Both the position numbers and the translations under genes were made by a program. 64,000 bases of DNA from Candidatus Zixiibacteriota bacterium (GTDB lineage: Bacteria > Zixibacteria > MSB-5A5 > GN15 > JACZUZ01), in contig JAJRPM010000004.1 in the NCBI GenBank assembly GCA_024280775.1, positions 186,001 through 250,000 on the forward strand. The letters are read 5' to 3'. Each line of letters begins with the position of its first letter. The first letter of the stretch is position 1. Below the pieces are notes generated by a model that had not been told where the DNA came from, searched no databases, and saw only the letters and a list, made by a program, of their open reading frames with translations. This document shows, piece after piece, positions 1-64,000 of the stretch.

Positions 1-435
1 AAACCGGGTATCATCCCCCGGGGCATTTCAACTTACCCCGAACAATATGAACTACTGCCAATATCCGCAAAATCTGTGCGAACATTCCCCTCCAATGCCT
101 CGTAATTGAAAACGAATGACTACTAGTCTTTCGCAAAGCGCTAGTCAAAGAGAATCAGAAAAGTCAATTGGGCCAACTATTTGCCCACAATTGAATCGAC
201 ATTACAGGACAATCGAATTGTTGTCATCAAGTATCAACAACCGCCATTGTCCATAATCTGCCAGAAAGAAGCCCAACAAAATCCAGATTCCTGCGTTAAT
301 AAAACAAGATGGGCCTCAGTTCGCCCCAATTTACTTATATTGTCTTTAGTATCAAGTTCCTTCAATCATGGAACTAGTCAATCAATCGGATATGAATAAA
401 CAACTGGAATCCGCAAAAGGAACCAAGGAGAAACA
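1..435. other. 5' intergenic stretch before the T9SS-sorted protein
   Basis: No convincing gene is visible. The only open frame (about 181-399) starts at TTG, has no ribosome binding site and has no recognisable domain. The useful element is an AAGGAG ribosome binding site at 425-430, five bases before the ATG at 436. I could not pick a confident promoter. Confidence 0.6.
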
Positions 436-3400
436 ATGTCAAAAAGCGGTAAAAACACTAGTTCCCTCCAACATCTAAAATCTCACATCTTACACCCGTT
501 AGCGATGGTAATCGTCGTCTTTACCCTATTTTCTAACTCAACGCCTATTTTGGCTGTCCCGCCAGACTATGACTACCAGCCGTCTACCATCGATCCACAT
601 AGCAGTCCAAACCCCACTGCGCAAACTATCTACCGCGAAAGCTTAGTGGCCCAAAGATACAACCTCGATAGTGTGGCGACTTTCCAATTCACCGGAATAA
701 ACGGAAGTGATGTCTGGGGATGGGTTTCTCCAACTGGCGACCAATACGCCATCATGGGCATCAATGAAGGTATCGTCTTTGTCAATGTCACAACCATGAC
801 TATAGTCGATACCATACCGGCATTCACCGGACCCTGCCTCTGGCAAGACATCAAAACCTATAGAAATTATGCATACTCTGTCTCAGAATGCGCTGGCAAC
901 GGCATCATGATTATGGACCTGAGCTTCCTCCCAGATAGTGTCCATTTCGTGCGCTCAATACCAATCGCAGAAGACACTGTTTCGGGGCAGACACTAATGT
1001 CCTCACACAACATCTCTATTGACACAGCAAAAGGCTTCGCATATTTCGAGGGCGTCGGAGGGCCACTTAGCGTTTTTGTTCATGACCTGTCAGACCCGGA
1101 AAACCCCCAACTAATTTCTTCCTTTGGCGACCTCAATAATCAGATTCATGATCTTTTTGTAAGAAACGACACAGCTTATGTAGCCGATGGCGCGGTATCA
1201 TATTCAATCTGGGATCTGTCCGACGAACTCAACCCGCAACTCCTAAGCCGCTGGCAGCCACCCCAATCCGGCTTCACCCACAATATCTGGCCAACAAAAG
1301 ATGGCAAACGAGTTGTCACTACCGAGGAAACTCCCGGAAAGACAGTTAAGCTCTGGAACATAGAAAACCTCGACGACGTACAGCTCGAAGCCGAATTCCT
1401 AGGAGCCAGCGGCCTGGCTCATAATGCCCAAATAGAAGGCGATCTCATTTACGTCTCCCATTATGAATCCGGCGTCAGTGTCCTCGATATTTCCGACTCA
1501 AAGTGTATCGAAGAAGTAGCGAATTTCGACACCTGGATTCCCAGTGACAGGCCCGTATTCAACGGAACGTGGGGAGTCTACCCCCATGGCAAAGACTCAC
1601 TGGTTTTCGCCAGCAATTTCGATGGTAGACTATTTATTCTCAAACTTCGCGTAGATACGACGATACCAATCGCAGATTCTGACTCCGACGGTGTCCGTGA
1701 CTTCTGTGACAACTGCCCCAGTCTCCCGAACCCGCTTCAAACTGATGACGACTTCGACGGCGTAGGTGATATATGCGGCGCTCCTCAAAAAGTCAGAATC
1801 GACGACGAACTAGCCGAAACCCCGATCATCAGATGGACCTACAGCTCCAGCCCGCTTGTGCTGGGCTACGATATCTATCTAGCAAGACTCGATGATTCGG
1901 CCCTAATCTGCGGCATCCCCAACGAACAACCAATCTGGGGCTCACAGCACAAAGTAAATACCGGAATAGTCACAACCGGCGAATACACATTCACCGGACT
2001 CATTGACGGCGCGGTATACGGAATCGGAATCGCTACACGCTCTGAGTTCGGGGCCACCGAAATCTCCCCGGCAAGAATTTTCCGCTATGGAGTTCCACAC
2101 ACTCCAACTTGGGACTACTCCTCGGCCAACCCCGACCAAATCGCAAACAAATACCTAAGTACTGGCTCAGATATGCAAGTCTCATGGGGAACCAACATAG
2201 CTGACAATGACCTGGCAAAGTTCAACATCTATCGCTTCCACGCCGACAGCGCCGTGACTACCTGCATGCGTGAGCTAACTCCGTTTGCCACTATCGCAGC
2301 GCCCACAACTGACTTTAACCAAATGATAGACGCATCTACAAAATTCAAATATGTAGTGACGGCTATTGACACCAATGGAACCGAATCCGCGCCCTCAAGC
2401 TCAGTGATTGTCTACACCCATCCCGCCGTGCAAAAAGACATAGCGGTCGTAGTCTTCGACACACTCAAAGGCTCATGGGTTTTCGGGGATTCTGTTTTCA
2501 ACTATTATAATCGCGAATTAGCTGGATATGACGTAGATATGATTCCGCTTCGTGTACGCAGAAAACCACCAGGAGTCTGGCCGCCGGAATACTCGGAGAT
2601 GGGTAATTATAAGACCTTGCTACTAGATGGAGCAGACAGACTCTTCACCTTCCGTGGCAATGCAACTCCCGGTTTCGACGACCACACCTGGCTCCAGGAC
2701 TTCACTCGAAGCGGAGGAACATTAGTTTATGTTGGCAGTGGTGTAGCCTTAGGAACCTGGTCAAACCGCTCTGATGTCATCACCACTCATTTCTCATCAG
2801 TAACTGTAGCCGGACAATTATTCGGAATAGACAGCACGTCGCTCTACTCATTCGGCGAACACTCACCGGCAAACTCCGGAGACTCACTATACCGCTACTT
2901 CCAACCCATCGGCCCAACTGCCGAACCTGGAACCGGTTTCCCGGACCTTGGATATCACCACTCACTCTTCTACCGTGACTCATCACTAAACCAAGGCTCA
3001 GTACCTCTGAAAGGCGTAATCTATCCGCGCAGTGACGTCACAAGTGACATTCAAACCATCTACCGTTATGTCAGCGGCAGAAACCCGGTCTCTAATTTCG
3101 ACGGAGAAATAATCGGAATGAAATACTCTCCGCCAACCCACACCGCCTACACCTTCATCATGCACCCCTGGGAGCTAGAACCCGACCAACAACGCGCCTT
3201 CTTCGCCGCTCTGCTTGGTGACATTCAAACCGCTGTAGGTGATGACGACGATGAGTCAATTCTACCCCGTGAGTTCAGCCTAAAGCAAAACTACCCGAAC
3301 CCCTTCAATCCAACAACCACCATCAACTACAGCATCCCGCGCAAAGCGCAGGTGAAACTAACCATCTACAACATCCTCGGACAAAAAGTCACCACGCTGG

Positions 3401-3531
3401 TAAACACCGAACAAGGCGCAGGCGACTACACTGTCCAATGGAACGGAGAACACTCCGCATCAGGAATCTACTTCTACAAACTAACCGCCGACAAAACCGC
3501 ACTCTCAAAGAAAATGATTCTACTGAAGTAA
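436..3531 (+). CDS. Large secreted protein: choice-of-anchor-B/LVIVD propeller, thrombospondin type 3 repeat, FN3, T9SS type A sorting domain
   Basis: This 1031-residue protein starts at an ATG with an AAGGAG site. A signal peptide covers about residues 20-42. Residues about 50-400 have the repeated 'VFVNVTTMTIVDT' and 'VSVLDISD' strands of the LVIVD/choice-of-anchor-B propeller. Residues about 410-450 form a calcium-binding thrombospondin type 3 repeat (DSDSDGVRD...DNCP...DDDFDGVGD). FN3-like stretches follow. Residues about 670-930 look like a Rossmann/ThuA-like region ('LLLDGADRLF', 'GGTLVYVGSG'). The last 85 residues are a textbook T9SS type A sorting domain, with QNYPNPFNPTT, YNILGQKV and GIYFYKL motifs. 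It is probably exported to the cell surface, the sorting domain being removed on secretion. The ligand or substrate is unknown, and no T9SS machinery lies in the window. Confidence 0.88.
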   Translation: MSKSGKNTSSLQHLKSHILHPLAMVIVVFTLFSNSTPILAVPPDYDYQPSTIDPHSSPNPTAQTIYRESLVAQRYNLDSVATFQFTGINGSDVWGWVSPTGDQYAIMGINEGIVFVNVTTMTIVDTIPAFTGPCLWQDIKTYRNYAYSVSECAGNGIMIMDLSFLPDSVHFVRSIPIAEDTVSGQTLMSSHNISIDTAKGFAYFEGVGGPLSVFVHDLSDPENPQLISSFGDLNNQIHDLFVRNDTAYVADGAVSYSIWDLSDELNPQLLSRWQPPQSGFTHNIWPTKDGKRVVTTEETPGKTVKLWNIENLDDVQLEAEFLGASGLAHNAQIEGDLIYVSHYESGVSVLDISDSKCIEEVANFDTWIPSDRPVFNGTWGVYPHGKDSLVFASNFDGRLFILKLRVDTTIPIADSDSDGVRDFCDNCPSLPNPLQTDDDFDGVGDICGAPQKVRIDDELAETPIIRWTYSSSPLVLGYDIYLARLDDSALICGIPNEQPIWGSQHKVNTGIVTTGEYTFTGLIDGAVYGIGIATRSEFGATEISPARIFRYGVPHTPTWDYSSANPDQIANKYLSTGSDMQVSWGTNIADNDLAKFNIYRFHADSAVTTCMRELTPFATIAAPTTDFNQMIDASTKFKYVVTAIDTNGTESAPSSSVIVYTHPAVQKDIAVVVFDTLKGSWVFGDSVFNYYNRELAGYDVDMIPLRVRRKPPGVWPPEYSEMGNYKTLLLDGADRLFTFRGNATPGFDDHTWLQDFTRSGGTLVYVGSGVALGTWSNRSDVITTHFSSVTVAGQLFGIDSTSLYSFGEHSPANSGDSLYRYFQPIGPTAEPGTGFPDLGYHHSLFYRDSSLNQGSVPLKGVIYPRSDVTSDIQTIYRYVSGRNPVSNFDGEIIGMKYSPPTHTAYTFIMHPWELEPDQQRAFFAALLGDIQTAVGDDDDESILPREFSLKQNYPNPFNPTTTINYSIPRKAQVKLTIYNILGQKVTTLVNTEQGAGDYTVQWNGEHSASGIYFYKLTADKTALSKKMILLK

Positions 3532-3554
3532 CAGACAAAGTCTGCTTTTCCAAT

Positions 3555-3594
3555 AAGCCCACCGACGTTTCTAGTCGGTGGGCTTTCTTGTTGC
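3555..3594 (+). terminator. Rho-independent terminator after the T9SS-sorted protein gene
   Basis: A perfect 12-bp stem has arms AAGCCCACCGAC (3555-3566) and GTCGGTGGGCTT (3574-3585), a 7-base loop and a T-rich tail. It begins 24 bases after the stop codon. Confidence 0.85.
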
Positions 3595-3706
3595 TCAATG
3601 ATTTCCCCGCGTTTGACATACAACCCACCATCGGCGATGTTCTACCTATCATGAAACCAAAAACAAAGTATCTAACCAGACAATAGAAATAGGACACAAT
3701 ACCTCC

Positions 3707-4864
3707 ATGGACTTTTCCCTAACCGATGAACACCTGATGATACAGGAAGTAGCGCGCGAGTTCTCCCAAAAACGACTGGTCCCCCGGGCTGAAGAATTCG
3801 ACGAAACCGGCAAACTTGACCCCGCTCTAATCAAAGAAATGGGAGAACTTGGCTTGCTCGGTGTCTTCGTCCCCGAAGAATACGGCGGCTCAGGAATGGA
3901 CCATCTCAGCTATGTGCTCGCAATGGAAGAAATCGCCGCGGGATGCAGCTCCCACGCCTCAGTAGTCGGCCTGCACAATTCGCTCTTCGCCTATCCCCTG
4001 CTCAAATTCGGAACCGAAGAGCAAAAGAAAAAATACCTGCCGCCAATTTGCTCCGCAGAAAAACTAGGCGCCTACTCACTCTCCGAGGCCGGAAGCGGAA
4101 CTGACGCCGGCTCGCTCACCTGTTTCGCCGCAGACAAAGGTGATCACTATCTCGTCAACGGCACAAAACTATGGGTCACCGACGGCTCAATCGCCGATTG
4201 GATTCTGCTCTTTGCGCGCACCGAAAAAGACGCCGGCTCGCGCGGAATCACCGCCATGATTGTCGATGCAACTTCCTCCGGCTATTCCTGCGCCCCCAGC
4301 GAAAAGAAAATGGGATTCAAAGCCTCACCCACCAATGAAATCTCATTCAATGACGTGCAAGTCCCAAAAGAAAACGTAATCGGTGAGGTAAATCGCGGCT
4401 TCAATGTCGCGATGGAAACTCTCAACTCCGGCAGAGTCTCAGTAGGCGCCCAAGCGCTAGGCATCGCCAGAGCCGCCTATGACATAGCTTTACAATACGT
4501 ACAGGAGCGCAAACAATTCGGCAAACCTCTCGCGGCATTCCAACTAACCCAGGCCAAACTCGCCGACATGCAAACCAAACTCCACGCCTCGCGGTTAATG
4601 ATTCACTACGCCGCCTGGAAAAAAGACCAGGGCGAAGTGGTAGTGCATGAAGCCTCAATGGCCAAACTCTTCGCCAGCGAAGCGTCAACCGCCATCACCC
4701 ACATGGCCGTCCAACTACTAGGCGGCTATGGCTACGCCAGAGAATACCAAGTAGAACGCCTATACCGCGACGCAAGAGTAACCGAAATCTTCGAAGGCAC
4801 CAGCGAAGTCCAAAGACTAGTAATAGCCCGCGAAGCGCTGAAAGGCGCAACTAAGCCTAGCTAA
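3707..4864 (+). CDS. Acyl-CoA dehydrogenase (short-chain/butyryl type)
   Basis: This 385-residue protein has the normal length for FAD-dependent acyl-CoA dehydrogenases, which oxidise acyl-CoA to enoyl-CoA in beta-oxidation or amino-acid degradation and pass electrons to ETF. The N-terminal helical domain starts MDFSLTDEH. The flavin-binding middle segment has the 'YSLSEAGSGTDA' and 'WVTDGSIADW' signatures. The C-terminal helical domain ends with DARVTEIFEGTSEVQR, where Glu363 is the expected catalytic base of the butyryl/medium-chain group. Substrate chain length cannot be read from sequence. It stands alone between a terminator and a repeat cluster, with no ETF or thiolase nearby. The ribosome binding site is weak (AGGA at 3691). 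Confidence 0.93.
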   Translation: MDFSLTDEHLMIQEVAREFSQKRLVPRAEEFDETGKLDPALIKEMGELGLLGVFVPEEYGGSGMDHLSYVLAMEEIAAGCSSHASVVGLHNSLFAYPLLKFGTEEQKKKYLPPICSAEKLGAYSLSEAGSGTDAGSLTCFAADKGDHYLVNGTKLWVTDGSIADWILLFARTEKDAGSRGITAMIVDATSSGYSCAPSEKKMGFKASPTNEISFNDVQVPKENVIGEVNRGFNVAMETLNSGRVSVGAQALGIARAAYDIALQYVQERKQFGKPLAAFQLTQAKLADMQTKLHASRLMIHYAAWKKDQGEVVVHEASMAKLFASEASTAITHMAVQLLGGYGYAREYQVERLYRDARVTEIFEGTSEVQRLVIAREALKGATKPS

Positions 4865-4930
4865 AGAAAGAGAAAACAGAATTCGTACTCATTCGATGTC
4901 AAAAACAAATGGAAGTCCAAACATAGGTCG

Positions 4931-4948
4931 CCCACAGCTTGCTGTGGG
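4931..4948 (+). repeat. Short palindrome, REP-like (CCCACAGC-TT-GCTGTGGG)
   Basis: Perfect 8-bp arms surround a TT loop, followed by TTAGTTCG. The same 18 bases occur in inverted orientation at 5069-5086. A related palindrome with different arms but the same GC-TT-GC centre and a similar flank (AAGTTAG) is at 7783-7806. Confidence 0.75.
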
Positions 4949-5068
4949 TTAGTTCGTTTTGCACAATACACTATGACAAATTTTCGACATTTCGATCATG
5001 GAGTATGGTCGGTAGCATCGTAGGCTGATGCAGTTGAAACGTAAACAGAAGACCAAAATCGGTATATT

Positions 5069-5086
5069 CCCACAGCAAGCTGTGGG
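5069..5086 (-). repeat. Inverted copy of the 4931 palindrome
   Basis: CCCACAGC-AA-GCTGTGGG is the exact reverse complement of 4931-4948. The two copies face each other across 120 bp, the arrangement of a REP doublet (REPIN/BIME-like unit). This copy overlaps the reading frame of the gene remnant at 5087-5219. Confidence 0.75.
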
Positions 5087-5219
5087 CGCCCCCACTTGGA
5101 GAACTATCAAAGAGTTTGGAGACGAACTCAACAACGTCAGGCTACATGTTATGGACAAGCGCCACATCTGGCTATACGGCGACCATGGAACTATTTACAA
5201 ATACACAATGGATGATTAG
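5087..5219 (+). pseudogene. Possible C-terminal remnant of a BNR/Ycf48-like beta-propeller protein
   Basis: The open frame ending at the TAG at 5217-5219 encodes 'LHVMDKRHIWLYGDHGTIYK' near its end. This fits the last blade of BNR/Ycf48-type propellers, where a W-x-x-G-D-x-G-T-I-x-K pattern is typical. Upstream the frame runs into the palindrome at 5069-5086 and loses similarity to anything. It therefore looks like the 3' end of a gene whose body was lost, lying inside a repeat cluster. It could also be chance. There is no ribosome binding site and no plausible start for a complete protein. Confidence 0.3.
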
Positions 5220-5223
5220 TCAA

Positions 5224-5241
5224 GGGCGGGAGCCTGCGCCC
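5224..5241. repeat. Small hairpin in the intergenic repeat cluster
   Basis: GGGCG (5224-5228) pairs with CGCCC (5237-5241). A second weak stem, TTCAAG (5274-5279) with CTTGAA (5287-5292), follows. Together with the other palindromes they fill the 459-bp gap between the acyl-CoA dehydrogenase and racemase genes. Confidence 0.45.
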
Positions 5242-5300
5242 CTGCCATGGTCGCGAAAAGACAAACGCAACAATTCAAGCGCCCGACTTGAAAACAAGAC

Positions 5301-5327
5301 GTCGGGAGCAAAGGGCTCCCAACCTAC
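5301..5327 (-). repeat. REP-like palindrome supplying the racemase stop codon
   Basis: GTCGGGAGC, a five-base loop and GCTCCCAAC are followed by CTAC. In the orientation of the racemase gene the element begins with GTAGGT, and its TAG is the stop codon of that gene (5324-5326). The element at 60721-60747 has the same layout (GTCAGGAGC, five bases, GCTCCTGAC, CTAC) and likewise provides the stop codon of mtaB. Confidence 0.7.
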
Positions 5328-6439
5328 TCAACTGTTGGTTTACTTGAACTCAGAGAGGGTTTATCTATGGGAGTTGGCTTTTGCTTGATGACCTTGTGGA
5401 CAAAAGGTGAAGTCATTGCTCGAACGAGTGCGCTGTAGTTCACATTGAACTTGACTTTATCTCCGACTGCGAGCGAAGAATCACCAGAATCAACAATTAA
5501 ATGGTCACTACTGGCGCCGATGATTTCAATTCCCTGAGGCGGGTAGAGTCCGGAATGATCAACATCCTGACGTCCGATAGCGATTAGCGCTTGCGATCGA
5601 TGTCCCGCACTCGTCGATGGAGGATTTCCTCCGAAGGCTGTTTGAGCGATCGCTCCCCATGGTTGTGACGGTTTGGTTTTTGACTCGATTACTTCTGCGA
5701 TTAGAGTGAATGCATCGGTGTGTAGACCTGCAATAGCTTTCCGGTGGAGTGTTTCACGACCAAGTAACAGCGATTCTCCCAGGCGTAAATTGTTTATCCG
5801 TCCAATATTGGCGCCGTTAAGCGCCCATTGGAGGTTAGCTGAGTTCCCTCCGGATACTATGCGCAGTCGTGAGCCTAAGGTCGCTTCTACCGAATTTGCC
5901 AACTTTGAGAGCTCTGCCATATTGGTCGCATCTGGGGCTACGCCGTTTAAGCAGGCGAGGTTAGTGGCGATTCCTTTTACAGTGATGTTCTTGCAACGGC
6001 GTATTTCTGAAAGAATACTACCGAGATCATTAGGCATGATTCCTTCTCTCAGATCTCCAAGCTCAACCACAAGTACAATTCCATGCATTTTATCAACTCT
6101 CAGAGCTGCTGCCGAAAGAGCATTGATGACATCGATTTCTGTGTTGAAACTAATATCCGCATTCGCCACTACCTGATCCACTTGACTGAGCATTGGTGTG
6201 CGAATGAGGATCTTCTGCGCATCCAGCTTCGCATGAGACAATGTCTTGATGTTCTCAACTCGTGAATCGCCGAGCGAACTCACTCCCGCTTTGAGGAAAA
6301 CGGAGGCGATCTCTGGCGCGCCGAGAACCGCTTTTGTCACACCCGTGACTGATATTCCTCGAGAGGCCAACCGTTCAACCAGGACTTGTGTGTTGAAATA
6401 GATCTTATCAATATCTATTTCCAATCGTGGCGTTCTCAT
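5324..6439 (-). CDS. PLP-dependent amino-acid racemase, ornithine/alanine racemase N-terminal-domain family
   Basis: A fold-type III PLP enzyme of about 371 residues that interconverts L- and D-amino acids. The N-terminal TIM-barrel signature 'LEIDIDKIYFNTQVL' is followed by GVTKAVLG, in which the lysine (residue about 36) should carry PLP. 'SLGDSRVENIK' and the C-terminal 'YSALVRAMTSPFV' match the ornithine racemase (Orr)/YhfX branch better than classical Alr. The start is either the GTG at 6442 or the ATG at 6439; both abut the TAG stop of the upstream DUF1611 gene, so the two are translationally coupled. Coupling to a DUF1611 gene suggests a shared D-amino-acid pathway. The substrate (ornithine, glutamate or other) is not determinable. 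The stop codon lies in a short repeat. Confidence 0.82.
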   Translation of the reverse strand: MRTPRLEIDIDKIYFNTQVLVERLASRGISVTGVTKAVLGAPEIASVFLKAGVSSLGDSRVENIKTLSHAKLDAQKILIRTPMLSQVDQVVANADISFNTEIDVINALSAAALRVDKMHGIVLVVELGDLREGIMPNDLGSILSEIRRCKNITVKGIATNLACLNGVAPDATNMAELSKLANSVEATLGSRLRIVSGGNSANLQWALNGANIGRINNLRLGESLLLGRETLHRKAIAGLHTDAFTLIAEVIESKTKPSQPWGAIAQTAFGGNPPSTSAGHRSQALIAIGRQDVDHSGLYPPQGIEIIGASSDHLIVDSGDSSLAVGDKVKFNVNYSALVRAMTSPFVHKVIKQKPTPIDKPSLSSSKPTVE

Positions 6440-6441
6440 CA

Positions 6442-7602
6442 CTAGCAGGCCACCGAAGTTTTGGTGAGTTGTGGAAATGCGGCGAGTGTCATCTCAACCA
6501 AGAGATCAGGTGATTTGGTCAGAGCGTCGGTAGTGGGAACACCCAACTCAAGCTCGTACTTCTTGATCGCCGAATCGACTTCGTCTTCGCTCATGTTCTC
6601 GTGATTCAATGTCAGTCCGATTACTTTGGTGTCAGCGAAAGTTTGAATGAGATTGATCTCTGTGGCCGGATCTGGCATCGCCATCTCCGGGAAATCACAT
6701 CTGTGAGGTCGTTTAGGAGCATGTTGCAGAATGACACCGTCAGGACAGCTACCTCTGAGGATAAACGATGAAGTAGAATATGCGGGGTGGCTGAGAGAGC
6801 TTTGCCCTTCGATAATGATAATATCGGGTTGTTCGTTTTCAAAGGCTTCAATTATCGTTGCTTCCAACTCTCCAGCGCAGAACTGAGAGGGTATTGCGTC
6901 CATCGCAACACCGTAGCGGGCTCCTTGAATCAAACATGTTTGTCCGGTGCCAATCATTACCGCATTCAGTCCATATTTTTTAAGGGCGCGAGTAAGTATA
7001 GTAGCGGTTGTCCGTTTTCCAATTGCACAGTCAGTGCCGAGCACAGTGATGCGCGGGCAAGTAACATCGGCGATGCGACCACTAAATAGCCGCAGGTCTT
7101 TTTTATCACGAGGCTTTCGGACGTCAATGAGTTTGACATTTCGCGCCTTGCTCGCGGCGACAAACCCTGGGGAGTCGCAGAGAAACTCGTGGAGGCCGCT
7201 TACTATGTTCATACCGAGAGATATAGCTTCGAAAATTACACCTCGTTCATGTGTCGAAAGCATCCCGGTCGCAGGAGCAATTCCATAAATAAAATAATCA
7301 GGTACCGTAGGTAAATGTTCTATCACCTCAGACAATTTTCGATAAATAGGAATTGATTTTGAATCTTCACCGAGCGCAAATCCAGCATCAAGGCCTACTT
7401 TTTGGCTGTCGATGACTGCAAGTATCTTGTAGATCTCTGAATGGCGAACTAGCCCATTGGCGGTTTTGCCATCAATGGAACCAAAGTTAGCCTCACAATA
7501 GACGATTGCTGTTGGTTGCTCTACGGAAATAGTGCTCGATAATTGTTTTGACGAATAAAGAGATGCTACTTCCGACACAGGTGATTTTGGGGCTAATGAC
7601 AT
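6442..7602 (-). CDS. DUF1611 family P-loop protein, possible D-amino-acid N-acetyltransferase (DgcN-like)
   Basis: The chosen start is the ATG at 7602, which has AAGGAG eight bases upstream. It gives 386 residues; the frame extends to 7704 without a better site. A Rossmann-like N-terminal domain ('YFIYGIAPATGML') is followed near residue 190 by a P-loop, 'VLGTDCAIGKRTTATILT', and then 'IIIEGQSSLSHPAYST', both hallmarks of DUF1611. A characterised member, DgcN, N-acetylates D-glutamate in marine bacteria. The partner racemase overlaps its stop codon, so the pair may generate and then acylate a D-amino acid. The reaction in this organism is inferred only from that family link. Confidence 0.78.
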   Translation of the reverse strand: MSLAPKSPVSEVASLYSSKQLSSTISVEQPTAIVYCEANFGSIDGKTANGLVRHSEIYKILAVIDSQKVGLDAGFALGEDSKSIPIYRKLSEVIEHLPTVPDYFIYGIAPATGMLSTHERGVIFEAISLGMNIVSGLHEFLCDSPGFVAASKARNVKLIDVRKPRDKKDLRLFSGRIADVTCPRITVLGTDCAIGKRTTATILTRALKKYGLNAVMIGTGQTCLIQGARYGVAMDAIPSQFCAGELEATIIEAFENEQPDIIIIEGQSSLSHPAYSTSSFILRGSCPDGVILQHAPKRPHRCDFPEMAMPDPATEINLIQTFADTKVIGLTLNHENMSEDEVDSAIKKYELELGVPTTDALTKSPDLLVEMTLAAFPQLTKTSVAC

Positions 7603-7782
7603 TGTCACTCCTTGGGTTGACAAAGGGAAGGCGACGAGTTTGTCCCGGTTATTCCGGATGGACATCAAAGGCGAGGTCCCCGCTAAGTCATGGCTTACAA
7701 CCACTATTATACATCAAGTAGACTCATATAGCTTGTTTTCTAAGAAAGAAAAAATCACAAAGCATGATTAGATTATACCGGA

Positions 7783-7806
7783 TACCACACCGCTTGCGGT
7801 GTGGTA
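7783..7806. repeat. REP-like palindrome
   Basis: Perfect 11-bp arms TACCACACCGC and GCGGTGTGGTA flank a TT loop, followed by AGTTAG. Its centre and flank resemble the element at 4931-4948. Confidence 0.75.
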
Positions 7807-7853
7807 AGTTAGACCGTTTGTCCTACATTTCTCTATTCCGTTAGGCCCGTTTG

Positions 7854-7872
7854 CCTGCCGCTCTGCGGCAGG
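7854..7872. repeat. Short palindrome CCTGCCGC-TCT-GCGGCAGG
   Basis: Perfect 8-bp arms with a 3-base loop, 47 bp from the previous palindrome. It has no T tail and sits in non-coding sequence, so it looks like a repeat unit, not a terminator. Confidence 0.65.
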
Positions 7873-8092
7873 TTTCCAGTAACCACCCCAAACAAATTCA
7901 CCACAACACCACCCCAAATTCCAACCTCCCCCTCATATATGAAGACACACCCCGCTGACAAAATCACTACCATAATCACACTGAGACGCCTCATATATAC
8001 CAAACGAACCCATTTTGCCACATCGCAGAAAGACACTCACCCGCGATCTCTCTTTCACCCAATGACCAAAAATGCAAACTATTCTATGCCCC

Positions 8093-8126
8093 ACAAAAAA
8101 AGGAGCGCAGTGTAACTGCGCTCCTT
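8093..8126 (-). terminator. Rho-independent terminator of the prohibitin-like gene
   Basis: Perfect 12-bp arms AAGGAGCGCAGT (8100-8111) and ACTGCGCTCCTT (8115-8126) enclose a 3-base loop. The A run at 8094-8100 gives a U tract on the minus strand. It lies about 30 bases after the stop codon of the 8157-9002 gene. Confidence 0.9.
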
Positions 8127-8156
8127 CAAATACTCTTGACTAAATACAAACTAAAC

Positions 8157-9002
8157 TTATCTGTCGCTACCAAGAATCAACGGCAAGCCGTCTTTGCCCG
8201 CGCCAATCACTACAGTCTTAGCATTGGTAGACTTGGCCAAAGACTCAGTGGCTTCGATACCCTTCCAGCGCAAGAACTGCGGAGTCAAACCCGAGGAAAC
8301 AATCTTCTGGAAATCAGCGATACCCTTGGCCTCAATACGTTTCCTGTCAGCCTCCAGCTTTTCCTTTTGGAGTACAAACTCCATCTTTTCAGCTTCTTGC
8401 GAGGCCTCAAGCTTAGCGTTGATGGCGTCAGTGATTCTCTTGGGCAATGTCACGTCACGGAAAATCACATTCTCCACTAGAATGAACTTATCAATCAGAG
8501 CCTCTCGCAACCGCTCAACAACTTCCAGCGCAATTTGGTCGCGCTTCGATGAGTAAATCTCTTCCGGTTTGAATTGCCCGACAATCGAGCGAGCCACACC
8601 TCGAAGATTCGGAGCAACAGCTTGGTTGTAATAATCACGCCCGATACCCACATGCAAACTGTCAATCTTGGTAGGATCCAGTCTGTAGAGCAGAGAGACA
8701 TCAAGACGAATAGTCGCTCCATCAGAGGAAAGAACATCTAAGGATTCCTTACGCTCCTGCAACTGAATGCTGTACAGGTAGTAGGTATTCCACGGGAAAT
8801 GCCAATTGAAGCCCTGAGTATAGATGTTCCCCATTTGGACACCATCATCAAAAAGCTTATACAAAACTCCATTATATCCCGAGGGGATTTTCGTGCCGCA
8901 ACCACTCGATCCAAATGAAACAGCTATCAGAATCAACGCCAACACCAATCCCCGGGCCTTCTTAACTGTCCTATTTGTGGACTTATCTACTGTCTTATTC
9001 AT
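8157..9002 (-). CDS. Prohibitin/SPFH-domain protein with lipoprotein signal
   Basis: A protein of 281 residues starting at the ATG at 9002, with AAGGAG six bases upstream. The N-terminus has a basic stretch, a hydrophobic core and a lipobox-like FGSSGC, then 'TKIPSGYNGVLYKLFDDGV', the usual entry into a prohibitin SPFH domain. The SPFH core continues to about residue 190 ('VNQAV'-type segment 'DYYNQAVAPNLRGVARSIVG'). A charged coiled-coil region about 190-250 is rich in A, E and K. Prohibitin-family proteins form large membrane-associated rings that scaffold proteases or membrane domains. The anchor here looks like a lipid-modified cysteine in place of a plain transmembrane helix. It appears monocistronic, with its own terminator. 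Confidence 0.85.
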   Translation of the reverse strand: MNKTVDKSTNRTVKKARGLVLALILIAVSFGSSGCGTKIPSGYNGVLYKLFDDGVQMGNIYTQGFNWHFPWNTYYLYSIQLQERKESLDVLSSDGATIRLDVSLLYRLDPTKIDSLHVGIGRDYYNQAVAPNLRGVARSIVGQFKPEEIYSSKRDQIALEVVERLREALIDKFILVENVIFRDVTLPKRITDAINAKLEASQEAEKMEFVLQKEKLEADRKRIEAKGIADFQKIVSSGLTPQFLRWKGIEATESLAKSTNAKTVVIGAGKDGLPLILGSDR

Positions 9003-9176
9003 CAACTTCTCCTTCGGTTTTCGCTCTCATCTTCTCCTCCATATCCATATAAGAGATTCCAATCTCTGAGCCTCAATAAATATCTATTCTCCGCGAGACA
9101 GTATACACTTTCACAGAGTAACTACCAATAGTCAATATGAAGGCTTGAAATGGATAATGAGCAACTTAGGAAGGGA

Positions 9177-10394
9177 CTATTTGACAACAGAATACGGGAA
9201 AACCCACAGCTTAGCATCGACTAGAGAAGTAGCGGGTGCTAAGACCGAATCGAAAGTAGTGTCTATTGTTGTGGTAATCACCGTGGTATCAAATATGAAA
9301 GTAAAGTTGATTGTCGTATCAACAAAACCATCGAACTCTTTAATCGTACATGGATCAACTTGGAGCGTATCAATCGATAATGTGCCACCATTGCATGTAT
9401 CTACAAAATCAAACATCGAATCAACAGTTGTATCAGGGATGATCTCTTTAGTAGTAATCTGAGTGTCCGGGGGAATAAGCGGAACTACATTAGTGGCTAC
9501 AACAAAGCGCCTGTATATTGTAGAATCAATAGCCGTTTCCGGGCCTTGCTGAAATGTAATCAAATGATAAAACCGGTTTTGCGGATCCGAGGGTGGAACA
9601 CGAAATCCATAATGAAATACATTGGGGGGATCGGTTGGACCGTGCAAACCTGAAAGTTGCCTGAAACCGGTACTGGTCCTGGCGAACACTGTCATAGGAC
9701 CAACTTTTGTTTGGATATCAATCGAATCACCAGCCTTGACCGCTTTATAGTTTATGAGAAATGTGAATGGCTTCAACTCTCCCCTGTCGAAGTCAATGTC
9801 GTAGTTGCTCAACACCGTAGGAAATCCGAGTCTTGCAGGTATCTCCTTGATGGTGACCAAATTGGAGATTCGATTCAGTGGTAAACCTAAATCAAGTCCA
9901 ACTAGTTCCCAGCCAAAAAACCGGTCCGCGTCAGACCCGAGTTTCATAAACAAGGCCCTACGCAGCAAAGAGGTCCTGTAACGCGACTCAAAACCAGGGC
10001 CGCTTGGGTTACTTAGTTGCAAGAATGTCCCATCGTACCTGTCGAGGCGACTGGCTATGATGAATGGACCTATTCCGAATGCATTAGTATCAGGGCCGCT
10101 AGTGTCCGTAGGAATGAAATTGTTTCCTTGAACTTTGCTGGCTATCCGCGCAAATCGAAAAGTAGCGGCGCCGCTATCTAGCGAGAAAGTATCGCGGGCA
10201 TATATATCAAACTCAAACAAGTCCCGAATGTCTTCGCCGGTACTCATGAAACGCTCCAACTCGGTGCGGCTAGTGACAGTGAACTCCCCCGGATTGCGAC
10301 AACTATGTGACACCAATATCAACAACAGAGCCGCCACCAACACGAAGGCTCTGCCTAATCCGTAGTTATTGTATTTTCGTAACTGTCTCAACAT
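9177..10394 (-). CDS. Secreted lipoprotein of unknown function
   Basis: About 405 residues. I do not recognise a family. The N-terminus is basic with a long hydrophobic segment and a lipobox LVSHSC, so it is probably lipid-anchored facing the periplasm or surface. The rest is beta-rich and Thr/Asp-rich with no transmembrane helix. Near the C-terminus there are several runs of alternating D, T, I and V such as 'DTTINFTFIFDTTVITTTID'. The ATG at 10394 is preceded by GGAG at short spacing; the frame is open to 10409. Neighbours (prohibitin-like protein downstream, uvrB upstream) give no functional hint. Confidence 0.7.
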   Translation of the reverse strand: MLRQLRKYNNYGLGRAFVLVAALLLILVSHSCRNPGEFTVTSRTELERFMSTGEDIRDLFEFDIYARDTFSLDSGAATFRFARIASKVQGNNFIPTDTSGPDTNAFGIGPFIIASRLDRYDGTFLQLSNPSGPGFESRYRTSLLRRALFMKLGSDADRFFGWELVGLDLGLPLNRISNLVTIKEIPARLGFPTVLSNYDIDFDRGELKPFTFLINYKAVKAGDSIDIQTKVGPMTVFARTSTGFRQLSGLHGPTDPPNVFHYGFRVPPSDPQNRFYHLITFQQGPETAIDSTIYRRFVVATNVVPLIPPDTQITTKEIIPDTTVDSMFDFVDTCNGGTLSIDTLQVDPCTIKEFDGFVDTTINFTFIFDTTVITTTIDTTFDSVLAPATSLVDAKLWVFPYSVVK

Positions 10395-10509
10395 CACTCC
10401 ATCAACCAATCTTACTCAAAGTAATCTACTCTATACATCCAAAGACATTCAACAACCAAAACCCTCGCCAGTTCCGTCTCTCAGCAGGACAAATCTGAAC
10501 CGACGCACT

Positions 10510-12585
10510 CTATCTTCTAGACCGGATGCTACCTTTTTTCTTGGCGCGCTTGAGTTCATCCTTAATCTTGTTGGCCTCATCGCGCGCCATTGCCGCGGTC
10601 TCAAAGTCAAGATTCTCAGCGGCGCGCTTCATTTCCTTGAGCAAGAACGTTAGCTGGTCCTCACGCGCCATCATTTCAAAATGATCCGGCTTTTGTAATG
10701 CAGGTTCATCAGCGGCGGTTTTGGAGTCAGCAAATCGCGTAGCTCGCAGGATTTCTTCCTTGGTCTTGCGAATAGTTTCCGGCGTAATCCCCATTTTTTC
10801 ATTGTGCGCCAGCTGTTTAACTCGTCGCCGATTCGTCTCATCAAGAGCCTTCTTCATTGAATTCGTAATCTTGTCCGCGTAGAATATCACCTCACCGGAA
10901 ATACTCCGCGCCGCTCGACCGGCAGTTTGAATCAATGAACGCGCGCTACGCAAAAAACCCTCTTTGTCGGCGTCAAGAATAGCAACCAACGAAACCTCCG
11001 GCAAATCCAAACCTTCACGTAGCAGGTTAACCCCAACCAGGACATCAAATTCCCCTAAACGCAAATCACGAATAATAGCGGTTCTATCAATCGCATCTAT
11101 TTCACTATGCAAATACTGTACCCGCATACCCGATTTTTGCAAATAATCAGTCAGATCTTCAGACATGCGCTTGGTCAAAGTCGTCACCAATGTACGCTCA
11201 CCCAATGCAGCTCGCTCTTTCGCGCGCGCCAGTAAATCATCAACCTGCGTAGCCAAAGGCAATACTGTAATCTCAGGGTCTATCAACCCGGTAGGACGAA
11301 TCAACTGCTCAACCACCGCGCCCTCGCACTTTTCCAGCTCATAGTCCGCCGGAGTAGCCGACACAAATACAGTCTGACCAGTGACTTTCTCAAATTCTTC
11401 AAAAACCAAAGGACGATTATCCAACGCCGAAGGAAGCCGGAAACCATGCTCAACCAGCACTCTCTTTCGCGCCTGATCTCCGGCAAACATCGCACGAATC
11501 TGAGGGACACTCTGATGCGATTCATCGACTAAGAGCAAGAAATCATCTGGAAAGAAATCAAGCAATGTCGAAGGACGCTCGCCCTCTTTGCGACTGGCGA
11601 GATGACGTGAATAATTCTCAATCCCCGAACAATAGCCGATTTCATTGATCATCTCCAGATCATAGTTAGTGCGCATCTCAATCCGCTGGGCCTCAAGAAG
11701 CTTGTCTTCATCGCGGAAGTATTTGAGCCTGTAACCCAGCTCTTCTTCTATGGCTTTCATAGCGTTAATTAGTTTCGGTCTGGTTACCACAAAATGCTTT
11801 GCCGGATAAATAGCAACCTTATCGCGTTGGATAAAAACTTCCCCTGTCAGTGGATCGAATTCCTGAATTCTCTCGATTTCGTCACCGAAAAACTCAATTC
11901 TAAGCGCAGTTTCTGCGTATGCGGGTATCAATTCCAGTGTATCTCCCCGAACGCGAAAGTTGCCACGACTGAAATCTATATCATTGCGTGAATAGTGAAT
12001 CTCAATCAAACTCCGAATCAATGCGTCACGGTCGATTTCCTGTCCAACTTGGAGAAACTGAAGCAAAGCCCGATAATCTTCGGGAGAACCCAAACCATAG
12101 ATGCAAGACACCGAAGCGACAACAATCACGTCTCTTCTATCCAGCAATGAGGCGGTCGCGCGCAGACGCAGACGGTCAATATCCTCATTCATCAATGTGT
12201 CTTTTTCGATGAATGTATCAGTCGAGGGCATATAGGCCTCAGGCTGATAGTAGTCATAGTAGCTGACAAAAAACTCTACCGCATTATTGGGAAAAAAGGC
12301 CTTGAACTCCCCATATAGTTGCGCCGCAAGGGTTTTGTTATGCGAAAACACCAAAGTCGGACGACCGATGTTCTTGATAACATTGGCCATGGTAAAAGTC
12401 TTGCCCGAACCAGTCACCCCCAGCAAGGTCTGATACTTATTCCCGTTCTTAATCCCCTCGGTCAATTCTTTGATGGCCTGAGGCTGATCACCGGCAGGAA
12501 CATAATCAGAGACCAAATCGAACTTCGCCGGAGCCGGGTCCTCGGGATTTGCGGTATCTTTAGGATTTTTCTGAGAGTCTGTCAT
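10510..12585 (-). CDS. uvrB: Excinuclease ABC subunit B
   Basis: A 691-residue protein, the DNA-damage verification helicase subunit of UvrABC nucleotide excision repair. Walker A is in '[17 protein letters not shown]' near residue 60. The beta-hairpin region used to probe damaged DNA is '[20 protein letters not shown]'. The DEAD-like '[10 protein letters not shown]', the second RecA domain with '[20 protein letters not shown]' and '[13 protein letters not shown]' all match UvrB. The C-terminus has the UVR motif ([12 protein letters not shown]) that contacts UvrC, then a basic tail. Length and order are normal. It is preceded by a 25-residue Pro/Asp-rich extension before FDLVSDY. Confidence 0.98.
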
Positions 12586-12913
12586 ATGAATTATTGGAGA
12601 GAATGAGCCAAAGCTACATCAGAATGTGCTAACCCCGGTTCATAGTGGGAAGGGCTGTGGGAGGCTCTCCCTGCTGTAGTATACACCACACATCGATTTT
12701 GGCAATCACATATCGGACTCTTTTCCTGCAATACCCTCTCTAACCTTTTGGAATTCTTAAGATTAGACCCTACGGCCACACATAGGCGCCAGTTAAATGG
12801 AACCGCTCAATGATGTTCTAGTTTAAGGACTGTGCGCAAATCAAGAGTAGATGCTTCAATTGCCCTTGATCGCATTTAAGTCGTTGAGAGATACTGAGAA
12901 CAAGCATTTTGGC
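12586..12913. other. Divergent intergenic region between uvrB and rplU
   Basis: I see no gene. Short frames on the minus strand lack a ribosome binding site and similarity. The only supported signals are the rplU promoter and leader downstream. An SOS-type LexA box for uvrB was looked for and not found in a recognisable form. Confidence 0.5.
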
Positions 12914-12941
12914 TTGACAGAGCGGCCAAAATCAGTACCTT
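12914..12941 (+). promoter_or_regulatory. Sigma70-type promoter of rplU
   Basis: TTGACA (12914-12919), a 16-bp spacer and TACCTT (12936-12941). It lies about 110 bases before the rplU ATG. Confidence 0.6.
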
Positions 12942-13051
12942 TGTGCCTCCTTAGCCGGACGGCCGGGGTTGGCCCCTTTTGGGGGGCTTAGTTAACAGCA
13001 AGGTCACTAGCAAGAATTTACTTTTTTTCAGGAATAACGAGGATATTTGAA
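12942..13051 (+). promoter_or_regulatory. 5' leader of rplU with G/C-rich hairpin
   Basis: The leader contains 'GGCCGGGGTTGGCCCC' near 12961-12976, able to fold into a stem, followed by a G run and the ribosome binding site GAGGA at 13039-13043. Ribosomal protein L21 leaders are known autoregulatory RNAs in some bacteria. Whether this is one is inference only. Confidence 0.35.
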
Positions 13052-13366
13052 ATGTACGCGATTGTAGAAACCGGTGGAGCGCAACACAAAGTAAGCGAGG
13101 GTGACGTCATCCGCGTTGAGCGCCTCGCTGGAGAAACCGGCGATGAGCTGACTTTGGACAAAGTATTATTGGTTCGAAAAGGTGATGACACCTTGGTTGG
13201 CTCCCCGTATGTAGAAAACGCAAGTGTGATTGCCGAGACCGTAGAAAACGGACTCGCCGACAAGATTTTGGTGTATAAGAAAAAACGTCGGACGAAATAC
13301 CGTCGCTTGAACGGCCATCGTCAACAGTTCACCGAAGTGAAGATCAAGAAAATAAACATCGGCTAG
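13052..13366 (+). CDS. rplU: 50S ribosomal protein L21
   Basis: A 104-residue protein, the standard L21 length. It starts 'MYAIVETGGAQHKVSEGD' and ends 'HRQQFTEVKIKKI', both diagnostic of L21, a 23S rRNA-binding protein of the large subunit. In most bacteria rplU is followed directly by rpmA (L27). Here the next 300 bases have no gene and the following gene is bamA, so the usual pair is broken. Confidence 0.97.
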   Translation: MYAIVETGGAQHKVSEGDVIRVERLAGETGDELTLDKVLLVRKGDDTLVGSPYVENASVIAETVENGLADKILVYKKKRRTKYRRLNGHRQQFTEVKIKKINIG

Positions 13367-13673
13367 ACTTGGCTGTAATTTGCCATTTGCCGTAATACAT
13401 TTATCACAATAGTTGCAACTGGTTTTCCCGCGCAGGCGGGATAAACCTAACCATTTACTCTCAAGATACGTAAGAGCCGCCAAGCTGAATGTCGCAATAG
13501 ACAACAATAGTAACCCGGATATATTCCCGGCTTACAAAAGTTCCCGAAATCAAAGTTTCAGGATTCAAAGTTATAGCTTTCGTATCTTCCCCATCTTATG
13601 TACCAAGAACCTGACGTCATAGTAGCTAGTGAATAATACTACTAACTAACATCAGACCAGCGTTCGAAAGTTC
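13367..13673. other. Intergenic stretch between rplU and bamA
   Basis: No L27 gene and no other convincing frame. It contains a short palindrome, CCCGC-GCAG-GCGGG (13427-13440). No terminator with a U tract is obvious. Confidence 0.5.
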
Positions 13674-16256
13674 ATGACAAACTACCAGAGAATGACTTCA
13701 AAACAGTTTCGCGCAACGCTCTATTTGAGTGTCCTTCTCTCTGCCCTGACATTGTGCAGAACCGCGACACTTCAGGCCCAACAGCCGGCTACTCTCCCGA
13801 CAATAGTCGAGATTGCTGTAGTCGGCGCCGAAGCAACATCAGCTGACCTAATCAAATCAGTCGCGGCGATACTCCCCGGGACTACTCTCAATAGTAGCGC
13901 GATTCGCGATGCGGTTTTGCGCCTCGATGGATTGGCGCTCTTCGACGATATCCAGTTTCTGGTGGAAGAAGTTCCCGGCGGCGTCAGACTCTACATCGCG
14001 GTCAAAGAGCGAGCCAAGCTCACCGAAGTCACTTTCCATGGTAACGACCAGTTGAGCGACGAAGACCTGGAAAAGCTAATCAAACTTCGCCCGGGGGCCT
14101 ACATCTCAAAGTTCGTAGCCTTCGACAAGAAAAACGCGATTCTACGTAAGTATGCCGACAAAGGCTACTTCCTCACCGTAGTAGAAGATTCGCTTACCTA
14201 CAATGCAGATAGCTCCGAGGTTGCTTTAGCTTTCTACATTACCGAGAATGAAAAAATAAAAGTCCGCGAGGTGCATATCGCAGGCTCCAAGCAAATGCTG
14301 GAAAAAGACTTGATAGGAGCGATGAGCAACCGCAAAAAAGGCTTCCTCAAAAGTTCAAATTTCAATCGCGACAAATATCAAGAGGACCTCGAAAAGGTAA
14401 TCGCCAAATATCATGAGAATGGATTCATCGACGCCTACCTTCTCTCAGACTCCACTGTGGTAGACACACCCGCGAACCGTATCGACATTTACCTGGAAAC
14501 CTACGAAGGCCCGCGCTACTATTTTGGCAAAGCAAGCTTCACCGACAATGACGTTTACACTGACGAGCAACTAAGCCGCGCCTTAACATATTCAGAATTC
14601 GACATTTTTGACCAGGAAAAATACGACGAATCGATTTTCGAGATATACTCAGCCTATCAGGAGCGTGGCCATTTGAATATCCGGGTGCTGGACAACAAGA
14701 CCTTCGATGATAGCGTCATCAGTATCGACTATCAAATCATCGAAGGCCTGCCCAGCAAAGTTCACTTGGTGAAAATCGTTGGCAACCTGAAAACCAAAGA
14801 CAAAGTCATCCGTCGCGAGCTATCAGTGCGCCCCGGTCAGGTTTTCCATCGCTCACTTTTGATGCGTTCTTTGCGTGATGTAATGGCGCTGAATTTCTTT
14901 ACCAATGTTGTACCTGAAGTGCAGAATCTTCCCAACGGTGATGTTGATATCATCATCAAAGTTGAGGAAAAGCAAACAGGTCAGCTCAACGCTGGCGCAG
15001 GATTCTCGGCGCGTGACAGACTGGTTGGAACTTTCGGCATGGGTATTCCGAACTTCAGAGGTAATGGTCAGGCGGTTAATTTCAATATCGAGTTCGGCGG
15101 ACGACGCAACAGTAAGCAAATCAGTTTCACCGAACCCTGGATGTTTGGAAGACCGACATTGGTGGGCGCAGATATATTCCAACTTAATCGACAATTCATA
15201 AGTGTCTACACCGAAGGCCGCCGCGGCGGTAGTGTCAGACTCGGCAAACGCCTGCGCTGGCCGGATAACTTTTTCCGCGTCTCTGCAAGCTACCGCATTG
15301 AGGGCGACAGGTTCTTCGACTTTAGTGACAATTACATCATTGGTAACACCATAAGAACAACAACGAACAATTTTATTGAGACTACCATCATGGTGGATTC
15401 TATAACACCTAACAACGACACTGTTCAAGTTGCAAAAGATGTCATCCTCTCGGACGCGAGTAACCCTCAAGATGTAGTGGTAAACGACACAGTGCCTAAC
15501 TCACTGCTGGATTTCAATGAAAACTGGCTCACCGCGTCAATCCTCTCATTGTCTATCACACGTGATAGCCGTAATCTGCCGGAGTTTGCCACCTCAGGTA
15601 GTCGCTTCAAATACACGCTTTCTAAAGCCGGTGGGCCTTTAGGAGGATTCTGGAATTACACTAAGCATTCCGTAGAGTTCACCCAATTCATACGTCTCTA
15701 CAAGGGGATAGCCTTAGCCGCAAAAATGCAATTCGCTGGAATTCAAGCGCCAAGCGACAGGACTATTCTTGAGTCAGAGCGCCTCTCCCCCGGAGGAACA
15801 TCGTTCTTCGGAGTCGTGCGCGGTTATGATGATGGTTCATTGACGCCGGATACTCTGTCTAAGCCACTAGGCAACAGAACGTTCATCACCACTCGCTTTC
15901 TTGACAGTACTGTCACCACAGTGGAAGATACTACAACAACAGAATTACAAGGCATATTGCGCGTCCGCGCCAATTACATGTTCGTCACCAACTGGGAAAT
16001 ATCTGTCCCGCTTTCTACAAATTCGATTTACTTCCTAGCGTTTTTTGACGCAGGTAATAGCTGGTTGAAATTCAACGAAGCAAGAATTGGAGACTTGTAC
16101 CCAAGTGTTGGTATTGGCTTCAGACTGGCAGTTCCGGGTATCGGCACCATTGGCTTTGACTTCGGAAAACCGCTCCGGAATTTTGAGAGGGCAAACGGTA
16201 CTTTCGTCGGTCGAGGATGGCGAACACATTTCCAGGTTGGAACCGTTTTCCGGTAA
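13674..16256 (+). CDS. bamA: Outer-membrane protein assembly factor BamA
   Basis: An 860-residue Omp85 protein that folds and inserts beta-barrels into the outer membrane. A signal peptide ends near residue 35 (TLQAQQ). Residues about 40-430 hold the tandem POTRA repeats, seen as 'EVTFHGNDQLSDEDL', 'EVHIAGSKQMLEKDL' and 'LVKIVGNLKTKDKVIRREL'. The C-terminal half is the barrel, with the conserved 'NAGAGFSARDRLVGTFG' and 'PGGTSFFGVVRGYDDG' segments; the latter holds the surface-array motif entering loop 6 (VRGY). The protein ends GTVFR; barrels normally end in an aromatic residue, and here Phe is penultimate. It is followed by skp and lpxD in the order common to many Gram-negative bacteria. An alternative start is the ATG at 13692. 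Confidence 0.95.
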   Translation: MTNYQRMTSKQFRATLYLSVLLSALTLCRTATLQAQQPATLPTIVEIAVVGAEATSADLIKSVAAILPGTTLNSSAIRDAVLRLDGLALFDDIQFLVEEVPGGVRLYIAVKERAKLTEVTFHGNDQLSDEDLEKLIKLRPGAYISKFVAFDKKNAILRKYADKGYFLTVVEDSLTYNADSSEVALAFYITENEKIKVREVHIAGSKQMLEKDLIGAMSNRKKGFLKSSNFNRDKYQEDLEKVIAKYHENGFIDAYLLSDSTVVDTPANRIDIYLETYEGPRYYFGKASFTDNDVYTDEQLSRALTYSEFDIFDQEKYDESIFEIYSAYQERGHLNIRVLDNKTFDDSVISIDYQIIEGLPSKVHLVKIVGNLKTKDKVIRRELSVRPGQVFHRSLLMRSLRDVMALNFFTNVVPEVQNLPNGDVDIIIKVEEKQTGQLNAGAGFSARDRLVGTFGMGIPNFRGNGQAVNFNIEFGGRRNSKQISFTEPWMFGRPTLVGADIFQLNRQFISVYTEGRRGGSVRLGKRLRWPDNFFRVSASYRIEGDRFFDFSDNYIIGNTIRTTTNNFIETTIMVDSITPNNDTVQVAKDVILSDASNPQDVVVNDTVPNSLLDFNENWLTASILSLSITRDSRNLPEFATSGSRFKYTLSKAGGPLGGFWNYTKHSVEFTQFIRLYKGIALAAKMQFAGIQAPSDRTILESERLSPGGTSFFGVVRGYDDGSLTPDTLSKPLGNRTFITTRFLDSTVTTVEDTTTTELQGILRVRANYMFVTNWEISVPLSTNSIYFLAFFDAGNSWLKFNEARIGDLYPSVGIGFRLAVPGIGTIGFDFGKPLRNFERANGTFVGRGWRTHFQVGTVFR

Positions 16257-16342
16257 TTTGGTTCTAGAATGGATATGAGTATATTGTTGGGTATGAGTGT
16301 ATTATTGCGTAAGTAACGAAATTCACCTCAGAGGAATTGATT

Positions 16343-16915
16343 ATGACATTGACTACAAATTTGAAAAATAGCTCACTCAAAGCGCTAACTCTTGGGCAAG
16401 CGCTGATTATGGCAGTAATTGTATTCGCAGGAGCCACTATCTTTAGCTCTGAAGCGGAAGCCCAATCTGTTAAGATAGGTTATCTCGACGATCAAAAGGT
16501 TTTGCAGAATTATGACGCCTGGAATAAGGCCAAAGAGCAATTCGAAACCGAGATGAAGGCCTGGGAAGATGAAGCCAACCGGATGATGCAAAACTTCATT
16601 CAGGACTCGGTGGAATTCGAAAAACAAAAACTTATTCTCTCCAAAGAGCGTCGCACTGAGCGTATGGCCGAAATCTCCGCAAAGCGCTCGGCAGTGGATG
16701 CTTTCACCAAGGATATTTTCGGACAAAACGGCCAAGCTGACCGCAAGAACACCACACTGACCAAACCGCTATTGGATAATATGATGGCCGCTGTGCGCAC
16801 GGTTGCCGCTGAAGGCAACTATGATGTTATTTTCAATTCCAGCGCCTTGGCCTATATCAACCCGGCGTTCGATATAACAGATAAGATTATTGAAGCCCTG
16901 GCCAATGAAGGCTGA
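16343..16915 (+). CDS. OmpH/Skp family periplasmic chaperone
   Basis: About 190 residues. The ATG at 16343 has GAGGAA six bases upstream, a better start than the TTG at 16337. A signal peptide ends around 'SEAEAQS'. The mature protein starts with 'KIGYLDDQKVLQNYDAWNKA', the usual first strand and helix of OmpH. The middle (about 55-125) is a charged coiled coil, the tentacle region of Skp that holds unfolded outer-membrane proteins. The C-terminus 'AEGNYDVIFNSSALAYIN' returns to the trimer core. The position between bamA and lpxD supports the role. Confidence 0.9.
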   Translation: MTLTTNLKNSSLKALTLGQALIMAVIVFAGATIFSSEAEAQSVKIGYLDDQKVLQNYDAWNKAKEQFETEMKAWEDEANRMMQNFIQDSVEFEKQKLILSKERRTERMAEISAKRSAVDAFTKDIFGQNGQADRKNTTLTKPLLDNMMAAVRTVAAEGNYDVIFNSSALAYINPAFDITDKIIEALANEG

Positions 16916-16948
16916 GTACTTCAAGTCTCTCTATCACACAGGTATTGA

Positions 16949-17971
16949 GTGAAATTACAAGAATTAGCGAAGGCTCTTGACTGTGAGCTACGCGGGGATG
17001 GCGGAACTGTTATCACTTCCGCCGCTCCGATTGAAAGCGCAGACTCAGGGCAAATCAGTTTCGTTGCCAACGCGCAATACCTGAAATATCTCGAGACAAC
17101 TTCCGCCTCGGCGCTGATTCTCGCTGAAGACCAGCAATTCGACAGACTACCGAGCCTGCGAAGCAAGAATCCATACTTGCTTTTCGCCAAAGTTATTGGT
17201 CTCCTCTACCCTGATGAGACTCCAATTTGGGGCGCCGCCAAAAGCGCCAGCGTTTCGTCAAACTCAGATATTCATTCCGATGTTTCGATCGGAGAATTCT
17301 GTGTAGTTGAGGATGGCGCATCAATCGGAGCGGGAACCGTCATCGACGCACATTGCTTCATTGGCAAGAATACTCACATAGGGCAAAACTGCCGCTTGTA
17401 TCCTAATGTTGTGATTCGTGAAGAATGTACCCTCGGTGATGAGGTGATTCTGCAATCCGGGGTGGTGATAGGTGGCGATGGTTTCGGCTATGCGCGTAGC
17501 GAATCCGGCTACACCCGAATCAAACAAATCGGAACTGTAACTCTGGGAAACCGGGTAGAAATAGGCGCAAACTGCGCCGTCGACCGCGGAGCGCTAGGCC
17601 CAACGGTCATCGCTGACGGAGTCAAAATAGACAACTTGGTTCAAGTCGCGCACAATGTCCAAATCGGTGAAAACAGTATTATTGTTTCTCAGGTCGGAAT
17701 TTCAGGCTCGACCAAAATTGGTAAATGGGTAACTCTAGCGGGACAAGCCGGCATAATCGGGCATTTGGATATTGGCGATAGAGCAGTAGTTACCGCCCAA
17801 TCCGGAGTGACCAAAGACATCCCGGCTGACACTGTAGTTTTCGGAAGTCCGGCGCGAGAGATTCGTAGCGCCCACAAGATTGCCGCGGCCACCAATCGCC
17901 TGCCCGATCTAAGCAAACGAGTCAAAGCCCTCGAAGAAGAGCTCAAATCAAGCAAACCCGACAAGCAGTAA
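16949..17971 (+). CDS. lpxD: UDP-3-O-acylglucosamine N-acyltransferase LpxD
   Basis: A 340-residue protein catalysing the third step of lipid A synthesis, N-acylation of UDP-3-O-acyl-glucosamine from acyl-ACP. It starts at GTG (16949). The N-terminal UDP-binding domain covers residues 1-100. Then come hexapeptide repeats of a left-handed beta helix ('IGAGTVIDAHCFIGKNTHIG', 'EIGANCAVDRG', 'LVQVAHNVQIGE'). The catalytic histidine is in VAHNVQIG. A short Lys/Glu-rich C-terminal helix follows. Its presence implies that the organism makes lipid A. It is likely co-transcribed with bamA and skp. Confidence 0.96.
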   Translation: MKLQELAKALDCELRGDGGTVITSAAPIESADSGQISFVANAQYLKYLETTSASALILAEDQQFDRLPSLRSKNPYLLFAKVIGLLYPDETPIWGAAKSASVSSNSDIHSDVSIGEFCVVEDGASIGAGTVIDAHCFIGKNTHIGQNCRLYPNVVIREECTLGDEVILQSGVVIGGDGFGYARSESGYTRIKQIGTVTLGNRVEIGANCAVDRGALGPTVIADGVKIDNLVQVAHNVQIGENSIIVSQVGISGSTKIGKWVTLAGQAGIIGHLDIGDRAVVTAQSGVTKDIPADTVVFGSPAREIRSAHKIAAATNRLPDLSKRVKALEEELKSSKPDKQ

Positions 17972-18033
17972 ACAACTCCTCTTTATCAACCCAGCTAAAT
18001 CAACCTATCTGAATCAAAACGTGATTCACCGTC

Positions 18034-18492
18034 CTAGAACGGTAAATCATCATCCTGCGGACCGTTGGGACCATTACCACCAGCTGGAGTTCCAGCCGCC
18101 GGGCTTTCGGCATTTGCCGGCGCGTAGGCGTTTCCGCCGCCTGAACCTGAAGGAGCAGAATCACGGCCACCGAGAAATTGCATCTTTTCACCAACTATCT
18201 CAGTGAAGTAGCGCTTGTTGCCTTCTTTGTCGTCATAAGTGCGGGTCTGAATACGGCCCTCGATATAGACCGGACGACCCTTGGAGAGGTACTCTTTGGC
18301 AACCTCAGCCTGACGCCCCCAAAGCACGATATTGTGCCATTCGGTGCGCTCCTGACTGTTGCCGTCTTTGTCTTTCCACTTGTCTGTGGTCGCCATGGAG
18401 AAATTTGTTACCGCAGCTCCCGATGGAGTGTATTTCAACTCAGGATCTTTTCCCAGGTTACCAATGAGAATTACTTTATTGACTGATGCCAT
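18034..18492 (-). CDS. ssb: Single-stranded DNA-binding protein
   Basis: A 152-residue protein of normal length. An OB fold covers residues 1-110 ('[20 protein letters not shown]', '[18 protein letters not shown]', '[17 protein letters not shown]'). A Gly/Ala/Pro-rich linker follows, then the acidic tip DDDLPF, which recruits repair and replication proteins. The start has GAGGA upstream. It converges on lpxD; a weak hairpin (GAATCA 18011-18016 with TGATTC 18022-18027) lies between them. Confidence 0.97.
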
Positions 18493-18895
18493 TTGTCTGT
18501 CCTCGCCTAAAACTTATGATTTTCTGTTGTAGTCACCCTTCTTTGACCAGCCCTCAATAGCTGGCCTTCAAAGAGCGGCGTTAATGGCTATTTGCCCTCT
18601 GACGCCCTTGACTTTGCACTGGAAAAGTATAACCATTAAGAACCTGAAAGACAACAATGGGAGCCGTCATTCAATGGCGCTGGCCTCCGTTATCTGTCTT
18701 CCGCGGTCGATTTGTGATGTACAGTTGCTCAATATTAGCTGTTCGATGCGAGCGCGGGGTATAAGAGAGTTGCCGGTCTGTAACCGACTACTGCTTGTTA
18801 GTCACGGTCAACAGGTTTCAATCGGCTAGCTCATAGAAACAAATAATTTCACATAATTGAAATGTGAATCCATCGTATAAGTGGAAATAGGGAAC
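18493..18895. other. Divergent intergenic region between ssb and nadE
   Basis: No gene is visible in these 403 bases. The only clear structure is the inverted repeat at 18848-18868 just upstream of nadE. I could not identify convincing -35/-10 pairs. Confidence 0.5.
18848..18868 (+). promoter_or_regulatory. Inverted repeat upstream of nadE, possible operator or 5'-UTR hairpin
   Basis: TTCACAT, seven bases, ATGTGAA: perfect 7-bp arms ending 27 bases before the nadE ATG. The shape fits a dimeric repressor site, but no regulator is identified. Confidence 0.35.
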
Positions 18896-19810
18896 ATGGC
18901 AGAGAGAGCGACACAGTCAAACGCATCACAGTCGAAGAGGCGGTCAGCTGTGCGAAAAACAACCGGGGATATCACCAAGAAGGCAACCCCAAATCCCAAT
19001 ATAGCCAAACTGGAAATTGACACGAAAAGCACAATAGCCACGCTGGAGAAGTTTCTAGCTAATTTTCTAGAGGAAACTGACTTCGACGGATATGTAATTG
19101 GACTTTCCGGAGGAATAGACTCCGCCGTTTCGGCCGCTTTGGCAGTAAGAGCGGTGGGGCTGGAAAAAGTTCGCGCCTTTTCAATGCCCTACAAATCGAG
19201 CATGCATGCGGTCAGGGATGCGCGCTTAGTAGCAAGGTGGTTGAAAGTCAATTTGGTGGAGTTGGACATCTCCAAGATGATTGATTCCTACTACGCCGAC
19301 GCCAAGTCCGTTAACCCTATCCGTGTCGGCAACAAAATGTCTCGCGAGCGAATGTCTATTCTCTTCGACCAGGCTTTCCAATCAAGACTACTAGTGCTTG
19401 GCACCACCAACCGCACCGAGCTGGCGCTGGGGTATTTCACCTGGTTTGGAGACTCGGGATGTTCGGTTAATGTCCTCGGTGAGCTTTACAAGACTCAAGT
19501 GCGTCAGGTAGCCCGAGAACTAGGTGTTCCGCAAGAGATTATTGACAAACCGCCCTCTGCTGACTTTTGGGCCGGACAAATCGATGAGGATGAATTGGGG
19601 CTGACTTATGAAGAAGTCGACAACCTACTCTACACTATCGTAGATGAAGGCGTCCTCAGCAAAAGTACTTTGCTTAAGGCCGGGTTTGGTGAATTGCTTA
19701 TAGAGCGCACACTCGCTTTTGCAAACCGACTCTCGTTCAAACGCAAATGCCCGAAAATAGCCGGGCTAGGCAAATTGGAATTCCCGGACAACATAGTTTT
19801 GAAAAAGTAG
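18896..19810 (+). CDS. nadE: NH3-dependent NAD+ synthetase
   Basis: About 304 residues. It adenylates and amidates nicotinate adenine dinucleotide to NAD+. The PP-loop is 'VIGLSGGIDSAVSAALA'. 'LVLGTTNRTELALGYFTWFG' and 'DKPPSADFWAGQIDEDELG' are the deamido-NAD and ammonia-channel regions. There is no N-terminal glutaminase domain, so free ammonia is the expected donor. The first 45 residues are an extra basic, Ser/Thr-rich tail with no counterpart in typical short NadE proteins. The start could also be the GTG at 18881. nadA of the same pathway lies at 27.7-28.8 kb. Confidence 0.93.
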   Translation: MAERATQSNASQSKRRSAVRKTTGDITKKATPNPNIAKLEIDTKSTIATLEKFLANFLEETDFDGYVIGLSGGIDSAVSAALAVRAVGLEKVRAFSMPYKSSMHAVRDARLVARWLKVNLVELDISKMIDSYYADAKSVNPIRVGNKMSRERMSILFDQAFQSRLLVLGTTNRTELALGYFTWFGDSGCSVNVLGELYKTQVRQVARELGVPQEIIDKPPSADFWAGQIDEDELGLTYEEVDNLLYTIVDEGVLSKSTLLKAGFGELLIERTLAFANRLSFKRKCPKIAGLGKLEFPDNIVLKK

Positions 19811-19856
19811 TCGCCAAACTGCAGGACTGAAATCCCTCCAAAGACAAGCGCCCCCT

Positions 19857-20585
19857 ATGGGAACAGATTCAACCACAGGAACTCTCTTTCTAGCGCCTAC
19901 GCCTATCGGGAACATGGATGATATGACTATCCGTGTTCGTGACACACTCTCAAAAGTGGATGTAATCGCCTGTGAGGACAGTCGGGTAACCGGCAAACTT
20001 CTAGCGAAGCTGGGCATTCAGTCACGACTTATCAGCTACCACAATTACAACGAAGAACAAAAAAGCTCTACCCTGCTGGCCTTGTTAAAGGCCGGAAAAA
20101 ATGTAGCGCTGGTAACCGACGCTGGAGCGCCGGGGGTTTCCGATCCGGCCTATCGAGTAGTCACATTGGCGATTGCCGAAGGGATCAAACTGGTTCCTCT
20201 ACCCGGCCCGACAGCTATCATTCCCGCTTTAACCGGTTCGGGATTGCCTCTTGATAGATTCTTCTTCGAGGGATTCCCGCCCCGGACAAGAAGCGGTCGT
20301 AAAAAGCGCTTCGCTGAGCTAAGAGAACTTCCACATACATTGGTGTTTTTTGAATCGCCACAACGTATTGGCTCAACCGTATCCGATGCGCTTGAGGTGT
20401 TCGGAAGCAGACCTGCGTGTATTGCTCGTGAGATTTCAAAGATTCATGAAGAATTCATTCGAGCTAACTTGGACGAATTGACCGAAGTTTTGAAAAGTCG
20501 CACACTTAAAGGCGAGATTGTCCTGGTGGTAGGCGGAAAACAAAAAGTCAAACGAGTAAAAGTGAATAAGTACCCGCAAAACTAA
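19857..20585 (+). CDS. rsmI: 16S rRNA (cytidine1402-2'-O)-methyltransferase RsmI
   Basis: A 242-residue SAM-dependent tetrapyrrole-methylase-fold enzyme that 2'-O-methylates C1402 in the ribosomal P site. The N-terminal 'LFLAPTPIGNMDDMT', 'IACEDSRVTGKLLAKLGI' and 'VTDAGAPGVSDPAYRVV' are diagnostic. 'PLPGPTAIIPALTGSGL' and 'LVFFESPQRIGSTV' follow. The C-terminus ends in a basic KVKRVKVNKY segment. It lies 46 bp after nadE and could be co-transcribed with it. Confidence 0.96.
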   Translation: MGTDSTTGTLFLAPTPIGNMDDMTIRVRDTLSKVDVIACEDSRVTGKLLAKLGIQSRLISYHNYNEEQKSSTLLALLKAGKNVALVTDAGAPGVSDPAYRVVTLAIAEGIKLVPLPGPTAIIPALTGSGLPLDRFFFEGFPPRTRSGRKKRFAELRELPHTLVFFESPQRIGSTVSDALEVFGSRPACIAREISKIHEEFIRANLDELTEVLKSRTLKGEIVLVVGGKQKVKRVKVNKYPQN

Positions 20586-20643
20586 CGCTCCCTGTTTACG
20601 GCCAGGCAACTCAAACAGCAACATCCCCTAAGACACTACACCT

Positions 20644-21522
20644 ATGAAGCGCTTCAATCCGATAGATAAGGTCATTCTTGCGAACCTCATTTATATCGCA
20701 TTGCTGGCTTTCATCTTCGGGCGACCTCTCGCAGGTTACACTCAGGTATTCACCGGAAATGCAATCGTGGCGCTTGCAGTCCTTGGATTGGTGTTCTTTG
20801 TTCCGATGGGAAAATCGCGAGTGACTGATATTCTTCGCGCGGCCTACCCAGCCTTGCTTTTTGGATACTTCTATAATCAAACCGGCGGGCTGATACATCT
20901 CTTCTATCCGGAGTTTCTCGATAGCGGACTAACTGCCTGGGAAGCGCAGGTATTCGGCGGGAATATAACGGTATGGCTGGACAGGAACTTTCTTGGCAGC
21001 GGCGCGGTCACTACTCTGGTTACCGAGGTATTAAGCGGTTGCTATTTCATGTACTACCTTATGATGCCGCTGGTCATCATTCCATTGTTGGCCATGAAAA
21101 GATACAACCAAATCGGTGAAATACTAACCGCCGCCTCGATTACCTTCTCTGTGAGTTTCAATCTATTCTGGCTATATCCAATTGAGGGACCACGTTGGCA
21201 CTTTGCCTCGATATACACTCATGACATTACCGGTCCCTTCTTTCGCGAGATGGTGCAATACATAATTCACAACGGCGCAGTGCATGGCGGAGCGATGCCC
21301 TCAACTCATACCGGCGTTGCCCTGGTTTTCCTGGTGTATCTCTATCGTCTCTACCGGCCTTGGTTCTATGTAGCCTTGCCCATTGTAGTTGGCATAGCGC
21401 TGGGCGCAGTTTACGGTCGCTTCCACTATATCAGCGACATCATTGTCGGCGCGGCAATAGCGGCTGTATGCATAGCTTTGACAATTCGCTATTATCCCAA
21501 GTGGAGCGGCGCAAGAGAATAG
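20644..21522 (+). CDS. PAP2-family membrane phosphatase/phosphotransferase
   Basis: A 292-residue polytopic membrane protein with about six hydrophobic segments. The PAP2 signature is split between 'GGAMPSTHTGVALVFLV' (motif with the catalytic Ser and first His) and 'VYGRFHYISDIIVGAAIAA' (second His and Asp). The spacing and overall layout resemble the Aur1/Ipt1-like PAP2_3 group, which includes inositol-phosphotransferases, but lipid phosphatase activity such as on undecaprenyl or phosphatidyl phosphates is equally possible. It is nine bases from a GT39-like glycosyltransferase gene, so a role in cell-envelope lipid or lipid-linked sugar metabolism is likely. Confidence 0.85.
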   Translation: MKRFNPIDKVILANLIYIALLAFIFGRPLAGYTQVFTGNAIVALAVLGLVFFVPMGKSRVTDILRAAYPALLFGYFYNQTGGLIHLFYPEFLDSGLTAWEAQVFGGNITVWLDRNFLGSGAVTTLVTEVLSGCYFMYYLMMPLVIIPLLAMKRYNQIGEILTAASITFSVSFNLFWLYPIEGPRWHFASIYTHDITGPFFREMVQYIIHNGAVHGGAMPSTHTGVALVFLVYLYRLYRPWFYVALPIVVGIALGAVYGRFHYISDIIVGAAIAAVCIALTIRYYPKWSGARE

Positions 21523-21531
21523 GTCAAGACT

Positions 21532-23085
21532 ATGACCGACCATGAACATCACACATCGCAACGAGTTTTCAATCTCAGAGTTCTAGCTCTGTTTGGACTA
21601 CACATTGCAGTGATTTCTTTGTTTGCCGTCTATCGATTTGTGGACTGGGATGAGGGCTTCTATTTGCAAGCCGGGCGCAGCGTTGCAGACGGAATGCGAC
21701 TCTACACCGATTTCTTCTATCCGCAGGCCCCGCTATATCCGCATCTATTGGCGCTACTACCCGGCTCCGGCTGGGATTATTGGTTGCAGGCGCGCTTTGT
21801 GTCTGTGTTCCTGAGTGTCCTGACTATGGCCCTGGTCGGGCTGTCAGCAAAGAGCATTGTCGGATTCACCCTCGGCGACAGGACTACTAAGAATCAAAAG
21901 AGTTATCATCTGGCTATCCTCGTGGCGCTAGCGCTGTACAGTGTCAGCGGCCTGTTTCTCGCATGGAACTCACTAGCGAAACCGCTGGCGCTTTCACAGT
22001 TTCTGCTGATAGCCGGAGTGTTCTCACGTCTGAAGGCCCACAATCAAGAGAGCGCCAGTAGAGCGTTTTGGTTCTTAGTAAGCGGAGTGTCACTAGCTCT
22101 AGCTATACAAACCCGCTCACCAATGCTAGTAGCCTGGGTGGTAACCTTACTGAGCGCCTTCATAGGAAGTAATTGGAAGCACAAGGCTTCAAACGTCGCA
22201 CTATTCTTATTTGGCTCTACTGTCGCTAGCATTCCCTCAATAGGCATGGCGCTTCGTGATAGCTCCCGGTTCTACTTTAACAACTTCGGTTTTCATCTAA
22301 CCCGCACCGAAACACCAGCGCTCTCAGACCTTCTGTGGGATAAGATAAACTTCATTACTCGCACTACTCTCGACCCGCAATTCGCTATCGTGTTAATCTT
22401 GTCGGCGCTGATACTAATCATATACTGGAAAAACAAATCGGATAAGACCCTTTTGGGAATCATGAATTACTATCCACTAGTAGTTGGCATGGCGATTATC
22501 GGTTCGCTTTTCACTGCCTACCCGTCTCATCGACATTATGTCGTTCAGGGATTGCCGCTGTTAATCGTTTTTGTCGCCGCGCATAGTCACACCCTTGTAG
22601 AGTGGCTAAGCAGATCAAAGTCACCAATACGAAAGAAAGCTCCGACTGTAATAGCGGTAATATACGCACTGGGAATGGCGCCTTATTTCTGGATCTACTT
22701 CACCGCCGCCAGGGAGCGCGACCAACGTTGCGAAAAACCCAGAGTAGCTGAAATGGTCTCTGTCATTGAGAGTAATTCTACGCCAAGCGACACTATACTC
22801 GCCGAATCACCTATATTCGCTGTCCTGTCAAATCGCATACAGGCGCACCGGGCTGAGTTCGTGGGCTTTGAATACAAGAGCCTGGGGTTGGGGGGAAATT
22901 ATAAGACGATGAACCTCGCTGATTCAACCTATATTAGTGAGCTTGTCGCAGGCCAAAAAGTGAAATTGGTAGTGGTGGAAAACACCCCGGACCCGGGATT
23001 AGCTGAGGCCCTGCAGGGTAAGTATCACAAACTCTACGATGACGGTTTCAGCCAGGTTTGGGGTTTAGAGCCTACCGCACAATAA
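21532..23085 (+). CDS. GT39/ArnT-like integral-membrane glycosyltransferase
   Basis: A 517-residue protein with about ten hydrophobic segments. 'RFVDWDEGFYLQAGRSVADG' has the acidic DE pair in the first extracytoplasmic loop that is typical of the PMT/ArnT (GT-C fold) superfamily and binds the metal or lipid-phosphate donor. The following 'LYTDFFYPQAPLYPHLLALL' is also usual for the group. These enzymes move a sugar from a polyprenyl-phosphate carrier to lipid or protein acceptors on the outer face of the inner membrane. The donor and acceptor are unknown. It sits in a pair with the PAP2 gene and ends before a long inverted repeat. Confidence 0.82.
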   Translation: MTDHEHHTSQRVFNLRVLALFGLHIAVISLFAVYRFVDWDEGFYLQAGRSVADGMRLYTDFFYPQAPLYPHLLALLPGSGWDYWLQARFVSVFLSVLTMALVGLSAKSIVGFTLGDRTTKNQKSYHLAILVALALYSVSGLFLAWNSLAKPLALSQFLLIAGVFSRLKAHNQESASRAFWFLVSGVSLALAIQTRSPMLVAWVVTLLSAFIGSNWKHKASNVALFLFGSTVASIPSIGMALRDSSRFYFNNFGFHLTRTETPALSDLLWDKINFITRTTLDPQFAIVLILSALILIIYWKNKSDKTLLGIMNYYPLVVGMAIIGSLFTAYPSHRHYVVQGLPLLIVFVAAHSHTLVEWLSRSKSPIRKKAPTVIAVIYALGMAPYFWIYFTAARERDQRCEKPRVAEMVSVIESNSTPSDTILAESPIFAVLSNRIQAHRAEFVGFEYKSLGLGGNYKTMNLADSTYISELVAGQKVKLVVVENTPDPGLAEALQGKYHKLYDDGFSQVWGLEPTAQ

Positions 23086-23103
23086 ACTATCCCGGACAAA
23101 AAA

Positions 23104-23148
23104 ATGTCAGGTCTCAATTCTCGTGAAACGAAAACCAAGACCTGACAT
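23104..23148. repeat. Long-loop inverted repeat between convergent genes
   Basis: Perfect 11-bp arms ATGTCAGGTCT (23104-23114) and AGACCTGACAT (23138-23148) enclose 23 bases. It sits between the convergent GT39 and fabL genes and may terminate both, although neither side has a strong U tract. A second repeat with related arms (GTCAGGTC..) and a 24-base loop is at 60626-60683. Confidence 0.6.
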
Positions 23149-23193
23149 AACCCGGCTTGAGCCAAGTTGTGCGATAGCTTTTTATAGCAATTC

Positions 23194-23952
23194 TTATAGC
23201 AGGGAGTTACCGCCATCGACCACAATCGTCTGGCCGGTAATCCAACGAGACCTCTCTGAGGCTAGGAAATCTACCACATCCGCCAAATCTTCCGGCGTTC
23301 CCAAGCGCCCCCAGGGAGTCCGTTCCAGGACATCTTCTTTGATTTTCTCATAGGTCGGAAAAAGCTTTAGCGCATCGGTATCTATGAATCCACCACAAAC
23401 CACATTGGCGGTGATTTTTCTGTCAGCTAATTCTACTGCGAAATACTTAATCAGATTCTCAATAGCGGCTTTGCCAACTCCAATTGAGGCATAGCCCGGG
23501 ATATACTTAAACGAGCCTAGTGATGAAAGCCCGATTATCCGTCCGCCCTCGGGCATAATCGGAACCGCGCATTGTGTGCCCAGCAAGAAAGCATAGGCGT
23601 TAGTATCAATTGAAACTTCCCAGTTGCGCCGTGAGACATCCAGCATATCGCTATACATTCCCATCGCCGCATTCGAAATAAAAATATCCAACTTACCCAG
23701 ACGATCTTTGATTTCATCAAAGAGAGCCGGCACTTTTTCATATTTGGCCATATTGCAACGCACTGCAAAGGATTCGGTTGAACCCAACTCTTTCAGTTTG
23801 TCCACCGCTACTATCGCGGCGTCACGGCTCTTGAAATAATTGATTACTACGGTTGCGCCCCGTTCAGCCAAACGCTTGGCTGTGGCATACCCTATGCCCT
23901 TGGTGCCTCCGGTTACGAGGGCGACTTTCCCTTCAAGATACTTTTCCATCAT
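23194..23952 (-). CDS. fabL: Enoyl-[acyl-carrier-protein] reductase, FabL type (SDR)
   Basis: A 252-residue short-chain dehydrogenase. The cofactor motif is 'ALVTGGTKGIGYATAKRLAE'. The catalytic region 'SSLGSFKYIPGYASIGVGKA' and the C-terminal 'GGFIDTDALKLFPTYEKI' and 'ITGQTIVVDGGNSLL' closely follow the pattern of Bacillus FabL, the NADPH-dependent enoyl-ACP reductase that finishes each fatty-acid elongation cycle. A generic 3-oxoacyl-ACP reductase is the alternative. The AAGGA site upstream of ATG supports the start at 23952. No other fab gene is in the window. Confidence 0.8.
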   Translation of the reverse strand: MMEKYLEGKVALVTGGTKGIGYATAKRLAERGATVVINYFKSRDAAIVAVDKLKELGSTESFAVRCNMAKYEKVPALFDEIKDRLGKLDIFISNAAMGMYSDMLDVSRRNWEVSIDTNAYAFLLGTQCAVPIMPEGGRIIGLSSLGSFKYIPGYASIGVGKAAIENLIKYFAVELADRKITANVVCGGFIDTDALKLFPTYEKIKEDVLERTPWGRLGTPEDLADVVDFLASERSRWITGQTIVVDGGNSLL

Positions 23953-24080
23953 ACTTCAAAATCCTTATATAGTCTTCTCTTAGATATCCTATTCACGCAC
24001 AGTCAGGGACAGTATGAACCAGCGAAGTATCCATGTCAACCCTCAGCCGAATCATGCTATTTTTACCTATAATCCCCCTG

Positions 24081-24818
24081 CTAGATATGCCCGCCGCCTT
24101 GTTGAGATTCGATATTCTCGGCGATTTGTTCCAACTCCACGGTGGAAAAATCAGTCTGAAATACTCGCCCAAATGCTTGAACCAGTAATTCGCAGAATCT
24201 CACCCTATCTACCGCTTTTCCTGTCAATTTGGCCAATGAGGTCATCTGTTCCGGTTGAAGTCCGCAGGGATTGATACTCTTGAAAGCCTCCAGGTCGGTT
24301 TCGAGATTGATTGCTATGCCATGATAAGAGACCCATTGTTTGGCGGCAACTCCAATTGAGGTGATTTTGCGATCTCCAGCCTCGGTTTCCACCCAAACTC
24401 CGGTCAGTCCCTCTACTCGTTTTCCGACTACCTCATAGTCCTCCAAGGTATCGATAACAACTTGCTCAAGTCCTCGTATGTGGGCGTGTAAGTCACGCCC
24501 TCGCGCATTCAAGTCGAATATTTGATAACATACAACCTGCCCGGGACCGTGATAAGTAACATCCCCGCCGCGCTCAACTTCGTATCTCGGTATAGCCGGA
24601 TCAACCTGTTTCAGATTCTCCGGCTGAGTCTGTCTGCCAAGCGTCATTACCGGCGGATGTTCAACTATTACCAGCAAATCACGGATAAGCCCGCGTTTGC
24701 GTAATGAAATCAGTGATTTCTGCCAGGCGTGAGTATCTGCATAGTCACGAACGCCCACATCAATTACCCAACCGTTAGCGGTTGTTCTTTCCGCGTCAAA
24801 CGGATGTGAGGGAATCAC
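24081..24818 (-). CDS. lipB: Octanoyl-[ACP]:protein N-octanoyltransferase LipB
   Basis: A 245-residue protein starting at GTG (24818). It transfers octanoyl groups from ACP to the lipoyl domains of E2 and GcvH, the first step of lipoate assembly. 'RGGDVTYHGPGQVVCYQIFD' is the LipB signature. 'KITSIGVAAKQWVSYHGIAI' contains the conserved lysine, and INPCGLQPEQ holds the acyl-accepting cysteine (about residue 185). Normal length. It lies 44 bp downstream of a lipoylated E2 gene, its likely substrate, and both are probably in one operon. LipA is not in the window. Confidence 0.96.
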   Translation of the reverse strand: MIPSHPFDAERTTANGWVIDVGVRDYADTHAWQKSLISLRKRGLIRDLLVIVEHPPVMTLGRQTQPENLKQVDPAIPRYEVERGGDVTYHGPGQVVCYQIFDLNARGRDLHAHIRGLEQVVIDTLEDYEVVGKRVEGLTGVWVETEAGDRKITSIGVAAKQWVSYHGIAINLETDLEAFKSINPCGLQPEQMTSLAKLTGKAVDRVRFCELLVQAFGRVFQTDFSTVELEQIAENIESQQGGGHI

Positions 24819-24862
24819 CGCTCTAATCTCAAAAAAACTTTACTTTTCTGTTTCACAGCTTT

Positions 24863-26245
24863 TCAGGCGTAGACCAGCATATGCGCCGGGTCGGTCAGCA
24901 AACCGCAAACACGATGCAGGAATTGCACAGCAATGTGGCCGTCAACAAGCCTGTGATCGAAACTGAGACCAAAATTTATTATGCGACGGATTTGGATTTC
25001 ATCACCGTTTTTGGTTTCCACCACCCAGGGCATCTTACGGATATTATGCACACCAAGAATACAAACTTGCGGCTGGCTGATAATTGGAGTAGAGCCTGTG
25101 GCGCCGAACATCCCGGCATTGGTAATAGTAAATGTGCCACCCATCAAATCTTTCGGCGCGAGCTTGTTGCTATTGGCGTTTGCCGATAGCGTAGCAATCT
25201 CTGAAGCCAACTGAAGCACTGACTTTTTGTCAGCGTCATGCACCACCGGCACAATAAGCCCTGCGTCACGGCCAACAGCTATGCCGACATTGTAGTAATT
25301 CTTATAGATAATTTCTTCATCGGTCATCGAGGCGTTAATCACCGGAAATTCCTTCAATGCGGCGCATACCGCCTTGACGATAAACGGCATAAAGGTGACG
25401 TTCGCTCCATAACGAGCTTTGATGTCATCTTTGTGCTTAGCGCGGAAATTCCACAGCTCTGTGAGATCACACTCCTCGAATGTGGTAACATGCGCTGAAA
25501 CGGCTTTGCTACGCACCATGTGCTCAGCGATAGCTTTTCGCGGCCCGCTGGCAGGTTCGCGACGTTCCCGCTCTCCCTCAGCTAACGGCGCAAAACTCAC
25601 TTGTGGAATCGCCTGAGTCGGCGCTGTTGGCGCAGGCGTAGCCTGAGTAGCGGTAGGCGCTGGCGCTGATGGAGATGCGCTTGAAACTGTCGAGCGAGCC
25701 GCTACAAAATCCATGATATCTTCTTTGGTCAGACGACCATTCGGACCGGTTGGCGCCACTTGTTTCGGATCAACACCATATTCCCGAACCAGTTTACGAA
25801 CAGCAGGAGCCATCTTGCCGCTCCCCTTGGCGCCAGTTGCCGATCGGCCATTGCTTGCGCCAGTAGGAGGCGGCGCAGTTGCCACTGCCGTTGCCGTACC
25901 TGCCGCTCCAAATCCAATTGGGGATGCAGCCGCGGCGACAGCCTTTTGGGCTGGTTTCTCTGCTACTGTAGCAACGGTGTCAGAAGATGCGGCGCCGACG
26001 CTTTCACCCTCAGCAAGGATTATTGCAACCTTCGCTCCAACCTGAACTGTCTCACCGGGAGCCGCCAGCAATTTGCCAATTACCCCGGAGACTTCCGACG
26101 GTATCTCGATATTAATCTTGTCAGTAGCCAGCTCTACCAAAGGCTGATCTTTCGCTACTTTGTCGCCCTCGGCGACTTTCCATTCGACAATTGTGCCCTC
26201 AAGCACCGATTCGCCCATCTGTGGGACAATAATATCCGTTGCCAT
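24863..26245 (-). CDS. 2-oxo acid dehydrogenase E2 component (dihydrolipoamide acyltransferase)
   Basis: A 460-residue core subunit of a pyruvate, 2-oxoglutarate or branched-chain dehydrogenase complex. A single lipoyl domain covers residues 1-80, with the lipoylated lysine in ATDKINIE (Lys43). After an Ala/Pro linker, the E3/E1-binding domain is at about 135-175 ('PAVRKLVREYGVDPKQVAPT'). A second Ala/Pro/Thr linker leads to the acyltransferase domain (about 225-460), with SFDHRLVDG near the end (catalytic His431). Which oxoacid it serves is unclear because E1 and E3 are not adjacent. The neighbouring lipB would modify Lys43. Confidence 0.93.
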   Translation of the reverse strand: MATDIIVPQMGESVLEGTIVEWKVAEGDKVAKDQPLVELATDKINIEIPSEVSGVIGKLLAAPGETVQVGAKVAIILAEGESVGAASSDTVATVAEKPAQKAVAAAASPIGFGAAGTATAVATAPPPTGASNGRSATGAKGSGKMAPAVRKLVREYGVDPKQVAPTGPNGRLTKEDIMDFVAARSTVSSASPSAPAPTATQATPAPTAPTQAIPQVSFAPLAEGERERREPASGPRKAIAEHMVRSKAVSAHVTTFEECDLTELWNFRAKHKDDIKARYGANVTFMPFIVKAVCAALKEFPVINASMTDEEIIYKNYYNVGIAVGRDAGLIVPVVHDADKKSVLQLASEIATLSANANSNKLAPKDLMGGTFTITNAGMFGATGSTPIISQPQVCILGVHNIRKMPWVVETKNGDEIQIRRIINFGLSFDHRLVDGHIAVQFLHRVCGLLTDPAHMLVYA

Positions 26246-26325
26246 ACTCTAATAAATCCTTTCTAAAACCGTTCCAACAATACCACCAGGAACAAGAAGC
26301 CCGTATTATGTTGACTGCCAACGAC

Positions 26326-26339
26326 TTGACGTACGTCAA
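26326..26339. promoter_or_regulatory. 14-bp perfect palindrome upstream of E2, possible operator
   Basis: TTGACGTACGTCAA lies 81 bases upstream of the E2 start in the 214-bp gap before the dockerin gene. The shape fits a transcription-factor site, and its minus-strand half could also serve as a -35 box. No regulator is identified, so this is a weak call. Confidence 0.3.
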
Positions 26340-26459
26340 AAAATCGGACGCCAATAGCAACCACGCCCTACAGTATGGGAATAATGAGCCTCAAGGTCAA
26401 GCGAGGATAGCCCATCAGAAGCAATGTGCAATCTTGATGTGAAATCTTGATTTTGTGCT

Positions 26460-27395
26460 CTAGAATCCGGTGGTTCCACAGATTGGAGCTGGTCCACCCG
26501 AAAAAATTCGGGCAATACCGTAGGTGACATCAGCTATGTTGAATGAGTTATCGCCATTGGCGTCCGCCTCGTCCTGACAAACCGGCGCAGGACCGGAGCT
26601 GAATATCCGGGCGATACCGAAGGTGACATCGGCAATGTTGTAAGCGCCGTCATTGTCCGCATCGCCGGGAGTGTCACAGCATACCACAGGCAGAACAGTA
26701 ACACTTCCATTGAACAATTGAAAAGACAATGAGGTCCCCGATGGGTCGCTAAAACTCGTATGTCCGGATAGTGCGATAAGGTGTATGTCAACTGTCCTAT
26801 CAGAAAGGGTGTCGGGAATCAGTAGAAGATTTGCTACCAGATTGAATAGCAGGCCACCTGTTTGGGGAGGAGTTCCCGCAGCTATCATGATACCGGCATT
26901 TCCCAACATCTTCACGTCGAATCCCTGACCGCCAAGGCTAAATGCGGACGTGGATTTCCAGCCCGAAGTTAGTGTCCCGGACGTATCATAGGGTTCGCTT
27001 GAGGCTATTGTAATGTTCTCTATGAAGAAATCGAATCCTTGCGAAGGGTTGGGCACAAGCGATGAATCAATACAATTCGGCCATAATCCACCGATGCAAT
27101 TCCAGTATGTCGTATCGTAAAGTGTATCTCCAGCAAACTTGAATTGTAGCAAATCCGGTCTGCTAAACTGAAACCAGATAGAAAAAGCCTTGAGAGTATC
27201 ATCAGGGTTATCCATCCAGACCGGTATCGAAACAGTAGCAGAATCAGGAGACACAGAAACCGTATCTATACGAATAGTAACACCGGGTTGCGCAACTGCA
27301 ACACTCACACTTACCAGCAAGATGGCAGCGCACAGAAATGCTCCAAGGCTTTGTGAGCTCAACTGTTGTAGTTTTAAGTTTTTTGGGGACATCAT
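26460..27395 (-). CDS. Secreted cohesin-like plus dockerin protein
   Basis: About 311 residues from the ATG at 27395; the frame is open to a GTG at 27446 without a ribosome binding site. The signal peptide ends near SVAVAQ. Residues about 35-230 have a cohesin-like pattern ('VSPDSATVSIPVWMDNPDD', 'GGLLFNLVANLLLIPD'). After a CC/Pro junction, the C-terminal 65 residues hold two calcium-binding dockerin-like repeats (DADNDGAYNIADVTFGIARI and DANGDNSFNIADVTYGIARI). A cohesin-like and a dockerin module in one chain could allow assembly with itself or with the other dockerin proteins of this window. No catalytic domain is visible. Confidence 0.78.
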   Translation of the reverse strand: MMSPKNLKLQQLSSQSLGAFLCAAILLVSVSVAVAQPGVTIRIDTVSVSPDSATVSIPVWMDNPDDTLKAFSIWFQFSRPDLLQFKFAGDTLYDTTYWNCIGGLWPNCIDSSLVPNPSQGFDFFIENITIASSEPYDTSGTLTSGWKSTSAFSLGGQGFDVKMLGNAGIMIAAGTPPQTGGLLFNLVANLLLIPDTLSDRTVDIHLIALSGHTSFSDPSGTSLSFQLFNGSVTVLPVVCCDTPGDADNDGAYNIADVTFGIARIFSSGPAPVCQDEADANGDNSFNIADVTYGIARIFSGGPAPICGTTGF

Positions 27396-27724
27396 TTTGT
27401 TCAGATTTCTATGAATGAGGGTCTTCGCAAGAAGGGCGCTCGGCACACCACGAACTTAATGTCAGTGTTGTAAGTAAGGTGACAGAGTTGGGCGACGCAC
27501 CTATCACACAATAGGAGCATCCCGAAATGCTATGTTGATGATGCCATGTTGACGGCTATGCTGACGATGTAAAGAACTGCAGGTATGCTATTGCAAAGCT
27601 AAGAAATAAACGCAGGATGTCAAGGGCTTTTGCAGAGGAGAAAGCGGCAGTCAACATGGATTCATGTACTACACATTAGTTTTGTAACAGTGAACTCCCA
27701 GAAAGACATGGAGCGGAAACGACG
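27396..27724. other. Intergenic stretch between nadA and the cohesin-like/dockerin gene
   Basis: No gene is recognised. The sequence around 27540-27570 has imperfect short repeats of 'atgttgac/atgctgac'. No terminator with a clear stem was found. Confidence 0.4.
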
Positions 27725-28813
27725 CTACGAGCTAGCCACTTCTATCATTCGCTCAAGCGCTATCTTGGCGTTGACTTTGATTTTTTCGGAGACGCGGATT
27801 GGTTTCATATCTTGGTAGTTTTCGAGTGTGTAAGCCAAATCATTCAAAGTCGTGCGGTACATGTTTGCGCACACAGGGCAAGTTGAGCCAGAGAGTTCAA
27901 GAATTGTCTTATCGGGATGATAGTGCGCCATGCGGTTTATAAGATTTATTTCTGTGCCAATCGCGATGACAGATCCTGGAGGTTGCTTCTCACAGTAGTC
28001 CACGATGAACTTGGTTGAGCCGACAGCATCAGCTTGCGAGACTACATCCCAGGAACATTCAGGGTGCACAAGAATCTTAACACTAGGATATTTCTGGCGA
28101 AGCTGACCAACATGCTCGGCTTTGAAAGTCATGTGCACATGGCAGTGCCCCTTCCAAAGCAACAACTTAGCCTTTTCGATTTGTTCGCTGGTAAGTCCAC
28201 CCTGTGGTTTAGAGAAATCCCAAATAGCGGTTTCTTCGTGCGATAGACCCATCACGCGCGCCGTGTTGTAACCGAGGTGCCTATCGGGGAAAAAGAAAAT
28301 CTTCTCTCGCCTGTCCCAAGCCCAGCGCATAGCTTTCTCGGCATTGGAACTGGTACAAATCAACCCGCCATTTCCACCACAAAAAGCTTTCAGCGCCGCC
28401 GCTGAATTCATATAGGAAATCGGAGTTATAGCCTCTACCCCGCCAAAAGCCTTCAGGTCATCCCAGGCCGAGAACACATCGGCAATCTGCGCCATGTCAG
28501 CCATAGGACAACCGGCCAGCGGATTGGGTAGAAAAACTGTTTGATGAGGTTTAGCGAGGATATCAGCAGATTCGGCCATGAAATGCACACCGCAAAAAAC
28601 TATCGTCTCGGCTTCGTCAAGCTCGGAAGCGATCTTCGAAAGAGCATAGCTATCTCCAAGATGGTCGCCGAATTCAACTACTTCCAAGCGCTGGTAGTGA
28701 TGCGCCAAGACTACCAATTTGGTCCCTAGTCTGTCCTTCGCTGAGCGGATTCGCTCTTTGAGGTCCTCGTTGGTGGCTTCGCGGTATATTTGTGGTATGG
28801 CGTTAAACATCAT
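27725..28813 (-). CDS. nadA: Quinolinate synthase A
   Basis: About 362 residues from the ATG at 28813, preceded by a GGGGGAA site; the frame continues to 28837. It condenses iminoaspartate and dihydroxyacetone phosphate to quinolinate in NAD synthesis and needs a 4Fe-4S cluster. 'VVLAHHYQRLEVVEFGDHLG' is the characteristic N-terminal motif. The three cluster cysteines are in FCGVHFMAE, HPECSWDV and GSTCPVCANM. Length and motifs are normal. nadB and nadC are not in the window; nadE is about 8 kb away. Confidence 0.97.
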   Translation of the reverse strand: MMFNAIPQIYREATNEDLKERIRSAKDRLGTKLVVLAHHYQRLEVVEFGDHLGDSYALSKIASELDEAETIVFCGVHFMAESADILAKPHQTVFLPNPLAGCPMADMAQIADVFSAWDDLKAFGGVEAITPISYMNSAAALKAFCGGNGGLICTSSNAEKAMRWAWDRREKIFFFPDRHLGYNTARVMGLSHEETAIWDFSKPQGGLTSEQIEKAKLLLWKGHCHVHMTFKAEHVGQLRQKYPSVKILVHPECSWDVVSQADAVGSTKFIVDYCEKQPPGSVIAIGTEINLINRMAHYHPDKTILELSGSTCPVCANMYRTTLNDLAYTLENYQDMKPIRVSEKIKVNAKIALERMIEVASS

Positions 28814-28918
28814 TTCCCCCGGAAGGATTATACACAATTATTCGCCAGTAGCCTATAAAGCCAGAGAGCAACAATGATATCAATGAAAGAGGTTCTCTAA
28901 TCTCACTGGCTAGTCTAA

Positions 28919-30376
28919 TTACTGATGGGTGGTGCCACACATCGGTTGGGGACCACCAGTAAAAATTCGCGCGATAGCAAAGGTAATATCTGCAATGTTG
29001 AGGATATTGTCGCCATTAGCGTCAGCGGCATCCTGACACACCGGAGGTGGGCCTCCTGAGAAAATCCGCGCGATATTGAAAGTCACATCACCTATGGTAA
29101 ACATTCCATCGCCATCCCCGTCTCCGGGGACAATGCAACAGGGCGGACAAACCAGCACGGTGTCACAAGGCGGAGTGAAAATTAGTCGTGCGCGACCAGT
29201 GCGCACGTTTTCACCTGCTGTTACGCTGGGGTCTTTGCTCCCCAACCAAAAATCAATAATATCCGCAGAATCATTGGTAGTCAACAAGGCGCCGCATCGA
29301 TATGCAAACGGAACATTCGTCCAGGGGAATTCAGTACCGTCAAATACTTGCCCGGCAGTATCCCAACTTAGCCCACCATCGGCGCTTGTGGCTAGAAAAA
29401 GCGCCGCGTTCGTCCCATCGGTTCGAGTTTTGGTTGTAGTCATCAGCATTATCAGTTCATTGGGGCCACGGCTGATAATCTCCGGGTGCCACCAATCCCG
29501 GTCGGCCGTATCTTGCGGCAGAAAGTCGTATAGTACCGTATCTTCTTGCCATGCCGCATCAGGGGTGGGGTTCAACGAGGACCATAAGGCAATCGTATTG
29601 GCCGAATCCAGCGGGGCTTGGCCGTAAGCATTGGTATAAACACCCATCATCCGAAACACATTGTGCGCATCTAGCCATATCGCCGGGGACCACATAGCTC
29701 CTTTAACCGGATCACCTCTATCGGTGTCTATAATGATCTTGGGAGTTGTCCAGGTGATTCCGTTATCTGAAGTTGTAGTTACTACTAGTTGATATTTCGC
29801 TGTCACCAAGTCAGCCTGAACTTTCACTCGGAATACAATCCAAATTCTTCCGGTTGTGTCAAAAATGATGTCAGGATCCGATAGATGAACAATCTGATTA
29901 GCCTCCCAAAAGACAAAGTTCTCCATCCTTCGCGGCGTCCATAGAGGGTTTGCAACCGAATCAATTCCGCCATCATTACGTATCAACTCCTCACTCCAAC
30001 TATTCCCGTCATTTGAGAACGCGAGATGCGGATTTTCGTCAGAGTTAGTCCGAAAAGGCGTATAGCACATCACATACTGGTAGGGAACATAAGCGGTATC
30101 CAACCAACCCGCAGGCAGTCGCATTACCGAGTGGTGAATGACAATTGCGCTGTCATCCCAATCCGGCTGAAGCACATTGTGCACTGGAATCTCACGAATA
30201 ACTGTATCCAAAGTGACTTGCGCCTGAACCCAATCTAGCCGCAGACGTTTTTGATTCGTCTGTCCAAGGGCTTCAGTCGGCGCATAGCCATACAGAAATA
30301 CAAGAGTCCCCAAAACCAAAGCGGATAACCTGTAGAGGGTCCTGTAGAGAAAGCCTGTTGTCGCTGTTCCAGCCAT
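28919..30376 (-). CDS. Secreted sialidase/BNR-type propeller protein with dockerin
   Basis: A 485-residue protein. An N-terminal signal segment precedes residue about 40. Residues about 40-400 have the sialidase-fold pattern of repeated Asp-box-like turns ('LAFSNDGNSWSEELIRNDGG', 'TTSDNGITWTTPKIIID', 'ATSADGGLSWDTAGQVFDG'). The catalytic Arg triad of true sialidases is not clear, so binding or structural use is as likely as hydrolysis. The last 70 residues contain two dockerin-like repeats ('GDGDGDGMFTIGDVTFNIAR', 'DANGDNILNIADITFAIARI') after a CPPCC stretch. Confidence 0.8.
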   Translation of the reverse strand: MAGTATTGFLYRTLYRLSALVLGTLVFLYGYAPTEALGQTNQKRLRLDWVQAQVTLDTVIREIPVHNVLQPDWDDSAIVIHHSVMRLPAGWLDTAYVPYQYVMCYTPFRTNSDENPHLAFSNDGNSWSEELIRNDGGIDSVANPLWTPRRMENFVFWEANQIVHLSDPDIIFDTTGRIWIVFRVKVQADLVTAKYQLVVTTTSDNGITWTTPKIIIDTDRGDPVKGAMWSPAIWLDAHNVFRMMGVYTNAYGQAPLDSANTIALWSSLNPTPDAAWQEDTVLYDFLPQDTADRDWWHPEIISRGPNELIMLMTTTKTRTDGTNAALFLATSADGGLSWDTAGQVFDGTEFPWTNVPFAYRCGALLTTNDSADIIDFWLGSKDPSVTAGENVRTGRARLIFTPPCDTVLVCPPCCIVPGDGDGDGMFTIGDVTFNIARIFSGGPPPVCQDAADANGDNILNIADITFAIARIFTGGPQPMCGTTHQ

Positions 30377-30692
30377 CTAACGCTGTCCAAGATTATGAGG
30401 TTTGTGAGCCCTTTAGCCCATCAAATACGATGTATCAAGAGAAATGCCTTAATAACTTCTTCCAACAAGAATGTACATAGAGCAGCCATCAGGCTAGAAA
30501 TGTAGTTGCAGTATGAGGCTTCCGGAGTGAATCCAGATACTGGACTAAATATACCGCCTCATCCTGACACGTCAAGGAGATTTTCACTTCCAGGAGGCAA
30601 CGCGCAACGCGGCAGGTAAGAATCTGAGCGCCAACGCATTCTGATGAAGAATACATATTCTATGGCGGATTTTGCAATGCAGGCGCTAAATC
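30377..30692. other. Intergenic stretch between two divergent genes
   Basis: It separates the minus-strand sialidase-like gene from the plus-strand YihY gene. I see no RNA gene, repeat or strong promoter in it. The YihY frame is open from 30693, but the better N-terminus starts at 30786. Confidence 0.4.
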
Positions 30693-30785
30693 ATGTATAA
30701 TTGTTTGATTTTGAGCCGATTATCCGTTGGCTCCAAGCCAAGACCTTATTTCACCCTATACCAAGAAATCTATCATAGAACCAGC

Positions 30786-31655
30786 ATGAGTATCTTCAAA
30801 ACGATTCAGTCAGATTCAAAACACTATCTGGGAGGTCTTTACCATAGGACCGGTGAACATCACGTATTCCTGTTTGCCAGCGGGATATCATTCTCGGTGT
30901 TTCTTTGTGTGATTCCGTTCGTATTGATAATCTTCGCTATTGTCGGCAGACTGGTGGACTCTGCGGACTTGCAGGACAGCGTTAACCATTACATTGTGGG
31001 AGTCATTCCCTACGAAGAATACGCCGCTTTTGTCATCAGATTTGTCGGTTTGCGAATAGGTGAGTTTATTGCTTTCCGAGGCATCGCCGGAGTGGTGGGA
31101 ACTCTGGGGCTGTTATTTGCCGCCAGCGGACTTTTCTCTAGTATGCGCACAGCGCTCAATACATCCTTTCGGATTACCGACGGACCGCATGCTCTGCTAA
31201 GAAAGCTAAAGGACTTGGCGATGACTCTTATCGTAGTCTTGTTTGTCCTGCTTTCCGTGTTCGTGATTCCCGGCCTGGAAGCCCTGCGCAAGCTATCCTT
31301 TGGCCCGGAAGCTCCAGCGGCAGATATTCTGAATCTACTCCAACATACTGCAATAGTTGCTATCACACTCGCTATCGTCTTCGCGGTTTTTCTAATTCTC
31401 TACCGCTACGCTCCCTCGCGCTTGATCCCATGGCGGACCGCAATTGTCAGTTCCATAAGCGCTACCTTACTCTGGGTAATCGCCAAAGAAAGTTTCGGAT
31501 TCTATATCAGCCACTTTGTAACACTACAACGTGTCTATGGCGCATATCTCTTCATAGTGGTGATAGCCCTTTGGCTCTATTATAGCTCGCTGGTTTTGCT
31601 ATTGGGCGCCGAAATCGGACAACTGTATCGTGAGAGACGGGCTTCCAAGGCATAG
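30786..31655 (+). CDS. YihY/virulence factor BrkB family membrane protein
   Basis: About 289 residues from the ATG at 30786; an in-frame ATG at 30693 has no clearer support. It has six hydrophobic segments and the family pattern: 'LFASGISFSVFLCVIPFVLI' in the first, a Gly-rich 'GIAGVVGTLGLLFAASGLFS' in the middle, 'LYRYAPSRLIPWRTAIVSSI' and a final 'VVIALWLYYSSLVLLLGAEI'. YihY proteins were once annotated as RNase BN, which is no longer accepted; their function is not settled. It is alone on the plus strand. Confidence 0.9.
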   Translation: MSIFKTIQSDSKHYLGGLYHRTGEHHVFLFASGISFSVFLCVIPFVLIIFAIVGRLVDSADLQDSVNHYIVGVIPYEEYAAFVIRFVGLRIGEFIAFRGIAGVVGTLGLLFAASGLFSSMRTALNTSFRITDGPHALLRKLKDLAMTLIVVLFVLLSVFVIPGLEALRKLSFGPEAPAADILNLLQHTAIVAITLAIVFAVFLILYRYAPSRLIPWRTAIVSSISATLLWVIAKESFGFYISHFVTLQRVYGAYLFIVVIALWLYYSSLVLLLGAEIGQLYRERRASKA

Positions 31656-31805
31656 AGCCAGGTTTTACCTAAATTCTCCGTCAATATTCTTCTTGCAAAA
31701 CAATAGTCATCCGCTATCTTTCACATAATTGGGTAGCGCAACTTCCTCACAATAGTTGTCTCTTTTCTTAGGTATCATCCTTCGGGGTGACATATTGTTT
31801 GCTCT

Positions 31806-33488
31806 ATGAGAACTTATCGACGAAATCTTCTCAACTGCGCTCTAGGCCTCTGCAGTTTATTCTTTTCAGCGACGCACGGTACTGCAAACGCCAAGCCAAG
31901 CTCCGATAGTCTTCAGCTACTCTTCAGTAGCTTCCAGGGAGGTACCGGCATGGAGTGGACACTTGATGTCACGCATGACAAAGACGGCAACATCTACTGG
32001 GTCGGCGGAAGCACATCGAAAGATTTTCCCGGCGCGCCCAATGATAGCTGTTTGGCAAACCCCTGTTACATGGCCTATTTAACGCGAATAAACGGCATCA
32101 CTTACCAAATAGACTTCGTTAGAAAAATAGGGAGAATCTCCAACGACCTGAATACTCGTATTACGCTTGATGACAGCGGCTACATTTACATCGCGGGCAC
32201 AACCGAAGCGCCGGACTTTGCTGTAACTGGCGCATATCAACCCTCTTTCGGAGGAGGCGCCATTGACGGCTTCATTTATAAACTGTCTTCAAACGGTGAC
32301 TCGTTGCTATATGGTACATTTCTAGGCGGCTCTGGAAATGACAACATCAGAGACATAGAAGTTGACCCTGTCACGGGTGAAGTTTATGTGTGCGGATGGA
32401 CATCCTCTAGTGACTTTCCCCGAACAAGTGGAACTTCAAACGCTCCGCAGGTCGCAGGTAATCTCTTCATTGCCAAAATCGCGACCAACAGCCCTGACTT
32501 GAGGTACAGCTTTCTGGCCGGTGGCAATGGAGTCGACTCGGCCAATGGTATAACTGTTGTTTCGCAAGGAGTGGCTGTCGTCGTTGGGACAACAACCTCA
32601 AGCGACTTTGTGACAGATACGACTCTTGGAAACCCGGACCCGTCATCCGCAGACGGAATCATTCTTTGGCTGAATTCGTCAGGAACACAATTGAATCGTA
32701 GCATCCGTTACGGTGGTAGCGCGTACGATGATCTTCGCGCCATTGAAACCAACTCCAGCGGACAAATCGCCATCGCCGGTTTCACAAACTCACCAGACCT
32801 TCCAACTACAAACGCATTCCAGAGCTTTTACGCTGGCGCAGGTGACAGCTATGTCGCTTTGCTATCTAGTGACGGCTCCATTCTGACTTACGCAAGCTAC
32901 ATGGGCGGCTCAGGACGAGAGTTCATCAGCGGACTGGGGCTTGATGACAGCGGGTATATTTATGGCACAGGAGAGTGCCAAAGTACTGATCTTCCGCTAT
33001 GGCATCCTTATCAAAATGTTCGAGTAGGTTCAGCGGATCCGATGGTCGTAAAGCTAAATACAAAGGGGCCGTTCCTGGCCTACAGTAGTTACATTGGCGG
33101 CTGGTGGTATCAAGGATCGGTTTCTGGCGCTATCGGTCCTGATAATTCATTTTGGATTGGTGGAATCACCAAATCAAATAACTTCCCGATGCAACAGGCA
33201 TTCCAACCGGAGATAGCCGGCGGAATTTATGACGCCTTCGTTAGCTGTTTTCAGCAAGTCAGTTCAGTTGAAACCTGTTGCCGAACAGCCGGTGACGTCA
33301 ATCATGATGGAGCGGTCAACATTGCAGATGTTTCAAACCTGATAGCGCGCATTTTTTCCGGTGGAGCCGCGCCAGTGTGCGTCGAGGAGGGAGACGCCGA
33401 TGGCAATGGCTCAACTAATATCGCAGATGTATCCTTTCTGGTCGCCAGAGTCTTCTCAGGCGGGGCGCCTCCTGTTTGCGGGCCATAA
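31806..33488 (+). CDS. Secreted SBBP-repeat beta-propeller protein with dockerin
   Basis: A 560-residue protein with a signal peptide ending near HGTANA. Residues about 30-480 are built from SBBP-type repeats, each with a 'D..G.IYVAG.T.S.DFP' core ('DDSGYIYIAGTTEAPDFAV', 'NSSGQIAIAGFTNSPDLPTT', 'DDSGYIYGTGECQSTDLPL'). These form a beta propeller seen in many surface proteins. The C-terminal 65 residues are two dockerin-like repeats ('DVNHDGAVNIADVSNLIARI', 'DADGNGSTNIADVSFLVARV'). No enzymatic motif is visible. No strong ribosome binding site precedes the ATG. Confidence 0.87.
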   Translation: MRTYRRNLLNCALGLCSLFFSATHGTANAKPSSDSLQLLFSSFQGGTGMEWTLDVTHDKDGNIYWVGGSTSKDFPGAPNDSCLANPCYMAYLTRINGITYQIDFVRKIGRISNDLNTRITLDDSGYIYIAGTTEAPDFAVTGAYQPSFGGGAIDGFIYKLSSNGDSLLYGTFLGGSGNDNIRDIEVDPVTGEVYVCGWTSSSDFPRTSGTSNAPQVAGNLFIAKIATNSPDLRYSFLAGGNGVDSANGITVVSQGVAVVVGTTTSSDFVTDTTLGNPDPSSADGIILWLNSSGTQLNRSIRYGGSAYDDLRAIETNSSGQIAIAGFTNSPDLPTTNAFQSFYAGAGDSYVALLSSDGSILTYASYMGGSGREFISGLGLDDSGYIYGTGECQSTDLPLWHPYQNVRVGSADPMVVKLNTKGPFLAYSSYIGGWWYQGSVSGAIGPDNSFWIGGITKSNNFPMQQAFQPEIAGGIYDAFVSCFQQVSSVETCCRTAGDVNHDGAVNIADVSNLIARIFSGGAAPVCVEEGDADGNGSTNIADVSFLVARVFSGGAPPVCGP

Positions 33489-33527
33489 GTATCTGCGAGT
33501 CGAAGCGCCACCTACTCCCGAACGCCT

Positions 33528-34742
33528 TTAGGGGACAATTTCCTTCGTCAAATTCCGGTATCGTTTACCCCAAATTATCAACGCGGCTATTACACATAGC
33601 CCGGCCACCGCAAGGTGAAACGGACGAGAGCCAGTCCAAATGTCACTTGTCACTCTGGTGGATAACCCCAAGAACATCAGCGTCACAAACCAATTGCGCT
33701 GTTTCTTTCTTTCGAACCACAATGATCCTGAGTCTGGGGCCCCACTCCCAAATAGCGCCTCTGATACCAGCACAACCACAAACCAGACATACCCGCCCAC
33801 AAAAACCATATGCTCAAAGGCAATTCGGTATTGCATCCAAATAGCCGGGAGCAGCATACCAAAGAAGATGAACCCCAGCATGTAATTGATTGATTTGGCG
33901 TAGCGCCACTTGGGCCTTCTCTTCGCAAACGGCTCCAACTCGGTAACCGTTATCCAGGCAAAAAACAAAGCCCGGAACACATACGCCAAATGTTGAGTGT
34001 CCAAATACCAGGGGACATCTGGAAAAGACTTAGCGCCCACGAAAAAAGTCAGCAGAAAAGATATCGCCAGCAGAAACTTCAACCAATACGGAGTACCCTT
34101 TTCTAGCTTTGCATCTTCAGCGGAGGAATGCGGATTCAACAATTGCCCGCTAAGTCCCAGCAATAGCAAAACCGGGGCGCCAAGAAACTGCACTCCATCG
34201 GCAATCTGACGCCAAAACCACCAGCTATCGCCTACCAGATCAAGCGCCACTAACAATGACAAACATCCGCCACTGATTGAGGCAAGCAATGCAACAATGA
34301 CATACAAATATGAACCAATTCTCGCCTCTCCTCTGAGAGGAATGCGCCGGACTAGAAACACCAAAGCTCCGCTGTTGAGCATCACAAACAAAGACAGCGC
34401 AACCGGCGGGCTTATCGATGCGGCGACAAATAGCGCAAAACCATTGAGTAGAAACAATCCGATAAAAACCGGCCGTAAACCGGGGACCTGCCAGTCTCTA
34501 GGTAAGGCATAGAACAAGACTGCCAGTAATGCAGTGCTTGAGTATACAGAGGTAAGAACATCAGCGTGAGCGCGGCCGGGATACGGAAAACTCGGCGCCA
34601 GAAACGCCACACTCCAAAGCGAGAGTCCGTAGAGCAAGAACAGTCCCGCTAACAACAAGAATACATTCAGCGAAACAATACTTTGCGAAACAATACTTCG
34701 TGATGAAACACTATTGATAGCCGGAGCATTCTTCTCGTTCAC
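33528..34742 (-). CDS. Polytopic membrane protein, NnrS-like
   Basis: A 404-residue protein starting at GTG, with about twelve hydrophobic segments and few charged residues. The spacing of histidines at segment ends ('YLDTQHLAYVFRALFFAW', 'MQYRIAFEHMVFVGGYVWFV', 'GSRPFHLAVAGLCVIAALII') resembles NnrS, a haem- and copper-containing membrane protein linked to nitric-oxide response. The match is by pattern only, and a general transporter-like membrane protein remains possible. No other nitrogen-oxide gene is in the window. It converges on the SBBP gene with a 39-bp gap. Confidence 0.5.
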   Translation of the reverse strand: MNEKNAPAINSVSSRSIVSQSIVSLNVFLLLAGLFLLYGLSLWSVAFLAPSFPYPGRAHADVLTSVYSSTALLAVLFYALPRDWQVPGLRPVFIGLFLLNGFALFVAASISPPVALSLFVMLNSGALVFLVRRIPLRGEARIGSYLYVIVALLASISGGCLSLLVALDLVGDSWWFWRQIADGVQFLGAPVLLLLGLSGQLLNPHSSAEDAKLEKGTPYWLKFLLAISFLLTFFVGAKSFPDVPWYLDTQHLAYVFRALFFAWITVTELEPFAKRRPKWRYAKSINYMLGFIFFGMLLPAIWMQYRIAFEHMVFVGGYVWFVVVLVSEALFGSGAPDSGSLWFERKKQRNWFVTLMFLGLSTRVTSDIWTGSRPFHLAVAGLCVIAALIIWGKRYRNLTKEIVP

Positions 34743-34819
34743 AATTGATTAGCTTTCTTCCGATGTCACTACGCGACAGCCACGAATGGATTCATCTAAA
34801 TGACTTCATTCGATTGCTT

Positions 34820-35902
34820 TCAGCGCTTCATATGCGAGCTATGACCGGGGCTTAGTTTGGCTTTCGGATCCAGATAGGTCTTGGCGTGATTAACCGCAAT
34901 GGCTATCTCGCCACAACCGGTTGTAATGAGATTTATCTTACCACGATGGGTCACAATGTCACCGGCGGCATAGACGCCTTCGATATTTGTGCGCATGAAG
35001 TCGTCAACTAAGATTGTGTTTCGTGATATCCTGACACCCCAGTTCTTAATTGGACCTAAATTTGCCAGAAAACCAATGTTGAAAAGTATCGCATCAGTAG
35101 GGAAATATTTCTCGGCGCCAGTCTGTGTTTGAACTGCGGTAATCGCTTCGACCTTGCTATCTCCGTGAACAGCCTTTGTTTCCCAATAGGGATAGTGTAG
35201 TGTCACATTAGAGCGCTTTACTTTTTCAACAGAATCTTCATGCGCCGCAAAACTGGCGCTACGATGAATCAAATCTACTGAGGCGGCCAGCGGATCGAGA
35301 GCCAGCGCATAGTCAAAGGCGCTATCTCCCCCACCGACAATCACCACACGTTTGTCACGAAACTGCTCGAAATTCCTAACTGAATAGTGAACGCCCTTGC
35401 CTTCCAGCTCGCGAACGTTCGGGACATCCAAACGCCGGGGCATAAACGCTCCCATACCGCAGGAGATTATCACAGTGCGAGAATAGTGTATATCACGTTT
35501 GGTGTGTAATTCGATTATTCCGTCGTCACGACGACGCAAGTCACGAACTCGCCTTCCCAGAGCGAAACTGGCGTCAGATGTTGCGGCCTGACGATAGGCC
35601 ATTTGGACATACTCTTTGGCCATAACTTTCGGGAAACCCGCTATATCGTAGATATACTTTTCAGGATACAACGCTTTGAGCGCCCCGCCTACTTCAGGAA
35701 GCGCCTCGATTACTTTTACTCGCGCCCCACGCAGTCCGGCGAAAAATGCGCCATAGAGCCCCACCGGCCCAGCTCCAATAATGGTGATGTCATATACATC
35801 CTCAGGCGCTGAATCACGAGGTGTGTCATTAGTGACATCAGATCCCGGAGTCTCTTTGGAACTAGCGCCTTTGGAAGAGCTCACTGTCGTAGCTGATTTC
35901 AT
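34820..35902 (-). CDS. Ferredoxin/flavodoxin-NADP+ reductase, thioredoxin-reductase-like type
   Basis: A 360-residue FAD and NAD(P)H two-dinucleotide-binding-domain protein. FAD site: 'YDITIIGAGPVGLYGAFFAG'. NADPH site: 'RVVIVGGGDSAFDYALAL'. The CxxC of thioredoxin reductases is absent, which places it with the YumC/FNR2 group. 'VYAAGDIVTHRGKINLITTG' is the usual FAD-contacting C-terminal segment. The first 36 residues are an extra Ser/Thr-rich tail. It follows a rubredoxin-like gene by 12 bp, so the natural redox partner could be that protein. Confidence 0.9.
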   Translation of the reverse strand: MKSATTVSSSKGASSKETPGSDVTNDTPRDSAPEDVYDITIIGAGPVGLYGAFFAGLRGARVKVIEALPEVGGALKALYPEKYIYDIAGFPKVMAKEYVQMAYRQAATSDASFALGRRVRDLRRRDDGIIELHTKRDIHYSRTVIISCGMGAFMPRRLDVPNVRELEGKGVHYSVRNFEQFRDKRVVIVGGGDSAFDYALALDPLAASVDLIHRSASFAAHEDSVEKVKRSNVTLHYPYWETKAVHGDSKVEAITAVQTQTGAEKYFPTDAILFNIGFLANLGPIKNWGVRISRNTILVDDFMRTNIEGVYAAGDIVTHRGKINLITTGCGEIAIAVNHAKTYLDPKAKLSPGHSSHMKR

Positions 35903-35914
35903 AATGGAATTTAA

Positions 35915-36106
35915 CTAGTTGCCTTTGGAGATATTTTCCTGCGAGCCGGTGTAAGGCGCAAAGGCCCCTGCGACATTGGCAGAGCTATCTTTACTCACTG
36001 CGCAGATAGGACAATTCTGAGGATTATCCCTATCGGGAAAAACAACCCCGCATGAGCCACAGACTAAATAATCGATCTTCTCTCGCTGAATCTTCTCTGC
36101 GCACAT
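35915..36106 (-). CDS. Small rubredoxin-like protein
   Basis: A 63-residue protein with AAGGGG upstream of the ATG. It has two CxxC knuckles, 'YLVCGSCGVVF' and 'NCPICAVSKD', 15 residues apart, the pattern of a minimal rubredoxin or the rubredoxin domain of rubrerythrin. It should bind one Fe (or Zn) and carry single electrons. The C-terminal 25 residues look disordered. It sits between gltX and the FNR-type reductase in a tight operon, suggesting an NAD(P)H-reductase/rubredoxin pair, perhaps for oxygen or peroxide detoxification; the terminal acceptor is not in the window. Confidence 0.7.
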   Translation of the reverse strand: MCAEKIQREKIDYLVCGSCGVVFPDRDNPQNCPICAVSKDSSANVAGAFAPYTGSQENISKGN

Positions 36107-36127
36107 CGCATTTACCCCTTGAAAGTT

Positions 36128-37642
36128 TTACGGCGTAACTTCAGTCTTTTTTGTCCGAATGTAATCTGCCGCTCTACGCATCCGGGCTAGCGTCTTCTCT
36201 TTTCCCACTAAGACCAACAAATCAAATAACCCGGGGCCGACTGTCAAACCGGAAACCGCCAGACGTGTCGGATGAATAAACGCCGCGCGTTTGACATCAT
36301 GTTTTTCGGCGACTTCATCAAGCGCCGCCTCAAGCGCTTCTAAATCAAATGTGGAAGCAGAATCAAAGGCATCTGCCAGAGCAGTCAACCTGTCAGCAGA
36401 CTCAGGAACAAACTGCTTCCTGTCTCCCTTTTGGTCATAGCCAAACTCATCAGTGAAAAAGAACCCGGCGGAAACAATGAAGTCATCAACAATGCGCATC
36501 CTTTCACGCATCAAGTCTATCACTTTGGCTAGATAGAGCTGATTATCTTCATCCGCCAACCAGTCGGAAGAAACCAGCCCGGCCTCCTGTAACTTGGGAG
36601 ATATCAATTCAAGCAATTGCTCAATCGGGGCTATTTTGATATGCTCTTTGTTGAAGGCATTCAGCTTTTGCACATCGAAGACAGGGTTGTTTTTGTTAAT
36701 GCCCTGCACATCGAAGGCTTCCATTATTTCTTCGCGCGCCATTATCTCACGGCCGTCTTTCGGTGACCAACCCAGCAAACACAAATAGTTAAACATAGTC
36801 TGCGGCAAAACTCCATCAGCGCCATACTCTGCGACATCTTTGTCGCCAAGGCGCTTGCTGATCTTGCGTTTGTCCGGGCGCAACAACAATGGCACATGCG
36901 CAAAACGCGGCGCATTTAATTCCAAAGCGCGGTAAATGTGGATTTGTTTGAAAGTGTTGGTAATGTGATCGTTGCCACGTATTACATCAGTGACACCCAT
37001 CTCATGATCATCAACCACAACCGCAAGATTATACAAAGCGCTGCCATTAGCGCGCGCCACGACAAAATCTTCTATCTCACTATTCTCGCGGGTGATATCG
37101 CTAAGAACCATATCGGTATAAGTTGTCGAGCCTTCAGGAATCTTAATACGAATCACAAAAGAATCACCTGCTTCAACCTTCGCAGTGACTTCTTGCTCGC
37201 TAAGATTCGCGCAAGTGCGATCATAACGCGGAGCTCGTTTTTCTTTCATCGCCAATTCGCGCACTTCGGCGAGGCGCTCTTTGCTACAAAAACACCGATA
37301 GGCGCTCCCGGAGTCCAGCAACTTTGCCACATAGCTACGATGAATCTCATCCCGGGTCGACTGATAGACTATATCCTCATCCGACTCCATCCCGAGCCAC
37401 TTCAGAGCATCGAGAATAGGCTGAATCAAATCAGCCTCGCTTCTCTCGGTATCGGTGTCTTCTATGCGAATCAGAAACTTGCCATTGTGTTTGCGCGCAT
37501 AGAGCCAATTGAAAATCGCTGTTCGCGCGGTCCCTACATGCAGGTATCCCGAAGGTGATGGAGCTATTCGCACTACGCAAGGTTTGTTTGTTTCTTCGTC
37601 GCTCATATCTTGGTTGTGTGCTTTCGTTTCGCTATTTGTCAT
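36128..37642 (-). CDS. gltX: Glutamyl-tRNA synthetase
   Basis: About 504 residues from the ATG at 37642; the ATG at 37606 is an equally plausible start, and neither has a good ribosome binding site. Class I synthetase: the HIGH-type motif is in 'IAPSPSGYLHVGTARTAIF', and the KMSKS-type motif is 'PDKRKISKRLGDKDVAEYGA'. 'LIRIEDTDTERSE' binds glutamate. A CFC...C pattern lies at the usual zinc site ('YRCFCSKERL'). The gene starts seven bases after the ADP-forming synthetase stop. Whether it is discriminating or also charges tRNA-Gln cannot be decided here. Confidence 0.95.
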   Translation of the reverse strand: MTNSETKAHNQDMSDEETNKPCVVRIAPSPSGYLHVGTARTAIFNWLYARKHNGKFLIRIEDTDTERSEADLIQPILDALKWLGMESDEDIVYQSTRDEIHRSYVAKLLDSGSAYRCFCSKERLAEVRELAMKEKRAPRYDRTCANLSEQEVTAKVEAGDSFVIRIKIPEGSTTYTDMVLSDITRENSEIEDFVVARANGSALYNLAVVVDDHEMGVTDVIRGNDHITNTFKQIHIYRALELNAPRFAHVPLLLRPDKRKISKRLGDKDVAEYGADGVLPQTMFNYLCLLGWSPKDGREIMAREEIMEAFDVQGINKNNPVFDVQKLNAFNKEHIKIAPIEQLLELISPKLQEAGLVSSDWLADEDNQLYLAKVIDLMRERMRIVDDFIVSAGFFFTDEFGYDQKGDRKQFVPESADRLTALADAFDSASTFDLEALEAALDEVAEKHDVKRAAFIHPTRLAVSGLTVGPGLFDLLVLVGKEKTLARMRRAADYIRTKKTEVTP

Positions 37643-37649
37643 TAGGTTG

Positions 37650-39878
37650 TTACTTGGTCTCACCCTTATCACGCAGAAGGAAGCGCGCATCGACTACACA
37701 AGACTCGCCTTTTCTGCTGGAGGCGATAAAAGGATTGATGTCTATCTCAGAAAAATCATCAAAGTCATTCACTATTTGCGAGAGCCGCATCAACCCAGAC
37801 ATCAACGCCTGCTTGTCGACCGGCTTGGAGCCACGGAACCCTGCCAAAAGCGGATATGATTTTATTGATTCAATCATTCGCTCCGCAGTGACATCACTAA
37901 CGGGACAAACCCGAAAACTAACGTCCTTCATCACCTCGACAAACACTCCGCCAAGTCCGAACATTATCAATGGGCCATAGGTGGGGTCCATTGTCATACC
38001 CATCACCGTCTCAACCCCCCCGCGAATCATCTTCTGCAAAACAACTGAGAAATCTTCGTCGCTTGAATGCCTCGCGACCTTCTTCTCCATACTTTCATAG
38101 GCGGAGCGAACTTCATCAGCGGTGCGCAAATCTACCGCCACTCCTCCGACGTCAGTCTTATGTAGAATTCGTGGTGTATTGATTTTCATCACCAATGGGT
38201 AGCCGAGTTTGTCCGCCAAAGAAACTACATCCGTGACAGATGCCGCCTCATGATACTCCGCTACGTCAATTCCATAGGCCGCCACAATTTCCAGCGCTTC
38301 AGCTCCGACAATCTCGCGCTGGCCTTTGGATTCGGCCTTTTTGATTATCTTGCGCACCTTGGCGCTGTTCACTTCGTGGATATGGATAGAGCCACGCGGT
38401 CTCTCCAGCCAGTTGTTGTACCAAACCAAACGCTCTAGTGTCTTGGCTATTGCATCGGGGAAACGATACACAGGCAAACCGTTTTCCTTGAGAACATTGA
38501 CTCCCTCAGACCCCGAACGCACACCCATAAAGCAACTCAGGACCGTCTTATTGCCACCCTTCACACCGTCGGTGATAGCCTGCGAAACCTCCGAAGGGTC
38601 AACGGTAATCGGCGGCACAAAAATCGGCACAATCGCATCATAGCGCCTATCGGACTTCAATATCTTCAAGGCAGACTCAAACTCCTTTGGCCCGGCTCCC
38701 GCAATCAAATCCAACGGGTTAGAAAAGTTAACTTCCGGGGGAAGTTTAGCGCGGAGCTTTTTCTTGGTGGCGTCAGATAGTTGCGGTGTTTCCAATCCAT
38801 GTGAAATAAGCGAGTCAGTCGCCAAAATCGCCGGACCGCCGGCATTGGTGGCAATCATCACCCTAGGGCCTTTGGGAATTGGCTGATGGGACAATGCTGA
38901 GGCCACATCAAAAAGCTGTTCAACAGTATCAACACGTATCACACCGGTTTGCTCAAAGAACGCATCAGCCCCCACATCCAACCCAGCTAACGCGCCGGTG
39001 TGTGACGAAGCTGCTTTGGCGCCTTGCGCGGTGCGTCCGGATTTCACCACAACTATCGGCTTAGTGCGACTCAATTCGCGCGCGATTTTGATAAAGCGAC
39101 GCGGGTTGCCGAAATTCTCGATGTACATCAGGATAATCTCAGTCCCCGGGTCATTCGCCCAATACTCCAGCAAGTCATTGCCGGAGATATCAGCTTTGTT
39201 ACCGATCGAGGCAAACATCGAGAATCCCAAATGCGCTTCCTGCGCGTGGACCATAATCGCCTCGCCCAGCGCCCCTGACTGGGAAACGAATGCTACATTG
39301 CCGCGTTTCGGAAAAGTCTTGCCAAAGGTTCCGTTGAGATTCACACCCGGCTCGGTGTTGACAATGCCAAAGCAATTCGGGCCTATCATCCGCATTCCGT
39401 ACTTGCGAACAATCGCCAGAACTTTTTGCTCCATCTCACGACCCTTGGCCCCGGCTTCTTTGAAACCAGCTGAGATAACTACAACTCCCTTGACACCTTT
39501 CTTGCCGCATTCCTCGACAACTTTTGCGACATGCTCACGCGGAACAATCACCAAGGCCAAATCAACCGGATCCGGAATATCCAGAACCGAAGGATAGGCC
39601 TTGATTGAATGAATAACATCAGCATGAGGATTAACAGGAAACACCTTGCCCTGGAATTCTCCCTGGATAAGGTTGTGGAGTATTTGACGACCAATTGTCA
39701 GTTTGGTCGAGGATGCGCCAATTACCGCAACTGAGCGGGGTCGAAAAATCCCGTCCAGTGAGCAAGGCTCAATTATCGATTTGGCGCCGCCCTTGGCAGA
39801 CTTCCTGGCCGGCTTCCTGGTAGTTGATCTAGCGGATTTCTTCACTGATATATTTGACGCCTGTTTTCTTGTTTTCAT
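37650..39878 (-). CDS. ADP-forming acetate/acyl-CoA ligase, fused alpha-beta
   Basis: About 742 residues from the ATG at 39878 with GAAGG upstream. It makes ATP (or GTP) from acyl-CoA, ADP and phosphate. The CoA-binding domain starts 'PRSVAVIGASSTKLTIGRQI'. The phosphorylated histidine lies in 'AKAASSHTGALAGLDVGADA'. The ATP-grasp beta half covers about residues 520-740 ('YGIDVAEYHEAASVTDVVSL', 'GGVFVEVMKDVSFRVCPVSD'). Fused forms are typical of anaerobic bacteria and archaea using substrate-level phosphorylation. The first 38 residues are an extra Lys/Arg/Ser-rich tail. Substrate acid is unknown. Confidence 0.93.
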   Translation of the reverse strand: MKTRKQASNISVKKSARSTTRKPARKSAKGGAKSIIEPCSLDGIFRPRSVAVIGASSTKLTIGRQILHNLIQGEFQGKVFPVNPHADVIHSIKAYPSVLDIPDPVDLALVIVPREHVAKVVEECGKKGVKGVVVISAGFKEAGAKGREMEQKVLAIVRKYGMRMIGPNCFGIVNTEPGVNLNGTFGKTFPKRGNVAFVSQSGALGEAIMVHAQEAHLGFSMFASIGNKADISGNDLLEYWANDPGTEIILMYIENFGNPRRFIKIARELSRTKPIVVVKSGRTAQGAKAASSHTGALAGLDVGADAFFEQTGVIRVDTVEQLFDVASALSHQPIPKGPRVMIATNAGGPAILATDSLISHGLETPQLSDATKKKLRAKLPPEVNFSNPLDLIAGAGPKEFESALKILKSDRRYDAIVPIFVPPITVDPSEVSQAITDGVKGGNKTVLSCFMGVRSGSEGVNVLKENGLPVYRFPDAIAKTLERLVWYNNWLERPRGSIHIHEVNSAKVRKIIKKAESKGQREIVGAEALEIVAAYGIDVAEYHEAASVTDVVSLADKLGYPLVMKINTPRILHKTDVGGVAVDLRTADEVRSAYESMEKKVARHSSDEDFSVVLQKMIRGGVETVMGMTMDPTYGPLIMFGLGGVFVEVMKDVSFRVCPVSDVTAERMIESIKSYPLLAGFRGSKPVDKQALMSGLMRLSQIVNDFDDFSEIDINPFIASSRKGESCVVDARFLLRDKGETK

Positions 39879-40057
39879 TGTCGGGGCCTTCAATTAGGCC
39901 TCAATGTCAATTGTGATATACGAGAATGGTTGAGACGATGCAAGATTTGGCTTGAATTGGCCGTAGCTATTTGTAGTCAGCGATAATCTGATTTGCTGAA
40001 GGAGACCCCAATGAAACTGAAGTGGAGAACGAAGACTCTTCGCCCCAAAAAGAAAAA
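39879..40057. other. Intergenic stretch between the acyl-CoA ligase and ppdK
   Basis: Part of a 403-bp gap on the minus strand. It contains the upstream region of the ligase gene. I see no gene and no clear promoter. Confidence 0.4.
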
Positions 40058-40092
40058 GAGCCCTTCCCAGTAGGAGGGAAGAGCTTCTTTTT
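40058..40092 (-). terminator. Terminator-like hairpin downstream of ppdK
   Basis: An imperfect stem of about 13 bp (gagCCCTTCCC near 40058-40068 with GGGAAGAGCTT near 40076-40086) has T runs on both sides: CTTTTTTT on the plus strand and TTTTTCTTTTT on the minus strand. It lies about 190 bases after the ppdK stop and could work in either direction. Confidence 0.6.
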
Positions 40093-40281
40093 TTGCGATT
40101 TGCCTTAGTTGAGGGTCTCCCTTTTGGTGGGGAGCGCCTCAATGACTATGTAGTTAAAATGTCTAATCCCCATTTTGTTTGCATCACTGCTTTTAACAAC
40201 CCAACCCATAAGAAGTTCCCACAGGCTGACAAAAGTCTTGCAATTCCGCGCGCAACAAATCAGGTGAATCAGGCTAATCAA

Positions 40282-43200
40282 TTAGCTTTTCTTAGCCGTT
40301 TTGGCCGCCGCTTTCTTGGCAGCGGCCTTTTTCTTGGCCGCGGCGGTTGCCGTCTTTTTCTTGGGCGCTTTCTTCACTCCTGCGGCTTCTGACTTGCGCT
40401 TCGGAAGAGTCCGCTCATCCCTCAAAGCCGCCTGCGCGGCCGCCAATCGAGCAATCGGAACCCGGAATGGCGAACAGGAGACATAGTTCAGGTCTAAATG
40501 ATGGCAGAACTCAATAGACTCGGGGTCACCGCCATGTTCACCACAAATACCAATTTTCAGCTCCGGATTGGCGGCTCTGCCGCCTTTGACGCCCATTTCT
40601 ATCAGCTTTCCTACACCGTTTTGGTCAATAGTAACAAACGGGTCACTCGGTAATATGCCATTATCAAGATACTGCCAAAGGAATTTACCAACATCATCAC
40701 GTGAGAAACCCATCGCCATTTGAGTCAAATCATTGGTGCCAAAACTAAAGAAGTCCGCCTCAGCGCCAATCTCCTCAGCAGTTAACGCCGCGCGAGGAAT
40801 CTCAATCATGGTGCCGACCTTGTATTCAAGGTTCTTGACATTGTATTGACTCATTACCTCACGAGCTACACGGTGCACAATCTCACGCTGATGCAGAAAC
40901 TCATTGACATGTCCCACCAACGGAATCATTATCTCTGGTAGAACCTCTTTGCGACTCTTCTTGAGTTCGCAAGCGGCTTCCATGATAGCCCGCACTTGCA
41001 TCTCGGTAATCTCCGGGTAGACAATACCCAAACGACAACCTCGATGACCCAGCATCGGGTTTTGCTCATTAAGCTCTTCAATCCTACGCAAAGTCTTCTT
41101 GTACTTTGCGAGCAACTCGTCGTACTCATCATGAGTCTTCTCCAGACCTTCGAGACGCTCAAGAGCCTCGTGATGCTGCGGCAGGAATTCATGCAACGGC
41201 GGGTCAAGAGTCCTGATAGTCACCGGATAGCCGCCCATAGCGTCGAACAATGCCTTGAAATCGGCCTTTTGGAATGGAAGGATTCTATCGAGCGCTTCCT
41301 GACGTTCATCCACGCTCTCAGCTATAATCATATCCTGAACCGCAGAAAAACGATCTTCAGCAAAGAACATATGTTCAGTGCGACACAGCCCGATTCCTAC
41401 CGCTCCGAATTCGATAGCTTTTTTGGCGTCACGAGGGGTGTCAGCATTCGCGCGAATATTCAACTGACGCACCTCATCGGCCCAATCCATGAATTCGTTG
41501 AACTCATCGGTGAATTCAGGGTCAATTGTCGGCGCCTCACCGAGAATCACTTCACCGGTTGAGCCGTTGAGAGTGATAATTTCACCCTCCTTGATAGTCA
41601 ATTTGCCTACCTGGAAAACTTTTTTCTTCTGATTCACTCGAATCGTCTCAGCTCCTGCCACACAACAGGCGCCCATACCCCGCGCTACAACCGCCGCATG
41701 AGATGTCATCCCCCCTCGTGAAGTTAAGATGCCAGCGGCGGCCTCCATGCCCTCGATATCATCCGGGCTAGTTTCCTGACGCACCAGAATGGTCTTCGCG
41801 CTACCCTTGGACATCGCGATAGCGTCTTCTGCGGAAAAACATACCGCTCCTGATGCGGCTCCAGGTGAGGCCGGCAAGCCGCGTGCAATCACTTCCACTT
41901 TAGCGGTTGGGTCAATCCACGGATGAAGCAGTTGATCCAAATCATGCGGACTGATACGCATCAGCGCTTCGTCGCGAGTTATCATTTTCTCTTTGACAAA
42001 ATCCACCGCAATCTTTACGGCCGCTGAAGTTGTGCGTTTGCCTTGTCTGGTTTGCAACATATACAGCTTGCCATCTTCGATGGTAAACTCAAAATCCTGA
42101 ACATCGCGATAACGTTTTTCTAGCTTGGAGGTAATATCCTTGAGTTGCTTGAAAGCCGCAGGCATATCTTTGGCCAGCTCGCTGATTGGTTTCGGAGTGC
42201 GAACTCCCGCAACAATATCTTCGCCCTGCGCGTTTTGCAGGTATTCACCGAAGAACTCGTTCTCGCCAGTGGAGGGATTACGCGTGAAACCTACCCCTGT
42301 TCCTGAGTTGTTGCCACTATTCCCGAACACCATAGCCTGCACAGTAACTGCTGTACCTAGACCCGATTCGATTTCATTCATACGACGATACGAAATTGCG
42401 CGCGGGTTGTTCCATGAGCGAAAAACCGCATCACGCGCCATCCGCAATTGCACATACGGATCATCTGGAAATGGCTCACCGGATTGACGCTTCACCAAAG
42501 ACTTGAATTTGCCAATAATCGCCGTGAGGTCTTTGGCTTGAAGGGACGAGTCCTTCTTAATCTTGCGCTCGCCCTTAATCTTCTCAACAATCGCTTCAAA
42601 CCTATCTTTATCGATACCGAGGACAACATTACCGAACATCTGAATCAAACGACGATAGTTATCATGAGCAAAACGCGCATTTCCTGTGCGCTCGCTGAGT
42701 CCCTCGAGTGTATCCTGATTAAGACCCAGATTCAGAATAGTATCCATCATACCCGGCATAGAAACTTTTGCGCCGGAGCGGACCGATAGCAACAATGGGT
42801 TAGCCGGATCGCCAAATTTCTTGCCAGCGGTCTTTTCCAATGCGGCCACATTTTTCTCTAACTGCGTGTCTATTTCCTTGGGAGTGTTCATCCCCACTTC
42901 ATAGAACAAATTGCAGACCTCAGCGCTAACAACAAATCCAGGGGGCACAGCAATTCCCGCCTGGCTCATTTCACACAAACCGGCTCCCTTGCCACCCAAT
43001 ATATCGAGATCCTCACGACTCCCCTCGGCCTTGCCGCCGCCGAAATGGTAATAATACTTGGTGGAGCTGGAATAGGTCGCCTTCATGGGCGTCGACTCGG
43101 CTTCTGTTGACGGCTTTGTTGACGGCTTCGTTGATTTCGTCGGAGCCGTTTTGGGTGTCGATTCTTTTTTGGAGACTTTCTTCTTGCTGTCGGACTCAGA

Positions 43201-43344
43201 TGCAACGGATGTTTTCTTCACAGATTTCTTGGCTTTCTTGACGGTCTTCGCCTCACTACTCGCTTTTTGGGCGGACATCTTTAATGTCGCAACGCCTGAA
43301 CGAGTGGTTTTCTTTGAGCTGGATACAGTTGTTTTTTTCTTCAT
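40282..43344 (-). CDS. ppdK: Pyruvate, phosphate dikinase with lysine-rich terminal extensions
   Basis: A 1020-residue protein; the usual length is about 880-900. It interconverts pyruvate, ATP and phosphate with PEP, AMP and pyrophosphate. The N-terminal ATP-grasp domain begins at about residue 95 ('YYYHFGGGKAEGSREDLDIL'). The swinging phosphohistidine domain has 'LTSRGGMTSHAAVVARGMG' with catalytic His. The PEP-binding barrel ends with 'FFSFGTNDLTQM' and the catalytic Cys in NYVSCSPFRVPIARLA. Both ends are unusual: about 90 residues rich in K, S and T at the N-terminus, and a 38-residue Lys/Ala tail like histone H1 at the C-terminus. GGGACAG precedes the ATG. PPDK supports glycolysis or gluconeogenesis in many anaerobes. 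Confidence 0.96.
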   Translation of the reverse strand: MKKKTTVSSSKKTTRSGVATLKMSAQKASSEAKTVKKAKKSVKKTSVASESDSKKKVSKKESTPKTAPTKSTKPSTKPSTEAESTPMKATYSSSTKYYYHFGGGKAEGSREDLDILGGKGAGLCEMSQAGIAVPPGFVVSAEVCNLFYEVGMNTPKEIDTQLEKNVAALEKTAGKKFGDPANPLLLSVRSGAKVSMPGMMDTILNLGLNQDTLEGLSERTGNARFAHDNYRRLIQMFGNVVLGIDKDRFEAIVEKIKGERKIKKDSSLQAKDLTAIIGKFKSLVKRQSGEPFPDDPYVQLRMARDAVFRSWNNPRAISYRRMNEIESGLGTAVTVQAMVFGNSGNNSGTGVGFTRNPSTGENEFFGEYLQNAQGEDIVAGVRTPKPISELAKDMPAAFKQLKDITSKLEKRYRDVQDFEFTIEDGKLYMLQTRQGKRTTSAAVKIAVDFVKEKMITRDEALMRISPHDLDQLLHPWIDPTAKVEVIARGLPASPGAASGAVCFSAEDAIAMSKGSAKTILVRQETSPDDIEGMEAAAGILTSRGGMTSHAAVVARGMGACCVAGAETIRVNQKKKVFQVGKLTIKEGEIITLNGSTGEVILGEAPTIDPEFTDEFNEFMDWADEVRQLNIRANADTPRDAKKAIEFGAVGIGLCRTEHMFFAEDRFSAVQDMIIAESVDERQEALDRILPFQKADFKALFDAMGGYPVTIRTLDPPLHEFLPQHHEALERLEGLEKTHDEYDELLAKYKKTLRRIEELNEQNPMLGHRGCRLGIVYPEITEMQVRAIMEAACELKKSRKEVLPEIMIPLVGHVNEFLHQREIVHRVAREVMSQYNVKNLEYKVGTMIEIPRAALTAEEIGAEADFFSFGTNDLTQMAMGFSRDDVGKFLWQYLDNGILPSDPFVTIDQNGVGKLIEMGVKGGRAANPELKIGICGEHGGDPESIEFCHHLDLNYVSCSPFRVPIARLAAAQAALRDERTLPKRKSEAAGVKKAPKKKTATAAAKKKAAAKKAAAKTAKKS

Positions 43345-43912
43345 CTCTGTCCCGGGGGTTGAGATTCTCTTGTCAAACGGTTGTTACGTCCGGCTATCGC
43401 AAAAAACCGCCACAGGTAGACGTGAACAAAACTGGCCGCCCCTCCCCTTCGAATAAGTTACTGGCATACAGGAACTTACACGAAACAGTGCGGGCCGCTT
43501 CACTATCAACATAGCGAATCAACTCGACTCTGGCAAGTCGAGCGAATTGGACAAGAAATCATGAAGATTCATGACGGACAATGGCCACCAAAGGTAGAGC
43601 TATTCAAAAGGCGAAGAAGTTATTTCAACCGAATCGACGCCCAAAAGACACATTAGCCACCACAACACCGACAACTAAAACTACAATCATCATCAATCAA
43701 TCATTATCAAATGGTTGGCCGGTAATCGGCAATGTCGACCACTGATTATGTTTAACTTATATTCCAACTGACATTCAACTCTAATGGCTGCACATCATAG
43801 ATACAAGTCCCTGAAATGCATCACGGCGTTCACCAAGCCCAGAGCTAAGCCCGGAGCTAAGCTAAAAACACACAGGGAAAAACCGATGCAACCAATGAAC
43901 TAGAGCTGATAC
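43345..43912. other. Intergenic stretch upstream of ppdK
   Basis: These 568 bases contain no convincing gene. A short tandem motif, AGCCCAGAGCTA followed by AGCCCGGAGCTA, lies near 43837-43861. I see no tRNA or terminator. The TTGACA at 43371-43376 (minus strand) has no matching -10 at a suitable distance. Confidence 0.5.
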
Positions 43913-44401
43913 TTACATAGTAAAGATTCTATCGCCCGAGAGTATCTGTTTGAGCATTTGCAAAGTCTTCTCAGACGGAGAATGCATCAAATCAGCGGTA
44001 TTGAAAGTCATACGCTGCTTCTCTCTCGGACATTCAAAACTTGCCTTGCCGCGACCGCCGCGCACTTTCTTCTTGTGCGTCAAATTATACTGACGCTGAT
44101 ACTCTTTGGCTTTTTCTTTGTGCTTCTGATAATACTGACGTTGATACTCACGCCTGATAGCGCTCACCAGTTTCTTGCGCTCTTCCTCAGATAACCCAGT
44201 CATATCCACTTCAGATAGCGTAGTAGGGGCTGTGATTTTTTTGCCGTCTTCTACGGCTAGTAGTTCACGACCCTTGACGGCAGGCTTCGTCATCTCTTCG
44301 GCTTTACTGCGTAGCGCCTCGGCTGGTAGTCGTGATTTGACATCGATTACTGCCTGGCGCTTGCGATCCTTGTCTAGCTCTTTCATAGCGTTCTTCTTCA
44401 T
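43913..44401 (-). CDS. Small basic hypothetical protein with YQRQY repeats
   Basis: A 162-residue protein with a GTGAGG ribosome binding site nine bases before the ATG. I do not recognise a family. It is very rich in K, R and E. Residues about 75-115 are a tandem helical motif, 'REYQRQYYQKHKEKAKEYQRQ' being two near-repeats of (R/K)EYQRQY. Similar Y-x-x-x-Y basic stretches occur in DNA- or RNA-binding linkers. A lone Cys is in FECPREKQR. There is no signal peptide or membrane segment, so it is likely cytosolic. It is isolated, with 568 and 773 bp of non-coding sequence on its sides. Confidence 0.55.
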   Translation of the reverse strand: MKKNAMKELDKDRKRQAVIDVKSRLPAEALRSKAEEMTKPAVKGRELLAVEDGKKITAPTTLSEVDMTGLSEEERKKLVSAIRREYQRQYYQKHKEKAKEYQRQYNLTHKKKVRGGRGKASFECPREKQRMTFNTADLMHSPSEKTLQMLKQILSGDRIFTM

Positions 44402-45100
44402 CCGTAAACCTCACTTGTCGATTAGTCGCAGGAGGCGAATTGCGTTGCCCTTACTCAGAGATTTCTTCGAGATTTCTTATTGATTTCTCATTAACCAAAT
44501 CTCTTAGATTTCATTGAAACGAATATATTCTGAACAAATACCCTCAAATTGAAATGCGATCTTCCTATCTTCGAAAAAGCGTGATTCTCTCCAATAGTAA
44601 CAGATTGCTTGACCAGTTCCTGATAATCGCCGCCAACCGGCGTTAGTATGAGCTGACAGCGAATTGACACTGGCCCGTTGAACGAACCTCGGACACAAAG
44701 CCTGCAATTCGTTCGCACTGCATTCACACAAATTCTACCCAGCAGGGAGACAGATGTCAAGCGGTTTTTCCAATTCTCCTGCAAATTTATTGCCATAAAG
44801 CAATGCTGGAGACAAACTTACACCGCCCTTGAATCCGAGCTTTTGCAATCCACTGACAAACAGTGGTTTATGCGCAAGTTGAAACAATCCCCACAACGTG
44901 TTGCAGGGCAATACTATGCGCAAAACGCAAAAAACTCGATACTGGGTACAAATATAGGCGTGGGATAACACGGTTCCAAGGACTATATGCTAGTTTTATA
45001 AGAATAATGCCAATAAAAACTTTTTGAAGTCGGAAGTTTTTTTGGGGGGAAGCGTCTATTGGGATGGCAAAAAAAGCTGGAGACATGCAATAGCTGTAAG
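44402..45100. other. Long intergenic stretch with no recognised gene
   Basis: About 700 bases before the terminator at 45101. Minus-strand frames at 44491-44796 and 44504-44731 overlap each other in different frames, lack ribosome binding sites and have no family pattern, so I do not call them genes. No RNA gene or repeat is apparent. It is the longest empty stretch in the window. Confidence 0.5.
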
Positions 45101-45138
45101 AACAAAAAGACGGAGCGCTCTTCTCTTAGCGCTCCGTC
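45101..45138 (-). terminator. Rho-independent terminator of the small dockerin gene
   Basis: Perfect 11-bp arms GACGGAGCGCT (45109-45119) and AGCGCTCCGTC (45128-45138), an 8-base loop, and an A-rich run at 45101-45108 that reads as a U tract on the minus strand. It lies 36 bases after the stop codon. Confidence 0.88.
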
Positions 45139-45174
45139 AATGTTCTTTGCGGCAATCTTTGAATTGTTATTGCG

Positions 45175-45783
45175 TCAATTAGCGCCGCCATTGTAGCACG
45201 GCAAAGTTCCGCCCTGGAAGATGTGTTCGATGAGCTTTGTGACATCACCTATGTTCATACTACCATCACAATTGAGGTCACCATTGGATGTCCCCGGCAA
45301 AGGAGCTGGTCCACCGTCAAATATATGGCTGATGAGATTTGTTAGATCCGCGATGTTGAGCGAGCCGTCGTGATTGACATCATGGTCGCCGAGGACGCGC
45401 ATGATGATCCCACCAGGCATGGCAAATGTGCCAAAAGGTGTTTGTAGCAAAGCTGTGTAGTCACCCAGGATGATATCATCAGGGATGTTGCAGGTAAAGC
45501 TATGAACAATATGGCCCGGCTCAACAAACTCCACAGTTCCAGAGCATATTTCAATTGTGTCTGTACCGTTGGTTAACAACAGAGAGAGGTCTATCGGATC
45601 AAACATCATGCCCCCGGGAAACTGGATATCGAGGCTGATGTCGATAGTGTCACCAATACTGAACTCCGAAGGGAAATTAGTAAACCCGCCACCCATAGGA
45701 AACTGCGCTTTGGCTGAACCGGCAAGTAGGACAGAAGATAGAACTGCCGTTGCTAATAGTTGGCGTAGATTACGAAACTTCAT
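45175..45783 (-). CDS. Small secreted dockerin protein
   Basis: About 202 residues from the ATG at 45783, which has GGGAGGA seven bases upstream; the frame runs on to 45897 without a better start. The signal peptide ends near AGSAKAQ. Residues about 30-130 form a beta-sandwich-like module ('EFSIGDTIDISLDIQFPGG', 'GDYTALLQTPFGTFAMPGG'). The C-terminus has two dockerin-like repeats ('HDVNHDGSLNIADLTNLIS', 'DLNCDGSMNIGDVTKLIEHI'). These are more diverged from the other dockerins in the window. It lies directly downstream of the three membrane modules but has its own start region. Confidence 0.8.
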   Translation of the reverse strand: MKFRNLRQLLATAVLSSVLLAGSAKAQFPMGGGFTNFPSEFSIGDTIDISLDIQFPGGMMFDPIDLSLLLTNGTDTIEICSGTVEFVEPGHIVHSFTCNIPDDIILGDYTALLQTPFGTFAMPGGIIMRVLGDHDVNHDGSLNIADLTNLISHIFDGGPAPLPGTSNGDLNCDGSMNIGDVTKLIEHIFQGGTLPCYNGGAN

Positions 45784-45979
45784 GTGAGGGTCCTCCCGAG
45801 ATGGCGTCGCCGACTTATTGGCAACAGATAAGTTTTTTTGTGTAAGTAGACCTAGTGCAGTCGAAAGCAAGTTACTTTCAAATAAGTAAGCTGTCAAGAT
45901 ATTCTCTATGGCGTCACAAGAGCCTGGGAGAACTGACGCAGAACAAAACTTGATAAACTAAGAACTGTAAGTAGTGAAA

Positions 45980-46762
45980 TTAGGTTAAATCGGTGTCGGT
46001 CTTGCCCTTGGTGCGAATCAGGTCAAAGGCCAGCAAGCCAAATATCCCAACAAGAATCAGGATATAGACAGCCGTATAGGACCCGCTACCCTCCTGATGC
46101 GCCGAGCCTACTGAAGTGATACGCCATTGATCCAGGAACTGAACACGGTTAATTAGCAACGATATACGCGCCATGACCGTGAATCCAAACGAGGCGCCAA
46201 AACCAAGCATCAAAGTCCATATTCCAACTGTGGCGACACCACCGAACCAACCTTTGTGCTCTTTGGAGAAGTAGAAATAAATTAGAGCCGCAAGAGAGCC
46301 AATAATTATTATTAAGGACGCAAATGAGTTGGTGTAGTTCAGTAGACCGCCGTCAAAGAGGTTCCCCCAATGCAATTCAACCATCATAGCCTGTAATTGC
46401 TCAGTGACTTTGGTTTGCATTTCAAGAGGTATCGCCAGCCCGGTTGCAATTCCGATATAAATAGCAATCGGATACCTGGAAACCCAGGCCAGCTTCTTTG
46501 AAAAACGAGTCCACATGAGCACACCTAGAATCAATGGAATAAGATACACCATCTGCCCATCGTAGAGCTTTTCAACCAACTGTGTCTTAAGCGAGCCGTA
46601 ATACAGGATAATCACAAAATATCCGGCGGAAACACCTACCACAAGATGCTCGGCGATTTTGTAAAGCGGGTTGTCTTTATATAAGAATGAGAATGTCGCC
46701 AAAGTCAAAAATGCGGCGAAGGTCATCCACAGGTAGTCACCTAATTCCATAACTGGATTCAT
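45980..46762 (-). CDS. Module 1 protein D: polytopic membrane protein
   Basis: A 260-residue protein with about seven hydrophobic segments. The family core is 'FSFLYKDNPLYKIAEHLVVG' near residue 25 and 'FSKEHKGWFGGVATVGIWTL' near residue 165, followed by LGFGASFGFTVMARISLLI. These stretches are shared with the D proteins of modules 2 and 3. This copy has an extra C-terminal segment (after residue 220) with one more transmembrane helix. It overlaps gene C by one base and is the last gene of the module. I know of no characterised homologue; function is unknown. It is probably a scaffold or channel-like subunit of a membrane complex with A, B and C. Confidence 0.75.
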   Translation of the reverse strand: MNPVMELGDYLWMTFAAFLTLATFSFLYKDNPLYKIAEHLVVGVSAGYFVIILYYGSLKTQLVEKLYDGQMVYLIPLILGVLMWTRFSKKLAWVSRYPIAIYIGIATGLAIPLEMQTKVTEQLQAMMVELHWGNLFDGGLLNYTNSFASLIIIIGSLAALIYFYFSKEHKGWFGGVATVGIWTLMLGFGASFGFTVMARISLLINRVQFLDQWRITSVGSAHQEGSGSYTAVYILILVGIFGLLAFDLIRTKGKTDTDLT

Positions 46763-47646
46763 TAGAGCCCCCTCTTCTTGTGAGAGCCGAAGTAACCAAT
46801 ATTCGCAATGATAATAAATGCGATTATTGTGAGATGCGCCCAGACTTGCACTTTCATGCCGTCCATTGCCAAACCGGGGTTATCAGCCAAACGCTCATAC
46901 TCGGCGGCGCCCAGCAGACCACCCATCAAACCGAACACTCTACCAGAGCCAAGATAAGGATAGTAATCAGCGGTCATAACACCCGTAAGACCGAGCGCCA
47001 GCTTAACATCATAGCGCGCCGCGGCATATTTAATCCAGGCGTCAACTACGTTTGAACCGGATATATCAATAACCATCTCAATATCATCGTAGTTCTGCAC
47101 ATCTTTCATAATCGGGAGCGAATCCAGAAGAACATCATAATAGTCTCTTGAAAAGAAAGTGCGGAAATTCTGCCCCATGCCGGTAATCACTAACTCAAAA
47201 TAGGCCCGGTAGCCAAGAAAAGCATAATCCACACCATTGACGATTTCACGACCAGGATAGCTGACGCCATTGTATGTCTTTGGCAATGCCGTTGAATCCA
47301 CAATATCCAAAATAGCCTGCTCAGCCATACCCGGACCATTTTGCGAAAGCGAGGTGATAATCACGCCAACTTTCTTGCGGAAGCACTGCTCCATGATGAC
47401 ATAGGTCATAGGATGTAATTCAGCCAGAGCATTGGGATCGTAGTCAATCGCCAGCAGAATCTTCTGACCTTCTTCAAGTCCTTCGATTGCATCAAAAATA
47501 GTCTGCACCTCGCGCGAGGCCGGCACTGGAACATTCATCGGAATGTAGTAGGTAGAGACAACCACAACCGCGAGAACCAAGAACACCCAGCGGCGGTCAA
47601 GGAGCATCACGCGATCAAAGAAACCTTTATTCGAATTGTTACTCAT
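46762..47646 (-). CDS. Module 1 protein C: anchored protein with DYDP motif
   Basis: A 294-residue protein: one N-terminal helix (about 18-35), a large extramembrane alpha/beta-looking domain (about 45-260) and a C-terminal helix (about 265-285). The motif 'KILLAIDYDPNALAELHPM' is shared with modules 2 and 3, as is 'GLMGGLLGAAEYERL' near residue 240. This copy differs at two points that the other copies conserve: the GNE after the YG.DY.N.G segment is replaced by YFE, and the SG.PG..EW stretch reads SGSNVVDAW. Gene order and spacing (directly after B, one-base overlap with D) match the other modules. Function is unknown. Confidence 0.75.
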   Translation of the reverse strand: MSNNSNKGFFDRVMLLDRRWVFLVLAVVVVSTYYIPMNVPVPASREVQTIFDAIEGLEEGQKILLAIDYDPNALAELHPMTYVIMEQCFRKKVGVIITSLSQNGPGMAEQAILDIVDSTALPKTYNGVSYPGREIVNGVDYAFLGYRAYFELVITGMGQNFRTFFSRDYYDVLLDSLPIMKDVQNYDDIEMVIDISGSNVVDAWIKYAAARYDVKLALGLTGVMTADYYPYLGSGRVFGLMGGLLGAAEYERLADNPGLAMDGMKVQVWAHLTIIAFIIIANIGYFGSHKKRGL

Positions 47647-48279
47647 TTAGTCTCTACCCATATAAGCGCGTTCAATTCCCAAAATAACCTTCAAACCGGT
47701 TGCAACTATGCCCAATCCAACTCCCATCCAAATAGCGCGTTTCGCCGCCAAATTCGGAACATTGAGAATCCAGTCAGCAACCGGACGAGTATACTCTGCA
47801 ACAAACGGGAAGAAGCGAATCATCACAATAATAGCTCCGATAAGCAGAATCGAGGCTAGAGCCGAACGCGCGCGGAATGCGCGATAGGCCGCTGAGGCAA
47901 TGAAAAATGCCAGCAGAGAAAACATAGTTGAGTAAATCGGAATAAGAATGTCATTAAAGAAGTGACGGAACATATAGGATTCCTGCCCCTGAAACATGGA
48001 GTTCTCGCCACCAAACTTGAGTCCGAAGATTATCATCCCGAAAAGCCCGAAGAGGGTAATGAAACTGTATTGCCAGTCACGCTTCTTGTGCTTGATTCTA
48101 TCCAGGTTGACAGTAATCAAAGACCAAATACCCAGCGCCAAAGCGAAAATTCCGATAATCGAAGTCCAGTCCAGCATGTTCTCGTTGACTTTTTGCGCAC
48201 CTTCAAGCGGGATGAAGTACAATGCCAACATCAACCAACCAAAGATAAATACAAGCGCTAATGGAATTTGTCTTTTCAT
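47647..48279 (-). CDS. Module 1 protein B: small polytopic membrane protein
   Basis: A 210-residue protein with about six hydrophobic segments, beginning MKRQIP as its paralogues begin MKR.IP. The best conserved stretch is 'STMFSLLAFFIASAAYRAFR' near residue 120, followed by the C-terminal VILGIERAYMGRD. Where modules 2 and 3 have AGQRAI, this copy has AAKRAI. It begins 22 bases after gene A and abuts gene C. The conserved Tyr-Arg-Ala-Phe-Arg stretch at a helix end may face the cytosol. No family of known function is recognised. Confidence 0.75.
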   Translation of the reverse strand: MKRQIPLALVFIFGWLMLALYFIPLEGAQKVNENMLDWTSIIGIFALALGIWSLITVNLDRIKHKKRDWQYSFITLFGLFGMIIFGLKFGGENSMFQGQESYMFRHFFNDILIPIYSTMFSLLAFFIASAAYRAFRARSALASILLIGAIIVMIRFFPFVAEYTRPVADWILNVPNLAAKRAIWMGVGLGIVATGLKVILGIERAYMGRD

Positions 48280-48301
48280 ATTACTCTTAAGCTCTTCTCA
48301 A

Positions 48302-49597
48302 TCAACCAACAGCCTCGAAAGCCTTTGCGAATCCTTCATAGCCCAACCCAGACATAATAACCCCGAGAATCGCCAGGACAACGATCACCGCTTTGGCATA
48401 GTCCTGCGCCTTCAATGCGCCAAGTAACAGTGGCTCACGCCCCAAATAGGCCGATGCCGCATACAGTTCTTCACCAATCAAAGTATAATCACAGGCCACC
48501 ACAAAAAACGGCAACTGAGCGATTTCGTCAGTTCCGGCTATCTGAATTGAACCGGCTATAGCGCCTGTTTCAGCCAGGATTAGTGACTCGGCGTAGAATT
48601 TGCCCAGGTAGATATTAGTTGCCGGACGGTCACGAAGAATAGTGCCGTTTACCGCGGCAACATAAGCGAATTGCGCTTGAGTGACGAAGTAAACTTGATC
48701 GTCGCGATAGGCGTCGGGACGGCCAGCGTCCATGTAACCGGTGCGCACAGTTTCCTGCGCAATAGTGAACACAATCGGATCATAGCATGGCACAATCACG
48801 TCCGTCTGATATTCAGCAACCTTGCGCGCGACTCTGCCGAGAATAGTAAACGAAGCGATTGTCGCAATGTCCGATGCAGTTCCCAGCCCCAGCACATACA
48901 AGATTGGCTTGCCCATTTCAGTAGCGCGACCAATTGCCTCATCGACAGCGTCAATTCCGGCCAGTGGGCGAATATAGAGCGAATCACCACGTTGTTTTGC
49001 GACACGCAGGAAGTACAAAGTCAGCAGGGTAAAAAAGAGCACGAAGAAAAAAACCGGATTGCGACCACTATTCCACCATTGCCCCACCGCTTGAGCCGGG
49101 GCGGAAACTTCTGAGTCCGAGTAAAGAGTCGAATCAGCGGTCACTGCTCGGACACGGTAGAATAAATCTGTTTCAGTAGGGAGATAATCATCGCTGGACT
49201 TATCAGATCCTCCAGCGTCTTTGTAGATCAGAGATGCAGTCACATCCACATCTGAGGGCACAGCTCCAACTTTTTTCCAAGGGCCACTCCGGGCCAATGA
49301 GCGATATATTTCATAGCCAAGGACCAAGGCCTGACCATCAGCAGGAGCTTGTGACTGCGAAAAAGTCACTATTACCGCATGTCCGGCGTCATTGGGAGCG
49401 TCTTCGACTGTCACATTGCCCGGCGCAGCTGGAGCCAACATTGGAGCCAACATTGTTGAAGCATTGTCTACTTCCGCTGTCGCCTCCTGCGACAAGACAG
49501 CAGACGATGAAAACACAATCCCGAACATCATACCGTATACAGCCAAGCGGAAACCTGGCCAAAATGCGTTTCTGGAAGTTCGGGATTGGAGAGTCAT
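48302..49597 (-). CDS. Module 1 protein A: signal peptide, FN3, TM and conserved cytoplasmic domain (DUF6754-like)
   Basis: A 431-residue protein. The signal peptide ends near VLSQEA. An FN3-like domain spans about 55-165 ('YEIYRSLARSGPWKKVG', 'ETDLFYRVRAVTADS'). A transmembrane helix is at about 175-195. The conserved domain (about 205-395) includes 'GIDAVDEAIGRATEMGKPIL', 'FYAESLILAETGAIAG' and 'QLPFFVVACDYTLIGEEL'. A C-terminal helix is at about 400-425. I associate this domain with DUF6754, from memory. In the other two copies the stretch after GKPI is F.PGI.DM.DVQTIAG; here it is YVLGLGTASDIATIAS. A weak promoter-like pair (TTGACG, 16 bp, TAGTGT) lies at 49657-49630 upstream. Confidence 0.75.
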   Translation of the reverse strand: MTLQSRTSRNAFWPGFRLAVYGMMFGIVFSSSAVLSQEATAEVDNASTMLAPMLAPAAPGNVTVEDAPNDAGHAVIVTFSQSQAPADGQALVLGYEIYRSLARSGPWKKVGAVPSDVDVTASLIYKDAGGSDKSSDDYLPTETDLFYRVRAVTADSTLYSDSEVSAPAQAVGQWWNSGRNPVFFFVLFFTLLTLYFLRVAKQRGDSLYIRPLAGIDAVDEAIGRATEMGKPILYVLGLGTASDIATIASFTILGRVARKVAEYQTDVIVPCYDPIVFTIAQETVRTGYMDAGRPDAYRDDQVYFVTQAQFAYVAAVNGTILRDRPATNIYLGKFYAESLILAETGAIAGSIQIAGTDEIAQLPFFVVACDYTLIGEELYAASAYLGREPLLLGALKAQDYAKAVIVVLAILGVIMSGLGYEGFAKAFEAVG

Positions 49598-49769
49598 AGT
49601 TTTGTCTATTTATATCGTCTTAGAGTAAAACACTAACGATTTCTGATGGGCCGTCAAATCCATTGGCTTCATCGGCGCCACATCTGCGGCTGTTAATAGC
49701 CGCGCCCAATATCAACAACAAGATAAAAAAATGCAAGTCCGAATCTATCGGGTTAATTCAGCGTTAACT
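49598..49769 (-). promoter_or_regulatory. Gap between modules 2 and 1, weak promoter candidate
   Basis: This 172-bp gap is the only sizeable one inside the three-module locus. It contains a small hairpin (GCGGCT..AGCCGC near 49687-49706) and a weak -35/-10 pair at 49657-49630 on the minus strand. Module 1 may therefore have its own transcription start. Confidence 0.3.
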
Positions 49770-50585
49770 TCAACTAATAATTCCGGCCCAGTCTCTGAAA
49801 AGAAAAGTTAGACGACCCACTAGTAGCGAGACTCTGCCCATAACCGTATAGCCAAAAGACGCTCCAAAAGTGACCATCAACACCCATATTCCCAGGCGCG
49901 ATACTCTCCCGAACCATCCGGTATGCTCCTTCGAGAAGAAGAAATAAACTAATCCACTTATGACACCCACCACAATAACCCAATTTGAAAGCATTTTGAT
50001 AAACTGGCCGCCGTAACTAAGATCGAAGTTTGAAACAAAATCTCCGAATCCGGTCCAATCTGGCAAAAGCGGCAGACTCATGGTGCTGGATATTTGAGAA
50101 ATGAAATTGGCTTTCAGGTTAGCAGTCATCAGTAGTCCGGCAGTAGAGGCGACAATAAACGCCAATGTCCATTTTGAGAGCCAGCCAATTTTCAGGCTAT
50201 CCGGCAACAGTCGAGTCAACAAAAGCAAACCAAAAGCTATGGGAATCCAATAGTCCCATTTGTATCCCAAAAATGGTTGGTCAAGAGCCTCGCTCAACCA
50301 GGGTGACAAATGCGGAATAGCCTGCTGAACAATATTGGACCAAAATCCTACGCACATCCAGTACGCCGCCGAAACTCCCACATACAGATGTTCGGCAAAC
50401 TTGTAGAATGGATTGTCTCGATACAGGAAAGAGAAAATCATCAACGTGAGAAATCCACCTGCAGTAACGATAAACGCATCCCAAAGAGCCTGGGAGCTGT
50501 CGACCGCTTCAAAATCGAACTTCAAAAGCAAAAAACCGATAAACACAATTATCGAAGCAATGGGTATCATCACCTTGCGGTTCAT
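49770..50585 (-). CDS. Module 2 protein D: polytopic membrane protein
   Basis: A 271-residue protein with about seven hydrophobic segments. It has an N-terminal helix (residues 5-22) absent from the other D copies. The core motifs are 'FSFLYRDNPFYKFAEHLYVG' near residue 52 and 'FFFSKEHTGWFGRVSRLGIW' near residue 222, then LMVTFGASFGYTVMGRVSLL. It overlaps the end of gene C by four bases (ATGA-type), so the two are translationally coupled. Function unknown; the strict pairing with A, B and C suggests a common membrane complex. Confidence 0.75.
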   Translation of the reverse strand: MNRKVMIPIASIIVFIGFLLLKFDFEAVDSSQALWDAFIVTAGGFLTLMIFSFLYRDNPFYKFAEHLYVGVSAAYWMCVGFWSNIVQQAIPHLSPWLSEALDQPFLGYKWDYWIPIAFGLLLLTRLLPDSLKIGWLSKWTLAFIVASTAGLLMTANLKANFISQISSTMSLPLLPDWTGFGDFVSNFDLSYGGQFIKMLSNWVIVVGVISGLVYFFFSKEHTGWFGRVSRLGIWVLMVTFGASFGYTVMGRVSLLVGRLTFLFRDWAGIIS

Positions 50586-51574
50586 GCCGAAGCTCCCTTA
50601 CGTTTCTTTGCCAGGAAGAACGAGATATTCGCAAATATGATAAGCAACATTAAGAACACATGTGCGACAGTTTGCGGGCCCATTATCTCGGTGGCCTGCG
50701 CTCTAAATTCGCCGTATTTGGGGTAACCCCTGCGAAGCATTTTTTCGTATTCAGATGCGCCCTTCGACCCACCCATCATTCCATTCATTTGTTGTGGATA
50801 ATAAGGATACAACTGCGGAGCGGAAACTGCGGCGGCGCCGCTTCCCATCAACGCTCCCGAGGGTTCTACCACATACTCAACCCACTCTTTTATCCCCGGA
50901 CGACCACTGCCAATGGCAACGATATAACTGAAATCCGGGCAAGCGGTGACACCTGTCATCATCGGGAGACTATCAAGCACTATACCGGAAACGTCAGTCG
51001 GAAATGTCTTACGAAAATCAGTCGCTATGACCTTCAACACCGCTTCATTGCCAGCTCGGTATCCAACATTGCAATAGTCTTCTCCATACACCAACTCCGG
51101 GAAATCAGGTCGGATGGCCGTTATGACATCAGCTATCATCGCCCCACCTGTTCCCCATAGTGTCATATAACAAATCTTCAATTTCTTTTCCAGGCAATGT
51201 TGTGACACCGCTATGGCCATAGGTTGCAATTCGGGAGCGCCGGAAGGATCATAGTCTAGTGACAGAAGCACTTTGTCGCCTTCTTCCAGATTCTCAATTG
51301 TATCGAAGATATTACGCACTACCACTGTCTCCTGGACCGGCAACACAATCCCCGTTAGAACTGCGCCCGCGACAGTCAGACCCATCATCAGGAAGATGAC
51401 ACGTCTTTCAACTTCGCGCCCCTTAATGGTGCGCCAAAACACCCAACCGACACCCGCAACGAAAAGAATCCAGAATATCCAGCTAAAGACCGGCCCCAGA
51501 CCGTGCGAGACAACCGAAAACAATGGCGAAAACAATGGCGAAAACACTGGCGATAGAAATAGCGCTTGTATCAT
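50582..51574 (-). CDS. Module 2 protein C: anchored protein with DYDP motif
   Basis: A 330-residue protein, the longest of the three C copies. It has two to three N-terminal hydrophobic segments (to about residue 80), an extramembrane domain (about 85-300) and a C-terminal helix (about 303-322). Conserved motifs are 'KVLLSLDYDPSGAPELQPM', 'EDYCNVGYRAGNEAVLKVIA', 'VAIGSGRPGIKEWVEYV' and 'MNGMMGGSKGASEYEKML'. The pattern suggests an alpha/beta domain with an Asp-rich strand end; I do not recognise it. It overlaps gene B and gene D by four bases on each side. Confidence 0.75.
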   Translation of the reverse strand: MIQALFLSPVFSPLFSPLFSVVSHGLGPVFSWIFWILFVAGVGWVFWRTIKGREVERRVIFLMMGLTVAGAVLTGIVLPVQETVVVRNIFDTIENLEEGDKVLLSLDYDPSGAPELQPMAIAVSQHCLEKKLKICYMTLWGTGGAMIADVITAIRPDFPELVYGEDYCNVGYRAGNEAVLKVIATDFRKTFPTDVSGIVLDSLPMMTGVTACPDFSYIVAIGSGRPGIKEWVEYVVEPSGALMGSGAAAVSAPQLYPYYPQQMNGMMGGSKGASEYEKMLRRGYPKYGEFRAQATEIMGPQTVAHVFLMLLIIFANISFFLAKKRKGASA

Positions 51575-52260
51575 TCATCACCTCCGCTGAGGTGAGTGCG
51601 TTCGATTCCCAAAATCACACGCAGTGACATCGAGACAATTCCTAAAGCAATGCCAATAAGGATTGCGCGTTGCCCAGCTAGATTGGCTTTGGCCAGCAAC
51701 CAGAGCGAGAGATTCTCAACTTTGAAGAACGACACCCAGTCGGGCATCCATCCGGTGGCAACAACACCGACAAAAGTTTGTCCCATCAGAATAATAAACG
51801 CAGAAACCAACAGGACTGTCGCATCGGAGTTCTTGGCTCGAAATGCGCGATATGACGCCGAAGCGATAAAGAACGCCAGCAGAGAATACATGCTCGCCGA
51901 AAGCGGCGCCTTGACCGCATCGAATAGATTTTTGAACCATGAACCATTTGCGTTCAGGTCAGCGGCATACCCCGCAGTCGCCATCTCCGGGTTGCCGAGT
52001 TTGAATAGTCCCAACGCCAGCATCACAAAGAAACCAACTACTGTGACAAGCGCATACTCCCAATCCGTTCTCTTGCTGAATACTTTTTGCAAATTGATTT
52101 TCAACAATGACCCGCCGCCAAGAAAGAATGCGAAGACAGAAATAATCTGGAAATAGATTAACACGTCTTCACGCATCTTGCCCCAAGGCGGGACAAACTC
52201 GGCAATGACCAGAACAAATCCGGTGACAATTGTAATTATCCATGGTATTGTGCGCTTCAT
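51571..52260 (-). CDS. Module 2 protein B: small polytopic membrane protein
   Basis: A 229-residue protein with about six hydrophobic segments, starting MKRTIP. Shared motifs are 'SMYSLLAFFIASASYRAFRA' near residue 120 and 'AGQRAILIGIALGIVSMSLR' followed by VILGIERTHLSGG at the C-terminus. It starts 14 bases after the end of gene A and overlaps gene C by four bases. No family of known function is recognised. Confidence 0.75.
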   Translation of the reverse strand: MKRTIPWIITIVTGFVLVIAEFVPPWGKMREDVLIYFQIISVFAFFLGGGSLLKINLQKVFSKRTDWEYALVTVVGFFVMLALGLFKLGNPEMATAGYAADLNANGSWFKNLFDAVKAPLSASMYSLLAFFIASASYRAFRAKNSDATVLLVSAFIILMGQTFVGVVATGWMPDWVSFFKVENLSLWLLAKANLAGQRAILIGIALGIVSMSLRVILGIERTHLSGGDE

Positions 52261-52274
52261 TGACTATCGATCGT

Positions 52275-53549
52275 CTACTGACCGCCTCCAAATACTGACC
52301 AAATTCCATGAAAGGCGCCTCTGAAAGTCTCGATATTCATGCCTTCTTCAGAGCCAAGCGTCGCTAACACCGCTCCAATCAATACCGCCGCCATCGCAAT
52401 AACCTTACCAACATCCTGCCCCTTAAGTGAGCCAAGTTGCTTGGCTTCTCCACTTAGATAAGCCGAGGCTGCAAAAAGCTCCTCGCCAATAAGCGTATAG
52501 TCACATGCGGCGACAAAAAACGGCAACTGCGCCGGTTGAGCTGTTCCTGCGATTTGTATAGCGCCGATTGAATTGCCTGTTTCAGCCAGTATTAGTGATT
52601 CGGCGAAAAATGCTCCGAGATAGAAACAGGTTGCAGGTTTATCGCGCGTCATGATACCGTTTACCGCGGCGACATACCCGAATTGTTCATCTGTGACGTA
52701 GTAAATATCATCAGCTCGGTAAGCGTCCACTCTACCGGCTGTCATATAGGCCTCGCGAACTGTTTCACGGGCCGCTGTCATCGCCAGTGATGCGCGTGTC
52801 GGAACAAAGATTCGTGATTCGTATTCGGCTACCTGCTTGGCGACTTTCGCCAGTATGGTCATACCGGCGATTGTCTGGACATCATCCATATCATGAATAC
52901 CCGGAATAAACAAAATCGGACGGCCCATTTCGGTTGCGCGACCAATGGCTTCTTCTACCGCCTGAAGACCGGCAATCTTGCGCAAGAACATCTGCTTCCC
53001 TTTTCGCGCGTGATAAATAAAATACATCACCGAGCCGCCGATTAGAACCAGCAAGATAAACACCCACACTTCATCCCAATCAAACCACTCCCGCTCGGTT
53101 GTAACTTCGGCCGAAACAATAGGCTCAGAGACCTGGCCGGAAAGTGTATATGAGCTTACTGAGTACTGATAGGTTTCACCGCGGGTCAAACCTATATCTG
53201 CAAAAGATGAGGTAAGCGAAAAAACCGCTCCTATAGAGTCGAATTCGGCAGAACCTGCGACGCTGCGGTAAATGATATAACCGGCCACGTTGCGCATACC
53301 GGCAGTATCATCGAAAGACAAATCCCAACTCACATCAACGGCCTCACCGATGTCATACTTGTGATCCACAGCTAGGACATTCGTTGGCGCCGCCGGAGCG
53401 CCCTCAAGCTCTGCAGATGTTGAATCGGTAACTGATATATCGGAATCTTGCGCAAGTAATGGCGCGGAATAAGCGGCAAAAACAAGTAGTGATAATAGTG
53501 ATGTAAGGAAAGTTTTTCTTGAGATGGATAAGCGGCTTAATCGACTCAT
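52275..53549 (-). CDS. Module 2 protein A: signal peptide, FN3, TM and conserved cytoplasmic domain (DUF6754-like)
   Basis: About 424 residues from the ATG at 53549 (GAGAG upstream); the open frame extends to 53600 but would overlap module 3 gene D. The signal peptide ends near APLLAQ. An FN3-like domain (about 45-145) is followed by a helix (about 155-175) and the conserved domain (about 180-375): 'GLQAVEEAIGRATEMGRPIL', 'PGIHDMDDVQTIAGMTIL', 'FFAESLILAETGNSIGAIQ', 'QLPFFVAACDYTLIGEELF'. A C-terminal helix follows 'LGSLKGQDVGK'. It lies 20 bp downstream of module 3 gene D, so modules 3 and 2 probably share one transcript. Confidence 0.77.
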   Translation of the reverse strand: MSRLSRLSISRKTFLTSLLSLLVFAAYSAPLLAQDSDISVTDSTSAELEGAPAAPTNVLAVDHKYDIGEAVDVSWDLSFDDTAGMRNVAGYIIYRSVAGSAEFDSIGAVFSLTSSFADIGLTRGETYQYSVSSYTLSGQVSEPIVSAEVTTEREWFDWDEVWVFILLVLIGGSVMYFIYHARKGKQMFLRKIAGLQAVEEAIGRATEMGRPILFIPGIHDMDDVQTIAGMTILAKVAKQVAEYESRIFVPTRASLAMTAARETVREAYMTAGRVDAYRADDIYYVTDEQFGYVAAVNGIMTRDKPATCFYLGAFFAESLILAETGNSIGAIQIAGTAQPAQLPFFVAACDYTLIGEELFAASAYLSGEAKQLGSLKGQDVGKVIAMAAVLIGAVLATLGSEEGMNIETFRGAFHGIWSVFGGGQ

Positions 53550-53569
53550 ATATCTCTCTGGTAACACTC

Positions 53570-54223
53570 TTAGAACATTTGTCCGAAATTTGTAGCCCAA
53601 CTACTAAAGAGGAAATCCAAGCGACCAATCAGAAGTGACATACGACTCATGACCGTGTAACCGAACGAGGCTCCGAAAGTGACCATCAAAAACCAAATAC
53701 CGACTTTCGCCGCGCCACCAAAGATTCCTTTGTGCTCTTTCGAGAAAAAGAAGTAAATCAATCCGGTCACCGTGCCAATAGCTACCGTAAACGAACCAAG
53801 CGTGGCCAGGAAAGTGTCCTGTATCAGTGGTTGCATTGTCGAAGCAATCTGATTCATCGCATTCGAAACAAAGAAAGTCATCATATACAGACCGGCGGTA
53901 GCGCCAACAATGAACGCCAGCGGCCAGCGAGAGAGCCAGTTTATCTTGGGAATCATGCGACACAGCATCAAAACACCAAGTATCGCTCCGCCCCAAAGCC
54001 ACATATCCGGATCTGCTCCGCTACCTTCAGGAGGTATAACCCCCAGCCAAAACTTCTTGTATAGGGCGCTATAGAAATATTCAACCGCCCAATAAGCCGC
54101 TGAGACTCCGATAAAAATCGCCTCACAGACCTTGTAAACCGGGTTATCCTTGTAAAGGAAGGAGAAAATACCCAGAGTCAAGACACCGGCAATGAATATT
54201 CCTATGGGACTTGCGTCAGCCAT
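53570..54223 (-). CDS. Module 3 protein D: polytopic membrane protein
   Basis: A 217-residue protein, the shortest D copy, with about six hydrophobic segments and no extra terminal helix; it may show the minimal form of the family. Core motifs are 'FSFLYKDNPVYKVCEAIFIG' near residue 20 and 'FFFSKEHKGIFGGAAKVGIW' near residue 157, followed by LMVTFGASFGYTVMSRMSLL. It starts three bases after gene C ends. Function unknown. Confidence 0.75.
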   Translation of the reverse strand: MADASPIGIFIAGVLTLGIFSFLYKDNPVYKVCEAIFIGVSAAYWAVEYFYSALYKKFWLGVIPPEGSGADPDMWLWGGAILGVLMLCRMIPKINWLSRWPLAFIVGATAGLYMMTFFVSNAMNQIASTMQPLIQDTFLATLGSFTVAIGTVTGLIYFFFSKEHKGIFGGAAKVGIWFLMVTFGASFGYTVMSRMSLLIGRLDFLFSSWATNFGQMF

Positions 54224-54226
54224 GCT

Positions 54227-55129
54227 CTAACCGTTTTTCCTTTTCCGGGTGCGGAAATATGCTGTATTACCAATGATGATAAAGAGAATCACTATAGCGT
54301 GTGTCGAGATTTGAGAAAGTAACATCGTCGAACCAGCTCCGGGCATTCCCAGCGCCTTTTCAAATTCCGCCGCGCCACTCATCCCACCAAGCAAACCGAC
54401 CATCTGATTCGCTCTCAAGTACGGATAAATCTGCGGAGCCTGCACAGCAGTGTTGCCAGCGCCTAATGTTGCGCCAAACCTATCCACCGCAAACTGCACC
54501 CACTCTACTGTCCCGGGCTTACCTGCGCTGAAGTTCATCACAAAATCGATGTTGCTGAAATTCACAATATTTTGCAAAACCGGAATTGAGTCATAGGGTG
54601 TCTGACGTTGATCACGAGAGAACATCGCCTTGAACCCCGAACCCATTCGCTGAATCACAAACTCATTGCCCGACTGAAACCCAAGATTCACATAATCTAT
54701 GCCGTACTGCGGATTCATCGCCTGTACATCAGGGTCCAAAAGCGCCGCGGCAATCGCTTGATCAGCCTGCTGTGGTCCCTGCGGCCAAAGTCCCATTACG
54801 ATTACATCCAAGTCATTCTTGAACGCCATCTTAAAAAATGCTTCGGCCATCGGTTGTAACTCAGGAGCTGACGGTGGATCGTAATCAAACGCCGCCAGGA
54901 TTTTCGAGTTAGGCGGCAACTCTTCCAGCGCATCCACCAAAGCCTGCACATCAGGGGTTACATGCACCGGCGGAAGCAAATCCATAAACAGCGGCAACCC
55001 TGCGGCAAACGCCACATAGACAAAAACCACCCGACGGCTAACCGGATTGCCGATAATCGTGCGATACAACACATAGATCAAACTAAGTCCCAACAGGGCC
55101 ATACCGATAATAGCGAGTGTGTTACCCAT
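54227..55129 (-). CDS. Module 3 protein C: anchored protein with DYDP motif
   Basis: A 300-residue protein with two N-terminal hydrophobic segments (about 5-25 and 33-52), an extramembrane domain (about 55-270) and a C-terminal helix (about 275-292). Conserved motifs are 'KILAAFDYDPPSAPELQPM', 'GIDYVNLGFQSGNEFVIQRM', 'NFSAGKPGTVEWVQFAVDRF' and 'MVGLLGGMSGAAEFEKAL'. Its ATG shares one base with the TGA of gene B (TGATG), a sign of coupled translation. The fold and function are not known to me. Confidence 0.75.
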   Translation of the reverse strand: MGNTLAIIGMALLGLSLIYVLYRTIIGNPVSRRVVFVYVAFAAGLPLFMDLLPPVHVTPDVQALVDALEELPPNSKILAAFDYDPPSAPELQPMAEAFFKMAFKNDLDVIVMGLWPQGPQQADQAIAAALLDPDVQAMNPQYGIDYVNLGFQSGNEFVIQRMGSGFKAMFSRDQRQTPYDSIPVLQNIVNFSNIDFVMNFSAGKPGTVEWVQFAVDRFGATLGAGNTAVQAPQIYPYLRANQMVGLLGGMSGAAEFEKALGMPGAGSTMLLSQISTHAIVILFIIIGNTAYFRTRKRKNG

Positions 55130-55806
55130 CAGGCGTCACCTCCCACATGCGAGCGCTCAATGCCCAAAATAATGCGCAACGAGCTGGAAGTGATTCCAAG
55201 AGCGATGCCAATCATAATCGCACGCTGACCCGCTGAATTAGGATAGGTCATAATCCAATCCGCAACTGCGCTGAAAAATGGAAAGTCTGTTATTCCTAAT
55301 GCGTTGACAATCGGATCTAGTAGTGGAACACGGCCAACCATTACAAAGAACGCTGTCACAAGTAGCAATGTCGCCTCCAGGCTCCTGGCTCGGAAAGCGC
55401 GATATGACGCCGAAGCGACAAAGAACGCTAACATCGAGAACATAGTGGCGCTCAACGGCGAGAAGGTATAGTCATACATCCACTTCAAACCAGTTCCTGG
55501 GGCCATGTGTGATGTGCCACTGGAGATGGCGTTAAAGACCGAAGAAAAGCCGATTATCAACATGACCAACATCGAAACCAAAACAATTACTCCCAATTGC
55601 CATCCCTCGGTCTTGCGGATAATTTTGCGCAAAGACACTTCTCCCAAGTTGAGCATACCCAACCAAATGGCGAAGGCTGAAACTATACTAATCCAATCAC
55701 CAAAGATGTTCTCTGCTTTACCGAAGGGGTAATGCGGAATAAAATAGCTCACCGCAAAAACAATTCCGGCGATAGAGGTGATTATTAGAGGTATTTCTCT
55801 CTTCAT
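55129..55806 (-). CDS. Module 3 protein B: small polytopic membrane protein
   Basis: A 225-residue protein with about six hydrophobic segments, starting MKREIP. Shared motifs are 'TMFSMLAFFVASASYRAFRA' near residue 120 and 'AGQRAIMIGIALGITSSSLR' then IILGIERSHVGGD at the C-terminus. It starts 30 bases after gene A ends. Function unknown. Confidence 0.75.
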   Translation of the reverse strand: MKREIPLIITSIAGIVFAVSYFIPHYPFGKAENIFGDWISIVSAFAIWLGMLNLGEVSLRKIIRKTEGWQLGVIVLVSMLVMLIIGFSSVFNAISSGTSHMAPGTGLKWMYDYTFSPLSATMFSMLAFFVASASYRAFRARSLEATLLLVTAFFVMVGRVPLLDPIVNALGITDFPFFSAVADWIMTYPNSAGQRAIMIGIALGITSSSLRIILGIERSHVGGDA

Positions 55807-55836
55807 AATAGATCAGATACTCGTTTACTGCTCTTC

Positions 55837-57267
55837 TCAGTCTACCTTGAAATACTGTTGCAAATACAACCAGCTCGGCAAGTCTACCACTTCACCCAGC
55901 AACACAACTATCAGCCCCAGTACCATCGCCACTAGGAACAACGCCTTACCTACATCCTGCCCCTTCAATGAGCCAAGCTGACGCGGCTCACGAGACAGAT
56001 AGGCCGAGGCGGCAAAAAGCTCCTCGCCCAAAAGCGTATAATCGCAGGCCGCCACAAAGAATGGCAACTGCGACGGCATAGCGGTTCCGGCGATTTGGAT
56101 AGCGCCGACTTCATTGCCGGTTTCAGCTAGAATCAATGACTCTGCGAAAAAAGCCCCCATGAAAAATATGGTTGCCGGCTTCTCACGCACAAACATTCCA
56201 TCAAGCGCCGCGGCATAACCGAATTGATCCTCAGTGACAAAATGCACCTGAGCTTCCTGAAACATATCAGGACGACCCGCGCGCGAATAAGCGTCTTTCA
56301 TTGTCTCCTGCGCAGTGACCATCACCATAGATTTACTAACCGGAACTTCCAGCCAGGTCTCATACTCGGCGGCAACTTGCGCAACCCGTCCCAAAATCGC
56401 CATACCCGCGATTGTCTGAACGTCATTCATATCCTGAATACCCGGGATGAAGAAAATCTTTTTGCCCATCTCAGTCGCGCGACCAATTGCTTCCTCGACC
56501 GCTTCAATCCCGGCAATCTTGCGCAGAAAAATCTCGCTACCAGAGTAGAAATCTTTGAGAAACAAAACCATCGTGATTGCCGCGATAATCGCCATTACCC
56601 AGGAGTAGAAAAAGCCCAGCAGGATTATGAACAATATATTGGCCATCCAGAGATTGCTCTTTCCGGTCTTGGCCTGAGTGATAAACTGTAATATCGAAAA
56701 TGCAACTATCAGGAAGATAAAGAGCATTACCCCCAGCTTCTTGTTGAACCATTGAGCTTTGGTGGTTGTCGGCCCCCAAACTACCGAGGGAGAAGCCACA
56801 AATGTTTGATTACCGTCGGCGTCGATTTCGAAGCGATAGGCGTCGACGCGATAGAAATACTCCACTCCGTCTATGGCGCCATTGTCCAGACTTTCGGTCT
56901 TGCCAATAGTCGCTTTGCCAACGGTGTCCACAAATGGACCCGAGGGTGATTCCGAGCGAAGGACTACATAGCCGTCAATGATCCCGCGACTTGTATCATC
57001 CGGCGAAAGCTCCCAGGTGATAGTAGCGGATTTGCCTTTGTCATTAGGAGTATCCTCGGCATGAACATTCACAGCCGGAGCCGGCGGTGGCGCAATTGCC
57101 GCGCTGTCGACAGGTTGCTCGTCTTGCGCAAGAGCGCCGACCGGAGACATCAAACCGCATAACAGAGTCAAAGCCAACGCTATAGAAGAGCTTCGAGTAT
57201 GAGCGTTCTTATATCGCTGGCGCCGTTGCATGCGGTCGTCGGAATTTGCGGTTCTGGTCAGTGTCAT
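55837..57267 (-). CDS. Module 3 protein A: signal peptide, FN3, three TM segments and conserved cytoplasmic domain (DUF6754-like)
   Basis: A 476-residue protein, first gene of the three-module locus. A basic N-terminus and signal peptide end near GALAQD. An FN3-like domain spans about 65-170 ('IDGYVVLRSESPSGPFVD', 'GVEYFYRVDAYRFEIDADG'). Where the other A copies have one helix, this one has three (about 178-240). The conserved domain (about 250-440) includes 'GIEAVEEAIGRATEMGKKIF', 'PGIQDMNDVQTIAGMAIL', 'FFAESLILAETGNEVGAIQ' and 'QLPFFVAACDYTLLGEELF'. A C-terminal helix ends the protein. The odd number of helices keeps the same predicted topology: FN3 outside, conserved domain inside. It is preceded by a strong promoter at 57360-57332. 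Confidence 0.77.
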   Translation of the reverse strand: MTLTRTANSDDRMQRRQRYKNAHTRSSSIALALTLLCGLMSPVGALAQDEQPVDSAAIAPPPAPAVNVHAEDTPNDKGKSATITWELSPDDTSRGIIDGYVVLRSESPSGPFVDTVGKATIGKTESLDNGAIDGVEYFYRVDAYRFEIDADGNQTFVASPSVVWGPTTTKAQWFNKKLGVMLFIFLIVAFSILQFITQAKTGKSNLWMANILFIILLGFFYSWVMAIIAAITMVLFLKDFYSGSEIFLRKIAGIEAVEEAIGRATEMGKKIFFIPGIQDMNDVQTIAGMAILGRVAQVAAEYETWLEVPVSKSMVMVTAQETMKDAYSRAGRPDMFQEAQVHFVTEDQFGYAAALDGMFVREKPATIFFMGAFFAESLILAETGNEVGAIQIAGTAMPSQLPFFVAACDYTLLGEELFAASAYLSREPRQLGSLKGQDVGKALFLVAMVLGLIVVLLGEVVDLPSWLYLQQYFKVD

Positions 57268-57331
57268 TTCTGAGAGCTTCTTGGCAGTCCGTCAAGTTGA
57301 TTATTTCCGCGAGGGATTAATCGGACAGCCA

Positions 57332-57360
57332 AAAGTAGCGGAACCCGCCCCGAATGTCAA
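57332..57360 (-). promoter_or_regulatory. Sigma70-type promoter of the three-module membrane locus
   Basis: On the minus strand: TTGACA (57360-57355), a 17-bp spacer and TACTTT (57337-57332). It lies 64 bases upstream of the module 3 gene A start and points into the locus. Confidence 0.7.
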
Positions 57361-57483
57361 GAGTGAGATAAACCATTGAATAACTTCACATTAAGCAACC
57401 ACAAGACCGTAGGACAGAACCCAAAGCGGTTCTGCCACCTCCAACAACAAACAATAATCCGGCCCCGTCAACCCACTTCCCCC

Positions 57484-57511
57484 TTGATAGTCCTGACAGT
57501 TTTTGTATACT
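57484..57511 (+). promoter_or_regulatory. Sigma70-type promoter of the beta-helix/dockerin gene
   Basis: TTGATA (57484-57489), a 16-bp spacer and TATACT (57506-57511), 63 bases before the ATG at 57575. It diverges from the promoter at 57332-57360; the two -35 boxes are about 120 bp apart. The rest of the 307-bp intergenic region shows nothing else. Confidence 0.7.
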
Positions 57512-57574
57512 ATAACAGTGTTGTTAAATCAAAGAATCCCATGAAGTTGATGGACCGGTTTTGGAGATATTGCA

Positions 57575-60574
57575 ATGAAGCTGTTTACTATAACTATAGC
57601 GCTCGTCCTACTAGCCACCACAACATCCAATTCCACCACAATAAACGTCCCCACCGACCAACCAACAATCCAAGCCGGGATAGACGCGGCGGTTGATGGG
57701 GATACGGTGCTAGTGGCGCCGGGGACATATGGAGCGATAGACGTGATTTCGAAAACAATAGATGTGGTAGGGACGAAAGGATTCCGGTACACATCAATCA
57801 CTACTTGTACATTAGCCAATAGTACCGTTAGGCTGGATGGCCTTCTTTGCAACTCAATATCGATCGTACAATGCATAGCCGACGTTTCAAACTGCTACAT
57901 ACTCAATGGCGGACTAGAAGTTACCGGCGCCAACTGCCAAGCAAGAATCGCCAATTGCGGATTCTTGGTCCAGACAGTGACCGCAGGCATTCAACAAAAC
58001 GGCGGAACATGTACCTATATTAACAACACTATAGCATTCGGCGACAAAGGAATAGTTATCGATTCTGGGGTTGCAGTCCTAGTTAACAACCTAATATTCG
58101 GAAACAACTCTAGCGGTATTACCGTAAATGGCGGTAGCATATCCAGCGAGTATAACAACATATACGGAAATGGTATTGATTTGGTCGGTGCAACACCATC
58201 TTCATCTGACATATCTGTCGATCCTATGCTTGTTGGTACGGTGGTATATTCTTGGAAGGAATACTTGCTCGGAGATTCTTCCCCTTGCATTAATGGCGGA
58301 TCACCTTTGCCAGTTTACGATGATCCCGATGGTACAATTAGTGACATTGGGCAAGTGTATAGAGACCAGAGAAATGTCTTCGTAGTGCCAGACGATTTTG
58401 GGACTTTGGATAGCGCGATTCAAGCATGCTATGGGCAAGACTCAATAATTGTCAAAGCTGGAACCTATTACGAATCGATAAACCCGAAAGCAACGGATCT
58501 CAGGATAGTTGGGGAATCGGGAAACGATTTCCCTGTAATACGACCTGCTGTAGGCGAATCCACGATTTTCTTGATCTCGGAAGATGTGGGGTGGTACGGA
58601 CTGCCCAACCGACCTTATTCTTTGGAATTTTGCAGGATAGAATTCTCCGGAGCAATAGTATCTCCTGCGATCAGATACCAACGACTCACTTTCCAGTTCG
58701 AAGCCGTCACGATCGATCAATGTGTGTTCAGCTCTAACCAGGGTGGTGCAATTGAAATACTTCCTGACGATGGTCTCTCGACTCATACAATCAGGAATTC
58801 TACGTTTGAATTAAATGGAGGTGTCGTAGTAAGTTATAGGAATAATAACGGATTGAACCAGTCTGGCAACGTATTCCGTAACAACAACGCGACCACATTA
58901 CTGTCAGTATCTACACCATTCTCTGGAGTTTCCGGTGTTCGATTCGACTCAAACACAGTGAGTGGCTATCTGCTGTCTGTAACCGACTACGCAAAAGGAG
59001 CGACCCAATTCCTCTCTAACAATGTTTTCGTGGGAAATACCTCGTCAAATACTTCACTTATCAATATGTGGGCGAGGAAAACCGCTAACGTATACAACAA
59101 CCTATTCTATGACAATACCTTCGTCGACTCTGGATGCGTTCTCTGCAACGTAAGAAGCGGTTTCAATCGAGGGAATATTCATAATAACATTATGGCAGAT
59201 AACAAGAGGTCAATAGGTATGTCACTAGACTCTATCATGTTTGGCCCGGAGTGGAATAGTTCTGGTAATACTTCATGGAACAATGAAATTGCAAACTTTT
59301 CGGATTCGTTGAATGCGTCAGGTAATCTCATGTCAGACCCACTTTTCTGCTCAGTTCTGGACAACAACTTCGCACTCTTTGACGTTTCACCTTCCTCCGG
59401 ACAAGGCCCATTTGGAATCGGTTGCTCAGGCTTTGTCTCCGTCGACTCTATCGGTAGCGTCAATAGCGAAACCCTCATGAACATAGTCGCGCAAGCTCCC
59501 AGCTTTGATTGGTTCGTCACTGACTCATCTGGAAAAACAGACTCCCTCTTCGAAATCGCCGTAGGCACAGACACCAACTGGACCTTCGCTGAAATGTGGA
59601 ACCCGGCTCCGTTTGCTTCGTCTGATACATTTGTCACTTATGCCGGAGCGCCGCTACTTGATGGCGCTACTTACTTTTTGCGTTTGCGGGTGCATAATTC
59701 GCTGGTATGGTCGGATTGGTTTGAGACATCCTTTCGGATGAACTCTCTGCCAAGTATTCCCGCGCTGGCCTTCCCTGCTGACAGCGCGGTTGTCACATCA
59801 TTGGCGCCAACTCTGTATGCCCAAAACTCAAGTGACGCCGAGGCTGACACCATCACCTACATCTTCGAGCTATACGAGGATTACAATTTGAACACACTTA
59901 TCGAATCTGATTCGACGGTGGCCGAGCAACTTGACTCAACCGGTTGGGCGCCATCTTTCCCGCTGACTGAAAACAGTGTGGGTTACTGGCGCGTTAAAGC
60001 CTTCGACGGGTTCGAGTATTCTGATTGGTCGGCGACACGACTGTTCTGGGTCAACGCCGCTAACTCAGCGCCGACTGCGTTCACTCTTGATGCGCCATCA
60101 AATTCCGCACGGCTTTTCGATATGCTCCCAACCTTCCGCTGGCAAAGCTCCGGCGATAATGACCCGGGCGATTCAGCGCTGTACAAACTCAGCGTGGCTA
60201 TCGACTCGGGATTTGGATTTGTCGCGGTAGTTGACAGTATCGCAGATACATTCTTCACCTGGACAGACTCGCTGGATTTCGGCGATGAATATTGGTGGAA
60301 AGTCGAAGCCTTCGACGCGAACGGCGCGGTTACATCCTCGCAAGTGTTCTCCTTCCCCACCTGGGTCCTCGGCGATGCAAACGGCGACGGCAACGCAAAC
60401 ATCGCCGATGTGACTTTCCTGATAAACCGAATTTTCTCCGGCGGTCCCGGCCCCAATCCCAACAAAACCGGTGATGTCAACGGCGACTGCTCGGTGAATA
60501 TCGCCGATGTAACATACATGATAGCCCGAATTTTCTCCGGCGGCCCCGCCCCACTAATCGGTTGCGCGCCATAA
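57575..60574 (+). CDS. Secreted right-handed beta-helix protein with FN3-like region and dockerin
   Basis: A 999-residue protein with a GGAG site eight bases before the ATG. The signal peptide ends near TTTSNS. 'NVPTDQPTIQAGIDAAVDGD' starts a pectate-lyase-like parallel beta-helix (about 25-620) that recurs in a second round ('VPDDFGTLDSAIQACYGQDS'), with Asn-rich turns such as YNNIYGNG. Residues about 630-930 are two to three FN3/Ig-like modules ('TYFLRLRVHNSLVWSDWFE', 'GYWRVKAFDGFEYSDWSA'). The C-terminal 65 residues hold two dockerin-like repeats ('DANGDGNANIADVTFLINRI', 'DVNGDCSVNIADVTYMIARI'). A polysaccharide-related role is possible, but no catalytic residues can be assigned. Confidence 0.85.
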   Translation: MKLFTITIALVLLATTTSNSTTINVPTDQPTIQAGIDAAVDGDTVLVAPGTYGAIDVISKTIDVVGTKGFRYTSITTCTLANSTVRLDGLLCNSISIVQCIADVSNCYILNGGLEVTGANCQARIANCGFLVQTVTAGIQQNGGTCTYINNTIAFGDKGIVIDSGVAVLVNNLIFGNNSSGITVNGGSISSEYNNIYGNGIDLVGATPSSSDISVDPMLVGTVVYSWKEYLLGDSSPCINGGSPLPVYDDPDGTISDIGQVYRDQRNVFVVPDDFGTLDSAIQACYGQDSIIVKAGTYYESINPKATDLRIVGESGNDFPVIRPAVGESTIFLISEDVGWYGLPNRPYSLEFCRIEFSGAIVSPAIRYQRLTFQFEAVTIDQCVFSSNQGGAIEILPDDGLSTHTIRNSTFELNGGVVVSYRNNNGLNQSGNVFRNNNATTLLSVSTPFSGVSGVRFDSNTVSGYLLSVTDYAKGATQFLSNNVFVGNTSSNTSLINMWARKTANVYNNLFYDNTFVDSGCVLCNVRSGFNRGNIHNNIMADNKRSIGMSLDSIMFGPEWNSSGNTSWNNEIANFSDSLNASGNLMSDPLFCSVLDNNFALFDVSPSSGQGPFGIGCSGFVSVDSIGSVNSETLMNIVAQAPSFDWFVTDSSGKTDSLFEIAVGTDTNWTFAEMWNPAPFASSDTFVTYAGAPLLDGATYFLRLRVHNSLVWSDWFETSFRMNSLPSIPALAFPADSAVVTSLAPTLYAQNSSDAEADTITYIFELYEDYNLNTLIESDSTVAEQLDSTGWAPSFPLTENSVGYWRVKAFDGFEYSDWSATRLFWVNAANSAPTAFTLDAPSNSARLFDMLPTFRWQSSGDNDPGDSALYKLSVAIDSGFGFVAVVDSIADTFFTWTDSLDFGDEYWWKVEAFDANGAVTSSQVFSFPTWVLGDANGDGNANIADVTFLINRIFSGGPGPNPNKTGDVNGDCSVNIADVTYMIARIFSGGPAPLIGCAP

Positions 60575-60625
60575 TATCCAATAGAGCAAGAGCCACGTCT
60601 TGCCCGCGCAGGGGTTCTCTGTTCC

Positions 60626-60683
60626 GTCAGGTCCTCAGACCTAACGGCTTTTGCGTTGCGGGTGCCAGGTCTGAGGACCTGAC
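60626..60683. repeat. Long-loop inverted repeat between convergent genes
   Basis: Perfect 17-bp arms GTCAGGTCCTCAGACCT (60626-60642) and AGGTCTGAGGACCTGAC (60667-60683) enclose 24 bases. It lies between the convergent beta-helix and mtaB genes. Arms and loop length resemble the repeat at 23104-23148, which is also between convergent genes. Confidence 0.65.
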
Positions 60684-60720
60684 ACAACAGTTGAACTTAG
60701 TTTTGCCTCTTATCAATCAT

Positions 60721-60747
60721 GTCAGGAGCGCATGGCTCCTGACCTAC
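60721..60747 (-). repeat. REP-like palindrome supplying the mtaB stop codon
   Basis: Perfect 9-bp arms GTCAGGAGC (60721-60729) and GCTCCTGAC (60735-60743) with a five-base loop are followed by CTAC. Read in the mtaB direction the element begins GTAGGTCAGGAGC, and its TAG (60746-60744) is the mtaB stop. It is the same family as 5301-5327. Confidence 0.75.
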
Positions 60748-62105
60748 CGGATTGCTGTTGTGGAGGCAATCCCGTCGATGTTATCTCTTGCATTGTCTCT
60801 TGTCGTATCATTTGGTTTTGATACAAGATAGTCACCTTCGCATGACTCAGCGAACACCGTATGTATCCGCCGGTCGCCGCCCACGCCTTCGGGTAGCAGG
60901 ACGCGTAAGTAATTATCTGTCACTCCCCACCAGCGGCCGGTTTCTTCGTCGCGGTTTTCAGAGATTGCAGAAACTACCGCGCCTACTGCGGCGCTGTGCG
61001 CTTTGGCTAATCGCGCTTTTGATATTTTTCGCAGGCGTCTGTGACGACTCGCCACTAGTTTGGGGTCGCATTTTTCGGTGATGGCGCTCGCGCCGGTTCC
61101 GCTTCTATCTGAGTAGGTGAATACATGCAAGTAGTCCATCGAACCGCCATCGGCTATTTCGCAGGTGCGCTCGAAGTCCTCATCGGTTTCGCCCGGAAAC
61201 CCGACAATCACATCCCCGCCAATAGTGATTCCCGGCAGAGAGGATTTCAGATTCTCAATAACTTCAATATATCGCGTGCGGTCATAAGGACGGCGCATAG
61301 CGCTGAGAACCGCATCAGAACCCGATTGCATCGGTAAATGCAAATAGCGACACACACGCCCGGGATTGCCAACCATGAATTCAACAATGTCATCTGATAC
61401 AACCTGCGGCTCAAGCGACGACAAACGCAGACGCGGCAGGTCAGTCTCAGCAAGTATCAGCGCCAGCAAATCAGTAAGCGAGCCAACTCCGGCTTTTGAA
61501 TCTTTGAAATGACCAATATGCACACCGGTTAACACTACTTCATGATAACCGGCGGCAACGAGTTGATTGATATCACGAATAACATTCGCGGCGCTATTGT
61601 TACGCAGGGGCCCGCGCACTGTCGGAATGATACAAAAACTGCAACGCTGATTGCATCCGTCGGAAATCTTTAGCCAGGCGCGGCTACGCTGATAGAAATC
61701 AGAAACACCCGCCGCGCATGAAGGCTCGGACTTCTCGCCAAACAATTCAGGCCAATGATTTGACATCAACTCGGTAGCGCGATTCTTTTCCCGATTGCCA
61801 ATAACCAAATCAACTCCCGGCAATTCGGCAACTCGCTGACGGTCAGATTCAACATAGCACCCCACCACCACCAACTTCGCATCGCCTTTACGTCTGGCGA
61901 CATTGGAAATCATCTGCCGACAAGTTGCATCAGCTTTGTGAGTCACTGTGCAGGTGTTTATCAGATACAAATCCGCAGACTCAGCAAACTCGACTCGCCC
62001 GAAATCATAAGCCTCAAAACGTGCGGCTATCTTCTCAGTCTCAAACTGGTTGAGTCTGCAACCAAGTGTATGTGTGGCTAGTTTCTTCATCTTTGGTTTC
62101 TTCAT
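60744..62105 (-). CDS. mtaB: tRNA (t6A37) methylthiotransferase MtaB
   Basis: A 453-residue radical SAM enzyme that converts t6A to ms2t6A at position 37 of ANN-decoding tRNAs. The N-terminal UPF0004 domain has three cluster cysteines (TLGCRLNQFE, INTCTVTH, VVGCYVE). The radical SAM motif is 'ISDGCNQRCSFCIIPTVRGP'. A TRAM-type segment lies near residues 370-425. CRLNQFE and the overall order place it in MtaB rather than MiaB or RimO. The C-terminal end is polar (DTTRDNARDNID) and runs into a repeat that supplies the stop codon, so the normal C-terminus may have been slightly altered. ATG at 62090 is an alternative start. Confidence 0.92.
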   Translation of the reverse strand: MKKPKMKKLATHTLGCRLNQFETEKIAARFEAYDFGRVEFAESADLYLINTCTVTHKADATCRQMISNVARRKGDAKLVVVGCYVESDRQRVAELPGVDLVIGNREKNRATELMSNHWPELFGEKSEPSCAAGVSDFYQRSRAWLKISDGCNQRCSFCIIPTVRGPLRNNSAANVIRDINQLVAAGYHEVVLTGVHIGHFKDSKAGVGSLTDLLALILAETDLPRLRLSSLEPQVVSDDIVEFMVGNPGRVCRYLHLPMQSGSDAVLSAMRRPYDRTRYIEVIENLKSSLPGITIGGDVIVGFPGETDEDFERTCEIADGGSMDYLHVFTYSDRSGTGASAITEKCDPKLVASRHRRLRKISKARLAKAHSAAVGAVVSAISENRDEETGRWWGVTDNYLRVLLPEGVGGDRRIHTVFAESCEGDYLVSKPNDTTRDNARDNIDGIASTTAIR

Positions 62106-62176
62106 AGCAGGGGCAAATATAGCTACATAATGGCATTTGGCAAACCACAGCTATTGGGTGATTCAATATCAAGCAC

Positions 62177-62213
62177 AAAAAAACGCCGCCTGCGAATTTC
62201 TTCACAGGCGGCG
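62177..62213 (-). terminator. Rho-independent terminator of rpsA
   Basis: Arms CGCCGCCTG (62184-62192) and CAGGCGGCG (62205-62213) form a perfect 9-bp stem. The A run at 62177-62183 reads as a U tract on the minus strand. It lies about 50 bases after the rpsA stop. Confidence 0.88.
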
Positions 62214-62260
62214 CAGTTACTACTAGCTACAAACTGCTAACTAATTCAAATCAAGAGCGA

Positions 62261-64000
62261 CTAAAGCGTCTCTTCATCAGAAGGAGTCTCAACCTCCGGC
62301 TTCGGCGTCTCCGCAGGAGCGGCAGGCGCTTCTTCCTTCTTAGCTTCTTCCGTCTTAGCCTCAGCATCATCAGAAGTAGTCGCTGGTTCCTCAACTACAG
62401 GAGCCGCTTCAGCTGGCGCGGAAGCTTCCTCGGTTTTCAGACCGGCGTCGCCCAAGGCGTCAGCCATAGCCCCACCGGAGCTTTCTTCAACCTGCTTGGT
62501 CAGGAACGATTCTAGCTCGTCACGATCCCGATTCTTATAGTAGGCGTCAACCGAAAGAGTGATTCTTCTGGCGGCTTGATCGAATTCAATTACCGACAAC
62601 GGAATCTGCTGGCCTTCGGAATACAACTCCGACGGCTTCACATCCTTCTTGCCAATCTGGCTGGCCGGCACAAAACCCTCGACTTCACCGTCAAGCTCCA
62701 CAACCAAACCTCTATCAAGCGCGCGAGTGACAGTTCCGAGCGCTTCAGAGCCGACTGCATACTTATGCGCCAACTCCGGCCATGGATCTTCTTTCAATTG
62801 CTTGAAGCCCAGTGAAATCCTGCGATTATCATGATCCACTTTGAGAATCTTGATAGTGATATCTTCGCTCTTTTTCATCACCTCAGAAGGATGCTGAATA
62901 CGGCGAGTCCAGGACATATCGGATATATGCACCAAACCATCGATACCGGCTTCAAGCTCAACAAAGGCGCCAAAGGCTGTCAGATTGCGCACTTTACCGC
63001 CAAGAATCTTGTCGACCGGATACTTATCGTCGATAGTCTTCCACGGATCTTCTTCGAGCTGTTTAATACCCAGTGAAATCTTCTCAGATTCCTTATCAAC
63101 ATTAAGAACCACAACTTCGATAGAATCATTAACATTCATAATCTTCGAAGGATGCTTAATGTGCTGAGTCCAGGACATCTCGCTGATATGAATCAAGCCC
63201 TCAATACCCTGCTCAAGTTCAACAAATGCGCCGTAGTCGGTAATAGAAACCACACGCCCGGTGGTCTTCAAACCAATCGGATACTTGGTCTCAATATCAT
63301 CCCACGGATACGGAGAGAGCTGTTTCAAGCCCAGTGAGATTCTGGAGGTCTTATCATCAAAGTCGAGAATCTTGACATCGATTTCATCACCAAGTCCGCA
63401 AAGCTCTGACGGATGTTTGACACGGCCCCATGACATATCAGTGATATGCAACAAACCATCAACGCCGCCAAGGTCAATGAACACACCAAAGTCGGTGATA
63501 TTCTTGACAATACCCTTACGCACTTCGCCAGATTTAATCTCCTCAAGCAAGACCGAGCGCATTGACTCACGCTGTTCTTCAAGCACAACACGTCGTGAAA
63601 TAACGATGTTACGACGATTCTTGTTGAGCTTGATAATCTTAACTTCGATGTCAGTTCTGACAAGCGCATCGAAATCTGGCACCTGACGCAAAGCAACCTG
63701 CGAACCCGGCAAGAATGCATCGACACCCATGATGTCGACCACAAAACCGCCCTTGATTCGTTTGACCACTTTACCTGTGACCAAATCTCCTGCGTCATGA
63801 ATCTCGCGAACTCTTTCCCAGACTCGCATGAAGTCGGCTTTCTGCTTCGAGAGCAGTAGCTGACCACCGGAATCTTCCATGGCCTCGAGATAAACTTCGA
63901 TTTCATCACCAACAACGATATTACCGTTGTCAGTAAACTCAGATAGCGGAATAACACCTTCGGACTTGAAGCCTACATCGACAATCACATCATCATGGCT
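62261..64000 (-). CDS. rpsA: 30S ribosomal protein S1, 5' end beyond the window
   Basis: At least 579 residues are visible; the reading frame stays open to the right edge, so the start is outside. S1 recruits mRNA to the 30S subunit. Six S1 (OB-fold) repeats can be followed: the end of the first ('VDVGFKSEGVIPLSEF'), then 'TGKVVKRIKGGFVVDIMGVD', 'GIVKNITDFGVFIDLGGVDG', 'GRVVSITDYGAFVELEQGIE', 'GKVRNLTAFGAFVELEAGID' and 'GTVTRALDRGLVVELDGEVE'. The last 75 residues are an acidic Glu/Ala/Pro-rich tail, probably disordered. It has its own terminator downstream. Confidence 0.96.
   Translation of the reverse strand, partial: SHDDVIVDVGFKSEGVIPLSEFTDNGNIVVGDEIEVYLEAMEDSGGQLLLSKQKADFMRVWERVREIHDAGDLVTGKVVKRIKGGFVVDIMGVDAFLPGSQVALRQVPDFDALVRTDIEVKIIKLNKNRRNIVISRRVVLEEQRESMRSVLLEEIKSGEVRKGIVKNITDFGVFIDLGGVDGLLHITDMSWGRVKHPSELCGLGDEIDVKILDFDDKTSRISLGLKQLSPYPWDDIETKYPIGLKTTGRVVSITDYGAFVELEQGIEGLIHISEMSWTQHIKHPSKIMNVNDSIEVVVLNVDKESEKISLGIKQLEEDPWKTIDDKYPVDKILGGKVRNLTAFGAFVELEAGIDGLVHISDMSWTRRIQHPSEVMKKSEDITIKILKVDHDNRRISLGFKQLKEDPWPELAHKYAVGSEALGTVTRALDRGLVVELDGEVEGFVPASQIGKKDVKPSELYSEGQQIPLSVIEFDQAARRITLSVDAYYKNRDRDELESFLTKQVEESSGGAMADALGDAGLKTEEASAPAEAAPVVEEPATTSDDAEAKTEEAKKEEAPAAPAETPKPEVETPSDEETL

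Follow-up and report, generated by a model that had tools for sequence, protein, structure and literature searches.

The locus examined here raises three questions: whether twelve adjacent genes of a Candidatus Zixiibacteriota genome form one repeated unit, to which known proteins they are related, and what such a unit could do. The genes lie in a window of 64,000 nucleotides (the whole stretch of DNA that was analysed) and were read in the original prediction as three copies of an undescribed four-gene membrane module, A-B-C-D, kept together as a unit with parallel versions.

Three tandem modules in the window and beyond

The ORF listing of positions 45980–57267 yielded twelve consecutive minus-strand ORFs, all found where they had been called and on that strand, which make up A-B-C-D three times over (Table 1). 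Gaps inside the modules are only -4 to +30 bp, so that this gene order cannot be ascribed to chance. Protein identity among the window copies is 45–46% for A, 41–44% for B, 35% for C and 43–52% for D. The A2 ORF as listed opens with TTG at 53600, and an ATG at about 53549 (MSRLSR...) downstream of it is the likelier start. With this ATG, the gap at A2 is 20 bp, the distance that had been given for the modules then numbered 3 and 2; the other two modules are 172 bp apart.

Table 1. Genes of the three A-B-C-D modules (positions in the window)
Gene	Position	Strand	Length	Features	Support
A1	55837..57267	-	476 aa	signal/TM, FN3 outside, TM, cytosolic DUF6754, C-terminal TM (predicted); ortholog group o1	PF20539, E 2.7e-113
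B1	55129..55806	-	225 aa	six predicted TM segments, N-in/C-in	no family match
C1	54227..55129	-	300 aa	two N-terminal TM helices, extracytoplasmic Rossmann-like alpha/beta domain, C-terminal TM (predicted)	AlphaFold2, mean pLDDT 96.4
D1	53570..54223	-	217 aa	polytopic; FSFLYKDNP	no family match
A2	52275..53600	-		FN3 + TM + DUF6754 + TM; likelier start ~53549	AlphaFold2, pLDDT 86; own-genome and phylum searches
B2	51571..52260	-	229 aa	ortholog group o2	
C2	50582..51574	-	330 aa		module regions, gene trees
D2	49770..50585	-	271 aa		module regions, gene trees
A3	48302..49597	-	431 aa	FN3 + TM + DUF6754 + TM; ortholog group o3	PF20539, E 8.7e-113
B3	47647..48279	-	210 aa		module regions, gene trees
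C3	46762..47646	-	294 aa		module regions, gene trees
D3	45980..46762	-	260 aa		module regions, gene trees

The nearest relatives with a name point to Zixibacteria as the phylum of the window. DUF6754, the Pfam domain of A (see below), was detected in all 132 genomes of this phylum that were searched, with one to six copies in each, and in none of the 14 control genomes. A scan of the whole collection returned 568 relatives and extended the range of DUF6754 to some dozen further phyla, most of them uncultured. The 79 loci retained from these relatives include members of Zixibacteria, Eisenbacteria, Latescibacterota, Fermentibacteria/Aegiribacteria, Stahlbacteria, WOR-3, Coatesbacteria, Poribacteria, Cloacimonadota, Gemmatimonadetes, Neomarinimicrobiota and Edwardsbacteria, as well as a Methylomirabilis bin. 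B, C and D follow A in this order at 156 of 182 A genes; at another 15 a contig end interrupts the locus, and the remaining 11 comprise several masked or frame-broken loci and a few A genes that truly stand alone. Median gaps between successive module genes are 10, 1 and 1 bp. The four genes do not, then, usually occur apart, and both this conserved order and the agreement of the gene trees bear out the view of a module kept as a unit.

Twenty regions across the phylum were compared, in which modules mostly occur in tandem, two to four times. The tree of A splits by module position and not by organism, and its three ortholog groups recur in the trees of B, C and D, where label changes are at the minimum. 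This congruence of four gene trees shows that whole modules were duplicated before the radiation of the phylum, and that the paralogous modules have kept their parts unmixed ever since. A fourth complete A-B-C-D set, beyond those originally noticed, is carried by another contig of the same genome (G000:C16:~111.8-115.2 kb). It falls in a clade of its own (support 100), and the other loci of this clade have the same neighbours: ptsI, sugar isomerase, nucleotidyltransferase, metK and ahcY genes. The best explanation is that the genome has four or more ancient paralogous copies of the module, of which the window contains three. A-B-C-D is an ancient multi-phylum system, present in every phylum genome examined and usually in several copies.

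Families, folds and topology of the four proteins

The four-gene module is undescribed, as had been claimed. Searches of Pfam, NCBIfam, PHROG, PADLOC and PDB sequences brought no significant match for B, C or D. A is a full-length, high-scoring member of a named Pfam family that had been overlooked, DUF6754 (PF20539; E ~1e-113), matched at positions 3–255 of 257 with 376–378 bits against a curated cut-off of 27. The family entry carries no function, and our literature searches found no paper naming DUF6754. Profile searches against Pfam, NCBIfam, PDB, PADLOC and PHROG placed the module in no known complex. Several other origins were discarded: A-D match nothing in PADLOC or PHROGs that would make them a defence system or phage proteins, and no matches point to a viral or plasmid origin. 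Profile comparison with column-shuffle controls also detected no homology between A and C, both of which combine alpha/beta and TM parts, and between B and D.

The presence of FN3 in A, proposed from the outset, was confirmed by PDB profile matches and by Foldseek matches with target TM-scores up to ~0.85. The AlphaFold2 model of A2 comprises FN3, a TM segment, the alpha/beta DUF6754 and a second TM segment, and from positive-inside counts and predicted models DUF6754 would be cytosolic and FN3 outside. The fold search with the A model returned FN3 matches only and nothing informative for DUF6754, because FN3 dominates the search. FN3 is not part of the module core, since some A proteins lack it, among them that of the fourth module.

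The AlphaFold2 model of C (pLDDT 96) shows a Rossmann-like domain flanked by TM helices; this domain is predicted by positive-inside counts to be extracytoplasmic, and Foldseek searches of PDB and viral models gave weak Rossmann-type matches, with no confident relative. B is predicted to have six TM segments with both termini inside. For D, an in-frame C-D fusion (L041) conflicts with the topology estimated from positive-inside counts.

A wider operon with a GlmL-related protein

Outside the window, the modules were seen to belong to a longer operon, Z-M-K-A-B-C-D, which the original prediction had not foreseen. M is a MutL/GlmL-like protein (PF13941) and K an unnamed protein recovered by clustering of neighbours. 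In the phylum itself, M and K lie beside the modules at 10 of 22 loci; in the genome studied here they are found on contig C9, apart from the contig of the window. In many other phyla M-K stands directly upstream of A, often with the small protein Z ahead; Eisenbacteria, Fermentibacteria and Gemmatimonadota are among those whose operon begins with M and K. Among the B-C-D and Z-M-K partners of DUF6754, only M matches any family.

M is predicted to be a GlmL-related ASKHA ATPase. It aligns to PF13941 over the whole family profile with E values of about 1e-127 to 1e-133 and to NCBIfam GlmL with 1e-70, and the M proteins checked keep the ASKHA motifs DCGSTTTK, DIGGATTD and GSGGxLSH. M is not filed as GlmL itself, because its scores fall well below the NCBIfam cut-offs: 236–247 bits against equivalog cut-offs of 475 (NF040745) and 600, and 173–184 bits against 204 for the subfamily (the NCBIfam entries of the GlmL family are NF040745 and TIGR01319). 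GlmL is an accessory protein of glutamate mutase, a B12 enzyme, of which it is thought to be a reactivase or chaperone-like partner. In contrast, M is ~150 aa longer, its partners are K and ABCD, and glutamate mutase genes are absent from the recurrent operon neighbours.

K was found in 123 of the 132 phylum genomes (77 of the 78 good ones), nearly always as a single copy, whereas ABCD is present in one to six copies. Of 16 Gemmatimonadota genomes, 12 have A; all of these have K as well, and one further genome has K at a contig edge. Natural fusions of M-like and K-like parts in some paralogs, giving separate proteins of 931–982 aa in several genomes, support a joint function of M and K. With M-K in one copy and ABCD in several, a single soluble unit may serve several membrane units.

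The arrangement Z-M-K-A-B-C-D fits no described kind and is a new system; literature searches on DUF6754, on GlmL with ASKHA and on type IX secretion (T9SS) in Zixibacteria found nothing on it, and four of its proteins (B, C, D and K) fall outside all named families. With seven genes, present throughout one phylum, common to many others and long kept in copies that do not mix, the system must do something basic.

A possible envelope machine and its alternatives

We tentatively favour, at somewhat less than even confidence, a general model in which several ABCD complexes and one soluble ATPase unit constitute an inner-membrane machine of the envelope, the window genes encoding its membrane part. 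M and K would cooperate in the cytosol, with DUF6754 of A on the same side of the membrane as their target, and the polytopic B and D would make up the body of the machine within the membrane. Domain movements driven by ATP could then be relayed outwards, both to the alpha/beta domain of C and to the ectodomains that vary between members, such as FN3 on A and, in some cases, a beta-propeller in B; these parts might there meet envelope partners. A single-copy M-K unit would serve several ABCD complexes, each of them perhaps specific to a client, or else all of them subunits of a larger whole. Such a machine would most likely help to assemble or secrete proteins of the envelope or surface in diderm bacteria. 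We infer the physical complex, its stoichiometry and topology, the ATP coupling and the envelope role, and the part of ATP motor would be an extrapolation to M, because M scores below the equivalog cut-offs and GlmL proper serves a B12 enzyme. The role of the system, if known, would fill a gap in what is understood of the cell envelope across a large group of uncultured bacteria.

Secretion or surface assembly is the leading guess because envelope-related genes recur around the modules, SprA is common in the genomes that carry them and GldM occurs in none. The neighbours comprise ExbB/TolQ (16 loci), a TonB-dependent-receptor-like protein (16 loci) and PorV-family proteins (7 loci). Other genes that recur beside the modules in several phyla are a nucleotidyltransferase and metK, and glycine-cleavage or lipoate-ligase genes. 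The model also draws on the universality and co-inheritance of the modules, on the operon partners M and K with their copy number and fusions, on the ASKHA motifs of M and on the predicted topology. Ectodomain variation speaks for it too: an FG-GAP propeller sits inside an outer loop of B in one genus, and ~700 aa precede DUF6754 in the A proteins of Cloacimonadota, so that the ectodomains vary around a constant core. Against the envelope model count the variation of these neighbours between phyla, the fact that related loci are not independent and the position of M-K on a different contig in the own genome. A-D themselves match neither the MotA/TolQ/ExbB nor the ExbD/TolR families, although TolQ-TolR/ExbB-ExbD genes neighbour the modules in several phyla.

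A metabolic role seems unlikely, though it is the least improbable of the alternatives. M-K would here be a chaperone- or reactivase-like pair that maintains ABCD, a membrane-bound enzyme or cofactor-handling complex. The GlmL relationship of M suits this proposal, as do a weak biotin/lipoyl-like similarity of K and the glycine-cleavage, lipoate-ligase, metK and ahcY genes recurring nearby. However, the operon holds no catalytic B12 enzyme, M is far under the GlmL equivalog cut-offs, and elaboration of the ectodomains would be unexpected for a metabolic complex.

SprA is the translocon of the T9SS, and GldL-GldM its proton motor. The modules could be tied to this system more closely than in the general model, with ABCD and M-K replacing GldL-GldM in phyla that bear SprA and lack GldM; we regard this as improbable. 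It would make Z-M-K-ABCD an ATP-driven inner-membrane machine, unrelated to known secretion motors, that powers and assembles SprA/PorV-type secretion in a dozen mostly uncultured phyla, with up to six paralogous versions and one ATPase unit, a picture to which we give equally little credence. SprA was detected in 19 of 21 own-phylum relatives (own genome included) and in 21 of 23 A-bearing genomes of many phyla, PorV-family and ExbB/TolQ genes recur near the modules, and the GldM profile matched in none of the 21 relatives and none of 27 genomes, in a search run without a Bacteroidota positive control. That further FCB phyla may possess a T9SS is noted in one review (PMC11285876). Yet profiles relate none of A-D to a T9SS family, no SprA gene was seen beside the modules, and four to six copies are unlike a motor. 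The discriminating genome, Gemmatimonadota G146, has SprA with neither A, K nor GldM; the prediction of a strict motor replacement failed there, and we rejected that version. The same genome, the two A-bearing genomes without SprA and the missing GldM control also weaken the secretion guess within the preferred envelope model, as does shared ancestry, which confounds the co-occurrence with SprA. The system offers a direct way to ask whether, outside Bacteroidota, another inner-membrane engine drives secretion of the SprA type.

Transport is a similarly poor candidate. An operon that combines two polytopic proteins with an ATPase, a cytosolic domain and a Rossmann-like domain anchored outside the cytoplasm is consistent with a permease of B and D, a tethered binding domain in C, cytosolic coupling through A and M as an unusual energy source. 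But Pfam, NCBIfam and PDB gave no match to a transporter family, and a universal, multi-copy set of conserved order would be unusual for a substrate-specific importer. Last, the signal transduction or surface attachment first proposed from an external FN3 and a conserved internal domain is consistent with the FN3-DUF6754 layout, as in a receptor, but is very doubtful: no kinase, GGDEF, receiver or other sensor output domain and no anchor was found, FN3 is dispensable, and polytopic partners with a GlmL-like ATPase ill suit a simple receptor.

Flanks of the module array

Dockerin-type proteins are encoded on either side of the module array, one of them showing a weak beta-helix match. The small basic protein, conserved in several genomes at a place between the modules and a pyruvate phosphate dikinase gene, belongs to no family.

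Features in the window, on other contigs of this genome (G000) and at other loci (L)
Feature	Position
Small basic protein (HKEKAKEYQRQYNLTHKKK)	window 43913-44401
Dockerin-type proteins	window 57575-60574; window 45175-45897
A with N-terminal extension	L140:8024-10831; L141:2971-5745; L142:1-2483
Solitary A	L148:12687-13850; L149:10870-12027; L090:9674-10774
B with FG-GAP insertion	L125:14716-16491; L054:1846-3621
Protein between M and K	G000:C9:2313-3149 (L058)
SprA-type translocon	G000:C4:7043-8446

SprA, M and K in Zixibacteria

Zixibacteria (this genome and relatives) encode a SprA-type type IX translocon, and no GldM was detectable in them. Between M, a GlmL-related ATPase, and K lies a protein of ~260-280 aa, a homolog of which was without family match. 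Several Zixibacteria also possess stand-alone proteins of 931-982 aa (L158, L159, L160, L161, L162) uniting a GlmL-like ATPase and a K-like region.

Variant A and B proteins

In Cloacimonadota, an N-terminal part of ~700 residues precedes the DUF6754 domain of A, and solitary A genes, without B, C and D, occur in Fermentibacteria and one Stahlbacteria bin. Some B proteins carry an integrin-like FG-GAP beta-propeller inserted in an outer loop.
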